DNA of 50,682 bases from Leptolyngbya sp. FACHB-8. Its GTDB lineage: Bacteria > Cyanobacteriota > Cyanobacteriia > Elainellales > Elainellaceae. Numbering within the stretch: the stretch's first letter is position 1; each line of letters starts with the position of its first letter. Shown here piece by piece: positions 1-50,682 of the stretch. Below the pieces are notes generated by a model. The model did not search any database and was not told the DNA's origin. It worked only from the letters and a program-made list of their open reading frames with translations. The stretch spans positions 1 through 50,682 of the forward strand of contig NZ_JACJOO010000017.1 in NCBI RefSeq assembly GCF_014695575.1, in the 5' to 3' direction. A program made the translations under genes and the position numbers.

Positions 1-23
1 GGTTTCACAAAAACTGTCCGAAC

Positions 24-130
24 TAAGGAGATTTCCAGTAATGAAATTACCCCCAGAATGTTGGTGCTTTGCCCGCTTCGCGGGCAAAGCACCAACATTC
101 TGGGTAAATTCTTATGCAGAAACCTCCTAA
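24..130. repeat. 107-bp hairpin MITE, core type A (copy 1)
   Basis: The element begins TAAGGAGATTTCC and ends in the near reverse complement GAAACCTCCTAA. Between the ends lies a perfect 25-bp-arm hairpin with a TTC loop (centre near 83). An almost identical copy sits at 1332-1438. Three further copies, at 2368, 40968 and 49881, keep the ends and the 107-bp length but carry a different stem. It encodes nothing, so it would have to be mobilised in trans. Confidence 0.85.
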
Positions 131-415
131 TGTTATTTAAAGTTTTGTTTAAAGTGGCAGCCTCAAAAATTACAGGATTACGTTAGCCAAATTTAAGTAT
201 AGATTAAGCGATCGCAAGAGCTGAAACCCAACAGGTAAGGGCGTTATATGCAATGTCTCTATCTAAAGGGTTTCAGCTTACATAACTATTCTCCATAAAT
301 AATACAAATTAAATGACTGGGATTCTAACTGACCTTGCATAAACTCCGGAAAGCGGACGTGTAGTTGGGTAGGTGAAAACGCGATAGGTCTGTAGATGCT
401 ATCTGAGGTGCTGAT
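131..415. other. intergenic leader of the response regulator gene
   Basis: Together with the element at 24-130 this makes a 415-base stretch without a gene. I see no coding sequence in it. It should hold the promoter of the response regulator at 416, which has a GAGGTG ribosome binding site about 7 bases before its ATG. Confidence 0.5.
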
Positions 416-1120
416 ATGATTCGTGTCCTACTGGTAGACAATCAAGGTCTCGTCCGTGACGGAATCAAAGCATTGCTGAATCATGAACCCGACTTGGCTG
501 TAGTCGGCACAGCCGAAAATGGGAGAGAGGCATTAGAACAAATTGAAGTAACACAGCCAGATATCGTCCTCACGGATCTGAGTATGCCAGTTATGGGTGG
601 GAAAGAGACGACGCAGGCGATCGCCCAACGTTTCCCCACTGTCAAAGTTCTCATCTTAAGTACCTGTAACGACACACCATCTGTCATTGAAGCGTTGTAT
701 GCTGGAGCGAAAGGTTACCTCCTAAAAACGATGATTGCGGAGGAACTGGCCGACTCTATTCGCCTGGTTCATCGGGGTTATACACAACTGGCTCCCGGTC
801 TAATGGAAAAAATTCTGGATCAGGCCCTTCGTTCAGGGCTATCCCGTGGAGAGTCAGAATTACCCGCGATCGCCGAATTATCTGCCCGAGAAAGAGATGT
901 CTTGCGATTAATCGGCAAAGGCGCAACCAATAGCGAGATCGCTCAACAGTTATTTATTTCAGAAGGAACGGTAAAAACCTATGTGACCCGTTTATTTACA
1001 CGCCTCAATTTTAGAAACCGCTCAGAATTGGCGATCTACGCCAATTCTGTAGAATGGCACGACACCTGGAAGGCTGAAAGTGGTGGGGGCGATCGAACAC
1101 CCACATCCAACGCCTGTTGA
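416..1120 (+). CDS. NarL/LuxR-family response regulator
   Basis: This is a two-component transcription regulator of 234 residues, the normal length for the NarL family. Residues 1-120 form a receiver domain with the acidic D8, the phospho-acceptor D54 in LTDLSMP, and the LLKT lysine near 104. Residues about 150-215 form a LuxR-type helix-turn-helix (ELSARERDVLRLIGKGATN, then EIAQQLFISEGTVKTYV). A short hydrophilic tail follows. GAGGTG precedes the ATG at good spacing. No cognate kinase lies beside it; the large hybrid kinase at 33.6 kb ends in its own receiver. The target genes cannot be told from the sequence. The gene sits between two copies of the 107-bp hairpin element. Confidence 0.93.
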   Translation: MIRVLLVDNQGLVRDGIKALLNHEPDLAVVGTAENGREALEQIEVTQPDIVLTDLSMPVMGGKETTQAIAQRFPTVKVLILSTCNDTPSVIEALYAGAKGYLLKTMIAEELADSIRLVHRGYTQLAPGLMEKILDQALRSGLSRGESELPAIAELSARERDVLRLIGKGATNSEIAQQLFISEGTVKTYVTRLFTRLNFRNRSELAIYANSVEWHDTWKAESGGGDRTPTSNAC

Positions 1121-1510
1121 TCGGAATTTCAAGAGAAAAACTATTCCCTATCGTTAAGGATGGGTAAATCAAGTGAAACAGAAGGAGCGATACACCTGAT
1201 GATTGCAGTCAGCGGTTGTTCGTAACCTTGAACCCAGCATTAGTGATTTCCTTCAATCTACTGCACCGTTATCATTAGGTGAGTTGTCTAATGGTAGGGT
1301 GGTGATGCTTGCTTAAACAGAAGATGGTTTCTAAGAAGATTTCCAGTAATGAAATTACCCCCAGAATGTTGGTGCTTTGCCCGCTTCGCGGGCAAAGCAC
1401 CAACATTCTGGGTAAATTCTTATGCAGAAACCTCCTAAAGGCACATCAGTTGAAACAAAAGCAGAAGCAGAAGCACCAGTGGCTGTGATAATTGCGACTA
1501 CAGCGCATGA
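1121..1510. other. gene-free stretch holding a MITE and possible coding debris
   Basis: Apart from the 107-bp element at 1332-1438 there is no intact gene. Short open stretches either side look vaguely protein-like: about 36 codons ending near 1316, and about 24 codons from 1439 to the TAA near 1513. Neither has a start signal or recognisable family, so they may be debris of older genes or chance. Confidence 0.4.
1332..1438. repeat. 107-bp hairpin MITE, core type A (copy 2)
   Basis: This matches the copy at 24-130 over the full 107 bases, in the same orientation, with only a G-to-A difference in the left end (TAAGAAG for TAAGGAG). The perfect 25-bp stem with TTC loop is retained. Two near-identical copies 1.3 kb apart bracket the response regulator gene, so recombination between them could delete it. 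Confidence 0.85.
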
Positions 1511-1894
1511 TTAAGCACCGAGACCAGACGATGGAAGTGGACAGACTTCCATGGCTTGAATCAAGCCATGCTCAATGGTAAAACGGTGGCCAACGTGCTC
1601 ATCGGCAAGCACGGCCCCGACCAAATCGCGCACGACCTGATGCACCTCGACCAGGACCTGCCCAGCGTCCTCTGGGTAAAAGGCAATTGGCTCGACGGAT
1701 GGATTGATCTCACTCCACTGCTCTGTCCAGTAAGCGCGGACTTCCTCAGGCCCGTGAACAAAACCGCCTTTGAACGCCTTCGGCCAGGCCACATCGGGAG
1801 TCATAAGGGCGAGGGCGGCATCAATGTCACGCGCGTTGAAGGCCGCATACGCTGCGCGTAGCAGCTCGATTTCTGGTGCAGGTTGATTTGACAT
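1511..1894 (-). CDS. NTF2/SnoaL-like protein
   Basis: This 127-residue protein has the length and opening of a SnoaL-like or NTF2-like cone-fold domain. The start LLRAAYAAFNARDIDAALAL is the typical first helix, followed by TPDVAWP and a tryptophan-rich strand region (EVRAYWTEQWSEI), ending with a strand like HRFTIEHGLIQAMEV. Family members are small enzymes or ligand-binding proteins of very varied function, so no substrate can be assigned. The ATG lies 7 bases after the stop of the interrupted gene at 1901-2356 on the same strand, so the two were probably one transcript. The gene is markedly GC-rich and contains no HIP1 site, unlike its neighbours, which hints at horizontal acquisition. Confidence 0.85.
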   Translation of the reverse strand: MSNQPAPEIELLRAAYAAFNARDIDAALALMTPDVAWPKAFKGGFVHGPEEVRAYWTEQWSEINPSVEPIAFYPEDAGQVLVEVHQVVRDLVGAVLADEHVGHRFTIEHGLIQAMEVCPLPSSGLGA

Positions 1895-1900
1895 AGTAAT

Positions 1901-2356
1901 TCAATATACAACACCGCTTGCAAGCCGTCGAACGGTTCGGCCAGCGATTGGCGATCGCTCTGCATCTACCCAACTTGAAGGAATAGACTTCTCTCCCAAC
2001 GTGATCTCTATGCCACCCGGCAAAACTAAACTCTCTGCTTCAAGAAGTTGCTCTAAAATAACTTGTTCATCACTTGCAATACCAAATCAATGTGAAGCTG
2101 CACAGAATGAGAGTGGCAGCGGGTACCCGCCGCCACTCTCATTCTGTGCAGCTTCATATAAAACCGGTATAAGTTCTATTGGATTGTATTGAGCCAGTTG
2201 AGCCAAAACTAATCCAATTTCTAGATGTGTCATTTCTCCAGACAAACGGATCCTTGAAAAGGATTTACACTCTGGAACCGACCAAGGACAGGGAAATTTA
2301 CCTTCGTAGTAGGGTGTTTCCATAACCGCCTGCATCTGGGCCATGAGTTCATTCAT
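1901..2356 (-). pseudogene. small gene interrupted by an in-frame hairpin element
   Basis: Reading starts at the ATG at 2356 (MNELMAQMQAVME...) and runs in frame into a palindromic element at 2081-2168, which contributes about 30 codons and a TGA at 2087-2089. Beyond that TGA the same frame stays open (FGIASDEQVILEQLL...) to a TGA at 1901-1903. Removing the 88-bp element plus one copy of the flanking AT dinucleotide removes exactly 90 bp. This rejoins ...NPIELI to ASDEQVILEQ... and gives a protein of about 121 residues. The family is not recognised. As it stands the gene makes a shortened protein with an element-encoded tail. Confidence 0.7.
2081..2168. mobile_element. 88-bp hairpin element inside a gene
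   Basis: The ends ACC...GGT form imperfect inverted repeats, and the centre is a long perfect stem (GAAGCTGCACAGAATGAGAG with its complement) around a GC-rich loop near 2122. It is flanked by AT on both sides (2079-2080 and 2169-2170), consistent with a 2-bp target duplication. It interrupts the minus-strand gene at 1901-2356. Confidence 0.7.
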
Positions 2357-2367
2357 GCTTACACTTC

Positions 2368-2474
2368 TAAGGAGATTTCCAGATAAGAACTTCCCCATTA
2401 TTTGGAAAAAAGGCGCGGCTTCGCCGCGCCTTTTTTCCAAATAATGGGGATATTGTTTCCCAGAAATCTCCTAA
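2368..2474. repeat. 107-bp hairpin MITE, core type B (copy 1)
   Basis: It has the same TAAGGAGATTTCCAG left end and AGAAATCTCCTAA right end as the type A copies, and the same 107-bp length. The core is different: a 27-bp perfect stem containing GGAAAAAAGGCGCGGC with a TTC loop. It lies 12 bp upstream of the interrupted gene's start codon and just beyond the 3' end of the AAA gene at 2495, so it could act as a terminator or mRNA-end hairpin between them. Confidence 0.85.
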
Positions 2475-2494
2475 AAACCTAAACACAGTGTTTT

Positions 2495-4270
2495 CTATAG
2501 GCAACGGCAGAAGTATTGGCGATAGAGCTGACATCTGGGGACTCCATCATTACCAACAAGTTTTATGAGCCCCATACTGCTGAGTTTGAAGGCTTGCTCG
2601 GAGGGCAATCGCACTGGGGTGTTGTGGAATACGACCTCTCGAAATGCCTGCATCAAGGGTGGATTCTGTTCGAGATTGCTGAGATGACGACGGAGATGAT
2701 CGGCATAGATGCCACCTTCTGTTGGCGCGGTCTGCAAGAGTTGCTCTAGGCTCAAATTTAGGTGGGCGATCGCATAGAGTGCCAGTCGAATCAAGAAGGG
2801 ATGTCCTCCGACTAACCCCATTAACGCTTGAATCATCTCTGGTTGCTGGGGAAGACCGTATCGCTGCACCAGTTCCCCGACCTGACTGGTTGTAAATTCG
2901 GGTAGCTCAATGGGTAGTCCTACATTAAACGGAGACTTGTTTACATCGAGCGGGATATAAACCTCGGTGGAATGAACCACGATCAGACGAATATTTTTCC
3001 AGATCTCTCGCCGTTTCGCCTCTTCATGCAAAGCACGTAGCAATCCGAAGAAATCATCAGCAATTTCAAGACTGGCAAAGACGCGATCGACCTCATCTAA
3101 TCCCAATGTTAAGGGAGTAGCCAGCTGCGGCAGTAAATACTGTTCAAAATAGGCTTTACAGCACTGGTTACTGCCAATCAAATCGGCAAGCTGCCAATGC
3201 TTTGCCAATTGCTCTGGATCAAGAAGCCCCAATTCCAGACTGACACTGGCACAAAACCACTGGAGAAATGTATCTGAATTGTTGAAGATGCGCTGATTAG
3301 CAAGTTGGAAGCTCAACGGCACAATCCGAGATCCCTGCTGTTCTGCTTGATGTAATATCCGCGCCATCAATGAGGTTTTTCCCATCTGCCGGGGCGCTTT
3401 AATCCGAATCAGGGCACCAGGTTGGGCGATCGCCTCATAACACAGTGTCTCAATAGGAGGACGCTGGATGTAAAGTCTCGACTCAAGATCCATCTGTCCC
3501 CCTGGAATTTCAGGAGAAGCGGTCGGCAGGGGCGGAGTAGGGGCACGAGTCGCTGGAGCCGTAAGCTGTGCCCAAGGGATAGCTAGCTCATGAGCCGGTA
3601 GCGCCATGCGCCGCTGATTGAATACGTCCAACAGTGCTGACGCTAAACGCGTGGGCGGCTCAGAGAGTTGCCATTGCCACGGCTGGCTTTCCTGCAAATA
3701 ATTCAGCAGATCGAATGGCAATCGCTGTATCCAGGGCAGATTAATCGCGATGGGTAAGATAGTGGGTCGCTGTGTCTTATCCCATAACTCTCTGGCTAGC
3801 TGAACATTGGCCAGGGTTGCTTCGCTAACAGCTGATGGCTCGGTTAATAACAGCAGCCAATAGTCAAAGGATTGTAAGGTTTCCGCTAGTAGGAGGGGCG
3901 TTGGAGCGATCGCCACCTGATATGAAGTCTGAGCAAAATACTGCTGGATCTGAGCCGATAACTCGACACAACCCACATCACCACTAATTAAAACTGTCGC
4001 AGCATATTCCTGGGCTGCCGGTTCCTCTACCTGCTCCCCTAGCGGCTCAGCGTCCAGATCCACAAGATCGCGCCAGTCTTGTCCTAAGGCTTGAGAAAGT
4101 TCTACAAAATTTACGAAGTCTACGGATTTGCCGTTGAGGAAATGGCTAACGGTCGATTGGGCAATCTTCAAGTGCTCGGCCAGAATGCGCTGGCTGGGAA
4201 AGCCATTGCGCAACAGGGACAGCTTGATACGAGAGATGCAAGATTGACGAAGTCTGAGCGATCGCGGCAT
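2495..4270 (-). CDS. HTH plus AAA-like ATPase protein
   Basis: This protein of about 591 residues starts at ATG 4270; a GTG at 4282 would add four residues. Residues 1-60 form an XRE-like helix-turn-helix (LAEHLKIAQSTVSHFLNGKS). Residues about 85-190 look like an alpha/beta TIR-like module (VLISGDVGCVELSAQI ... FDYWLLLLTEPS). A proline-rich linker follows, then a cyanobacterial AAA-like (AAA_35) ATPase with Walker A APRQMGKTSLMA near 300 and Walker B TLGLDEVDRVF near 395. The family is typical of cyanobacterial signalling or conflict proteins; the partner is unknown. It is divergent from the AAA-WD40 gene at 4626, whose ATPase domain is related. The TIR-like reading is tentative. Confidence 0.85.
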   Translation of the reverse strand: MPRSLRLRQSCISRIKLSLLRNGFPSQRILAEHLKIAQSTVSHFLNGKSVDFVNFVELSQALGQDWRDLVDLDAEPLGEQVEEPAAQEYAATVLISGDVGCVELSAQIQQYFAQTSYQVAIAPTPLLLAETLQSFDYWLLLLTEPSAVSEATLANVQLARELWDKTQRPTILPIAINLPWIQRLPFDLLNYLQESQPWQWQLSEPPTRLASALLDVFNQRRMALPAHELAIPWAQLTAPATRAPTPPLPTASPEIPGGQMDLESRLYIQRPPIETLCYEAIAQPGALIRIKAPRQMGKTSLMARILHQAEQQGSRIVPLSFQLANQRIFNNSDTFLQWFCASVSLELGLLDPEQLAKHWQLADLIGSNQCCKAYFEQYLLPQLATPLTLGLDEVDRVFASLEIADDFFGLLRALHEEAKRREIWKNIRLIVVHSTEVYIPLDVNKSPFNVGLPIELPEFTTSQVGELVQRYGLPQQPEMIQALMGLVGGHPFLIRLALYAIAHLNLSLEQLLQTAPTEGGIYADHLRRHLSNLEQNPPLMQAFREVVFHNTPVRLPSEQAFKLSSMGLIKLVGNDGVPRCQLYRQYFCRCL

Positions 4271-4625
4271 GGCAGAAATCACAGTAGGCCTGGTCAGCGT
4301 ATCCCATTAGCGCATGAATGCAGGGTTCAAGATCGGATAGCATTTTGATGAAATTCTAGCTTGTATCGCAATATGGCAGGGGCGATCGCCTGCTCACGTA
4401 CAAATCATAGTAGGCCGTGCTTTAAAGCAGAACCTGGTTTTCTGGCCACATATAAAAACTACAATTCAAGCTGGATATGCTATTGCTGACATCTCAATAA
4501 AGTCGATGGCAAGTCAATCACAATTCGAAGTTCTCCCTCCTGAACTCATCAATTGATCGAGTTTCATAGGAAATGACAACGGATTCCCTCGGAATCTATT
4601 CCTCTCATTTCTCGTCTAAATCGCT
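4271..4625. promoter_or_regulatory. divergent promoter region between two AAA genes
   Basis: This 355-bp gap separates two divergent starts, at 4270 (minus) and 4626 (plus), and so must hold both promoters. I see no coding sequence and no clear -35/-10 pair that I would commit to. The HTH domain of the minus-strand gene makes this gap a possible self-regulatory target. Confidence 0.4.
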
Positions 4626-7600
4626 ATGGCTGCACAAAAAGATCACGCTGCGATCGCTACCTACTACCAGGCCGGCGGCACTCTACCTGAACATGCTGCT
4701 ACTTATGTTAAGCGGCAAGCTGACCTTGATTTGTATCAGGGGTTAAAAGCGGGAGAGTTCTGCTATGTTCTGAATTCTCGGCAAATGGGCAAATCGAGTC
4801 TTCAGGTGCAGGTGATGAATCGCTTGCAGGCGGAAGGAATTGCCTGCGTCACGATCGATATTTCAGATATTGGCAATCAGGTGTCGCTAGAGCAGTGGTA
4901 TGGCGGCGTTGCCTATAAGCTGGCGAGCAGTCTGAATGTATTCACTTCTAAAGAATTCATGGGCTGGTGGAGCGATCGCGCCTCGCTTTCACCTGTGCAG
5001 CGGTTGAGTCAGTTGATTGAAGAAATTCTGCTGAAGCAATCACAGCCCATTGTCGTTTTCATTGATGAAATTGACAGTATTCTGAGCTTTCGTGACTCAC
5101 TGGATGATTTCTTTGTGCTGATTCGTGCTTGCTACAACAAACGAGCGCATCACCCCGCTTATCGGCATTTAACGTTTGCATTGTTGGGTGTTGCCACCCC
5201 TAGCGATCTGATCAGCGACACCCACCGCACCCCCTTCAATATTGGTCGAGCCATTGATTTGCAGGGATTTGCTGAGCACGAAGCGCAAGTTTTATCAGAG
5301 GGATTGACAGAAATCGTTGACGCGCCTCAAACAGCATTGCATGAAATTTTGCGCTGGACGGGTGGACAACCGTTTCTAACGCAAAAGGTGTGTCAATTGG
5401 TGGTGCAGGAGTGGAGGAGTGAAGCAACAGATCATTTCACTACTTCATTGCTTCATGACTCGATCGAGCGCCTCATTCAAACCTACATAATCGACAATTG
5501 GGAAGCACAGGATTATCCTGAGCATTTCAAAACCATTCGCGATCGCCTACTGCGGAATGAGCAACGGGCCGGTCGATTATTGGGGCTTTATCAACAGATA
5601 TTACTGGCTCCAGATCGGTCGATTCCAGCCGATGATTCGGCCGAGCAGATGGCGCTGAAGCTGTCTGGGCTAGTGGTGCAGCGTCAGGGCAAAGTGTGGG
5701 TTGCTAACCGGATTTATGAAACAGTGTTTGATGTCGCCTGGGTCAGTGAGCAGTTGGGTAATCTGCGAATTTACAATGATGCGATCGCCGCCTGGATATC
5801 TTCCGAGCGAGAGGATGGCTCTCGACTATTGCGGGGACAGACTTTGCGAGAAGCGCTGGATTGGGCAGCAGGAAAGAGTTTAAGCGATGAAGATTACCAA
5901 TTTTTGGCAGCGAGTCAGGAAGCTGAAAATCGCACCATTCAATTAGAAAAGCTGGAGGTTCAGATCGGTTGGGATATTGAAAAACAGGAAAAGGAAACGA
6001 TTGCCAAAGCGAATCAAATTTTGACGGTTGCTAACCATCAAGCCAAACGCCGAATACAAGTTGGTTCACTGATTCTGGCTGTTTCTGTGGTGGGAGCGGC
6101 AATCGCGGGCACCTTTGCCAGTGTTGCCCTGCAAAAGCAGCAGACTGCCCTGGCAGGAACTCGCTTGGAGCGACAAGGGATGAAGGTTTTGCGTCAGTTT
6201 GAAACCTCTGAACTGGATGCTTTAGTCTCAGCCATGGAGGCTGGGCAGGAGCTAAACCAACTGGTGAAAAGCGATCGCCCCTGGTCTGAATATCCAGCAA
6301 CCAGCCCAATTCTGGCGCTACAAAATGTTTTAAGTCAAATTCATGAACAAAATCGGTTTACAGGCTTTCCGGTCAACCTGGGTGCAGCCGAATTTAGCCC
6401 CGATGGAGAGCTGGTCATCACGGCTTCTGCCTCTTCCTCCATAGATGTGCAATCAACAGCTCAATTGTGGACGACGCAAGGAACCTTGATTGCCAACCTG
6501 GGAGATCACGGGGGAACAGAGGTAGCAATGGGGTTTAGTCCTGATGGTCAATTGCTAGCTACATCTGGGTTTGATGGCAAAATTCGACTCTGGAATCGAC
6601 AGGGCGATCGCCTTCGGGAGTTGCAACAGCCCGGAAACCGTCAGGTGTTTACTCTGGCGTTTAGTCCTAATGGTGAATCCCTTGCCGCGGCGAGTTCTCA
6701 AACCGTTGATGTTTGGTCGTCTCAAGGGAACTATCAGTTCAAACTAGAGGGCTTTGAGGGTAACATCCATACTGTGCAATTCAGCCCGGATGGGCAACAT
6801 CTAGCGGCAATTGATGAGCAGGGCAATGTGAAAATTAGCTCGCTCAATGGGCAAAACCTCACTACCTTCAAGGCATCTGTTCCCCTGAACATGCAGTGGA
6901 GTTCCAATAGTGAGTATTTATTAACCGTTGGCCGGGAAGGAAACACGGAAGTCTGGACAGTGAAGGGCGATCGCCTCAGCGAGATTAAGGTTCCAGGTGG
7001 CGGCAATGGCTCCTATAAGTCCATTGCGGATGCTCAATTTACATCCAGCAATGAAATCGTTGTTGTCACCGTCAATGGAGAATTGAGCTACTGGACGCCC
7101 CAAGGGAAGCAACTACCGCCCAGGATTCCTAGAATTCCTCCTCAGCCTTTAACCCTTGTTCCGGTGGAGGCAAATTTGCAACTGAGTCCTCAGGGCGATC
7201 GCTTGATTTTTAGTAATTTCCCCGGCACCATCTACTTGTTGCAACAGATCGAGTCCATGCAACCGATTGCCTCAACGCTGAAGGGACAAGGCAGAATTTT
7301 GAATGCCTGGTTTAGCCCAGAGGGCGATCGCCTGCTCACCTTTTCCAGCACAGGCACCGTTCAGGACTGGAACCTGCAAGCGCAGAATCAACACCAGTTA
7401 GCAGGGATTGCACCCGGCACAACCCTCTTCTCAGACCTGAATGGACAATCGCAGCGCATCCTAAGCGTCAATAATCAGGACGGCAGTGCCCTTTTGTGGG
7501 ATCTGGCAGGACGACAACAGGCAACGCTGAATGTATCGGGTCAGTCTTCTCCCCATACTCAGTTCAGCCAGGATGGTCAGGTGATGGCGATCGCGGGCAG

Positions 7601-8462
7601 AGAAGGCTTAATTCGCCTGTGGAATCCACAAGGTCAACTGATCCAAGAACTAACAGACAGCCTCCCCTCCCCTGCCTCTCTTGCCCTTAGCCACAATGGT
7701 AGCCACATTGCCGCTGCTACCGCCAATAATCAGATTAACCTCTGGACTCGTGAGGGAGAATTGCTACTGCAAACGCGCACACCATCTCAGGCTTCCATCA
7801 ATGCTCTGAGCCTCAGTCCAAGGGGAAATTATCTGGCGGTGGGTCAGATGGATGGCCAGATGACGCTGTGGTCGGCCAAAGGAGAAGTTTTGGCAACGCT
7901 CAAAGCCCATGAGCAAGATATTATCGCAATGCAGTTTAGCCCCGATGAGCAACACCTAATCACCACAGGTCTAGAAGGAACGGTGAAAATTTGGACGCCT
8001 CAAGGAAAGCTGGTCAAAACACTATCTCAGTTTCAACCAGATGTTTACCTGATTAAATTCAGCCCGGATGGCAACTACTTTGCTACCTCTGGAGCGAACG
8101 GCAGCATTAAGCTGTGGAATCGCCAGGGGCAACTCATCACCGATTTTACAGGCAATACAGACACAACCTTCCGAATGGAATTTAGCCCCGATAGCCGCAG
8201 TCTTGCCACCGTTGCTAACAACACGCTAAAGCTGTGGACATTAGAAGGAAACTTGCTGAGCAACATCACTGTCCCAGAAGGCATTCACAATATCAGCTTC
8301 AGCAACGATGGAAAAACAATTTTCACCATTGGTACTAGCACTACAGTGCACCATTGGCAGGTTGCCAGTTTGCCAAATCTCCTAGACCGTGGCTGCGATT
8401 GGTTAGACGGCTATTTCAATCACCATCCAGACTTACGCGCTAAGCTCAGATGTTCCACCTGA
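4626..8462 (+). CDS. AAA-like ATPase fused to WD40 repeats
   Basis: This is a 1278-residue protein. Residues about 10-400 are an AAA_35-type ATPase with Walker [14 protein letters not shown] near 58 and Walker [14 protein letters not shown] near 145. A coiled segment (about 435-470) leads to one hydrophobic helix ([20 protein letters not shown], about 480-500). Residues about 575-1250 hold roughly fourteen WD40-like blades, each with F-SPDG and a later LW (for example [20 protein letters not shown]). Such proteins are common in filamentous cyanobacteria and are thought to be signalling or effector-control NTPases. Here it lies next to the CIS locus and divergent from a second AAA_35 gene. No catalytic effector domain is visible. 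Confidence 0.92.
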
Positions 8463-8718
8463 ACTGGAGGAGCCTGGTTCATTGCTGTGCGTGGTGTGTG
8501 ATGGTGCCCATTACGCACGATGCACAGCTAAGGTTGGGTGAGCAATTCAACCAGCTGACTACCGATCCTCTCAGTTGTGCCGTTTCTGTCTATCACCCCA
8601 AATTCTGTGGATCGCAAGAAATTTTCTTCAGATTATTCCGCGTTGGTGCGATCGCAAGAAATCTTTCAGATTATTTTAGATACGAGATGCTGGTAGCGAT
8701 CGCAGCCCCACCACTCAC

Positions 8719-10725
8719 CTAAATGATCGACACCCAGCCTTTTACCTCAGTATCAGTGAGGGTTCGTTCTAGCTTCATATATTCGCTATAAGCCGCATCC
8801 CGCAGGTGATGCATCTGCACAGGTTCATTGTTGCTGGCTGCCAGAAATGTAGCATTCAAGGCGATATTGCGAATGTTGCCCCCTGAAACATTGAGTTTTG
8901 CCAGCTTTTGAAAATCCAGGTCATGGGTGGGTGTTTGTGGCGGAAATATTTTCTGCCAGATGCGTATCCGTTGGGCGATGTCAGGGAAGGGGAATTTAAC
9001 AACGAAGCGAATCCGGCGCAGGAAGGCTGTATCTAGCGAATCTTTCAGGTTACTGGTGAGGATAGCCAAGCCCTGATAGGATTCCATGCGTTGGAGTAGA
9101 TAGCTCACTTCCATATTGGCGTAGCGATCGTGGGAGTCCTTTACATCTGAGCGCTTGCCAAACAACGCATCCGCCTCATCAAATAAAAGAATGACTGTGC
9201 TGGCTTCCGCTGCATCAAAAATTCGGCGTAAATTCTTCTCCGTTTCACCAATGTATTTACTAACAACAGAACTCAAATCAATACGGTACAGGTCTAATTG
9301 CAACGTATGGGCTAGAACCTCCGCAGACATGGTTTTTCCGGTGCCGCTGACTCCTGCAAACAGCGCGCTAATGCCTAACCCGCGACTACTCTTGGAACGG
9401 AATCCCCATTGTTCATACACACGAATGCGCTGGTTCACATGGGCAGCAATGGTTTGCAAAACGGCACATTCCTTGTCGGGGAGAATCAGGTCGTTCCAGG
9501 TGGCGATCGCCTCAATCCGCTGCGCCAGATCATCCAATTGTGGACGCGTATGGATACGACAGACCTGCCAGAGTGCCTGACCTAATGACTCGCTTTGCGC
9601 GGCATGAACCGTAGAAGGCGGATGAACATCGCCTATCACTTCCGTACAAATGGTCTGAATCGTTGAAGCATTTAGCCGAAACTGGCTGGCTAATTGCTCC
9701 ACCTGACCGTTGAGAGACGCGGCTACTGGCCCCAGAGCTTGCTGCCAGAGTCTCTGTTGCTCATCGCGCGTTGGTGATTCAACCGTCAGGCTAACGAAAG
9801 CACGCTGTTGTTGAGGCCAGCGATCGCGACTGGCAATCATCAACGGACTCCGAATCTGTTCCATCAGCCGGGTCAGGGCATCCTCACGAGAGTTGAATTC
9901 ATGGGCGATCGCATCACAATCAACTAACAATACCGAAGGTTGAAGCGCCGCCGTCCGTTCCCACAGGGTTAGCAGGGTTTGGAGATCCTGCATTTGAGCC
10001 GGGAGAACAAGGGCTGAGAGGGTGTGAAGTTGCCAACCGAGTTGATGGCATGCGGCAGCGGCGATCGCCTGCTTACTGCCCGATTCTGAGCCACAGAGTT
10101 GGGCGATCGGATAATGTGTGGTGTCTCCCTGTTGCCAGAGTGCGGCTAATTGATTGGCAAGCTGTTGATGGGAAGACACCAGGCTGGGCTGTAATGAGAC
10201 GGGTTGAATCAGATGCAGGGTGCGATCGTCACCGCATTGTGTTCCCGTTAGATAATGCAAAATCCACTCATCGACCCGTAATGGACTGAGCATCAGCGTT
10301 TGACTGATTCCCATTTCAATCAATCGCCAGCGTCGTAGAGGGGCTGTCGGCGTGAGGGCGCTCCAATGGGCGCTGGGTAAGATAGCCAACGCTAGATCAA
10401 ATGTGGGATAAGGCTTTTGTGTATCTCCTTGCGCTTCAGCACAGAGGGCGGCAATGGTGCGATCCAATTCCATGCCGACACATAGCAGGAGGATAGCCCG
10501 TTCAAACGGCGATAGCCCAAAGGTATTGCACAGGTGTTCCAGGTTGGAAGGGGCGATCGCCGATTCAGGTTCACTCGATGACCTATTCTCCTGCGGATTC
10601 GTAGCCCTCGCATCGGAAGAGTGCACACGGGCAATGTGTTGTTCGAGGTAGTGGCGAATTTGAGAGAGTTCAGACCAGAGCGATCGCCACGAATCCTGGG
10701 CTGAAGCAAGGGTGGATGGGCTCAT
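8719..10725 (-). CDS. cis15: CIS AAA+ ATPase (Cis15/Afp15-like)
   Basis: This 668-residue protein has a variable N-terminal half with a degenerate first ATPase-like region (about 175-330) and a C-terminal AAA+ domain (about 430-640). The latter carries Walker A AGVSGTGKTMSAE near 455, Walker B VILLFDEADALFG near 515, and an arginine-rich sensor region (LDTAFLRRIRFVVKFP). CIS loci carry one such ATPase, needed for assembly but absent from the finished particle. Its ATG overlaps the stop of the DUF4255 gene (ATGA at 10722-10725), so the two are translationally coupled. The pair is transcribed away from the structural genes. Confidence 0.92.
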   Translation of the reverse strand: MSPSTLASAQDSWRSLWSELSQIRHYLEQHIARVHSSDARATNPQENRSSSEPESAIAPSNLEHLCNTFGLSPFERAILLLCVGMELDRTIAALCAEAQGDTQKPYPTFDLALAILPSAHWSALTPTAPLRRWRLIEMGISQTLMLSPLRVDEWILHYLTGTQCGDDRTLHLIQPVSLQPSLVSSHQQLANQLAALWQQGDTTHYPIAQLCGSESGSKQAIAAAACHQLGWQLHTLSALVLPAQMQDLQTLLTLWERTAALQPSVLLVDCDAIAHEFNSREDALTRLMEQIRSPLMIASRDRWPQQQRAFVSLTVESPTRDEQQRLWQQALGPVAASLNGQVEQLASQFRLNASTIQTICTEVIGDVHPPSTVHAAQSESLGQALWQVCRIHTRPQLDDLAQRIEAIATWNDLILPDKECAVLQTIAAHVNQRIRVYEQWGFRSKSSRGLGISALFAGVSGTGKTMSAEVLAHTLQLDLYRIDLSSVVSKYIGETEKNLRRIFDAAEASTVILLFDEADALFGKRSDVKDSHDRYANMEVSYLLQRMESYQGLAILTSNLKDSLDTAFLRRIRFVVKFPFPDIAQRIRIWQKIFPPQTPTHDLDFQKLAKLNVSGGNIRNIALNATFLAASNNEPVQMHHLRDAAYSEYMKLERTLTDTEVKGWVSII

Positions 10726-11990
10726 GAAATTTCGATGGTAGGGCCAATGTACTGTTCAAACGTGGGGCTATTGGGAGTGGTATCTACGGTGAGGGGGCTT
10801 TCGGAGCGATCAACCTGAATTCGCACCAGGTATACCCCCTCCTGCACGTCTTGAATGGGGAACTCCACCATGTGAGTATCCATTTCACGGGTTTTGGCCT
10901 TAAAGATGTAGGCCGCAGGATTCTGGGATGTTAGTTGGTTGAGTAATAGAAAAACTCGTTGTTCTTTACCAATCAACAGATCCGACTGAACTTGAATTTC
11001 ACCGTTATATTCGTCATCCTCTGTGAGATGCCTGTGAACCAGGACGATTTCGCGAATAGTGGGACATAGGACGATCGCCATCACATTAGAACCAATCGCC
11101 CGATCAATATCAAAGGCCGTTCGCTTAGCAACGGGATGGAGTACCTGCAAGCTTTGAACACCAGCCCGTAGCCCTGCCACTTCTGCCCCTGACAAGCCAG
11201 ACAGGTTGAGTCTGATTTGGGTTTCCCCGACTTCCTGGGGGGTCACCCTGGCATCTCCAACCCGAATCTGGATTTGATCCATTCGCAATTGCTTGCCCCG
11301 AATTGTTAGAGAACTGCCCAGGGTAATCGGCTGATGGCTACCCCCATCGGGAATAACCTGGTCAACCACAGGCTGATTGGGCGTGATATAGAACTGGCAA
11401 CCGCGCAGAGGAAGCAAGCGACGGGCGGGTTTATCCCCTTCAATCAGAACAGTGCTGCCCTGGTAGCCAAAGGATAACGTGTAGGGAGTTTGAAAAAAGA
11501 CGGACCAGATTTTCGAGAGTTCTTCTGTGGTCATGGAACTGGGAACCAGCGTAACCCGTTCAACCTGACTGGCTAGTGTTGAATCTGCCAGGTAGCTAAA
11601 TGCAGGATGTTGAACAGTCTCCTCAATCATGTCCTGGGTTAGAATCGGCTGATCAATTAACGTGCGTACTGCACTTCCCAGTAACCGTTGAGGTTCTAAC
11701 TCAATCTCATTTCCGTAAAACGTCATTAAATAAAATAAATTTAGACCGGCCTGCGAATGCTTAATCAGATCGCCCTTAGGACGACGGGTATGCAGGTCAT
11801 TGTTGCGCCAGGCTGGATTAGGAGAAGCCTGGTACAGATAGAGATTAACCCCAATATCGGGAGTGCCACTGCCGGAAGCATCGGGCCGTGTTGTGGTTAC
11901 ACGAACACCCGGCACATCGCTTTGTAGTGATGCTTGCAATAGACGCTGCATGGTTGCGGTAACGGTTGCGATCGCCAAATAATTACTCAT
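10722..11990 (-). CDS. cis16: DUF4255 CIS tail-terminator protein (Cis16-like)
   Basis: This is a 422-residue protein. The N-terminal 190 residues match the DUF4255/Pvc16 type: it opens MSNYLAIATVTATMQRLLQ, then TTTRP, INLYLYQ-like and NNDLHTRR segments. Residues about 215-420 look like immunoglobulin or IPT-like beta domains. In CIS particles Cis16 caps the end of the tube. The ATG at 11990 is preceded by AGGAAAGGA and is preferred over an upstream in-frame start at 12020. It is first in a two-gene minus-strand operon with the AAA+ ATPase. Confidence 0.88.
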   Translation of the reverse strand: MSNYLAIATVTATMQRLLQASLQSDVPGVRVTTTRPDASGSGTPDIGVNLYLYQASPNPAWRNNDLHTRRPKGDLIKHSQAGLNLFYLMTFYGNEIELEPQRLLGSAVRTLIDQPILTQDMIEETVQHPAFSYLADSTLASQVERVTLVPSSMTTEELSKIWSVFFQTPYTLSFGYQGSTVLIEGDKPARRLLPLRGCQFYITPNQPVVDQVIPDGGSHQPITLGSSLTIRGKQLRMDQIQIRVGDARVTPQEVGETQIRLNLSGLSGAEVAGLRAGVQSLQVLHPVAKRTAFDIDRAIGSNVMAIVLCPTIREIVLVHRHLTEDDEYNGEIQVQSDLLIGKEQRVFLLLNQLTSQNPAAYIFKAKTREMDTHMVEFPIQDVQEGVYLVRIQVDRSESPLTVDTTPNSPTFEQYIGPTIEIS

Positions 11991-12305
11991 TACATCCTTT
12001 CCTGCAAAGCAATAAAACATTCCCTAAACTTTGATAGCTCCATTCATACCGATTGTGAGTAAGAGATACCAGTCTTCATCACAAGATCAAGACTTTAGTG
12101 ATGCGTAGTCCAGTATGAATGAATACATGGCGTACAGAGATGATGAATTCGTATCAACGAAGGTCTTAAGGCTACTCGACTTTCTTCTGAATTGATATTG
12201 GGACATTCTTCAGATACCCAAGACCAGAGCCGCTGCCTATGATATGAGCCAACACACAAACATTTCAAATACTGAATAGCCCCATCCCATACGGAGATAC
12301 GTAAC
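11991..12305. promoter_or_regulatory. divergent promoter region of the CIS locus
   Basis: This 315-bp gap lies between the cis16 start (minus) and the sheath start (plus), so both transcripts of the injection system probably begin here. No coding sequence or clear operator is visible. A short inverted motif occurs around 12100-12125 (TAGTCCAGTATGAATGAAT). Confidence 0.45.
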
Positions 12306-13958
12306 ATGGCAAGACTGGATTACTTTGCCCCCGGTGTTTATGTTGAAGAGGTCGATCGCGGCAGTCGTCCAATTGAAGGTGTACAAACCAATATTGCTGG
12401 CTTTGTGGGTTTTACAGAAGCCATTCGGGGTGGTGCTGAGTTGGGTAAACCCGTTCTCGTCGCCAGTTGGAATCAATATCTGGAATACTTTGCCCGCGAA
12501 AACTCTGATGGATTTACAGACTTTGACGCCTATTTGCCGTTTGCCGTGAACGGTTGGTTTCTCAACGGAGGTGCCCGGTGTTGGATCGTGAGCATCGGTA
12601 CCGATCTTCCCAAAACTGATCCAGAAAACCAGCAACCAGATTTCAATACAACGGCTGTGACCATCAAAACTGCAAGCCGTCACGAGGCGCTCCAGGTACG
12701 TCTCAAATCAGACGCGACATGCGGTTCTGTCCGCATGGCAGTGCTTCCCGGAGAACCCAAGGCCCTTCCAGAAGACCCCAATACACCAGCCCCGATTCCT
12801 GCGGAGTTTTTCACACTGGTGGTCAAGCGAGATGGAGAAGAATTAGAGATCTTCCGTCACTTGACGATGGATACACAGGTACAGCCCGAAGTGGGGGATT
12901 ATGTCGTCACGAAGTTACAGGAATCTCAGTACCTTCAAGTTGCTGATGTCACCCAATCCGGTTTAGCCCTAGCTCGCCGTCCCGTGGATGGGCAATACGA
13001 AATCAGCATGCCGCCTCTCCTGCCGACCCCTGAGAACCTGGCTCGCTATGTGCAGGGGATTCGAGATGACCGCCGAGGCATCCAGGGGTTATTTGAAATT
13101 GATGAAATTACCATAATTGCCTGCCCCGACTTGATGCGGGCTTACGAAGCAGATTTAATGAACGCTGATCAGGTGCATAACTTGATGCAACTAATGGTCA
13201 GCCTTTGCGAAAATTCGGCTCCTAATCCACCCAATCGCATGGTGGTGTTAGACACGCCACCCGAATGCATCAAGCCCCAACAGGTCGTTCACTGGTTAGA
13301 TCAGGACTTTAGCCGTCGATCGATGTTCGCGGCCCTGTACTACCCCTGGATTAAAGTTCCCAATCCCCGTAAGGGTGGACGCTCCATTGCCATCCCTCCC
13401 TGCGGCCACATGATGGGTATCTGGTCGCGTACCGATGAAACTCGTGGTGTCTACAAAGCACCCGCGAACGAAACTCCTCGTGGCGTTGTGGGCTTAGCCT
13501 ACGACTGCAACTTCCGCGAACAAGAAATGCTAAACCCCAGGGGCATTAACTGTATTCGCACCTTCCCCAATCGCGGCATTAAGGTTTGGGGGGCACGGAC
13601 GCTGGTTGAACCCGAAAAGACGGATTGGCGGTATATCAACGTCCGTCGTCTGGTCAGCTATATCGAAAAATCAATTGAGTTGGGGACGCAATGGGTTGTT
13701 TTTGAACCCAACGATCAAGACTTGTGGGCACGCGTTCGTCGTACCGTCAACAACTTCTTGGAACGACTCTGGCGAGAAGGCGCATTATTCGGCGCAACAC
13801 CGGAACAAGCCTTTTATGTCAAATGTGATGAGGAAATTAATACCCCCGAAACGATGTTACTGGGTCGTTTGTATGTGGAAGTCGGTATTTGCCCGGTACG
13901 ACCAGCAGAATTTGTTGTGTTTCGAATTAGCCAGTGGGTTAGCCAGCAAGATGAATAA
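12306..13958 (+). CDS. cis2: CIS contractile sheath protein
   Basis: This is a 550-residue tail sheath protein. The opening MARLDYFAPGVYVEEVDRGSRPIEGVQTNIAGFVGFTE-type start and the C-terminal strand exchange region (RTLVEPEKTDWRYINVRRL, then SIELGTQWVVFEPND) are diagnostic of the phage and CIS sheath family. Sheath subunits form a helical sleeve around the tube and contract to drive it. It is the first plus-strand gene of the cluster, with one sheath gene only, whereas Afp and PVC loci carry several paralogues. GGAG lies before the ATG. Confidence in the family is very high. Confidence 0.96.
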   Translation: MARLDYFAPGVYVEEVDRGSRPIEGVQTNIAGFVGFTEAIRGGAELGKPVLVASWNQYLEYFARENSDGFTDFDAYLPFAVNGWFLNGGARCWIVSIGTDLPKTDPENQQPDFNTTAVTIKTASRHEALQVRLKSDATCGSVRMAVLPGEPKALPEDPNTPAPIPAEFFTLVVKRDGEELEIFRHLTMDTQVQPEVGDYVVTKLQESQYLQVADVTQSGLALARRPVDGQYEISMPPLLPTPENLARYVQGIRDDRRGIQGLFEIDEITIIACPDLMRAYEADLMNADQVHNLMQLMVSLCENSAPNPPNRMVVLDTPPECIKPQQVVHWLDQDFSRRSMFAALYYPWIKVPNPRKGGRSIAIPPCGHMMGIWSRTDETRGVYKAPANETPRGVVGLAYDCNFREQEMLNPRGINCIRTFPNRGIKVWGARTLVEPEKTDWRYINVRRLVSYIEKSIELGTQWVVFEPNDQDLWARVRRTVNNFLERLWREGALFGATPEQAFYVKCDEEINTPETMLLGRLYVEVGICPVRPAEFVVFRISQWVSQQDE

Positions 13959-14017
13959 AAAATCCTACGATTAAGCATGCTTTGTGAATGTAAGTGTGAA
14001 CTAGAAGGAATCTCATC

Positions 14018-14485
14018 ATGATGCAGCAAGAAGAAGTATTAGTCAGTTGTCGGTTTTACTTTGAGGCCGACGGGGTTACGGATAAGCAGATTTTGGAGGT
14101 GTCGGGTTTAAGTTCGGAAACCCCTGCGGCAGGGGGAGATAAGGTGCTGGGTTCAGGGAAGAATGCGATCAATTTGCGGCAGGCAACACCGACACGGACT
14201 AAGTTTACCCCGGTGGTCATCAAGCTGGTGGCGACAACCAACAAAGATCTGTACCGCTGGTACGAGGATTGTAATCGAAATGAGGGCGGGCGTTCTGATT
14301 GGAGCAGCAGTCGGAAAGCAGCTTCGGTGAGTGTGTACGATCAGGCAGGAGATATGAAAGCTCGATGGGAATTGCTGAATGCTTATCCCACCAAGTATGA
14401 GGGACCCAAGCTGGAAGCAGGAGCCAATGATGTGGCGAATGAAACCCTGACCCTGGTGCATGAGGGAATTAAACGGGTGATGTAA
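14018..14485 (+). CDS. cis1: CIS tube protein, T4 gp19-like (paralogue 1)
   Basis: At 155 residues it is the usual size for inner tube proteins of the gp19/Hcp-like fold. It begins with a strand (VSCRFYFEADG) and has the characteristic late segment VSVYDQAGDMKARWELLNAYPTKYEGP, then ANDVANETLTLVHEGIKR. AAGGAA stands 7-8 bases before the first of two adjacent ATGs. It lies 59 bp after the sheath gene and 3 bp before the next tube gene, as expected for a co-translated tube and sheath set. Confidence 0.92.
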   Translation: MMQQEEVLVSCRFYFEADGVTDKQILEVSGLSSETPAAGGDKVLGSGKNAINLRQATPTRTKFTPVVIKLVATTNKDLYRWYEDCNRNEGGRSDWSSSRKAASVSVYDQAGDMKARWELLNAYPTKYEGPKLEAGANDVANETLTLVHEGIKRVM

Positions 14486-14488
14486 TCC

Positions 14489-14980
14489 ATGGCAAACCTG
14501 ATTAATCACTTTCCAGAAATTCTCACCACCTGTCGCTTCTATATTGAATTGAAACTGGATGGCAGTCTGGATCCCGTTGATGCTTTTTTTATGGAATGTA
14601 AGGGGTTCAAGCAGAGCCAGACGGCGATCGAGGTGAGTGAGGTGTCTCCCCGGCAGTGGGGAAAGGCTAAATCGGGGCAAATCTCTCATACCAAGCTTCC
14701 AGGCAATGCGAAAACCAGCAACCTCACCCTACGGCGGGGAATGACGCAATCTGCAACACTCTGGAATTGGTTTGAAACGGTGCAGCAAGGCAACTGGGCC
14801 AGACAATTACGGGATGGGGCATTGACGATCTATGACCAGGCGGGGAATTCTCAAGCGCTCTTTCAATTTCAGGGAGCATGGCCCGTTAGCTATCTGGTTT
14901 CTGATCTGAATGTAGGTACAGGAGATCTGGCGATCGAAGAAATGGAATTAGCCGTTGAAACGTTTACACGGCAGAGGTAA
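14489..14980 (+). CDS. cis1: CIS tube protein, gp19-like (paralogue 2)
   Basis: This 163-residue tube-fold protein has the same pattern as the gene before it: TCRFYIELKLDG start, core FKQSQTAIEVSEV, TLRRGMTQSATLWNWFETV, LTIYDQAGNSQALFQFQGAWPV, and end TGDLAIEEMELAVE. Paralogues in CIS loci serve as the main tube subunit or as tube initiators at the baseplate. Which role this one has cannot be told here. Only 3 bp separate it from each neighbour. Confidence 0.92.
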   Translation: MANLINHFPEILTTCRFYIELKLDGSLDPVDAFFMECKGFKQSQTAIEVSEVSPRQWGKAKSGQISHTKLPGNAKTSNLTLRRGMTQSATLWNWFETVQQGNWARQLRDGALTIYDQAGNSQALFQFQGAWPVSYLVSDLNVGTGDLAIEEMELAVETFTRQR

Positions 14981-14983
14981 AAC

Positions 14984-15364
14984 ATGTTTCCAACAGAATT
15001 TGAGTTTGTATTGCCAAAAGGCTATCTGGATGGGGAGGGCAACCTACACCGCCATGGATTGATGCGCTTAGCTACAGCGGCAGATGAAGTCATGCCATTG
15101 CGGGATCCAAGAGTGAAAGCTAATCCCGCCTATGCAACGGTGATTATCCTGTCTCGGGTAATTACGCAGCTAGGGGTTTTAGAAGACGTAACACCCGTTG
15201 TGATTGAAGGGCTGTTTGCCTGCGATCTCAATTATCTTTACCAGTTTTATCGCCAAATCAATGAGCTGGAAACAGAGCTGTCTTCCTCAACGGTCGATGA
15301 GCCGATGATTGAATCCTTCAATTCGGCCATTCCCACGGAAACAGCACAGCTTGAGGTTGGTTAG
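14984..15364 (+). CDS. small phage-tail-assembly-like protein
   Basis: This 126-residue acidic protein opens FEFVLPKGYLDGEGNLHRHG, MRLATAADEV, then RVKANPAYATVIILSRVITQLG. This pattern (a polar strand region, 'G-MR-AT--DE', then a hydrophobic helix) is the one I associate with the small gene after the tube genes in cyanobacterial and other CIS loci and with phage tail assembly proteins. It is not a structural gene whose role I can name with certainty. It is tightly packed 3 bp after the tube gene. Confidence 0.72.
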   Translation: MFPTEFEFVLPKGYLDGEGNLHRHGLMRLATAADEVMPLRDPRVKANPAYATVIILSRVITQLGVLEDVTPVVIEGLFACDLNYLYQFYRQINELETELSSSTVDEPMIESFNSAIPTETAQLEVG

Positions 15365-15435
15365 GGTATTTCCCTTTCCTAAAAGCCTTGCTTATGCATC
15401 ATCGAATCCGACCCGTTTCGTCGTGAGGGATTGCT

Positions 15436-17793
15436 ATGAAGTTAACCGACATTATCTTCAGGCTAGGCCACTATTATCGTGGGGCTGAAAACTTCATTCG
15501 TCATCCCGTTGAAATCCTGGCACAACGGGGCAGGCGTGAGGCTCAGCATCGGCTGGAGGAGATTGAAATCCCCATGGGAAGGGAAACGCCACGCTCGGCA
15601 CCATCGCGTCAGGTAGATAGGGCTGAAAGGGAGGAACATTGGCAAAATCCCCCTGAACGCGATGTGCGCCGTTTCCAAGCACGTACTGCCACTGCCGCAC
15701 CGACACCAGTGAGTGCGCGATCGCGCCCCCTCCCAACCCCTCTACCTACCCGATCCACTCGTTCTACAGAGATTCCATTTTTGTCTGAACAGGATCAGAT
15801 CCGGGGACGGTGGGGGCGCTATCGCCGGGTAGGTGATGTTCTCCAAACTGGGGAACGGGTGCGGTGCTATAACGGGATTCTGGCCCTGAATAACAAACCC
15901 GTTTTAATCAAAGAGTATTTGCTGTTAGAAGGAGATTTCAACGCTAGAGAGATTCGCGATCGCAAAGAAAAGTTCACCACTCTCGCCAACCTAAATTTAC
16001 GCAACGGGGGTGGACAAGACTTTCGGTTAGTGAATCTGTATGAGGCGATCGCCTCCCCTAACTCCACCGAAAACCGCTGTTATTTGATCAGCGAACCGAT
16101 TCCCAAAAGTCAAACACTCCGTCAGTATCTTGCAGCTACTCCAACGGTCACGCCTCGTCAGGTCCGTCATGTTCTAGCCCAGGTGTTGCAAACGCTCTGG
16201 TTCCTGCATCAGCAGAAGGTGCGGTTGCCTACAGGGGAAGTTCAGTACGGCCTGCCCCACGGCAATCTCAGCTTAAATAGCTTGCTCATTGCTCCCCAAT
16301 CCTCAACAGAACAGCTAACCCCAGAAAATGAACTGCAATTTTTCATTTACGTGACAGATTTGGCCCTTTGGGAACATCTCTTTCTACCTGCGTCTGCCAA
16401 AGTTGCAACCCCTACTCTAGCAGGGGATCTGGTTGATTTAGGCTACCTTGGCTTTGATCTGCTCACCGGAATGGCAAATGCAACTCGTCCAAATCTTCTG
16501 CTAGAGCAGCCCTGGGCATCAGTGGCAGATCAACCCCTTAAGCAATTTATTCGCCAACTAGTTAGCGGTAAATTTAAAGCCAATGCGGAAGAAGCTCGTC
16601 AAGTTTTACTGGGTCTTCCGTGGCAAGAAGCATCGGAACAGGGAGAGCCTCTAGCAACGGAACAGGCTACATCCAGTGAAACGAGACATCGGTTTCTACG
16701 GCAACTGTTGCTTTTAGGGTTGCTGGGTGGATGCCTCGGCGGATTGCTCTGGATAGGAGGACGTTGGTTTGTTGGGCGATCGCCCAACGCCACAGATCCC
16801 ACCCGCCCCTGTTGCCTGGCTGCGATTACAAGCCTGCCTGATCAGCCTACTTCCTATGTGATCGAAGCGGGGGGAATTTGGGACAGGGTGTTGCGATCGC
16901 AACACTCCATTGCCTTGAGTCGTACTCTGGAACAGACCTTACAGGAACGAGATGCTCGCCTGAAGCAATACACCTTACAAACAACTCAGGAAGATGTGAT
17001 ATCGGTTTTACGTTCTAAATCCGCTGCGTTTGCACTCACGGAATGGCGAACCGATTTGCCGGAAGGGTTTGAGCAACAGGAGGTGGCCTACGATGGCCTG
17101 GTAGCCGTGGTCGCATTTAGCGATGGTAATCCTTCTAATGGCAATGCAACGTTACTGAAGGGCATTCCAGAGCAATTGGAGGGCCGTATCACGGTTGAGC
17201 AGTTACGTCAGCTTTATACAGGCCATGTTACCCCACAGGATTTAGCCGACCGCTTAGAAGGATGGTCACTTAAGCTCTACCGTCCTGCGGATCAAGCGAC
17301 GATTCAGCAGTTCGAACAGACGGTTTTGCAAGGCGATCGCACCACCATTCAGCAATTTCGGGAACGGGCGATCGCCCCTCTACCCGTTAACCAGATGTTC
17401 AGTGAAATCCTGAAGGATTTTGAGCAGCGGCATACTGTGGGAATTGGATTTGCACGCCTCAGTCAGGTCATTAACCAATGCTCAGTGTATCCGCTAGCGC
17501 TGGGGGAAAACGGCAAGGAAGTTCAACCCCTGATGCAACAGCAAGGAGTACCCATTAATCCAGCGACAGACTTATGTGGTGACAAAGGTAGCTATACCTC
17601 TAATGCCAACGTGTTTAGCTCCAGCCGAGGGTTTCTGCAAAATCAATATCCTCTGCGCTATCGTCTGGTGGTTGTTTATCCAAAGGGCTCCCAGGCAGGC
17701 CGCAGCTTTGCAGAAACCCTCAGAACGGATGAGGGGCAAGCTCTCCTCAATGCAGCAGGTCTGGTTCCGATTCGGGCTTTGAGCGATCGCTAA
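15436..17793 (+). CDS. pseudokinase-transmembrane-binding-protein fusion in the CIS locus
   Basis: This is a 785-residue protein in three parts. Residues 1-115 are basic and proline-rich, probably unstructured. Residues about 125-395 resemble a protein kinase: the beta-3 lysine is present (VLIKEYLLLEG), but the catalytic loop reads LPHGNLSLNSLLI rather than HRD-K--N and the DFG position reads TDLALWE, so it is probably inactive. Residues about 419-445 form one membrane helix (LLLLGLLGGCLGGLLWIGG). The rest (about 455-785) looks like a PstS-type periplasmic binding protein fold (YDGLVAVVAF ... VVVYPKGSQAGRSF). GAGGG precedes the ATG. The architecture would put the binding domain across a membrane from the kinase-like domain; a role as anchor or trigger sensor is inference. 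Confidence 0.8.
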   Translation: MKLTDIIFRLGHYYRGAENFIRHPVEILAQRGRREAQHRLEEIEIPMGRETPRSAPSRQVDRAEREEHWQNPPERDVRRFQARTATAAPTPVSARSRPLPTPLPTRSTRSTEIPFLSEQDQIRGRWGRYRRVGDVLQTGERVRCYNGILALNNKPVLIKEYLLLEGDFNAREIRDRKEKFTTLANLNLRNGGGQDFRLVNLYEAIASPNSTENRCYLISEPIPKSQTLRQYLAATPTVTPRQVRHVLAQVLQTLWFLHQQKVRLPTGEVQYGLPHGNLSLNSLLIAPQSSTEQLTPENELQFFIYVTDLALWEHLFLPASAKVATPTLAGDLVDLGYLGFDLLTGMANATRPNLLLEQPWASVADQPLKQFIRQLVSGKFKANAEEARQVLLGLPWQEASEQGEPLATEQATSSETRHRFLRQLLLLGLLGGCLGGLLWIGGRWFVGRSPNATDPTRPCCLAAITSLPDQPTSYVIEAGGIWDRVLRSQHSIALSRTLEQTLQERDARLKQYTLQTTQEDVISVLRSKSAAFALTEWRTDLPEGFEQQEVAYDGLVAVVAFSDGNPSNGNATLLKGIPEQLEGRITVEQLRQLYTGHVTPQDLADRLEGWSLKLYRPADQATIQQFEQTVLQGDRTTIQQFRERAIAPLPVNQMFSEILKDFEQRHTVGIGFARLSQVINQCSVYPLALGENGKEVQPLMQQQGVPINPATDLCGDKGSYTSNANVFSSSRGFLQNQYPLRYRLVVVYPKGSQAGRSFAETLRTDEGQALLNAAGLVPIRALSDR

Positions 17794-17827
17794 CAACACC
17801 CAGACACCCGGTGTTTTTAAAAACACT

Positions 17828-17924
17828 AGTAGGCTGGGGCAGAAGTGTACAACCTATTTTTTGTGGTGGGGTGCTTCGCACCCCACCACAAAAAATAGGC
17901 AACGAACTTAGGCCGGAGCCTACT
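17828..17924. repeat. 97-bp hairpin element within the CIS operon
   Basis: Terminal repeats AGTAGGCTGGGGC and its near complement GGCCGGAGCCTACT enclose a perfect stem (ATTTTTTGTGGTGGGGTGC) with a TTC loop. CTAG flanks both ends, a possible target duplication. The design resembles the 107-bp elements but the sequence is unrelated. It separates the pseudokinase fusion from the next genes and could attenuate transcription. Confidence 0.75.
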
Positions 17925-17971
17925 AGGTGTCTAATTCTCCACAGGCCAATTGAATAGATTGGAAGATGTAT

Positions 17972-18130
17972 ATGAATGCGAACGAAACAAGCTTATTAAA
18001 GCTGATCGATCAGGTTTTACAAGATCCAGTGTTGTTGCTGAAGCTGAGCGATCGCATCTACGAACGAATACAACAGGAAAATTCAATGGATTGGGATCGT
18101 GACAGATCTTATCCGAATTTTAGGAGATAG
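17972..18130 (+). CDS. 52-residue CIS-locus protein
   Basis: A short gene beginning MNANETSLLKLIDQVLQDP and ending RSYPNFRR. GGAAG lies 6 bases before the ATG; an in-frame ATG two codons upstream is too close to it. The protein is one amphipathic helix (LLKLIDQVLQDPVLLLKLSD) plus a polar, aromatic tail. The ribosome binding site of the next tube gene (AGGAGA) lies inside its last codons, 3 bp from the next ATG, which argues that it is really translated. The position in front of a tube paralogue suggests an assembly or chaperone role; the family is not recognised. Confidence 0.7.
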   Translation: MNANETSLLKLIDQVLQDPVLLLKLSDRIYERIQQENSMDWDRDRSYPNFRR

Positions 18131-18133
18131 AAA

Positions 18134-18652
18134 ATGGCTAAAAACGGTGTTGTTACACACGAATTTAACTACGTCACGTCAAATCGTTTCTACGTAGAAA
18201 TGGAAAGCCAAATAACCGCTTCATTCAGTGAATGCTCCGGGCTAGGTGTAACCGTGAAGCGTGATGTTCAGCGGGAGGGAGGCGTTAATGATCAGCAACG
18301 AATTCTCTTAGGGCAGGCAGAATTCACCGATGTCACCTTAAAACGGGGCATAACGGACAGCCTGACTTTTTGGAGCTGGATGGATCAAACCCTCAGCAGT
18401 ACGAAAAAAGAACGGCGTAATGTCAATATTTTGCTGTTTAACCAGGCAGGTGAAACCATGCAATGTTGGACGCTGATTGGAGCCGTTCCGATTGGATGGA
18501 AAGCTCCAGCTCTACAAGCCAATGCAGACAGCACCGCCATCGAAGAATTGACCCTGGCCTATGAAGGCTTAAAAATTATTCGTTCCAATGGTGGTGGAGC
18601 TACGATTCACACCACGGGTCGGGATTCTACCGGCTATTTCCCGAGCAATTAA
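18134..18652 (+). CDS. cis1: CIS tube protein, gp19-like (paralogue 3)
   Basis: A 172-residue tail tube protein with the classic gp19-like pattern: NRFYVEMESQITASFSECSG, TLKRGITDSLTFWSWMDQTL, VNILLFNQAGETMQCWTLIG, PIGWKAPAL, and STAIEELTLAYEGLKI. AGGAGA precedes its ATG. It is the member most like phage tail proteins of the T4 gp19 family. It is separated from the other two tube genes by the assembly-like and pseudokinase genes, so it may be a tube initiator (Cis5-like) rather than the bulk tube subunit; that is inference. Confidence 0.93.
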   Translation: MAKNGVVTHEFNYVTSNRFYVEMESQITASFSECSGLGVTVKRDVQREGGVNDQQRILLGQAEFTDVTLKRGITDSLTFWSWMDQTLSSTKKERRNVNILLFNQAGETMQCWTLIGAVPIGWKAPALQANADSTAIEELTLAYEGLKIIRSNGGGATIHTTGRDSTGYFPSN

Positions 18653-18675
18653 CCCTCACCGTTTCTCCTCTCGTT

Positions 18676-21012
18676 ATGGCTCCCAAACGATTCCCATTTC
18701 CATCCCTGGCTCAGCGCTTTTACTTTGCGGGTCAGCGATCGCTCGCCCAACAGCGATCGCCCTTAGGCAATCATCGCCCCCTCGGTTGGGCCAGCCAATC
18801 CACGCCGCCCGTCTCCCTACCCTTTCAGATGCCATTGGGAGGGCAATCTGAAGCTTTGCCAACGTACTTCTCGCAGCCTAATTTTCGGCCTTGGGCTGAA
18901 AAAGGGGTGCCTGATGGGAACGGGTGGCGATCGCAAACTAGGTTTCAAGCGCCTGAAAAAACGAACTCCTCCCATACTGCTCGTCCACCCGAAACAACGC
19001 CCCCTTCTGAAACCAGCACAGCCCATCTATCTACAGCTTCATCCGAGCCTTCCACTTCACCTACCTACCTCGGATCAGAACACGAAACTGAGCCTCTAGA
19101 TTCCTCTGAACCTCAGGCTGTCCAGACCCAAGCAGAGCCGACCACTTCACTCGGACTGGAGCGCACAACACCTGAAGCTCCTCCAACGAAACCTTCGGCT
19201 ATCCAGACCCAGGCAGAGCCGACCGCTTCTCCCGCGCTGGAGCGCACAACACCTGAAGCTTCTCTAACGGGACTTTCACCACAAAATACATCTCACAGTT
19301 CAGAGGTTCAGCGCCCTCAGATTCAGCCACAACTGGATCATGCTGAAGCACCTGCTGACGTTAGCGAAGCACCCCAGAAGAACACCCGTTCCTCTACAGA
19401 ATCCGCTTTAAGTGCAGAGCTACTTGCAACGCTTCAACGCCAGCCTGAAACGCAAAACGTAGAGGCAGAGCAATCCTTTTCGTCTTCTAATACCAAATTA
19501 TCCCCTCGCAATCAGGGCGAACCTGGCACACATGTAGCAAAAACAAATCAAGCGATTCCCGAAATTCAGCCCCGCATAGAAGAGAATGCGGAGAAAAATC
19601 TTCTCCAAAAAAGCTCGACTAACACCCAAAGCAAGGAAAAGGCCCAGGTAACAAGCCAGTTGAGTGACCCAGTAACGGTTGACGTAGGGCAGCGATCGCC
19701 CCAAACTCCAACGCCAACTATTCAGACAAAGCCTAGCTTTCCAGAACTACCCCGCTCTGACACAGCCCATCAACCTCCTAGAGCTGCGTCTCCCTCCACT
19801 CATCCGGATACACCGTCCCCATCTTTCGACGTGGCTGGTAACAATACCAAGTCCACGCTGCCATTACCAACTATTCAACGACGTGTAGTGGCTCCTGAGG
19901 AAAAAGAGAACAGGCAGTCGATCGATCCCTCCATCCCTGTAAAAGGCGATCGCTCAACTGCATCTTCAATTACACCCAACCAAACCACTCAAGCTGAAGC
20001 AACAGGGGAGATCACACAATCCTCTACCCTACCTCTGATATCACCTCAACGTGAGCATCCCCATTCCATTCTGCTAAAACCATTGGGGTTCACTCATTCA
20101 CTTGCAAAAACTAATGAGGTGGCTGCACTAGATTCTACAAGGGCACCAGATTCATTACATTCTTCCTTTGATTCAGCATCATCAGAATATTCCCCAACTA
20201 CTTCAATTCAAAGAAAATCTAACCATTCACATCCAGAATACTTCGACCGCTCAACTTCAACTACAAGTGTAAATTTAGAATCTCAATCCTCTATCGATTT
20301 GTCTCATCAATCTTCACAAACATCCGAACAAAATTCCTCTGCAATTATCCATCATTCAGCTATTTTTTCCATTCAGAGACGCATTACTTCATCCAATTCA
20401 CAAGCTCAATTACCTTCTCAATCAATTCCAAAAACCTGGTCAGATATTTCCGAACTGCTTCATCATAATTCATCTATTTATGATGCAGCTGATCCGGTTC
20501 ATCATCTAATGGCATCTGATGATTTTGATAAATCCTTAGAGAAAACATCCGAGACAATCGGCAAGGAAACCCCTACGAAACCGGACGAATCGACTGGCTC
20601 TAATCCAACAGATTACGGGAAAGATCAGGAACAAAGAAGGAGCGATCGCAAATCCTCTTCAAAGGAGAACCGCCCTCTGTCACGGCAATCTTTAGAACAA
20701 GAGTTAGAACAGCTCATTTATCCCGTATCTTACCTGCTGGAGCAACATTGGCATCTTGAAGCCGAGCGTCAATTCAATCTGCGAACAGGCATTCCTTTCT
20801 GGTCTAGCGATCGCCTATGGAACGGTTTTCTATCGGAACTTCCCTCCTCAAATTCCCATCACGCCACAACCGTTCTGGAACCGCCTATACCCGGCTCTCC
20901 CCTCTACACCAAACTCCAATGTCTATCGGATCGGGTGAAGGGATTGGTGCAGGAAAAATGGGAGGTTGAACGAGAACGGAATGGCCTTTACACAATGGAT
21001 CGTTCGTTTTAG
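18676..21012 (+). CDS. long disordered CIS-locus protein with IQR motifs
   Basis: This 778-residue protein is unrecognised. Nearly all of residues 30-640 is Ser/Thr/Pro/Gln-rich and looks disordered. It carries scattered short motifs of the form IQR[RK] or IQTK (PTIQRRVV, TSIQRKSN, FSIQRRIT, TIQTKPSF). The same motif type dots the N-terminus of the DUF4157 effector downstream. An 81-bp direct repeat gives two copies of a 27-residue unit near residues 150-200. The last 100 residues are folded-looking (LEQELEQLIYPVSYLLEQHW, GIPFWSSDRLWNGF, then a charged helix). It sits between tube and Cis7 genes. Candidate roles are cargo, adaptor or length-controlling protein; none is shown. Confidence 0.8.
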   Translation: MAPKRFPFPSLAQRFYFAGQRSLAQQRSPLGNHRPLGWASQSTPPVSLPFQMPLGGQSEALPTYFSQPNFRPWAEKGVPDGNGWRSQTRFQAPEKTNSSHTARPPETTPPSETSTAHLSTASSEPSTSPTYLGSEHETEPLDSSEPQAVQTQAEPTTSLGLERTTPEAPPTKPSAIQTQAEPTASPALERTTPEASLTGLSPQNTSHSSEVQRPQIQPQLDHAEAPADVSEAPQKNTRSSTESALSAELLATLQRQPETQNVEAEQSFSSSNTKLSPRNQGEPGTHVAKTNQAIPEIQPRIEENAEKNLLQKSSTNTQSKEKAQVTSQLSDPVTVDVGQRSPQTPTPTIQTKPSFPELPRSDTAHQPPRAASPSTHPDTPSPSFDVAGNNTKSTLPLPTIQRRVVAPEEKENRQSIDPSIPVKGDRSTASSITPNQTTQAEATGEITQSSTLPLISPQREHPHSILLKPLGFTHSLAKTNEVAALDSTRAPDSLHSSFDSASSEYSPTTSIQRKSNHSHPEYFDRSTSTTSVNLESQSSIDLSHQSSQTSEQNSSAIIHHSAIFSIQRRITSSNSQAQLPSQSIPKTWSDISELLHHNSSIYDAADPVHHLMASDDFDKSLEKTSETIGKETPTKPDESTGSNPTDYGKDQEQRRSDRKSSSKENRPLSRQSLEQELEQLIYPVSYLLEQHWHLEAERQFNLRTGIPFWSSDRLWNGFLSELPSSNSHHATTVLEPPIPGSPLYTKLQCLSDRVKGLVQEKWEVERERNGLYTMDRSF
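19121..19281 (+). repeat. 81-bp direct repeat inside the disordered-protein gene
   Basis: TCCAGACCCA begins at 19121 and recurs at 19202, an exact 81-bp (27-codon) spacing, with about 85-90% identity over the two units. Both units encode QTQAEPT...LERTTPEA. It is an in-frame tandem duplication within low-complexity coding sequence. Confidence 0.8.
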
Positions 21013-21023
21013 GAGAAATCGTC

Positions 21024-21551
21024 ATGTTGGTCAAAGCAACGTTGAAATCCGATGATGGAGTTCCCCCTCTAGAGTTTATGTTTAATCCGGCAGAACTGGC
21101 CTTTGAAGGAGTCGTGGATACCGCTGAAAGCCCAGGTTCACGCACTGAAGAAACGGGTCAGCCTAAAGTGAGTTTTGCCAATGTGAAAGCCTATACCGTC
21201 ACCATCAGCCAGGTGATGTTTGACACATACGAAGAACGAACCGATGTAGTACAGCGCTACATTGAACCCTTTCGCAAAGCAGTGCAATTTGTTTCAGGCA
21301 AACAACGCCCACCCATCTATACCCTGATGTGGGGAAAACAGATATATCTGCGCCGTTGTTTTGTCGAAAAGCTGAGCTATAAACTCACCCTTTTTCTCCC
21401 CGATGGTACCCCCGTTCGTGCCGTGATTGACAATCTCACCTTAAAGGAAGCTGACGAGCCGAAACCCAACGGCTCTCTGGCAGCCACGGCTCCCACCGCT
21501 GCCGATCGCCAGAATGACAGCATTCCCGCCCGCCAGAACGCCGCAAGATAG
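21024..21551 (+). CDS. cis7: CIS_tube-domain baseplate protein (Cis7-like), short form
   Basis: A 175-residue protein with the CIS tube-associated N-terminal domain pattern: LEFMFNPAELAFEG, TVTISQVMFDTYEERTDVV, YTLMWGKQIYLRRCFVEKLSYKLTLF and GTPVRAVIDNLTLKE. In CIS loci Cis7 joins tube and spike, and usually adds a C-terminal LysM domain. Here the protein ends in a 25-residue low-complexity tail with no LysM. AGGAGA precedes the ATG. The spike gene begins 10 bp after its stop. Confidence 0.9.
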   Translation: MLVKATLKSDDGVPPLEFMFNPAELAFEGVVDTAESPGSRTEETGQPKVSFANVKAYTVTISQVMFDTYEERTDVVQRYIEPFRKAVQFVSGKQRPPIYTLMWGKQIYLRRCFVEKLSYKLTLFLPDGTPVRAVIDNLTLKEADEPKPNGSLAATAPTAADRQNDSIPARQNAAR

Positions 21552-21561
21552 GAGACGTCCC

Positions 21562-23208
21562 ATGCCCGCAACCCACCGCGATCGCCCTACCCTGCTGATC
21601 GATGGCCAACCGGCCCCCACCGAGTTAATGGAAGACATCCTGCAACTGTCGGTTGAGGAAAGCCTGCATCGCCCCGGTTTATTTACCCTGGTGTTGCAGA
21701 ATGATTACTATCCGGGGCGATCGCACACCCGACCCTGGCGGCATCAAAACCTGCTTCAGATTGGCAAACCCATCAAGGTTGGTTTCAGCACCAGCACCAC
21801 CGAAGCCCCTGCCTTCAACCAGTCCAACCAGAACTATTTACTGGAAGGCGAGATTACAGCCATCGAAACCCAATTTAGTGAGAAGTCACAAGCTCCAATT
21901 ATTGTGCGTGGCTACGATGTTTCCCATCGTCTGCATCGCGGCCACCATAACCGCTCGTTTCAGAACATGACCGACAGCGACATCGTCAAAAAGATTGTGG
22001 CGGAAGTGGGTATTAAAGAAGGGGCGATCGAGGATAGCGGCATCCCCCATGACTATGTGTTTCAGGAGAACCAGAGTAATATGGCATTCCTGCGGGAACG
22101 AGCCATGCGGCTTGGCTTTGAACTGTTTGTTCAGGATGGCAAACTCAACTTCCGCAAGCCTAAAGTCGATGGGGAATTGCGCCTGAAGTGGCTGACGGAT
22201 CTGCACAGCTTCCGCGTTCGCGTGACGAGCGCAGAACAGGTCAAAGCGGTGGAAGTACGAGCCTGGGATTATGGGGAAAAACGGGCGATCGTCTCCACCC
22301 GCCAGCGAGAGCAGGTTTTAACGACCACCCAAAACGGACACGGCAGTGACACCAGCCCACAATTTAATGGCAGACCCAACAACCCGACCACGATCCTGGT
22401 CGATCAGCCCGTCTTCAGCTCCAAAGAAGCGGATGTCATGGCTCAGGCAGCATGTGATGAACTGGGGGGACAATTTGTCTGCGCCGATGCGAGGGGCGAG
22501 GGAAATGCCACGATTCGCCCTGGGCGAGTCGTGCAACTGGACGACATGGGGCCACATAGCGGTCAGTATTATGTGACGGAGACCCGCCACATCTATCAGG
22601 AACGAGTGTACCGAACCGAATTTAGCGTGCGGGGATTGCGAGGAGGCTATATACCCAGGCTCACCCCTCAACCCTCCCTGCAACCGGGACAAACGCTGCT
22701 CGTGGGCATCGTGACAGACAACGAAGATCCTGAAGGCTGGGGACGCGTTAAGGTCAAGTTCCCAACCTTGACGGAGGAGCACGCTAGCAATTGGGCGCGG
22801 GTCGTCGCGATTGGGGCAGGTAATGCCTGTGGTTTTGATTGTCTCCCCGAAATTAATGATGAAGTGCTAGTGGCCTTTGAGCATGGCGACATTCATCGTC
22901 CTTACATCCTGGGTGGCGTGTGGAATGGTACCGATGCGCCACCCGTACCCGTACGGCAAAGCGTCCAGAATGGCAGAGTCCGGGTACGAACGTTCAAAAC
23001 GCGCGCCGGACATCAGCTTCAGTTTGTCGATGATGAGGGTGGCAAGATTCAGATTCAAACAGCAGGTGGCCAGACCATCACACTGAATGATAGCGATGGC
23101 AGTATTCAAATTTCGGCTACAGCGAGTGTCGCGATCGCCGCTCCCAAAATCAGTTTGCGTGGGGCACTGGTGACAACAACGACACCCATCCAAGTTGTTC
23201 CAGGTTGA
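21562..23208 (+). CDS. cis8: VgrG-like CIS spike protein (Cis8-like)
   Basis: A 548-residue spike protein. Residues about 20-370 correspond to the gp27-like base (SQAPIIVRGYDVSHRLHRG, NMTDSDIVKKIVAEVG, ENQSNMAFLRERAMRLGFELF). Residues about 380-465 form the gp5 OB-fold (TLLVGIVTDNEDPEGWGRVKVKFP, INDEVLVAFEHGDIHRPYILG). Next comes a short beta-helix-like needle rich in Ile/Gln/Thr (KIQIQTAGGQTITLNDSDGS), ending VQVVPG. GGAGA lies upstream of the ATG at 21562; an earlier in-frame start would overlap the previous gene. I see no PAAR domain, so the tip may be bare or supplied from elsewhere. Confidence 0.94.
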   Translation: MPATHRDRPTLLIDGQPAPTELMEDILQLSVEESLHRPGLFTLVLQNDYYPGRSHTRPWRHQNLLQIGKPIKVGFSTSTTEAPAFNQSNQNYLLEGEITAIETQFSEKSQAPIIVRGYDVSHRLHRGHHNRSFQNMTDSDIVKKIVAEVGIKEGAIEDSGIPHDYVFQENQSNMAFLRERAMRLGFELFVQDGKLNFRKPKVDGELRLKWLTDLHSFRVRVTSAEQVKAVEVRAWDYGEKRAIVSTRQREQVLTTTQNGHGSDTSPQFNGRPNNPTTILVDQPVFSSKEADVMAQAACDELGGQFVCADARGEGNATIRPGRVVQLDDMGPHSGQYYVTETRHIYQERVYRTEFSVRGLRGGYIPRLTPQPSLQPGQTLLVGIVTDNEDPEGWGRVKVKFPTLTEEHASNWARVVAIGAGNACGFDCLPEINDEVLVAFEHGDIHRPYILGGVWNGTDAPPVPVRQSVQNGRVRVRTFKTRAGHQLQFVDDEGGKIQIQTAGGQTITLNDSDGSIQISATASVAIAAPKISLRGALVTTTTPIQVVPG

Positions 23209-23347
23209 TGATGACAACTCAACCTTAGTCTCAACCATACCAAGACTTTCGATGACAGACAGGTGTGTTATCAGCCCGTTACTGTTAATCCAATCGCTCG
23301 TCAACGTCTTCAGGTTTCTCTAGTTTGTCCTGCCGAGGATACATCCC

Positions 23348-26300
23348 ATGAGTCAAACGCTCCATCATCAGGTCAAGCCATCAACGGATGTATCCCCACC
23401 CGTACAATCGGAGTCGCAACTGCAACGGCGTGCTTTTCCCCATGAAGTGGAGTCGCAAGCTGGTAAGGCGATCGCTCCTCCCACTCCCATCTCAGCCGAC
23501 TGGCAAGCCCAGCAAGGGAAAATAGCGCGTGCCCGATTTAACCCCGGCATGATTTCGCTCTATCCTGCTAACCCACTGAAGGATGAGAAGGATAAACCCG
23601 TTCAGAAGAAAGCAGATTCTACCGTTGAATCAGATGACCATCAAACAAAACCTATTCAGCGAAAGGAAGGAGCAACTTCTGAACCCGATAGAGACACGAA
23701 AGATACAATTCAACAAAAGACTGAATCAACAGCGCAGAATGAACTAGAGAAGGATAAACCATCGTCTAACAAGTTGGTACAGACGAAACTCAGTGTGGGG
23801 AAGGTGGGCGATCGCTACGAACAGGAAGCCGATCAGGTCGCCGCCAAAGTCATGACCATGCCCGACCCCGCTCACAATCGTATCCAGCGACAACCAGAGC
23901 AACCGGAATCTGATATCCAGCCTAAACCTTTAGCCATTACTCCCCTGGTGCAGAGACAAGCGTCCGAGGAGGAGGTGCAGACCAAAGCAACTCAGGAGCG
24001 ATCGCAACCGGACAACCATTTCGAGGCTCGGTTATCCAGCAGTATGGCTGGGGGTAACCCGTTGCCGGAAGATGTGCGATCGTTCATGGAACCGCGCTTG
24101 GGCGTTAGCTTAAAGCATGTAAAGGCTCATACAGGAGCCAACGCTGCTCAGATGAATAAAGCCGTGAGTGCCCAGGCATTCACTTATCGCAATCACATTT
24201 TCTATGCGGCTGGAAAAGCGCCAGCCAAGGATGAGTTAACGGCTCACGAATTAACCCACGTCATCCAACAAACTGGCGCAAAAGAACTGAACAAAGAAAA
24301 GGTGCGGCGATCGCCCGATGAAACGGAATCCCTTCAGCCAAAAGCGATCGAATCCCATTCCACAAAAGCCGAGGACAATAAACTCACTCCAGCAGAAGCT
24401 TCAATCCAACGTCGCGATATCAGTCTCGTTTCTCCTCGCATTCAACGCGATGTCCTTGGGGCAGTTGGCAATCTTCTGACAGGCAATTTTGAAGGAGCCA
24501 AGCGGGAATTTTTAGATTCCGTGGCAGGCTTTGCTTCTCGGATGCCAGGATATTCCCTTCTATCGGTGGTGCTGGGCAAAGATCCCATTAAAGATACGCC
24601 TGTCGAGCGCAATGCAACCAATTTAGTCAAAGGGGTGCTGGAGCTGGCACCGGGGGGCGATCGCCTATTCCAAAATCTCCAGGAATCGGGTGCATTGCAG
24701 AAAGCGTTTGATTGGTTTGGACAAGAAATCCAAAAGCTGAATCTGACATGGGATGTCATTAAAAGCCTATTCCGCCGGGCCATTGATGCGCTTTCCCCTG
24801 ATGACATTCTCAATCCAGGGGGACTGATAGAAGAACTCGCCAATATTTTCAGAGAACCCATTCAGCGAATCGTACGTTTTGCCCTTAACGTTGGTCAAAA
24901 GGTGATGGAATTCATCTTTGAAGGGGCTATGGCGCTGGCTGGGAAAGGCGGAGCCGAGCAGGTTATGGGCATTCTGAAGAAGGTCGGTGGCCTGTTCATG
25001 ACCATTATCAAAGACCCGGTGGGTTTCGTCGGGAATCTCGTGAAATCTGTCAAAGGTGGCTTTGAGCAGTTTTCCGCCAATATTACCAGGCACCTCAAAG
25101 CAGGTCTGATGGGTTGGCTATTCGGTGCCCTCTCAGGATCTGGATTGCAAATGCCCCCTGCACTTAACTCGAAAGGAATGCTATCGATTGCATTGCAGGT
25201 CGCTGGCGCAACTTATCAGAACCTGAGAAAGCAACTGGTGAAGCGCATGGGCGAGAAAAGGGTTTCCCAGGTAGAAAAATCATTCGCGTTACTCCGAAGT
25301 ATTGCAACGGGTGGACTGATCGCTGCCTGGCAGCAAATCTCCCAAAGCGTTGGCGATGTGAAAGAGATGGTAATTAGCGAAGTACGCAACTGGGTGATCA
25401 CGACTATCATCAAGCAGGCTGTCATCAAACTCGTATCGATGTTCAACCCAGCCGGTGCCATTGTGCAGGCGATCATCGCCGTTTACAACGCCGTCATGTT
25501 CTTCATTGAACGGTGGCAGCAAATTTTAGATCTTGCCAATGCCGTATTCAATTCCATTAGCAGCATCGTCGCAGGCAAAATTGGAGCCGCGATCAAATTC
25601 GTTGAGCAATCCATGGCAAAATCCCTCCCCGTCATTATCAGCTTCATGGCACGGCTACTTGGCTTAGGCGGTATCTCCAATAGAATCCGCAACATTATCA
25701 AGCGGATACAAAAGCCGCTCGACCGGGCAATGAATCGAATTGTTGACTTGGTAATGAAGTTTGCAAGGAAGCTTTTTGGCAAGAAACAGAAAAATGGTAA
25801 GAGTGACGATCGTACTGATTTACAAAAGAAGGAAGATTTGCAAAAAGCATTAAAGGAGGCAGAAAAGCAATTAAAAGATCCTAATGCAACTACTCGAAAG
25901 ATTAAGAAAGCGCTTCCGAAGATAAAAAGTAGTTTTAACTTGAAGAGAATTGAATTGATTAATAATGATAGAGGTGGCAACAATAATAACTTCTATATTC
26001 AGGCGGAAATTAATCCCATAGATAACACAGCAGTTGTACCATTAGTGACTAAAATGCAAGAAGTCAAAGTCGAGTTTGAAGTTCCTTTGAAGTTCAAAGA
26101 GCAATACCATCAATTCAAAGGTCAATTAAGACAACATGAACGCGGTATTAATGCGCTTAAAATGAGTGAGTGGTCTGCGAGAAGGGACCGATTTAAAAAA
26201 CTCAAACTAACGCGAACAAAGGGGAGAACCTCTGAAAGCGATGCCGACCAAAAATTGTTTCGAAGGATAATCGAAAATAGAATCATTAAACAACGAATTG

Positions 26301-26662
26301 AGAATTCTGTCAAAGCCGGAAAATCTTGTGAAGAAGCCCGCAAGGATGCCGAAGCTTTTGCTAAAAAATGGATGAAAAAACGTGTAGCTCTTCATGGTCC
26401 CGACCATATCGCTGGTGGAGGTAGATCGGTTGGTGATATAACCCCAGCCAAAGATATAGAGTCAGAATCTTTCTCTGAACTTAGGAAGCGAACCGGACTA
26501 AATGGCATGGGCAATTCTCGTATTAATTACTCTATTGGTCCAAGATGGGGGAAAAACGTTACTAAAATCGACAATGAAGTTAATAGTAGCAAATATACTC
26601 TCGAGATGAAGAAGGAGTTTCATATGGATGTAAGTATAGACGTGAAACAAGGTAACAAGTAA
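23348..26662 (+). CDS. CIS effector: DUF4157 domain with predicted Ntox15 nuclease tip
   Basis: This is a 1104-residue modular protein. Residues 1-220 are disordered with IQR/VQ motifs and a typical pre-domain segment (KLSVGKVGDRYEQEADQVAAKVM). Residues about 225-315 form the eCIS-core DUF4157 domain with a metalloprotease-like HELTH motif (H300-H304). Residues about 370-800 are long amphipathic and hydrophobic helices (FMTIIKDPVGFVGNLV, GLMGWLFGALSGSG) of possible translocation type. Residues about 805-870 are a charged coil. The end (about 985-1104) resembles Ntox15: an HxxD at H1016-D1019 within LHGPDHIAGGG, then SRINYSIGPRWG. Ntox15 toxins such as Agrobacterium Tde1 are nucleases. The last 850 bp are visibly AT-rich and lysine/asparagine-rich, suggesting a swapped toxin tip. 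GAGGA precedes the ATG. Confidence 0.88.
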   Translation: MSQTLHHQVKPSTDVSPPVQSESQLQRRAFPHEVESQAGKAIAPPTPISADWQAQQGKIARARFNPGMISLYPANPLKDEKDKPVQKKADSTVESDDHQTKPIQRKEGATSEPDRDTKDTIQQKTESTAQNELEKDKPSSNKLVQTKLSVGKVGDRYEQEADQVAAKVMTMPDPAHNRIQRQPEQPESDIQPKPLAITPLVQRQASEEEVQTKATQERSQPDNHFEARLSSSMAGGNPLPEDVRSFMEPRLGVSLKHVKAHTGANAAQMNKAVSAQAFTYRNHIFYAAGKAPAKDELTAHELTHVIQQTGAKELNKEKVRRSPDETESLQPKAIESHSTKAEDNKLTPAEASIQRRDISLVSPRIQRDVLGAVGNLLTGNFEGAKREFLDSVAGFASRMPGYSLLSVVLGKDPIKDTPVERNATNLVKGVLELAPGGDRLFQNLQESGALQKAFDWFGQEIQKLNLTWDVIKSLFRRAIDALSPDDILNPGGLIEELANIFREPIQRIVRFALNVGQKVMEFIFEGAMALAGKGGAEQVMGILKKVGGLFMTIIKDPVGFVGNLVKSVKGGFEQFSANITRHLKAGLMGWLFGALSGSGLQMPPALNSKGMLSIALQVAGATYQNLRKQLVKRMGEKRVSQVEKSFALLRSIATGGLIAAWQQISQSVGDVKEMVISEVRNWVITTIIKQAVIKLVSMFNPAGAIVQAIIAVYNAVMFFIERWQQILDLANAVFNSISSIVAGKIGAAIKFVEQSMAKSLPVIISFMARLLGLGGISNRIRNIIKRIQKPLDRAMNRIVDLVMKFARKLFGKKQKNGKSDDRTDLQKKEDLQKALKEAEKQLKDPNATTRKIKKALPKIKSSFNLKRIELINNDRGGNNNNFYIQAEINPIDNTAVVPLVTKMQEVKVEFEVPLKFKEQYHQFKGQLRQHERGINALKMSEWSARRDRFKKLKLTRTKGRTSESDADQKLFRRIIENRIIKQRIENSVKAGKSCEEARKDAEAFAKKWMKKRVALHGPDHIAGGGRSVGDITPAKDIESESFSELRKRTGLNGMGNSRINYSIGPRWGKNVTKIDNEVNSSKYTLEMKKEFHMDVSIDVKQGNK

Positions 26663-26889
26663 GAAAAAGTGCGATTGCCATTACCACAATTTGAATTGCC
26701 AGAATTTTTAATGCAATTGCCTGCAAGCCATAGATTGGCTTCATTCCTCAACTCAACATCCACGTCAATCGCATTGCTACCAGTATTACTTGAATTGAAT
26801 TTCACAAACCATCATTACCTCTCAATTTGACCTTTGTTGGGTTTCGTCAAGCTCAACTCAACCTGCAAAATGTAAAAGGAGCCATTGGC

Positions 26890-27465
26890 ATGAATTTGGA
26901 TGAATTGCCTCAAAGTATTTCTAATGTGCTTGAGCAAGAACTATCGCCAAGTAAGCAAATGTTTGATCAACTGATCACTTTCTTCGCCAACGATGATTGG
27001 TCATTCACTCGTTTGCATGGTGAACCCATCCTCTACACTTCCATCCAAGGTAAGAACGGTGAATGGAATTGCTATGCTCATATTCGAGGGGAGCAAGCAC
27101 AATTCGCCTTCTACTCCATCTGCCCGATCGCCACTCCCTCCGAGAAACTCCTCTCAATCGCCGAATTCATCACCCGGGTCAACTCTGGAATGATTTTGGG
27201 CAACTTTGAGCTTGACTTTGAGGATGGTGAGATTCGTTATAAGACCAGTATTGATGTCACGGATGATTACCTCAGTTATGCCCTGATTAAGCAGCTTGTC
27301 TATGCCAACATCAGTATGATGGATGCTTATCTGCCAGGTATCCGGGCTGTGATTGCGGGAGCGGCTACGCCGCTGGAGGCGATTCGACAGATTGAAGCAT
27401 CTGGGCAGGTGGCAGAGGGAAGCAGAGAGATTGAAGAATCCGAGAATGTCCCGGTTGAGGTGTAA
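26890..27465 (+). CDS. YbjN-like protein after the effector (candidate immunity or chaperone)
   Basis: A 191-residue acidic protein with the YbjN-domain pattern: a strand pair around EPILYTSIQGKNGEWNCYAHI, then QFAFYSICPIATPSEKLLSIAEFITRVN and GNFELDFEDGEIRYKTSIDV, then a helical end (LIKQLVYANISMMDAYLPGI). YbjN proteins share a fold with type III secretion chaperones. AAAGGAGC precedes the ATG at 26890. Its place directly after a predicted nuclease effector makes it the natural candidate for a chaperone or immunity protein; known Ntox15 immunity proteins are of other families, so this is inference. Confidence 0.82.
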   Translation: MNLDELPQSISNVLEQELSPSKQMFDQLITFFANDDWSFTRLHGEPILYTSIQGKNGEWNCYAHIRGEQAQFAFYSICPIATPSEKLLSIAEFITRVNSGMILGNFELDFEDGEIRYKTSIDVTDDYLSYALIKQLVYANISMMDAYLPGIRAVIAGAATPLEAIRQIEASGQVAEGSREIEESENVPVEV

Positions 27466-27550
27466 ATAGTCGGGTGCGAATCTTTTGGGTTCAACATCCC
27501 GTTTCCGATATTCGTCTGTGAACCTCTGGCATTGATGCGTGAGTCTTGAA

Positions 27551-27676
27551 TACTCAATCACGAGTCTTTTTGACTGAATCACGAGTTTCAACTACTCAAT
27601 CACGAGTCTTTTTGACTGAATCACGAGTTTCAACTACTCAATCGTGATTCTCGGATACTCGGTGATGAGGTTTTGA
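27551..27676. repeat. 42-bp tandem repeat
   Basis: The unit TACTCAATCACGAGTC + TTTTTGACTGAATCACGAG + TTTCAAC occurs twice without change (from 27551 and 27593), with a third diverged copy from 27635. Each unit is itself two related half-units containing AATCACGAGT. Such iterated motifs can be variable-number repeats or protein-binding arrays; no function is visible. Confidence 0.85.
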
Positions 27677-27798
27677 GACTCAACCACCAGTCATGGAAGA
27701 TGGCGATCGCCCCTCCTCACCCATCAACACCCATCAAAATCCCCTTCTGCTAGTAATTCCCTGTACAGGTCATGTATACACAGGTCAATACCTCAGCC

Positions 27799-27932
27799 AT
27801 TAGCCCGCCCGCGAATAAAATTGCGGGCTAATCAGAAAAGTCCGTTAAAACGGACTGCGCACTTATTGGGAGTTCTTCAACCCATTTCAATGGGTTTTCC
27901 TGTCATTAGCCCACAATTCATTCGCGGGCGGG
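27799..27932. repeat. nested palindromic repeat (REP-like)
   Basis: The outer arms CCCGCCCGCGAAT (27804-27816) and ATTCGCGGGCGGG (27920-27932) are perfectly complementary. They enclose two hairpins, GTCCGTT/AACGGAC near 27840-27855 and AACCCATT/AATGGGTT near 27879-27896. An alternative hairpin ATTAGCCCGC/GCGGGCTAAT (27799-27832) competes with the outer stem. The organisation is like REP elements mobilised by IS200-type transposases, or a structured RNA. Confidence 0.7.
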
Positions 27933-28092
27933 TGTAAACGGGGAGCAAGACCACCGTATGGCAAGCACAAGCAAGTTACATATACCCCTTAGCCTGTACA
28001 GGGAAATGGCAAGATTCTGCCTGCATAAACTCCAACAGCCATCCGTAATGTTCAGGTAGAGGTGTCTACATCCACTGCCCCCGGAGTCAACC

Positions 28093-28305
28093 ATGAAACG
28101 CTCGATCGCCACCATGAGAAATACAACGGCGAATCTGCTCCTGAATCCGCTTTATACAACATTGCTCACCATGTTGCAGGGCGATCGCCACACCACAGAT
28201 CGTTTAATCCAAACTATTCGTATCACGTACCCGCATCAGTCTAAACAATGGTGGTACGAAAAAGCGATCGATCAAGTGATGCGCGATCGCCCCTTATCCA
28301 GGTAA
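28093..28305 (+). CDS. small CIS-locus protein, 70 residues
   Basis: A basic 70-residue protein: LLNPLYTTLLTMLQGDRHTTDRLIQTI, then HQSKQWWYEKAIDQVMRDR. The second half (Q-W-YEKAI-D--RDR) has the look of small cyanobacterial proteins in which a helix pair is followed by a conserved tryptophan-rich helix. It ends 29 bp before the gp25-like gene. There is no strong ribosome binding site. The family name is not known to me; the sequence composition favours a real gene. Confidence 0.6.
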   Translation: MKRSIATMRNTTANLLLNPLYTTLLTMLQGDRHTTDRLIQTIRITYPHQSKQWWYEKAIDQVMRDRPLSR

Positions 28306-28334
28306 CGCAGCCCCTTCAAATAGTAGTCATTCCC

Positions 28335-28760
28335 ATGTTGCAATCGATAAACAATTCTCCAGATTACATTGGTTCTGGCTTTGCATCTCCGTTGCAAATT
28401 AACGTTCAAGGTGGCATTCAGTTGAGTGCCAAAACGTCGAATATTGAGGAATCAATTTACATCATCTTACGTACAGATCTGGGTGAGCGAGTGTATCGCC
28501 CCGCTTTTGGTTCACGCTTATCAGAATTGATGTATGAACCGTTGAACCTGCAAACGTTATTGCAAATTCGTTTGTATGTGGAAGAAGCCTTACAAATGTG
28601 GGAACCGCGCATTAATCTGCGAGGCGTTCAAACAGAGCCAGATCCCATTCGGGGCAAGGTCAACATTACGATTTCCTATCAGCCCAAAGGGAGCCATGAC
28701 ATTCGCAGTCTGGTCTATCCCTTCTACCTGGCATCAGCCCCTGAGAAGCCTTACGAATAA
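28335..28760 (+). CDS. cis9: gp25-like baseplate protein (Cis9)
   Basis: A protein of about 141 residues of the T4 gp25/GPW family. It has SPDYIGSGFASPLQINVQGGI, then NIEESIYIILRTDLGERVYRPAFGSRL, the diagnostic EE-I--IL-T--GER--RP-FGS motif, and ELMYEPLNLQTLLQIR. gp25 nucleates sheath assembly at the baseplate. The ATG at 28335 starts the conserved region; an earlier in-frame start at 28248 would overlap the previous gene and add unrelated residues. It is 27 bp from the Cis11 start. Confidence 0.93.
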   Translation: MLQSINNSPDYIGSGFASPLQINVQGGIQLSAKTSNIEESIYIILRTDLGERVYRPAFGSRLSELMYEPLNLQTLLQIRLYVEEALQMWEPRINLRGVQTEPDPIRGKVNITISYQPKGSHDIRSLVYPFYLASAPEKPYE

Positions 28761-28787
28761 CCTACGTTGGATTCAGAGAAATCAGTC

Positions 28788-31046
28788 ATGAGCTTCGACT
28801 TTTTACCCCAACTGCCCAAGCCCAACTTAGACGATCGCAAATACAACGATCTAGTTGAAGAATGCCTGCTTCGGATTCCCCGCTATTGCCCTGAATGGAC
28901 GAATCACAACCCCAGCGATCCCGGCGTGACGTTGCTAGAACTGTTCGCCTGGCTGACAGATCAAATGTTGTTCCGGTTCAATCAGGTGCCTTACCGGAAT
29001 TACATTGTTTTCCTGGAAATGTTGGGAATTCGGCTGCAAGCGCCTGCCCCTGCACAAACCGCACTGACCTTCTACCTCAGCCAATCTCAAACCGATGCAG
29101 TGAGGATTCCCTACAGTACGGAGGTGGCAACCCTGCGAACGGAAAGTGAGCCTGCGATTATCTTCAGCACCGAGCAAGAACTGGTGATTGGTACGCCACA
29201 AATTAAACATTTGCTCACGGCAGATGTCGCTGAAGAGCATCCCCAACAATGGCGCGATCGCACGCCACCCAATCACCAATGGCATCGCTTCGAAGAAACT
29301 CAACTCTTTGAACAACCGACCCCCGGCAACTGCTTCTATCTGGCACTGGACGCACCCGACAATTCGATTCAAGGGAATGTTGTCGCCATCAACATTAAAG
29401 GCGTTGCGGCTCGTACCACGGGCATCAATCCTGATGATCCGCCCCGACAATGGCAGGCATGGAATGGGCAGGAGTGGGAGCCGATTCTGCGGGGCGAAGC
29501 GGATGATAAAACGCGAGGCTTTAGTTTTAGCGAATTTAATCAAGCGGCTCAAAATTCGGTGCAGGAAGGTGCGGATGTCATCCTGCACTTGCCGCAACGG
29601 TTTCCTGCCTGGGAGTTTGGAGCTGGGAATACGCACCATCGAGGGCATTGGATTCGCTGTATCTATACATCTCCCCGCGACCTCCAGCCCAGCTACAGCA
29701 GTTCGCCCAGCATTGTCGGCTTGTCTGTACGTTCCATTGGCGGGACAGTCAACGCCAGCCAGTGCGTTCGGGTAGAACGGGAGTTACTGGGGGTGAGCAA
29801 TGGCAAACCGGGGCAAAGCTTTGAGTTGCAGGGGAAGCCTGTTTTAGAGCGGCAGAGCGATCGCGACGAATACATTGAACTGCGACTTCCCACAGGTGAA
29901 ATACAGCGTTGGCGGGAGGTGCCCGACTTCGCAGATTCAGGAGCCGAAGACCCCCACTACACCCTCGATTCCCTCACCGGAACCGTACAATTCGGCCCCC
30001 TGATTCGGGAGCCTGCCCAGTTGCGACAGAAGACCCAGCAACGGGCCTTGCAACAAGCCTGGCAAGGGCCCACCCAGCGATCGCCCTCTCGTCATAATCC
30101 CCTGGAAACACGGACCCAGAATGGGACAGGGGCGATCGCTTCCCTCAGTGAGTTGCTGGAGCGCCAATATGGCAAAGTGCCGCCTCTGGGAGCCGAAATT
30201 TACATGGTGGCTTACCGGACAGGGGGAGGAAGTCAGGGCAACGTTCAGGCAGAAAAACTGACGGTGTTGAAGTCTGCCATTCCCTACGTGAAGCATGTGA
30301 CGAATTATGGGGCCGCGGTGGGTGGCGTCGATGCCGAGTCCTTAGACGAGGCCGTTTTACGGGTGCCCCATCTGCTGCGCACACGGGAATCAGCCGTTAT
30401 CCCCGAAGATTTTGAGAATGTGGCCCGCAAAGCTTCCCGTTCCGTTGCCCGTGCCCATTGCCTGAGCGAGGCCCAAACCACTCCAGGGATTGTTCGGCTG
30501 CTCATGGTTCCCCAGGTGTCCCTGGAAACAGTGGATTGGCAGATGGGGATGCACCCGGATGAAGCCTTTACGCTGAATGAAAGGCTAAAGGCTGAGGTTT
30601 TGGACTACATCCGCGATCGCAAACCTCTGGGAATTCAGGTGCACCTTCAAGAACCGGAGTACGTTGGGGTTAGTGTACGCCTTAAGCTATTGCTCGATCC
30701 GAGCTACAACCATCCTGTCACCCAAGCTGCCATTCGTGAGCAGCTTTTGCGGGCACTCTATCGCTTCCTTAATCCATTAACGGGGGGGATTGATGGACGT
30801 GGTTGGGAATTGGGCCGTCCTGTCTATCCAAACGATATTGTCGGATTATGCCAGGGGCAAGTGATGCCGGGGCTTCGGCATGTGGGATTCGTGGAGTTAT
30901 ACGAACTGCGGAAATATGGCGAAGAATGGTTTCGTTCTTCGTTACCAGAACCCGCAATCAATCCTGGCTCATTGGGATTAATTTGCTCCTGGAATGATGG
31001 CGATTCCCATCTGCGATCGCACCATGTCATCGAATTTGCTGATTAA
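28788..31046 (+). CDS. cis11: gp6/baseplate-J-like protein (Cis11)
   Basis: A 752-residue baseplate wedge protein. The start (FLPQLPKPNLDDRKYNDLV, then RIPRYCPEWTNHNPSDPGVTLLELFAWLTDQMLFRFNQVP) is the classic Cis11 opening. The middle holds variable beta domains, and residues about 470-700 contain the baseplate-J region (YRTGGGSQGNVQAEKL, AAVGGVDAESLDEAVLRVPHLLRTRESAV). With gp7/Cis12 it forms the wedge that triggers contraction. ATG 28788 is preferred to a TTG seven codons upstream. It is a normal length for the family. Confidence 0.95.
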   Translation: MSFDFLPQLPKPNLDDRKYNDLVEECLLRIPRYCPEWTNHNPSDPGVTLLELFAWLTDQMLFRFNQVPYRNYIVFLEMLGIRLQAPAPAQTALTFYLSQSQTDAVRIPYSTEVATLRTESEPAIIFSTEQELVIGTPQIKHLLTADVAEEHPQQWRDRTPPNHQWHRFEETQLFEQPTPGNCFYLALDAPDNSIQGNVVAINIKGVAARTTGINPDDPPRQWQAWNGQEWEPILRGEADDKTRGFSFSEFNQAAQNSVQEGADVILHLPQRFPAWEFGAGNTHHRGHWIRCIYTSPRDLQPSYSSSPSIVGLSVRSIGGTVNASQCVRVERELLGVSNGKPGQSFELQGKPVLERQSDRDEYIELRLPTGEIQRWREVPDFADSGAEDPHYTLDSLTGTVQFGPLIREPAQLRQKTQQRALQQAWQGPTQRSPSRHNPLETRTQNGTGAIASLSELLERQYGKVPPLGAEIYMVAYRTGGGSQGNVQAEKLTVLKSAIPYVKHVTNYGAAVGGVDAESLDEAVLRVPHLLRTRESAVIPEDFENVARKASRSVARAHCLSEAQTTPGIVRLLMVPQVSLETVDWQMGMHPDEAFTLNERLKAEVLDYIRDRKPLGIQVHLQEPEYVGVSVRLKLLLDPSYNHPVTQAAIREQLLRALYRFLNPLTGGIDGRGWELGRPVYPNDIVGLCQGQVMPGLRHVGFVELYELRKYGEEWFRSSLPEPAINPGSLGLICSWNDGDSHLRSHHVIEFAD

Positions 31047-31079
31047 CCCTATCGCTATCGCTTCAACGAAGGATCTGCC

Positions 31080-32144
31080 ATGACACTCAGCTATACCCCA
31101 TCCTTAACCCTTCAAGCCACCTCTACCCATATCCCCGAAGCGCTCGCCACCGTGACAATATCCCTCTCAGGTGGGCCAGACGAGCAGGCGTCCAACCAGC
31201 TACTCCTGCATCCTGGAGAACCCAGTGCGATCGCCATCCATGTGGAAAACCACAGCGATCGCCCCCTCCGTTGGAGTCTTGAGACAAAAGGAGACTTCCC
31301 CTCAGAGTGGTGCCAGTGGCAGGTTGATGTCCCTGTTCTTGCGTTTCAACAACGACTCGATCGCACCATCGAGTTTCAGGTGCCCCACGACTTTTTTGAA
31401 CGTTCGGAGGAGTTGGGGGGCGATCGCTCGCACTTACAACTCAATTATCAAAGTGAAGTGTTCGTCTACATCGAACATGAAGCAGACGGTAAGCCTGAGG
31501 GGACACCGACGTCTCGCCAGTTAGTTGGCTATCAGGTCTTTACCCTCCATGTTCGGCCCCCCAGCCCCTACCTTAACTTTTTACCCGCTCTATACCGAGA
31601 GAATGATTTCATAGGCCGGTTCCTCGCCATTATTGAACAAGCATTTGATCCCGTGGTGCAAACTATGGATCAAATGTGGGCTTATTTAGATCCCCTCACC
31701 GCCCCCGAAGCCTTACTTCCCTTCCTGGCACACTGGGTCGGTTGGACAACAGATACTCAATGGACGGTTCAACAACAACGACGCCTGATTCGTCATGCCG
31801 TCACGCTTTATCGTTGGCACGGCACCCGGCAAGGCCTACGCTTCTATCTTCATCTCTATACAGGATTACCTTTAGATGAACATGTGAAAAAGGAGTCAGA
31901 GAAGCATATTTGTATTGAAGAAGTTTTCAGCTATGGTTTTGTTGTAAATCAGGCTGCTATTGGAGAAGACGCCATGTTGGGAGGAGGACGGCCTTACCAC
32001 TTCATCGTGCGTCTGCGGTTGAACGAACGTGCCAGCCATATACACGAAGATCTCATACGCAAAATTATTGACTCTCAAAAACCAGCTTTTTGTACTTACG
32101 ATCTATACATTGAACAACCAACGATCTGTACAGTGCCCAATTAA
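31080..32144 (+). CDS. cis12: phage tail protein I-like baseplate protein (Cis12)
   Basis: A 354-residue protein. Residues about 1-150 form a beta-rich N-terminal domain. Residues about 160-350 match the tail-protein-I (gp7-like) family: LPALYRENDFIGRFLAIIEQAFDPVVQTMDQMWAYLDPLTAPEALLPFLAHWVG, then RRLIRHAVTLYRWHGTRQGLRFYLHLYTG. AAGGA precedes the ATG 33 bp after Cis11. It is the last CIS gene in the window; the next DNA is a decayed transposase, so any further genes (fibre, tape measure) may have been lost or lie elsewhere. Confidence 0.94.
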   Translation: MTLSYTPSLTLQATSTHIPEALATVTISLSGGPDEQASNQLLLHPGEPSAIAIHVENHSDRPLRWSLETKGDFPSEWCQWQVDVPVLAFQQRLDRTIEFQVPHDFFERSEELGGDRSHLQLNYQSEVFVYIEHEADGKPEGTPTSRQLVGYQVFTLHVRPPSPYLNFLPALYRENDFIGRFLAIIEQAFDPVVQTMDQMWAYLDPLTAPEALLPFLAHWVGWTTDTQWTVQQQRRLIRHAVTLYRWHGTRQGLRFYLHLYTGLPLDEHVKKESEKHICIEEVFSYGFVVNQAAIGEDAMLGGGRPYHFIVRLRLNERASHIHEDLIRKIIDSQKPAFCTYDLYIEQPTICTVPN

Positions 32145-32166
32145 ACAGCCTCAGTAGATCGCAAAT

Positions 32167-32964
32167 TCATAGCGGAGCAGGTAAATAAATGGCTGTGATG
32201 ACTGGAAAATTTCGCTCAACTGCCTGAGAAAGGAATTCCAGCATTGTTTTGAGGCTAAAGAGTTCTCGATAAACGCCCCGTCCTCCTCGTTGAGTGCGGC
32301 TGACAAAGAACCAGAGCAAATACACCCAGAGATTAACCAAGATAAAAGCCAGCGCAACAAACAACAACCGGGTCATCGGATTTTTGTTCGTGGTTCGGAT
32401 GCGACACTGGTTTTTGATTCTGTAACGGGTCTCAATTCCGAAACGGTCTTTGTAATGCTGATGCAGTTGATTGAGTGCGACCGTGACTCGATGAACGACA
32501 TAGAGGGTGTAGTGGATGCCATGCTTCCCCTTGAAACCCTTGTGATAATTGCAGACAACCCGCATGTAACAGCGAATTGAACCATAGGTCGGACTGGTGA
32601 GGGTGTAGTGGGTCGCATAACGTTTACGTCCAACGAACAGTTGCCGAGTGCCCCCCGATTTCCCTCGGATCACTGCTGGCATCAGGAAGAGGATATTGAG
32701 AGCTTTGAGCCAACGGATCTACAGGCACACTGTAGAATCCCCGGTCGAGATAAAGCCGCTTCATTCTCAGACGCAATGGAGACAGCATCACCAACAAGTA
32801 CGTCACGGTTGCGACCAAGGTTTCTTGTCGATGCACCGCATGAATGCCTAAGTGACTCGTTTGTTGCGACAAATCACATAAACAGTGGCGTAGGCGAAGA
32901 AGGAAGTGGTTCCAGCTTTGGCTTGAGAACGATAGATATAGGGGGCTTCGGCTTCACTGGCGCT
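32167..32964 (-). pseudogene. decayed IS4-superfamily (ISH3-like) transposase
   Basis: The transposase sequence is spread over three frames. It runs from SEAEAPYIYRS ... FFAYATVYVICRNKRVT (32850-32964), a shift, LGIHAVHRQETLVATVTYLL ... RLYLDRGFYSVP (to about 32730), another shift, then MPAVIRGKSGG ... HYTLYVVHRVTVALNQL, RFGIETRYRIKNQCRIRTTNKNP and VALAFILVNLWVYLLWFF to 32167. The YREL-like C-terminus and the IE-rich block are typical of IS4-type DDE transposases. About 100 or more N-terminal residues are missing, cut off where a histidine kinase fragment begins. It cannot be active. Confidence 0.85.
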
Positions 32965-32978
32965 TACAGGATCGGTAT

Positions 32979-33224
32979 TGCGCTGATTTCCTGCCTTATG
33001 TATTCGATCGCTTTCGTCAAGCTCAAGACGCAAATACAACGAAAGGCTTGGGACTCGGCTTGGCGATCGCCCGTCACATCGTTGAACGACACAACGGCAC
33101 AATTCATACTGAAAGTGCCGGAGAAGAGCAGGGGGCAACCTTCATTGTCAGATTGCCGCTCCTCGAGGATGTGAAAGGCTCAAGTTACAGGCAGAGAACT
33201 TGCCAGTCAGGGCTGAGCCAGTAA
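32979..33224 (+). pseudogene. C-terminal fragment of a histidine kinase
   Basis: Reading in the frame of 32994 gives PYVFDRFRQAQDANTTKGLG, then LGLAIARHIVERHNGTI and ESAGEEQGATFIVRLPLLE, the final part of a HATPase domain, ending at TAA 33222-33224. There is no start and no dimerisation domain. It abuts the truncated 5' side of the decayed transposase, so insertion or deletion removed the rest. It is related to, but not a copy of, the C-terminal ATPase of the kinase at 33577-39408. Confidence 0.85.
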
Positions 33225-33460
33225 AGACCGTCAGATAGTTGCACCACGACACCGGGAACCACCCCTGCACATGGGCTTTCTTGCAAGTTACGGGCGAACA
33301 AGGCGATCGCATCCTGTAGCTGCTTCCGGGTTGCTAATGGTCCCTCTCCATTGCCATTAATGCCTTGTAGGGTATCCCAGTACAACACGACAGGCTGATA
33401 AGGACGGCTTGGTCTAAGATTGGGGGAAGTTGCCTGAGAAGAAGCAGTAGAACTACTCAT
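33185..33460 (-). CDS. hypothetical protein, 91 residues
   Basis: The product is MSSSTASSQATS..., followed by PVVLYWDTLQGINGNGEGPLAT, RKQLQDAIALFARNLQE and GVVVQLSDGLYWLSPDWQVLCL. The alternation of strands and one helix and the sensible hydrophobic pattern suggest a folded domain after a Ser-rich start. It overlaps the end of the kinase fragment on the other strand by 40 bp. The family is not recognised. Confidence 0.55.
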   Translation of the reverse strand: MSSSTASSQATSPNLRPSRPYQPVVLYWDTLQGINGNGEGPLATRKQLQDAIALFARNLQESPCAGVVPGVVVQLSDGLYWLSPDWQVLCL

Positions 33461-33576
33461 GGGATTCAGATGTAGGCCGGTTGGAACTTGTAAGTAAGAT
33501 CAGTAATACCCTGAATTACATCATGGTCTATCATAGCCGCGATCGCCACCCATTGAAACTTGAGTTAAAGTATACT

Positions 33577-36500
33577 CTAAGTTTTTATTAAGCTGGAAAT
33601 GATATGAATCAATATTTCTGATTCTATTGGTTTAGAAATGTGCTTCTGGAACCCAGCTGTTAATGCCTGCTGCTGATTCATTTCCCCAGCGTAAGCGGTG
33701 AGAGCGATCGCCGGGATTTGCCCGCCTTGCTCAGGCGTGAGCATCCTCACGTGCTGGATCAACATATAGCCATCCATATCGGGCATTCCAATATCACTGA
33801 TAAGAATATCTGGCTTGGATTGGCTCAGAAGTAACAATGCTTCATGAGCCGAAGTTGCAGCAACCACCTGTGCCCCTTGCTGTTCCAGTAGAAACACAAG
33901 CAATTCCCGTGCATCGATCTCATCGTCCACCACCAAAATTTGGATCCCGCTCAAATTCAGGGAAGGCTCAGGCAGTTGCTCATCCTGGCTTCGTGTTGAT
34001 GGAGTGAGTAGGAGCGGCAGCCGAACCGTAAACGTTGCCCCTTGCCCGGCTCCAGCACTTTCAACTCCAACAGTGCCTCCGTGCAATTCAACCAGGTAGC
34101 GGACGATCGCAAGTCCTAAACCCAAGCCACCAAAGTGACGGGTTGTTGTTGAGTTGGCCTGGCGGAAGTGGTCAAACACATAGGGCAAAAATTGGGATTC
34201 AATCCCTTGCCCAGTATCACTGACAGTCATTTGGGCAAATGAATCAATCCGCTCTAATCGAATGCAAACGTTTCCTCCTTCTGGCGTGAACTTCACTGCA
34301 TTTGAAAGGAGGTTCCAAACCACCTGCTGCAACCGAGTAGAGTCACCCAAAACAGGTTCAACATTAGGTGCAAGGCTTACTTCTATTGAGATAGATTTGA
34401 CTTCGGCTGCCAACTGGACGGTTTCCAGAGCACCCTCAATGATGGCAGTTAGATGAACTGGAAATACGTTAAGGCTGAGCTTGCCACTTAGGATTCGGGA
34501 TACATCTAGAAGGTCTTCAATGAGTTCCGATTGCAGCTTTGCATTCCGCTCAATTGTTGCCAGCGCTTGTGCTGTTTTCGTTTGATCTAACTTGCCACTT
34601 TGGAGCAATCTAGACCAGCCGAGAATAGGGTTAAGGGGCGATCGCAGTTCGTGGGACAGTACTGCTAAAAATTCATCTTTGATGCGATTGGCACGTTCAG
34701 CTTCTTCACGGGCAGTTTGTTCACGGATGAGCAGTTGTTCACGCTCAGCTTCAACTTGTTTTCGCTCGGTAACATCCCGCGCTACACAGTAAAGTAACTT
34801 CTGATCGACCGAGGGAACCACATTCCATGAAATCCAGTGATAGGAGCCATCTTGAGCGCAATAACGGTTCTCAAAACCAATGGTTGGACTGCCCTCGGCG
34901 AGGACTTTCGCTTCAGCAATTGTCCTTGCTCGATCGTCTGGATGAACAAACGCAATGTAGCTCTGACCAATCAGCGTTTCGATGGAATATCCCAGTATCT
35001 TCGTCCATGCGGGGTTCAGGTGAACGAAATACCCGTCCATATGAACGATCGCCAGCATATCGTAGGACAGTTGGAAGAAGCGATCGCGATCTTCTTCTGC
35101 CCGTTTGCGCTCGGTAATATCGGCAAGCGCACCCAGAAAGGCGATCGCATTACCCGCCGCATCATATTCCACCTGCCCCCGCGCTGTGACCCATCGCACT
35201 TCACCCGTCGCATTATAGACCCGGTACTCAGCCGTAAACACATCACCGGTCTCGATCGCCTGTTGCATGGCAGCTAAAACGCGAGGACGGTCTTCTGAAT
35301 GGATTGAACGGGTAAAGACCTCAATCGTTACTCCTGTCGGGGTTAAGATGGCTGGGTCTAAGCCAAACAATTGGGCCAGCGTCGCATTCACCAGTATTTG
35401 ATTTGCCGGAATGTCCCACCGCCAAGTGTAAACAGCTCCGGCCGCTAAAGCAGACTCTAACTGCACGTTGGCTTCTCGCAGTGCCAGTTCAGCCTTCTGG
35501 CGATCTGCTTCAGCTTGTTTGCGACTGCTAATATTGCGGCTGACGGTTGCTAAACCAATCGGCTGATTGTTCGCGTCTCGGATGTAAAACACGTTGTAAA
35601 TCATCCAGATGGCTTCGCCTGTTTTGAAGTGACGGAACCGAATTTCCACTTCTGCCCATCCGTCTTGCAATACCCGTGGCAAGACTTCATTGACAATAAA
35701 ATCTTGATCTTCGGGAAAAAAGAACTCGTTAACCGGAGTTTCCTTGTACTGCTGATCCTCAAGGCCAACCAGTTGTAGAGCAGCTTGGTTGGCATAAAAC
35801 GGTACCAGATCCAGATCGCACATCCCGATAAATTCGGTGCTGTTGTCGGCCAGGGAGACAAATTTTTGGATTTCGAGTTCCGCTTGTTTGCGAGCAGTGA
35901 TGTCGTTGAAGACAATGGCAATTTTCCGGCTGTGTTCGTCACCCACTTTGAAGGTGTAGCAGTCATACCATGTTTCCGTCAGCTTGGCGTATTGCTCCGA
36001 GCGCTCACCGATACCCGTTTGAGCAACGCGACCAAAGATTTCATACCAGTGTTCCTCAGCATTTGGGTTAAATTCTCTCAGCCGCCGTCCGGTGAAATCT
36101 TGCCCAAGCATTCGTACCGTCGCCGGATTTGCTTCCAAATACAAAATGTCAGTCGCGCGAGGCACAGTGCCGGGGGCATCCAGCTGATCATTTTCCTCAA
36201 CAATCATCTCAGCCAGAACATACCCTTCGTCCATGGAGTTGAACAGGCTACGATATTTCTCTTCCGATTGGCGCAAAGCTGCTTCGACGCGGGCACGTTC
36301 GATAATCGGAACGACGCGCGCAACAACGTTTTCCAATAACAACAACTCATCCACGGTCCAACAACGCGGCTGGTTAAAACTGACGCCGATCGAAGCCACC
36401 CAATGTCCTTCCCGCACAAATGGTGCGATCGCATAGGATTGCATATTGATCAGCATGTAATTGTCGACGAAATCCTTTGTCCAGGGATGTACAGTTACAT

Positions 36501-39408
36501 CATCAATGCCGAACGGTTGCTGTGCTGCCGTTTTCCACCAGTCCTCTGCGCCAAAAAGGGCGAGGTTATACGTTCCCGCCAGATCGGGTCCATCGAGCCG
36601 CCAATCCGGTAAAACCGTGACGTGATTGCCATCTGGCGCAACATCAAGATAGTAGCAACGATGCCCATTGAAAAACGTTCCGACTGCGTGGGTGACGATG
36701 CGGTTAATTTCTCCTACATCTGTTACCGTACCCAGTTTCTGGCTTAATTCGGTTAGAAACTCCACGCGTTGTTGAGCTTGTTTGCGCTCGGTTACTTCAG
36801 CCGCAAAAATTGTCAGTCCCTCTGGGGACGGGTAAACCCGATACTCAAACCAACGATTCCAGGGTAGATAAAGATGCTCAAATTGGAGAGGCGTCTGTTC
36901 ACTCATCGCTTGATGGAATTGAACATAAGCCTCTGTATCAATAGCATCTGGAAATAGCTTCCAATAGCTATAACCCAGCAATTCTTCCCGCGATTTCCCA
37001 GCCAATTCGCAGAAGCGATCGTTGGCGTAGGTGTAGTGCCAGTTGCGATTGAGAACAAAAAATCCATCCTGGATGCTAGATAGAATTGTCTCGACCTGCT
37101 GTCGTGCCGCTTCTGCCTGCTGCCGCAGCAATTGCTCTTGTTGTCCTGCCACTTGTCGCAGTTGGCTCAGCTTCAACGTTGCTTCGACTCGTGCTAGCAA
37201 TTCACGGGCAGAAAAGGGTTTGGTTAAATAGTCATCGGCTCCTACTTCTAGCCCCTCAATACAAGCTTCTTCACCCGCCCGAGCCGACAGCAAAATAATT
37301 GGAATTTCTCGCGTACTTGGATTTGCCCGTAATTCTCGCAATAGCCCAAACCCATCCAGTTGAGGCATCATCACATCGGCCAGAATAAGATCCGGCTGCT
37401 GTTGCTCAATGGCTACCAACGCCGCTCTGCCATCGATCGCGGTTTCCACGGTATACCCCTGATCAAACAACAACCGCCTGACGTAATCGCGCATATCCCG
37501 GTTATCGTCAACGAGCAGAATTCGAGCCGCAGCAGAAGACGAGAGTGAGGAGATGGGAGCCGGGGAGGAACTGCCATTCCCGTCCTGCCTCCCATTCCCT
37601 TCTTCGGGTAGCCAGTGTAAGAATTCTTGTACCCAGGTTTTAGTCCCCGTTGCAGTGGAATCCAGGGTGCGGGATACTCCAATGCGGTTTTGCGGTAGGT
37701 GGGCATACCCGGTCGGAATAGAAACGGTGAAGCATGTCCCTTGCCCCACAACGCTTTTGACATCGATTGTGCCACCGTGAAGCCACACTAGCTCCTGAAC
37801 CAGCGACAGTCCAATGCCAGTGCCTTCATAGGTTCGCCCTTTTGCTTCACGGACCCGATAGAACCGCTCAAAAATGTGGGGCAACTCATCGGGGGAAATC
37901 CCAATCCCAGTATCTCGAACCTCCAGTTCAATCTGGTCGTGGCGTTCACGCATTACAACGACGATCTCGCCCTTAAGGGTAAACTTGAAGGCGTTGGAAA
38001 GCAGGTTCAGCACAATCTTTTCCCACATCTCCTGATCAACCCAGGCGGGTGCAGCCAGGGGTGGACAATCAACGATAAGACTCAGATTGGCTTGGGCGAT
38101 CGCAGAACGAAACACACTGGCAAGCTCAGTTGTGAATGCAGCTAAATCGGTCGGTTCATATACGGCTGCCATCCGATCCACTTCGATGCGAGAAAAGTCT
38201 AAGAGTGTGTTGACCAGTTTCAACAACCGCTGTCCATTGCGTTGCACCATCTGCAACTGTTCCTGCTCAACTGCAGGCAGTTGCCCGTTCAGTCGGTTGA
38301 GCGTCTCGCCCAGCGGTTCTAACATCAGCGTCAGCGGGGTCCGAAGCTCGTGGCTAACATTGCTGAAGAAGGTTGTTTTGGCACGATCCAATTCTGCCAG
38401 TGCCTCAGCCCGTTGGCGTTCTGCTTCGTAAGCTTCGACATTGGCGATCGCCGTTTCTACGTTTCCGGTAACGAGATCGAAAAAGCTTTGATATTCCGGA
38501 TCGAACGCGAGTTTCGGGCTGATGCCTAGCACCAGAAATCCAACAACCCGCTGCTTGTCACCCGCCTGAGTTAAGGGCAATAGGATTGCATCATGGGCGA
38601 TCGTCGTCCCATTTCTGTCGAACAACTCGCCAAATCGAGTTCTCAAATTCTCAATTCGCTGAGGTTGCCTCGTAGCTCGCGCTGGTTGAAATGGCCACTC
38701 CTGAGCTCGAGATAAATCAACTACGCCTGGACTCGCAAGGGTTTCAGCTTCCAATCCGGTCGCTCCCACTAGATGAGCCTGATCGTCAGATTCAATTCGA
38801 TAAAGCAACGCAAATGGGATGCAGTTGATATTACTAGCCAGCGCTGCGATCGCTGCCTTGTAAGCTTCCTCAACCGTTTTTGCCTTAGCGGTATCAGCAG
38901 CAAGATCCCGGAGAGTCTGCAAGCGCCGCTCCCCAATAACTTGTCGGGTCGTTTCTGTCACAGCCGTAAACACGCCACCAGTGCCGCCCGTTTCATCAGC
39001 AATGGGGCTGTAGGAGAACGTGAAATAGCACTCCTCGATATAGCCGTGGCGATCGAGCAGAAGTACTTGATTCTCCGACCACGTAGCCTCTCCAGTCAGT
39101 AAAACTCCTTCCAGCATGGGGCCGATCACGTCCCATACTTCGCTCCAACAGTCTCGTCCCCGCTGCCCCATCGACTTTGGATGCTTGGTTCCCAGAATGG
39201 GTTGGTAAGCATCGTTGTAAAACATCACCAAATCCGTTCCCCACCAAAGCAGAATCGGAAACCGGGACGATAAACAAATGCTGATAGACGTTCGTAAGCT
39301 CTGCGACCAGGTTTCGATAGAGCCAAGGGGCGTCTGCGACCAGTCGAGCGATCGCATGAGCACCCCCATCTCACCGCCACCAGCAAAAATCTCTGCAGGC
39401 GTTACCAC
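33577..39408 (-). CDS. hybrid histidine kinase with two kinase cores, PAS/GAF sensors and two receivers
   Basis: A 1943-residue soluble kinase. In order: PAS-like (about 15-155), GAF (about 165-325), HisKA with H-box FFSNVSHELRTPL near 350, HATPase (about 455-565), receiver with ILADVMMP (about 635-750), a PAS, a GAF (about 890-1050), four PAS domains (about 1060-1580), a second HisKA with FLAVLSHELRSPLNPILGW near 1610, HATPase, and a C-terminal receiver with ILISDIGMPDMDG. It starts at GTG 39408 behind a strong AGGAGG. That start overlaps the stop of the XRE gene, so the two are coupled. There are no membrane segments, so the signal is cytoplasmic (small molecule, redox or light). No cognate output gene is evident. 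Confidence 0.94.
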   Translation of the reverse strand: MVTPAEIFAGGGEMGVLMRSLDWSQTPLGSIETWSQSLRTSISICLSSRFPILLWWGTDLVMFYNDAYQPILGTKHPKSMGQRGRDCWSEVWDVIGPMLEGVLLTGEATWSENQVLLLDRHGYIEECYFTFSYSPIADETGGTGGVFTAVTETTRQVIGERRLQTLRDLAADTAKAKTVEEAYKAAIAALASNINCIPFALLYRIESDDQAHLVGATGLEAETLASPGVVDLSRAQEWPFQPARATRQPQRIENLRTRFGELFDRNGTTIAHDAILLPLTQAGDKQRVVGFLVLGISPKLAFDPEYQSFFDLVTGNVETAIANVEAYEAERQRAEALAELDRAKTTFFSNVSHELRTPLTLMLEPLGETLNRLNGQLPAVEQEQLQMVQRNGQRLLKLVNTLLDFSRIEVDRMAAVYEPTDLAAFTTELASVFRSAIAQANLSLIVDCPPLAAPAWVDQEMWEKIVLNLLSNAFKFTLKGEIVVVMRERHDQIELEVRDTGIGISPDELPHIFERFYRVREAKGRTYEGTGIGLSLVQELVWLHGGTIDVKSVVGQGTCFTVSIPTGYAHLPQNRIGVSRTLDSTATGTKTWVQEFLHWLPEEGNGRQDGNGSSSPAPISSLSSSAAARILLVDDNRDMRDYVRRLLFDQGYTVETAIDGRAALVAIEQQQPDLILADVMMPQLDGFGLLRELRANPSTREIPIILLSARAGEEACIEGLEVGADDYLTKPFSARELLARVEATLKLSQLRQVAGQQEQLLRQQAEAARQQVETILSSIQDGFFVLNRNWHYTYANDRFCELAGKSREELLGYSYWKLFPDAIDTEAYVQFHQAMSEQTPLQFEHLYLPWNRWFEYRVYPSPEGLTIFAAEVTERKQAQQRVEFLTELSQKLGTVTDVGEINRIVTHAVGTFFNGHRCYYLDVAPDGNHVTVLPDWRLDGPDLAGTYNLALFGAEDWWKTAAQQPFGIDDVTVHPWTKDFVDNYMLINMQSYAIAPFVREGHWVASIGVSFNQPRCWTVDELLLLENVVARVVPIIERARVEAALRQSEEKYRSLFNSMDEGYVLAEMIVEENDQLDAPGTVPRATDILYLEANPATVRMLGQDFTGRRLREFNPNAEEHWYEIFGRVAQTGIGERSEQYAKLTETWYDCYTFKVGDEHSRKIAIVFNDITARKQAELEIQKFVSLADNSTEFIGMCDLDLVPFYANQAALQLVGLEDQQYKETPVNEFFFPEDQDFIVNEVLPRVLQDGWAEVEIRFRHFKTGEAIWMIYNVFYIRDANNQPIGLATVSRNISSRKQAEADRQKAELALREANVQLESALAAGAVYTWRWDIPANQILVNATLAQLFGLDPAILTPTGVTIEVFTRSIHSEDRPRVLAAMQQAIETGDVFTAEYRVYNATGEVRWVTARGQVEYDAAGNAIAFLGALADITERKRAEEDRDRFFQLSYDMLAIVHMDGYFVHLNPAWTKILGYSIETLIGQSYIAFVHPDDRARTIAEAKVLAEGSPTIGFENRYCAQDGSYHWISWNVVPSVDQKLLYCVARDVTERKQVEAEREQLLIREQTAREEAERANRIKDEFLAVLSHELRSPLNPILGWSRLLQSGKLDQTKTAQALATIERNAKLQSELIEDLLDVSRILSGKLSLNVFPVHLTAIIEGALETVQLAAEVKSISIEVSLAPNVEPVLGDSTRLQQVVWNLLSNAVKFTPEGGNVCIRLERIDSFAQMTVSDTGQGIESQFLPYVFDHFRQANSTTTRHFGGLGLGLAIVRYLVELHGGTVGVESAGAGQGATFTVRLPLLLTPSTRSQDEQLPEPSLNLSGIQILVVDDEIDARELLVFLLEQQGAQVVAATSAHEALLLLSQSKPDILISDIGMPDMDGYMLIQHVRMLTPEQGGQIPAIALTAYAGEMNQQQALTAGFQKHISKPIESEILIHIISSLIKT

Positions 39409-39656
39409 GATTCAGACCTCCTCTCCGTTGCCGTCTTTGAGGAATACTTCACTCGTAGTACCTCACCTTGCTCTCCTAACTGATTCAGGAGAGTATTAAT
39501 TTGCTTGAGTGCCAGGGGCGAAGGCGTAGCGTGCCCATTCTCCCAACGATTAATCGTGGCAAAGGTCATGCCTAATTCGTCGGCAAACTTTTCCTGAGAT
39601 AACTGCATGATGCAGCGCAGTTCCCGCACCAGGTTGCTGATCTCGGGTTGCTGCAT
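39402..39656 (-). CDS. XRE-family helix-turn-helix regulator
   Basis: An 84-residue protein from ATG 39656 (MQQPEISNLVRELRCIM). Residues about 20-50 are a Cro/CI-type helix-turn-helix (LSQEKFADELGMTFATINRWENG). The frame is open to 39743 with other starts, but the conserved family region begins at MQQPEI. Its TAA at 39402-39404 lies inside the first codons of the hybrid kinase, so the regulator and kinase form one translationally coupled unit. It may control its own operon or respond to kinase state; this is inference. Confidence 0.85.
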   Translation of the reverse strand: MQQPEISNLVRELRCIMQLSQEKFADELGMTFATINRWENGHATPSPLALKQINTLLNQLGEQGEVLRVKYSSKTATERRSESW

Positions 39657-39815
39657 CCAACGCTGTTTCGATTTGAGGAGCATCTCAATCAGCAGGCATA
39701 TAGGGCTATATATCACTCTGGGCAGAACTAGCCCTTCTGGCAATCTGCCCAGAGTGGGAAACCACCTTCTGGCAAGAGATTTAGCAGAATGAGGATGGCA
39801 AGCCTTTTACTGATT

Positions 39816-39920
39816 TACAGCACTCTGTGCTTGAATCAGCCACGGTTGTTTTTGTGGGAGCCGCGCTCCGCGCGGCTCCCACAAAAACAACCAGGTTTTA
39901 AGCGTTTGAAAAGCGCTGTA
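39816..39920. repeat. 105-bp hairpin element
   Basis: The terminal repeats are TACAGCACTC and its near complement AAGCGCTGTA. The centre is a perfect stem (GGTTGTTTTTGTGGGAGCC + GCGC) with a TCC loop. The segment after the stem, CAGGTTTTAA, recurs in the element at 40082-40180. Confidence 0.75.
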
Positions 39921-40081
39921 TTTCGGCTGAACGAGTCACACAAAAATCGGTGTTGCTGAGAGCTATAAAATAGTTAGCATGCTCTGATCGAGGCAATTGC
40001 AACGCTCTCATTACTCCACACAGGGTAATGGGTTTGCCTAGACCCAGACAAGCGTTTACGGCAAACATGTCCTTGACCTCA

Positions 40082-40180
40082 AGGATCCTTACAAAAATAA
40101 CTTGTATAACTTTTATGGGAGCGTGCGGCTCCGCCGCACGCTCCCATAAAAGTTACAGGTTTTAATCTTGTAAAAATCCT
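40082..40180. repeat. 99-bp hairpin element
   Basis: The terminal repeats are AGGATCCTTACAA and the near complement TTGTAAAAATCCT. The core is a perfect stem (AACTTTTATGGGAGCGTG + CGGC) with a TCC loop, followed by CAGGTTTTAA as in the element 160 bp away. Confidence 0.75.
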
Positions 40181-40242
40181 AAGTACGTCAAACCCAGCTC
40201 GTCCATAATTTAGCTTTTGGCTGAAGACTGTTGTAGCCCTTG

Positions 40243-40572
40243 CTATATCATTGTCTTCTCTATTGTCTGTATTTCTAGACCCGCACGGTTTAGTTCACCT
40301 TCTAACCAGGCTAGCTCTGCCCATAGGGCGATCGCCCGAGCGGCTTTTTCCACTTCTGTTCTTTTGAGTATTCGAGCACCCTTCTTTTGGGTTGCGACAT
40401 CAACAAACCACCGTAAGCGGGTATAACGCTTTGCTACACTGAGATCTTGATAGGAATCCAGCCAACATTCACGATAGGTATGACCGCCAATATTAGCGAG
40501 TTCTGTCTTAATGATGGCGATCGTTTCCGAAAGGCACCATTCCTGCTTACGTAATTCTTGAATGACTTCCAT
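40243..40572 (-). CDS. hypothetical protein, 109 residues
   Basis: A helical, charged protein: MEVIQELRKQEWCLSETIAI, then HTYRECWLDSYQDLSVAKRYTRLRWFVD, ILKRTEVEKAARAIALWAELAWLEGELNRAGLEIQ. It is largely coiled-coil in character in its second half. The family is not recognised. It stands alone between hairpin elements. Confidence 0.6.
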   Translation of the reverse strand: MEVIQELRKQEWCLSETIAIIKTELANIGGHTYRECWLDSYQDLSVAKRYTRLRWFVDVATQKKGARILKRTEVEKAARAIALWAELAWLEGELNRAGLEIQTIEKTMI

Positions 40573-40967
40573 AGCTAGTTGTTATTTCGATGGATAAAGT
40601 GCCATAGCCATAAGCCTTAAGAGAATAAAGGTACTTACGGTTAAGTGTCTGTTGTTTCTAATGCAATAATTCTAAGTGATGAATGTGAAGAACTTGTGTT
40701 GAAAGGCTTCTTGGCTCCGGGGTACGTTCTGCTTCTCATGTTTAACATGTATTTTTCTGTCGATTTAAGCTGCATTAGACAGAACCCAGTCCATGGATCC
40801 AGGGCCAGTTCCCCATAAGCAGCTCAGCTTCTGTGGTTCTGTCGGTTGAGATCTAAATCAACAAAAGTGCTCAAGTTCCATGTTGCAGCAGAGCGCGATC
40901 GCCCCCTAGACCTCATCCAGATGCTCCTTGGCAAGTACTTCTACTACGAATTCAGCAGCAATAAACC
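40573..40967. other. 395-bp gene-free stretch
   Basis: No gene, RNA or convincing signal is seen here. A 107-bp element follows at 40968. Confidence 0.4.
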
Positions 40968-41074
40968 TAAGGAGATTTCCAGATAAGAACTTCCCCAATA
41001 TTTGGAAAAAAGGCGCGGCGAAGTCGCGCCTTTTTTCCAAATATTGGGGATATTGTTTCTCAGAAATCTCCTTA
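40968..41074. repeat. 107-bp hairpin MITE, core type B with paired substitutions (copy 2)
   Basis: It has the same ends and length as the other four copies. The stem reads CCCCAATATTTGG where copy 1 has CCCCATTATTTGG, and the opposite arm carries the complementary change, so pairing is kept. The loop is also altered (GCGAAGT in place of the GC-TTC-GC top). It lies 9 bp beyond the stop of the PepSY gene and probably forms that transcript's 3' hairpin. Confidence 0.85.
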
Positions 41075-41083
41075 TACCAAACT

Positions 41084-42532
41084 TTAGTTAAAAACTCGCT
41101 TAAGTGCGGGAATACGCGACAACACAAAGTAGTCCAGCAGAAGGACAACCACCAGCGAAAGGCCAACTAGGGGAAATGCTAGTCCCAGCACTGCAACGAT
41201 CGCCAATGGAACCCGCCAATTTTGTACATAGGGTGGCATAGCAGGAGCACCAATAAGCCCAGGTTCTTGAGGACGACGTTGCCACCACATCACGGCTCCC
41301 GTAATCGAGAGCAACATCACAATCAAAGCTGCGAGCAGCATCAGCAATTGGTTTGCCCATCCAAAATATTTTCCCATGTGAATCGCAGCTCCCATTTCGA
41401 CAGCTTTGGGAAGTAGACCATAATCTTTCCATCGGACGTCTGCCAGCACTTTGCCACTGTATTGATCAATGTGCATTGTCACTTCCTGAGTTGGGTCACC
41501 CGGGAAAGCCGAAACTGTGTATACCCCTGTTTCTCCTTCCGGTAACGTCACACTGAAGCCAGGAGGTGCACCCTTCTCTTGAGCTAAGGCAATAACAGAG
41601 TTGAGATCTACGGTCGTACCAGGGATAACGCCCGCTTGAGTAGGAGCAGAACCGGCCTCTCCGTGATTGCCGTGGTTACTGTGACCAGCATCTGTCGATT
41701 GCGGCATGGGTAGCTGTTCTACAGCCCAAGGCACTACTTGCCCTCGCTGGTTCAGTGAGCCGGTCAATACGGTTGATTGGGGCACGTCATCCCACATTTG
41801 AGCGGGAAACTTTCCATATACATTGGCAAAAGTTTCTCCCCAAAAGCCCGTCCAGGGTAAGCCCGTGAGGATCAGAAACCCGATCAAGAGAATGCCATAA
41901 AAGCCAGGAACAGCATGCAAATCTCTCCAGAATACTCGCTTGTTCTGGCTCCAAAGACGGGGAATTAAAGTGCCTAAAACTGAGAATTTGTTCCGTGGCA
42001 GCCACAAGTAAAGTCCTGAAATCAACAGCACTAGCCCCCAGCAAGCAGCCAACTCGACCAGATAATCCCCCAACTTGCCGATCAATAACTCACCGTGAAT
42101 CTTGCGGGTGATCGCCTGAAGGTTATTATCTTCATCTCGGCTGCCTAACACTTGGCCTGTATGAGGATCGACAAAGACCATCAAGTTGCGTTCATCTGTC
42201 GTCGTTACCAATACTTCACTGCTGCGATCGACTGCAATGTTAGGTGTAACTTGAGTGACAGTCGCACCAGGATATATCTTCTGAACGGAATGCACCTGTT
42301 CTGTATAGGACAGAGTGTTAGCTCCAGGTTGCACAAACATCAAGTTGTGATACATGGCAGTATCAAGCTGAGGCTTAAACAGGTAGATAATGCCTGTTAT
42401 TGCCAAAATGAGCATGAAGGGAATGACAAATAAACCAGCATAGAAGTGCCAGCGCCATACGGTTCGGTAAAACCGATGACCAGGAGATTGGACAGTTGAT
42501 GTTTGATTAAAAGCGGTTGCTGACTTACTCAT
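41084..42532 (-). CDS. PepSY-associated membrane protein
   Basis: A 482-residue inner-membrane protein with four membrane spans: FYAGLFVIPFMLILAITGIIYL near 35-55, LAACWGLVLLISGLYLWLP near 165, GFYGILLIGFLILTGLPW near 210, and a C-terminal pair (LLMLLAALIVMLLSITGAVMWW and VPLAIVAVLGLAFPLVGLSL). Two PepSY-like extracytoplasmic regions lie between them. A His-rich stretch (AGHSNHGNHGEAG, about 275-287) could bind metal. Relatives are iron-regulated or reductase-like proteins in siderophore or metal handling. AAGG precedes the ATG. It is divergent from the BlaI/M56 pair. Confidence 0.88.
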   Translation of the reverse strand: MSKSATAFNQTSTVQSPGHRFYRTVWRWHFYAGLFVIPFMLILAITGIIYLFKPQLDTAMYHNLMFVQPGANTLSYTEQVHSVQKIYPGATVTQVTPNIAVDRSSEVLVTTTDERNLMVFVDPHTGQVLGSRDEDNNLQAITRKIHGELLIGKLGDYLVELAACWGLVLLISGLYLWLPRNKFSVLGTLIPRLWSQNKRVFWRDLHAVPGFYGILLIGFLILTGLPWTGFWGETFANVYGKFPAQMWDDVPQSTVLTGSLNQRGQVVPWAVEQLPMPQSTDAGHSNHGNHGEAGSAPTQAGVIPGTTVDLNSVIALAQEKGAPPGFSVTLPEGETGVYTVSAFPGDPTQEVTMHIDQYSGKVLADVRWKDYGLLPKAVEMGAAIHMGKYFGWANQLLMLLAALIVMLLSITGAVMWWQRRPQEPGLIGAPAMPPYVQNWRVPLAIVAVLGLAFPLVGLSLVVVLLLDYFVLSRIPALKRVFN

Positions 42533-42590
42533 ATTGATTGCCTTTTGTCAAAAACAGAGGCGTGATGACTATGCCCCACACCTGAATACG

Positions 42591-42604
42591 TTGTCAAAAG
42601 ACAA
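42591..42604. promoter_or_regulatory. candidate operator between PepSY and BlaI genes
   Basis: TTGTCAAAAGACAA is a perfect 5-bp-arm inverted repeat with a 4-bp spacer, in the divergent promoter gap. An overlapping GACA-ACC-TGTC follows at 42600-42610, and CAACCT/AGGTTG arms span 42602-42634. BlaI/CopY repressors bind short dyads of this size, so it is a candidate site; the match to any known consensus is not established. Confidence 0.4.
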
Positions 42605-42758
42605 CCTGTCAAAGTTTTACAAACCTTTAGGTTGCAGAAACTCAAGCAAAGGCTGAAGGAGGTATTCGCATCGGTTCTAGGGACGGTTCATCCTACGTGG
42701 AGAAGAATAGATCCTGTCGGCAGTGTAAACTGATTTCAATTTTGGATTCCCATTACCC

Positions 42759-43178
42759 ATGTCGCCTCTGCCAGACCACCGCCCTAAGCAGCTCTCATTG
42801 GGTCCACTCGAAAGCGAGATCCTGGAAATCCTTTGGGAGTTTGGGTCAGCAACCGTTAAGGAAATTCACGATCGCATCCTGTCTGACCCCGATCGCGAAC
42901 TTGCCCAAGCCTCTGTTACAACAGTCTTAAATCGTCTAGCGCAGAAAGGTTGGGTCATGTGCCATAAACAGGAAAAAGCCTTCCAGTGGCAACCCCAAAT
43001 CTCTCAAGAAGAAGCTAGGGCTCTACAATCCCATGCCCAACTGAATCAGTTTCTCGCAGTGAGCAATCCTGACGTGGTTGCAGCATTTGCAGATAGCCTG
43101 GATACAGGTAGTTTAGAACAACTGGAGGCGATCGCGGATCGGATTCGAGCTCTGCGGCAAAACAGGGAGAAGCAATAA
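42759..43178 (+). CDS. petR: BlaI/CopY-family repressor, PetR-like
   Basis: A 139-residue winged-helix repressor: LGPLESEILEILWEFGSATVKEIHDRI, then QASVTTVLNRLAQKGWVMCHKQEKAFQWQP, the standard BlaI N-terminal DNA-binding domain, and a C-terminal dimerisation helix region. In Synechocystis a BlaI-type repressor (PetR) and an M56 membrane protease (PetP) encoded together control the copper-dependent plastocyanin/cytochrome c6 switch. The same pairing occurs here, with the stop and the next start sharing a base (TAATG at 43176-43180). The assignment rests on pairing and family, not on a target site; another BlaI system is possible. Confidence 0.72.
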   Translation: MSPLPDHRPKQLSLGPLESEILEILWEFGSATVKEIHDRILSDPDRELAQASVTTVLNRLAQKGWVMCHKQEKAFQWQPQISQEEARALQSHAQLNQFLAVSNPDVVAAFADSLDTGSLEQLEAIADRIRALRQNREKQ

Positions 43179-44014
43179 TGCATTTAAGCATCATGCTCAT
43201 AGCCGTGGCGATCGCAGGACTGACCCGGCTTTGTTGGTTCCGCTCTCCAGGTACGTGGGCTAACCGTTGGCAACGAACTTTAGGAGCGTTTCTTTTGCCG
43301 CCTCTTCTGTTGCTAACGACGAGTATGATTGTCCTCGGCATGGGGCATCATGGCACAATGCTGCAATATCCTGTTGGATGGATGGGATGCCACATTGCTT
43401 TAGGATTTTTTGTAATTGCAGGGGTATCGCTTGCCTTCCTGTTTGGACAACAATGGCAAGCGATTCAACAAGTCCGATCGCTACAATCAACCATCATCTT
43501 AGGTAGAACAGGGCGAGTCTTAGAAATTCACAATCTATTTGCAGCTCAAGTCGGTCTCTGGAAATCAGAGTTAGTCGTTAGCCGGGGCTTGCTGCAATCT
43601 TTGAGTGAGAACCAAATAGAAGCCGTTATGAGCCATGAAGAAGCGCACTGGTATTACCATGATACTTTCTTCTTCTTCTGGCTAAATTGGATTCGGCAAT
43701 TCACCTTTTGGCTCCCTAAAACGGAATTGCTTTGGCAAGAACTACTACTGTTACGAGAGCTTCGCGCAGATGGTTGGGCAGCCCAGCGGGTCGATCCTCT
43801 GACATTAGCAGAAACCTTGTTGTTTGTTGTGCGAGCTACTTCTACTCCTCATTATCACTGCGCTGCATTCTATGACACAACTCCTGTCACTCGATTAGAA
43901 GAACGAATTGACTTTCTTCTCAGCCAATCAGAAATTAATCAAAGCCAGTGTCAACTTTGGGTTTGGTTACTTCCGATCGCCTTGCCTATATTGACAGTAC
44001 CACTTCATGGATAA
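43178..44014 (+). CDS. petP: M56-family membrane metalloprotease, PetP-like
   Basis: A 278-residue membrane protein with several hydrophobic spans (LSIMLIAVAIAGLTRL; LGAFLLPPLLLLTTSMIVLG; IALGFFVIAGVSLAFLF; an end helix WVWLLPIALPIL). It has a zinc protease motif HEEAH in VMSHEEAHWYYHDTF near residue 150, and a further acidic LRELRADGWA that could supply the third ligand. BlaR1-type proteases cleave or inactivate their partner BlaI repressor. It lacks a penicillin-binding sensor, as does PetP. It is translationally coupled to the repressor gene. Confidence 0.75.
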   Translation: MHLSIMLIAVAIAGLTRLCWFRSPGTWANRWQRTLGAFLLPPLLLLTTSMIVLGMGHHGTMLQYPVGWMGCHIALGFFVIAGVSLAFLFGQQWQAIQQVRSLQSTIILGRTGRVLEIHNLFAAQVGLWKSELVVSRGLLQSLSENQIEAVMSHEEAHWYYHDTFFFFWLNWIRQFTFWLPKTELLWQELLLLRELRADGWAAQRVDPLTLAETLLFVVRATSTPHYHCAAFYDTTPVTRLEERIDFLLSQSEINQSQCQLWVWLLPIALPILTVPLHG

Positions 44015-44169
44015 TTGAATTGCCGATAGCAAGATTACAGTTGAAAAGGCATTGAATAAGCTTTATACGATTAGCAATAGTTCACATCAGGGCGATGTCT
44101 ATTGCAATGCCGGTTACCGTAGTTAGTTGACCATCCTTTCAAAAAAAGCTACATTTCAAGACAAATCGA

Positions 44170-44185
44170 TTCAATAAATTTTGAT
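44170..44185 (+). promoter_or_regulatory. ArsR-type operator overlapping the arsR start
   Basis: TTCAA-TAAATT-TTGAT matches the cyanobacterial ArsR box ATCAA-N6-TTGAT at 9 of 10 arm positions and runs into the arsR ATG at 44184. This suggests autorepression. Confidence 0.65.
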
Positions 44186-44507
44186 GCAAAAGCCTACTGC
44201 ACTACCATCAAGCTCTATTGTTGCAGGGTTTCACGCACTCTCTGATCCCCTACGAATTCAAGTCATCGAGCTACTAAGAGATCAGGAACTCTGTGTTTGC
44301 GATCTCTGTGAGAAGCTAGGGGTCACACAGTCAAAGCTCTCCTTCCACCTAAAAAACTTGAAAGCAGCAGAATTAGTTCGCTCCAGGCAGGAGGGGCGGT
44401 GGATTTACTACAGCTTGAACCTTTCCCAGTTTGTTGTCCTGGAGCAGTATCTATCAGAGTTTCGCCGATTCAGCCCTATCTTGCCTGCCCGTCCCTGCGG
44501 CGACTGA
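44184..44507 (+). CDS. arsR: ArsR-family arsenite-responsive repressor
   Basis: A 107-residue winged-helix repressor. FHALSDPLRIQVIELLRDQELCVCDLCEKLGVTQSKLSFHLKNLKAAELV contains the CVCDLC metalloid-binding cysteines in the recognition-helix region (alpha-3), the classic ArsR sensor, followed by a wing, SRQEGRWIYYSLN. Arsenite binding releases DNA. Start at ATG 44184; a TTG just upstream is in frame but lies within the operator. The neighbouring genes are arsenic-export genes, and matching boxes lie at both promoters. Confidence 0.93.
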   Translation: MQKPTALPSSSIVAGFHALSDPLRIQVIELLRDQELCVCDLCEKLGVTQSKLSFHLKNLKAAELVRSRQEGRWIYYSLNLSQFVVLEQYLSEFRRFSPILPARPCGD

Positions 44508-44873
44508 AGTTAAACATCAATTTTATTAATACTTCATGTGTTCTACTTGACTTGTCAAATCAATTTATTTTGAAATGATAAAGCTAAATACCCCTTAAAG
44601 TTGGATGAGAGGTGTGGACTTATGGTTGCACCCTGTTGAGAAACGGTGTGTAGATTGCGATCGCTCTAGAAGAAGCCTGGATTGGTAGAGTTTTTGGAAT
44701 ATTCCTCAACAATACCTCCTGGCTCATACTGGAGGCTGGTTTCCTCCTGCCGCACAAAACCTACGAGGCTGTGCAGAAGCACTTGTTGAAGAGAGGCTCC
44801 GAGCCTGCCTCTGGGTAAATTACGGCAATGCAAGAAGAGTTTTCAGTTTTATATCTTCACGTCAGAACAAGTT
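44508..44873. promoter_or_regulatory. promoter gap of the GAPDH-arsJ pair
   Basis: This 366-bp gap contains the ArsR box at 44559-44574 and no gene. A weak dyad (ACCTCCTGGCTCATACTGGAGGCTGG, discontinuous) lies around 44715-44740. Confidence 0.5.
44559..44574 (+). promoter_or_regulatory. ArsR-type operator upstream of the GAPDH-arsJ genes
   Basis: ATCAA-TTTATT-TTGAA matches the box ATCAA-N6-TTGAT at 9 of 10 arm positions. It lies 300 bp upstream of the GAPDH start and differs from the site at arsR only in which outer base departs from the consensus. Confidence 0.65.
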
Positions 44874-45887
44874 ATGGCGATTCGAGTTGGCATTAATGGC
44901 TTTGGCAGAATGGGACGGCTGACACTCCGGGTAGCCTGGGGCTGGCCGGAATTAGAGTTTGTCCACATCAACGAAGTCAAAGGGGAAACCGAGGCTGCCG
45001 CTCACCTACTGAAGTTTGATTCAGTCCATGGCCGGTGGTATCCAGAAGTTGAGTCGAAGGGTGATCGCATCTGGATCGATAACAAGTCCCTGAGCTTTAG
45101 CGAGTATCACACTCCTGGCGAGATACCCTGGGATGAATTAGGGGTTGACTTAGTATTGGAGTGTTCTGGCAAGTTCAGAACGATTGAAACCCTTGACCCG
45201 TACTTCAAGCGGGGGGTACAGAAGGTAATTGTGGCCGCCCCGGTTAAGGAGCAAGCGTTGAATATTGTGATGGGGATTAATGATCATCTCTATCATCCTG
45301 AGCAGCATCACCTATTAACGGCTGCGTCCTGCACTACGAACTGTTTGGCTCCTGTCGTCAAGGTTATCCATGAAGGTCTGGGTATTCGGCACGGGGTCAT
45401 CACAACCATTCACGACAACACCAATACTCAAACGATTGTCGATGCACCCCACAAAGACCTGCAACGGGCGCGGGCTACCAGCTTGTCACTGATTCCCACT
45501 ACGACGGGTTCTGCAACAGCGATCGCCCTCATTTATCCCGAATTGAAGGGGAAGCTCAATGGCTTGGCAGTGCGAGTGCCTCTCCTCAATGCCTCGTTAA
45601 CAGATTGTGTCTTTGAAATTACTCAACCCACTACGGTTGAAGAGGTGAATACTCTCCTGAAAGCGGCGGCTGATGGCCCACTTAAGGGCATTTTGGGCTA
45701 TGAGGAGCGCCCCCTTGTGTCGGTTGACTATAAGGATGATCCTCGTTCTTCTATCATTGATGCCCTTTCAACGATGGTGGTGAATGACACCCAGGTGAAA
45801 ATTCTGGCCTGGTATGACAACGAGTGGGGCTACGTAAACCGCATGGCCGAACTGGCGAAAAAAGTTGCTCTAAGCCTCAAACCGTAA
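44874..45887 (+). CDS. ArsJ-associated glyceraldehyde-3-phosphate dehydrogenase
   Basis: A 337-residue GAPDH. It has the NAD-binding start [16 protein letters not shown], the catalytic Cys in [14 protein letters not shown] (about residue 155), the HDNTNTQ segment, and [10 protein letters not shown] near the end. Forms encoded next to arsJ convert glyceraldehyde-3-phosphate and arsenate to the unstable 1-arseno-3-phosphoglycerate, which ArsJ exports. Upstream lies an ArsR box; arsJ begins 13 bp downstream, so this copy serves arsenate resistance rather than central metabolism. Confidence 0.93.
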
Positions 45888-45900
45888 GGAGTTCAAATCC

Positions 45901-47145
45901 ATGGGTGCAGCGACAACCGCCTCTAATGCCAATCTCAAAAATTACATGCTGGTGACGCTCGCCTATTGGGGCTTTACGCTCACCGATGGCGCACTGCGAA
46001 TGTTGGTGCTGCTGTATTTTAACGAGATTGGCTACACCCCTCTGCAAATTGCATTTCTGTTCCTCTTTTATGAGGCATTTGGTATTGTTACTAACTTTCT
46101 GGGAGGTTGGATTGGTTCCCAGATGGGTTTGAAGCTCACACTCTATGCAGGAATTGGGCTACAGGTATTTGCACTACTCATGCTGTCATTCCTGAACCGG
46201 GATTGGGTGCAGTGGATGGCGATCGCCTACGTTATGACAGCCCAGGCTTTTTCCGGTATTGCCAAAGACCTCACCAAGATGAGTTCTAAGAGTGCCATTC
46301 GTCTAGTGGTGCCTCAGGACGCACAATCCTCCCTGTTCAAGTGGGTAGCTGTCCTTACAGGCTCGAAGAATGCCCTCAAGGGCGTGGGCTTTTTCATGGG
46401 GGCAGCGCTACTGGCGACTGTGGGCTTTGTGAATTCGCTGTGGATGATGGCAGCGGGTCTCTTTTTAGTGATGCTGACAGGCTTTTTCCTGCCCGGAGGT
46501 ATGGGCAAGATTAAAGCGAAGGTCAAGTTCACCCAACTGTTTTCTAAAAGCCCTGAGATTAACGTCCTCTCGGCAGCACGATTCTTCCTATTTGGATCCA
46601 GAGATGTCTGGTTTGTGGTGGGTTTACCTGTATTTCTCCGCAGCATTTTAGGGTGGTCATTCTTTGAGGCGGGTGGATTTCTGGCGTGTTGGGTGATTGG
46701 TTATGGAGCCGTTCAATTTCTAGCCCCCACGTTGTTAAATCGGTTTAATGGTGGGCAACCGCCCCAGTCTAAAACAATTCAGTTCTGGACCTTTACCCTA
46801 ACGACCGTGCCAGCGGCGATCGCCGTTGCCCTTCAAGCTGGGCTTCCAGCCGCTCAGGTCATCATTGTAGGATTGGCTGTCTTTGGCATCGTATTTGCCT
46901 TCAACTCAGCCGTTCACTCCTACCTGGTATTAGCCTTTACGGACGATGACAAAGTGGCACTGAACGTCGGGTTCTATTACATGGCAAATTCCGGTGGACG
47001 ATTGGTTGGCACGGTGCTGTCGGGCTTGGTTTATCAACTTTCGGGGCTAGTGGGATGTTTAGGGGTGTCTACCCTATTTGTGTTGGCCGCAGGCATTATT
47101 TCCCTGAAGTTGCCCGATCCACAGCCGTCGAAGGCGATCGCCTGA
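45901..47145 (+). CDS. arsJ: ArsJ organoarsenical efflux transporter
   Basis: A 414-residue major-facilitator-type membrane protein with about 11-12 hydrophobic spans. It opens NYMLVTLAYWGFTLTDGALRMLVLLYFNEIGYTPLQIAFLFLFYEAFG, followed by KDLTKMSSKSAIRLV, the signature of ArsJ. Together with the GAPDH upstream it gives arsenate resistance by exporting 1-arseno-3-phosphoglycerate. AAGGAG precedes the ATG. Confidence 0.95.
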   Translation: MGAATTASNANLKNYMLVTLAYWGFTLTDGALRMLVLLYFNEIGYTPLQIAFLFLFYEAFGIVTNFLGGWIGSQMGLKLTLYAGIGLQVFALLMLSFLNRDWVQWMAIAYVMTAQAFSGIAKDLTKMSSKSAIRLVVPQDAQSSLFKWVAVLTGSKNALKGVGFFMGAALLATVGFVNSLWMMAAGLFLVMLTGFFLPGGMGKIKAKVKFTQLFSKSPEINVLSAARFFLFGSRDVWFVVGLPVFLRSILGWSFFEAGGFLACWVIGYGAVQFLAPTLLNRFNGGQPPQSKTIQFWTFTLTTVPAAIAVALQAGLPAAQVIIVGLAVFGIVFAFNSAVHSYLVLAFTDDDKVALNVGFYYMANSGGRLVGTVLSGLVYQLSGLVGCLGVSTLFVLAAGIISLKLPDPQPSKAIA

Positions 47146-47188
47146 AAATCCGGGGATGGCGATTAGCAACTTAATGCGTTTTGTGTTT

Positions 47189-47244
47189 GGGTGCATCCCA
47201 CTTACAAAAGCGGGTTTCCAAATCTGCAAAAGTGGGATGCACCC
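47189..47244. repeat. short hairpin repeat after arsJ
   Basis: GGGTGCATCCCACTT (47189-47203) and its exact complement AAGTGGGATGCACCC (47230-47244) enclose a 26-bp loop. It may be a small mobile repeat and may serve as the arsJ terminator. Confidence 0.75.
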
Positions 47245-47272
47245 CTGTGTTTCCATACAAAAGAGGTTTGCG

Positions 47273-47353
47273 ATGACTACCTTCAAAACCCATGTTGCCC
47301 TCCGAGTGACAGATGTTGAAAAAGAGGAAGCAGCACAAATTATTAAGAGTTAG
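47273..47353 (+). pseudogene. remnant of an ArsI/CadI-type glyoxalase-fold gene
   Basis: An ATG with AGAGG upstream begins MTTFKTHVALRVTDVEK, which matches the N-terminus of ArsI/CadI-family carbon-arsenic lyases (usual form: T-FKTHVAL-VTDVEKSVAFY). After the VEK the homology is lost and a stop comes after 26 codons. Such genes belong in arsenic loci, so this is a deletion remnant of a third gene in the GAPDH-arsJ operon. Confidence 0.7.
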
Positions 47354-47562
47354 GGCTTACGCACGTCTGCTGAGCGTTTTCCCCATTTCCGAACCAATTC
47401 AGCCGCAACTTCCACCATGGGAAGCTCGAAGGTTGCAATGTAATCGGTCCATTGCTGGGAGAACTCCTCCTGTTGCAATTGGAGTAAAAGGCCATCTGCA
47501 TCCGTTGAGGCAGCCAGAATTTCTAGTAGAGTACTCTGAAAGTGCGCTAAATCTTTTGTCAT
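47350..47562 (-). CDS. small partner protein of the MNIO operon
   Basis: A 70-residue helical protein from ATG 47562, whose first bases overlap the DUF692 stop (ATGA). The sequence includes MTKDLAHFQSTLLEILAAST, then QWTDYIATFELPMVEVAAELVRKWGKR. MNIO enzymes such as MbnB and BufB act with a partner protein that binds the precursor leader; this one is much smaller than known partners, so the role is inferred from position. Its last codons overlap the end of the ArsI remnant on the other strand. Confidence 0.7.
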   Translation of the reverse strand: MTKDLAHFQSTLLEILAASTDADGLLLQLQQEEFSQQWTDYIATFELPMVEVAAELVRKWGKRSADVRKP

Positions 47563-48446
47563 CGTCGCCTTTGGTGAACGATTTGCTGAATACGCTGGAA
47601 ATCCTGTCGCCACTGCTGTTGTTCCGTCTCAGTTGAAAGGGTATGCCCCAGACGCTCGAAAATTACGGCTTCAACATGGGAACAATGTTGGAGTGCGATC
47701 GCCAGTAACTCGAATACCATTTCTGGAACAGGCCCGTCGTGGGTATCCCGTCGAATCATAGAATCACTCGATGCACTTTTGCTCCAGGAACCGCCAGAAA
47801 TGTGGAGTTCCCGAACCCGATGGAGTGGGTAGCGCTTGAGTAATGCTTCTGGTGATTGCTGAAAGTTGTGAATTTGGCAATACAAATTGTGCAGATCCAG
47901 CACCAGAAAACCTTGAACATGGGCCAGCAGTTGATCGAGGAAAGTTCCTTGCTCTTCAACATCTCGCTGCCCAAATGCAAAAGCCAGGTTTTCTAAGCCA
48001 ATAGGAACCTTTGCCGCCGCTGCTAAACAATTGAGGCGATCGCACCCTAAACGCAATGTGTCGGCTGTCAGCGGCAGGGGCAGCGGGGCACTCTGGACAA
48101 AGTTGCCCGCCGCCATCCAACCAAAATGCTCAGAGATGTGACGATAGCGATACCGTTTGCACTCCTCCTGCAGGTTCTTCAGCCATTGATCTTGGGCTTC
48201 TTCCCATTGAGCTGAGAGTAAAGAATAGGTGACTCCATGTCCCAGCAGGCGATCGCGCTGGCTATAAAACTCCAGCAGATGGGTGACCCAATCCGGTAAA
48301 TCTGCTTCCCACCCCATATCAAAGCTCCACTCCAAAACCTGCACGGCTCCCGCTTCAAATAGTGGTTGTGAAGCCTGGAAAAAATCAGGTGTAGGCATCA
48401 GCGAGAGCCCTATCCACGGTGCCGGGCGCGATCGCTTGAACATCAA
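47559..48446 (-). CDS. DUF692 multinuclear iron oxidase (MNIO), RiPP-modifying type
   Basis: A 295-residue TIM-barrel protein of the DUF692/MbnB/TglH family. Recognisable iron-ligand positions in order: HGVTYSLLS, SEHFGW, GLENLAFAF, LDLHNLYC, ELHISGGSW, DTHDGPVPEM, IFERLGH. Known members oxidatively rearrange cysteine in precursor peptides (oxazolone-thioamide, thiooxazole and related groups), giving copper-binding or other products. Start and stop each overlap a neighbour by 4 bp (ATGA), so precursor, enzyme and partner are one coupled operon. Variant residues at the ENL and HISGGS motifs set it a little apart from the common forms. Confidence 0.9.
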   Translation of the reverse strand: MMFKRSRPAPWIGLSLMPTPDFFQASQPLFEAGAVQVLEWSFDMGWEADLPDWVTHLLEFYSQRDRLLGHGVTYSLLSAQWEEAQDQWLKNLQEECKRYRYRHISEHFGWMAAGNFVQSAPLPLPLTADTLRLGCDRLNCLAAAAKVPIGLENLAFAFGQRDVEEQGTFLDQLLAHVQGFLVLDLHNLYCQIHNFQQSPEALLKRYPLHRVRELHISGGSWSKSASSDSMIRRDTHDGPVPEMVFELLAIALQHCSHVEAVIFERLGHTLSTETEQQQWRQDFQRIQQIVHQRRR

Positions 48447-48667
48447 CCCATACCACAGGCAATACAGGGAGCATTATCCTTCTGCTGAGAAGATATGGGT
48501 GTTACAGGCTGATCAGGCGTTGCATCACTCACTTGAGAAGTCGTTGCCTCTCCTCTATTAACTGACTGCTTAAAGTTCACCATCAAATCGGCAGACTGTA
48601 CCTGTCCGCCAATACCCGACACCAGAGTGCTACCAATACCAAGCAGGGCGATCGCAATGTGTTTCAT
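48443..48667 (-). CDS. secreted precursor-like peptide of the MNIO operon
   Basis: A 74-residue peptide. Residues 1-25 are a signal peptide (MKHIAIALLGIGSTLVSG, cleavage after QSA). A polar Ser/Thr/Gln spacer follows, then the only two cysteines in the C-terminal NAPCIACGMG. AGGAAG lies before the ATG. The MNIO gene begins in its stop codon. A signal peptide plus a short cysteine-containing end is the plan of bufferin-type MNIO substrates, but this sequence is not the DUF2282 family, so it may be a new substrate class. Confidence 0.82.
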   Translation of the reverse strand: MKHIAIALLGIGSTLVSGIGGQVQSADLMVNFKQSVNRGEATTSQVSDATPDQPVTPISSQQKDNAPCIACGMG

Positions 48668-48843
48668 ATTGCTTCCTGAAGAATAGTGAACGTTGAATTA
48701 AATCTATCAGGTTGCTTCCTGGCTATCCGATATGGTTTCAAAAGTTGAAACCGAAGTTTGATAGCACTTTTCCTGGTGTGGGGTTCTAATAAAAGGTGCA
48801 AGATATGAGCAGCACTCTATGGCTATAGGGTGGCAACCTATAG

Positions 48844-49659
48844 TCAGGTAATCCCATATTTTTCTAATATGGGAGAAATCATAGCTTGCAGAAACTGCTT
48901 CATATAGATACTAATTTCTTGGGGAAAGGCCTGAAATTCTTCGCTTGTACTCGGCGCAAAACGGACACCGTGTTGGTTGGCTAAGGTTTGCGCCGCTATC
49001 TGACACTGATTGAGATATGCCCGTGCCAAACTGCGTCCAGGACACCAAACTTCGTACTTGCCGGGAAGTGTTTTCCCTGAGTCATCCTTACGATAGCAAT
49101 CATGAAGATCTACGAAGGCTAAAGTTTTAGGTTGTGACACTTTTTTGTTGGTTAAAACCCCATCAAGCAGATCAGCACCATAGATACGCATTAGGTCACG
49201 AAATCCTTCACCGCCTGCCACACGGAAAATAGCATCCAAAATCGCGGCATCTTCCGGTTTAGCATTCAGGTACTCGTTGAGTAGAGCCTCAGTACTTCCC
49301 AACATCGCCAGAACGAAGTAAGGCGCAGTGGTGTGAACATAATGATGAGTAACTCTATCTGCGAATGAACAGGTTGCATATTTGCCGACAATAAAGCCCG
49401 TGAGTGATGTTAGGGTTTCATCGATATAACGCTCCTGTTCCTCAGTAAATGAAGACTCTACAGCACAGTTTTTAGCACCGCCCAGGAATGCGTAAGCCTT
49501 GACACCATACTTACGAACATACATTGAAGTAACATCTGCTCGTTCGTAACCTCCTCGTTCAACAGCATTTTTATTAAATTTCTGCCGAATATCGTGAAAC
49601 AGCGTATATGTATACTGTAGCCGCGCATGAATCGCGTCTGGGGGGAGTGCGTTTTTCAT
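48844..49659 (-). CDS. hypothetical protein, 271 residues
   Basis: A soluble, mixed helical protein with no recognised domain. Landmarks are HDIRQKFNKNAVERGGYERADVTSMYVRKYG, GAKNCAVESSFTEEQERYIDETLTSL, ILDAIFRVAGGEGFRDLMRIYGADLLDGV, and FVDLHDCYRKDDSGKTLPGKYEVWCPGRS. Six cysteines are scattered through it without a repeating motif. It lacks a signal peptide and membrane segments, and stands alone as a single gene. Confidence 0.75.
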   Translation of the reverse strand: MKNALPPDAIHARLQYTYTLFHDIRQKFNKNAVERGGYERADVTSMYVRKYGVKAYAFLGGAKNCAVESSFTEEQERYIDETLTSLTGFIVGKYATCSFADRVTHHYVHTTAPYFVLAMLGSTEALLNEYLNAKPEDAAILDAIFRVAGGEGFRDLMRIYGADLLDGVLTNKKVSQPKTLAFVDLHDCYRKDDSGKTLPGKYEVWCPGRSLARAYLNQCQIAAQTLANQHGVRFAPSTSEEFQAFPQEISIYMKQFLQAMISPILEKYGIT

Positions 49660-50291
49660 ATCACTTAAGTTTTACCCGTCTGGCATTGTTTGAATTCAGC
49701 CTCTTTCAGGACTACAGTAAGAACTGTTTATCCTCCTACAGTGGTAACAAAAGAGATATCGAAGGACAAGTATCAGTTGGCCATGTTTCGAACGCGTGAA
49801 TGGAACGTGGTGAAAGGGGTACTTCGTGCCTTTTTCACCACATCCCATCCACACGCTTAGAACTCTACCCCAACGGTACCTAAGGAGATTTCTGAGAAAC
49901 AATATCCCCATTATTTGGAAAAAAGGCGCGGCTTCGCCGCGCCTTTTTTCCAAATAATGGGGAAGTTCTTATCTGGAAATCTCCTAAGTCGAGCGTTCGA
50001 ACGTGGGTTAGCGAGGCGATCGCCAAAATGCGGGCAAATGGAGATGAGGCAGCAGAAGGTGAGACAGCATCTTGATTAGTATAAATATTTACACTATTAC
50101 CCTTATCAGAACGAGCCTACTTATAGGATTCAGAATGAATGGCGTTGCAGGACTGTTAAGGAGAAGGCTATCCAGACTAAAAACCTTATTTTTTCTCTCT
50201 TGAGAAGTAGAAGAAGGTGTATCCGAAAGCAGAGTGATACTCAGTATTTCAACTGATTTGATGGAACTAATTCACCTCCTCGTGCTTCCCT
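49660..50291. other. gene-free stretch with a MITE
   Basis: This 632-bp stretch contains the 107-bp element at 49881-49987 and no complete gene. A short frame right after the element (VRTWVSEAIAKMRANGDEAA, stop near 50075) looks protein-like and may be the tail of a gene broken by the element. Confidence 0.5.
49881..49987. repeat. 107-bp hairpin MITE, core type B, inverted (copy 3)
   Basis: It is essentially the reverse complement of the copy at 2368-2474, with the same 27-bp stem and TTC/GAA loop and the same length. The opposite orientation shows the element inserts either way round. Confidence 0.85.
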
Positions 50292-50474
50292 ATGACTACT
50301 TTCGAGACGATTAGAAAAATTGCGGCCAGCATTGGTTATCAACTTCTTCAAAATGATGCCAGTACGAAAGAAGAGTATGTGCTTAGGCAAGAGCGATCGC
50401 GTTGGCCAGATGGAATCTTCCAATCCCTCGATGAGGTTGTTGTTTATCTGATGGCTCAAAGTCAAAAGACTTGA
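50292..50474 (+). CDS. small hypothetical protein, 60 residues
   Basis: MTTFETIRKIAASIGYQLLQND, then YVLRQERSRWPDGIFQSLDEVVVYLM. It looks like a compact alpha/beta domain, and the sequence includes a HIP1 site in coding frame. No ribosome binding site is clear. The family is not recognised. Its transcript would end at the terminator at 50522-50557. Confidence 0.65.
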   Translation: MTTFETIRKIAASIGYQLLQNDASTKEEYVLRQERSRWPDGIFQSLDEVVVYLMAQSQKT

Positions 50475-50521
50475 CAGGCTCACAAATAATCTCGATTTGG
50501 TTCCGATAGCCCGCAATCAGC

Positions 50522-50557
50522 AACAAAAAAGCGCCCCCGAAGGAGCGCTTTTTTGTT
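50522..50557. terminator. bidirectional rho-independent terminator
   Basis: AACAAAAAAGCGC and its exact complement GCGCTTTTTTGTT flank a 10-base loop. An A tract on the left and a T tract on the right let it end both psbA (minus) and the small gene (plus). Confidence 0.85.
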
Positions 50558-50570
50558 AGGTAGCTCAGGA

Positions 50571-50682
<112 letters not shown>

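Follow-up and report, generated by a model that had tools for sequence, protein, structure and literature searches.

A probable minimal chryseobasin-type RiPP operon with a separately encoded helper domain in Leptolyngbya sp. FACHB-8

The ChrH subfamily of MNIO enzymes, the CPxCGxG tail of its substrates and its membership in Cyanobacteria were described in a 2025 preprint (PMC12636315), and gene sets of the ChrH type appeared in print between 2023 and 2025 (PMC10214503, PMC12636315). In Cyanobacteriota the C-terminal domain of ChrH is described as a separate polypeptide (PMC12636315). The same preprint reports that MelHc co-purifies with MelH, that MelA1 is modified by MelH together with MelHc and is left unmodified by MelH alone, and that the product on the tail, formed with a mass change of -4 Da, is a macrocycle with a hydantoin for which the split helper is needed. 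It also describes DybH as tolerating changes within the ring, and gives the biological role of the ChrH-subfamily backbone rearrangement as unknown. Bufferins and oxazolins, which are other MNIO products, are described as binding copper.

The window analysed here is the whole of a 50,682-base contig from a 6.9 Mb source genome (G000). The features of the locus are as follows:

48667 down to 47350, minus strand: three-gene operon in the order peptide, DUF692/MNIO enzyme and 70-aa helical protein, with overlapping genes
48443..48667, minus strand: precursor peptide of 74 aa, ChrA/MelA-like, with predicted signal peptide, linker and C-terminal tag CIACGMG
47559..48446, minus strand: MNIO enzyme of 294/295 aa, ChrH/MelH-like, barrel only, with a likely ATG start at 48443
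47350..47562, minus strand: 70-aa protein, apparently a MelHc-like split-off C-terminal helical domain of the enzyme
48734..48752, minus strand: 19-bp palindrome GGTTTCAACTTTTGAAACC upstream of the precursor, putative operator of the operon

An earlier note on this DNA had claimed three genes (a 74-aa peptide, a DUF692 enzyme and a 70-aa helical protein), and these are real. The ATGA overlap which it placed at both junctions is found between enzyme and helper, with 4 nt shared, but the peptide/enzyme junction is TGATG instead; there the enzyme gene shares 1 nt with the stop codon of the peptide if it begins at the likely ATG, and 4 nt if it begins at an in-frame TTG. An Rfam scan of 46900-49000 gave nothing at the gathering score, and a promoter and terminator scan gave a result no better than shuffles. 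We consider it highly probable that the locus is a minimal three-gene chryseobasin-type RiPP operon of the ChrH/MelH subfamily, in the MelH/MelHc form. The note had suggested a new RiPP; this suggestion, and with it a new RiPP class, was rejected, since the CPxCGxG/ChrH subfamily including Cyanobacteria is already in print (PMC10214503, PMC12636315). By these published accounts the chemistry is not new, the same kind of gene set having been described in 2023-2025.

The enzyme is the sole match in the window's genome at E <= 0.001. It matched Pfam PF05114 (E 4.3e-34), and its best NCBIfam model was MNIO_ChrH (NF050165; 371.5 bits, E 4.4e-111, profile 2-284 of 363), compared with 106 bits for BufB, 77 for HvfB and 57 for ApyH. 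This score lies under the NF050165 equivalog cutoff of 600, and so do the scores of the four further members of the family that were checked, among them fused enzymes. A tree of 26 MNIO proteins set 23 ChrH-type rows apart from three other cyanobacterial MNIOs with support of 100/100; 11 of the 23 inner branches were open, among them the place of the window enzyme inside the ChrH group, and its nearest rows by path were L018, G408, L019 and G197. Nine iron ligands have been named in TglH (PMC10880893). E152, D184, N187, H215, D234, H236 and E264 align with seven of these nine, the counterparts of H70 and H107 are the corresponding His residues of the DUF692 structure 3bww, and the nine positions are invariant in 23/23 ChrH-type rows. 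On these comparisons, we place the enzyme in the ChrH (chryseobasin) MNIO subfamily.

The only two cysteines of the precursor sit in NAPCIACGMG, and its N-terminus appears signal-like, the signal peptide and cleavage site being judged by eye. Because no lipobox Cys is present outside the tail, we do not regard the peptide as lipidated (a DAG-RiPP). Its C-terminus matched NCBIfam NF050125 (ChrA_rel_RiPP) weakly (E 0.015, 16 bits, cutoff 40). Pfam returned nothing for the peptide at E <= 1, which agrees with the note's view that it is not of the DUF2282 bufferin type. An ORF ending in CxxCGxG lies upstream of the enzyme in 24 of 26 loci, the two others being L101 and L111. L101 (genome G480) has a ChrH-group enzyme and a split helper, yet its upstream frame ends SETGACGMG, with the first tag Cys missing; L111 is an enzyme fragment with an internal stop, and no precursor was found there. 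The earlier note's proposals of an MNIO-modified RiPP operon and of the Cys tail as the likely target both stand, and tail and enzyme are closely paired in these 24 loci.

The pairing of tail and enzyme is beyond chance, on the basis of a DNA pattern search for CxxCGMG followed by TRR. This gave 21 matches in 19 of 386 phylum genomes, with matches of the reversed-pattern control in 4 genomes. Two of the 21 (in G000 and G197) end ORFs with a signal-like start, and both stand beside a ChrH-type enzyme; peptides without the enzyme, which the earlier note had proposed to look for, were therefore not seen among these genomes. The remaining 19 matches had no stop (TGG) or lay in short frames; the nearest exceptions were frames of 70 aa (G229) and 38 aa (G004), neither of which shows a signal peptide. 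For CxxCG(M or CTG-Leu)G followed by TRR, the tail is the single match in the window's genome, and the pattern adjoins the enzyme in 17 of 19 ChrH-bearing genomes searched. G425 contained two extra matches, one without a stop and one closing a ~70-aa frame, and the reversed control matched twice (G428, G431). G429 and G435 gave no match; the tails of their precursors read CPACGLG and CPGCGLG, in which Leu is presumably not encoded by CTG.

Across nine precursors from eight cyanobacterial loci, the Cys, Cys, Gly and Gly of the tail are the sole invariant columns and the Pro varies, and the five closest of the nine share xQSx(D/N)(L/V/F)x(V/M)xF past the signal region. Conservation of the CIACGMG end among homologues thus holds for these four residues but not for the Ile. 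The window tail fits CxxCGxG, with Ile in place of the Pro of CPxCGxG. Position 2 is mostly Pro, and is Ile in the window, Leu in G408 (CLACGMG), Arg in L021 (CRACGMG), Thr in one L025 peptide and Glu in one L022 peptide. Published tails are CPxCGxG, and in the parts of the ChrH-subfamily literature covered we found no substrate with a residue other than Pro at position 2. Ile- or Leu-for-Pro tails might give a product other than that of ChrH or MelH, for example one unclosed or differently linked. Both ChrH members in the window's order (2/36 genomes) carry a bulky hydrophobic residue (window Ile, G408 Leu) where most others have Pro, and the place of the enzyme inside the ChrH group is open in the tree. 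However, the ligand positions and the tag Cys, Cys, Gly and Gly are kept, position 2 varies in other loci (CRACGMG, CEGCGRG, CTGCGLG), and DybH is reported to have tolerated in-ring changes. We regard new MNIO chemistry of this kind as very improbable.

Some related loci encode precursors of other kinds. In an Acaryochloris locus (L020, 1679-2005), an extra ORF terminates in GGGCPACGMG, contains a second CxxC and has a leader that by eye resembles the double-glycine type (EKLSGG); it would be a ChrH-type tag on a bacteriocin-like leader. Two planctomycete precursors (L023 2664-3491, L024 7217-7984) are whole proteins of ~255-275 aa ending CPGCGMG.

The MNIO_ChrH model is 363 long, and the match of the window enzyme stops at 284. 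A short ORF after the enzyme in homologous loci carries LAxFQxxLLExL...Y...FDPxMxEVAAxLVKKWG (13-row alignment), and in other loci sequence of the LAxFQxxLLExL type forms the enzyme's own C-terminus. Over 26 loci, this helper domain was split in 16, fused in 8 and unreadable in 2 (L033, at a contig end; L111, a fragment). A profile of 13 split proteins matched the C-termini of 4 of 9 full-length enzymes (L025 2.2e-15, L029 6.1e-15, L030 2.2e-10, L031 1e-8; E-values computed for a 9-protein set), and the five without a match in this first pass were all Bacteroidota. A second profile, with G408 and the tails of L025, L029, L030 and L031 added and filters off, scored the Bacteroidota tails of L104 (5.6e-6) and of L100, L026 and L102 (5e-4 to 1.2e-3); the fifth Bacteroidota enzyme, L101, has a split helper gene. 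Aligning 14 split helpers and 4 fused tails (18 rows) with four Bacteroidota tails in hhalign gave 92.9% probability and E 3.6e-7.

The AlphaFold model of the 70-aa protein has four helices (mean pLDDT 86.7), and that of the fused L025 enzyme has a barrel, a low-confidence linker (302-322) and four helices (327-386), with TglH (8hci, E 8e-13) as its best Foldseek match. For the 70-aa model, the best PDB match in Foldseek was no better than E 1.4 and VIA-align gave middling Z-scores (best 5.4, Os1348 6lk7); because these matches were poor, we claim no known fold for the helper. The partner proteins of bufferin and oxazolin systems belong to DUF2063. Pfam gave 11 weak matches for 13 helper proteins, none convincing and none to DUF2282 or DUF2063, and nothing at E <= 1 for the window's 70-aa protein; the peptide likewise matched neither family. 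Judged by sequence, the 70-aa protein is the C-terminal helical domain of ChrH encoded as its own gene. The partner, held in the earlier note to be far smaller than known MNIO partners, is thus not an unfamiliar one, and an unrelated small partner was rejected because the helper profile and hhalign tie the 70-aa protein to this domain.

Several observations count against the ChrH/MelH reading. The enzyme scores 371 against a cutoff of 600, the peptide matches ChrA models weakly, the tail has Ile for Pro, five Bacteroidota enzymes were missed by the first helper profile, and L101 and L111 lack the upstream tag ORF.

ChrH-type enzymes are sparse, being present in 2/386 phylum, 2/36 order and 7/388 class genomes (two of them partial) and in 5/247 genomes of the phylum of L026; the draws overlap. 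A further 12 of the 386 phylum genomes gave weak matches only (E 1e-14 to 1e-11), to other MNIOs. A further 17 loci came from a contig collection; all of them are from MAGs, where binning errors are possible, and they were assigned to Cyanobacteria, Omnitrophota, Verrucomicrobiota, Planctomycetota, Obscuribacter, Saprospiraceae and Acidimicrobiales/Acidimicrobiia. Among 72,556 plasmid records, one carried a relative, a Hymenobacter plasmid. Members from Acidimicrobiales, Omnitrophota and Verrucomicrobiota were not found in the parts of the literature covered. The Acidimicrobiales/Acidimicrobiia (Actinomycetota) MAG operons (L027-L031, L034) comprise three with split and three with fused helpers.

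Relative to the start of the precursor, copies of the palindrome GGTTTCAACTTTTGAAACC lie at -81 to -98. It was defined from the window, L018 and L019, and other loci were compared afterwards. L020, L032 and L033 have copies with 3, 3 and 4 mismatches of 19, and for each 0/300 Markov sequences were as good. The L110 copy has 3 mismatches and lies at -69 from the first start codon or -81 from the ATG. In G408 nothing closer than a 5-mismatch copy at -156 was present, with 5/300 Markov sequences as good, and the upstream region of G197 has no copy. With up to 4 mismatches, the palindrome is present in 7 of 9 photosynthetic cyanobacterial operons with readable upstream sequence; in twelve more loci, Obscuribacter among them, and at two additional precursors the best match had 6 or more mismatches. 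The comparison left out L028, L100, L101 and L104.

An exact 17-mer of the palindrome has one copy in the window's genome and was found in 5 of 386 phylum genomes, compared with 3 for the reversed control; we take the four other genomes (~2 Mb, outside the window's class) as chance matches. Allowing one mismatch in 7 genomes, we saw no clear excess over the reversed control (2 versus 8 in G000; none in 2/7), and for this reason no palindrome regulon was found. In L020 the palindrome is part of a longer 14-bp stem, and it may have a hairpin role. Its position and recurrence suggest a putative operator of the operon. A literature search found no report of it in the sources covered. The 19-bp palindrome is new in this analysis, as is the BlaI/M48 pair by the operon in the window and two Acaryochloris loci.

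This pair, a BlaI/CopY-type repressor and an M48 protease, lies at 42759-44014, 3.3 kb from the operon; in two Acaryochloris loci (L032 6171-7452, L110 8533-9806) it is found immediately upstream of the operon. The assignment of L110 to Acaryochloris is drawn from the genus label g215, which its genome G808 shares with the genomes of L020 and L032. BlaI (PF03965) has one copy each in G000, G408, G197 and G433 and two in G421 (one with an internal stop); the search gave none in G420 and G434. For a gene so near single-copy, its proximity to the operon in two lineages seems more than chance. PetR/PetP of Synechocystis is described as a regulator of the BlaI type together with a protease proposed to depend on copper (PMC7896320), and family and gene order suggest that the pair here is PetRP-like. 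Its proximity to a ChrH-type operon was not found in print in the parts of the literature covered. A second, conserved site, GTCAAAAGAC..CTGTCA, is present upstream of petR-like genes in 4 of 6 regions compared (window 42459-42758, L032, L078, L081), and may be a BlaI-type operator.

These neighbours bear on the alternative, raised in the earlier note, of a metal- or metalloid-handling peptide (a copper buffer or an arsenic binder) co-regulated with neighbouring resistance genes. An ArsR-type regulator, an ArsJ-associated GAPDH and ArsJ lie downstream of the operon, the BlaI/M48 pair resembles the copper-sensing PetR/PetP, and copper binding is described for bufferins and oxazolins. However, homologues of ArsJ, GAPDH, ArsR and PepSY were present in 0/25 other loci (tblastn E <= 1e-5; flanks of a few hundred bases to ~10 kb, some of them short), as was true of the upstream 271-aa protein; an arsenic link is thus unsupported, and the recurring part of the neighbourhood is the BlaI/M48 pair, in the two Acaryochloris loci only. 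In addition, the BlaI gene is on other contigs than the operon in G408, G197 and G421, and the petR-like upstream site TGTCAAAAGAC..CTGTCA is unlike the operon palindrome. We consider a metal-handling peptide unlikely. Among the seven neighbours between 41084 and 49659, ChrI (DUF1772), ChrE and ChrP are absent.

Elsewhere on the contig, ORFs at 8719-32144 resemble a contractile injection system (ATPase, sheath, tube, spike and baseplate, from ORF reading only), with a large HELTHV-containing protein at 23348-26662. A MEKRRGxAAPFFQIMG stretch in ORFs at ~2400 and 49700-49960, at both contig ends and on both strands, is by its sequence an interspersed repeat.

Returning to the chryseobasin-type reading, the earlier note's view that the product is not predictable was too cautious, as characterised relatives make a macrocycle and hydantoin at the tail. 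By analogy with these published relatives, the peptide would be made with an N-terminal Sec-type signal, and in the cytoplasm the iron enzyme and the separately encoded helical domain would, as a complex, recognise the C-terminal CxxCGxG tag. Using O2, the enzyme would perform a four-electron oxidation in which the sulfur of the first Cys is joined to the beta-carbon of what was the second Cys, and a hydantoin is formed with the residues after it. The tail is very probably tied into a ring by the iron enzyme and helper. The expected mass change would be -4 Da for an unmethylated product, as with MelH and DybH; a change of +10 Da, from S-methylation as with ChrH, is less likely. The modified peptide would then be exported and cut near VQS|ADL, giving a free, unlipidated periplasmic or extracellular peptide.

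It is conceivable, although we think it unlikely, that ChrH-type cyanobacterial peptides form a dedicated, separately regulated system of secreted peptides in which the palindrome controls the operon. The operon lies by a PetR/PetP-like copper switch in the window and in Acaryochloris, and on this reading the family would consist of copper- or redox-responsive extracellular peptides, here with a ring variant that lacks proline. Whatever its regulation, the operon is a minimal three-gene form: its precursor is short, its tail carries a natural Ile in place of Pro, and its putative operator appears to be its own. Together these offer a handle on the switch of the peptide and on the working of the split helper.

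Among known systems, bufferins and oxazolins (BufABC, HvfABC) share with this locus an MNIO enzyme and an exported Cys peptide, but their precursors come from other families, their heterocycles bind copper and their partner protein is larger. The dyb cluster of Dyadobacter (DybA, DybH; PMC12636315) shares the tail and the enzyme subfamily, and its macrocycle is reported as unmethylated; DybA is a lipoprotein with a third Cys, whereas the window peptide has no lipobox. The chr cluster of Chryseobacterium (ChrA, ChrH, ChrI; PMC10214503) shares the short signal-peptide precursor, the C-terminal CxxCGMG and the MNIO subfamily, but its ChrH has a fused helical domain and S-methylates, and it also includes ChrI, ChrE and ChrP, which are not among the scanned window neighbours. 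The mel cluster of a Melainabacterium (MelA1, MelH, MelHc; PMC12636315) shares the signal peptide, the CxxCGMG end, the MNIO barrel and the separate helper; MelA1 is described as a 34 kDa protein, whereas the window precursor has 74 aa and Ile rather than Pro in its tail.
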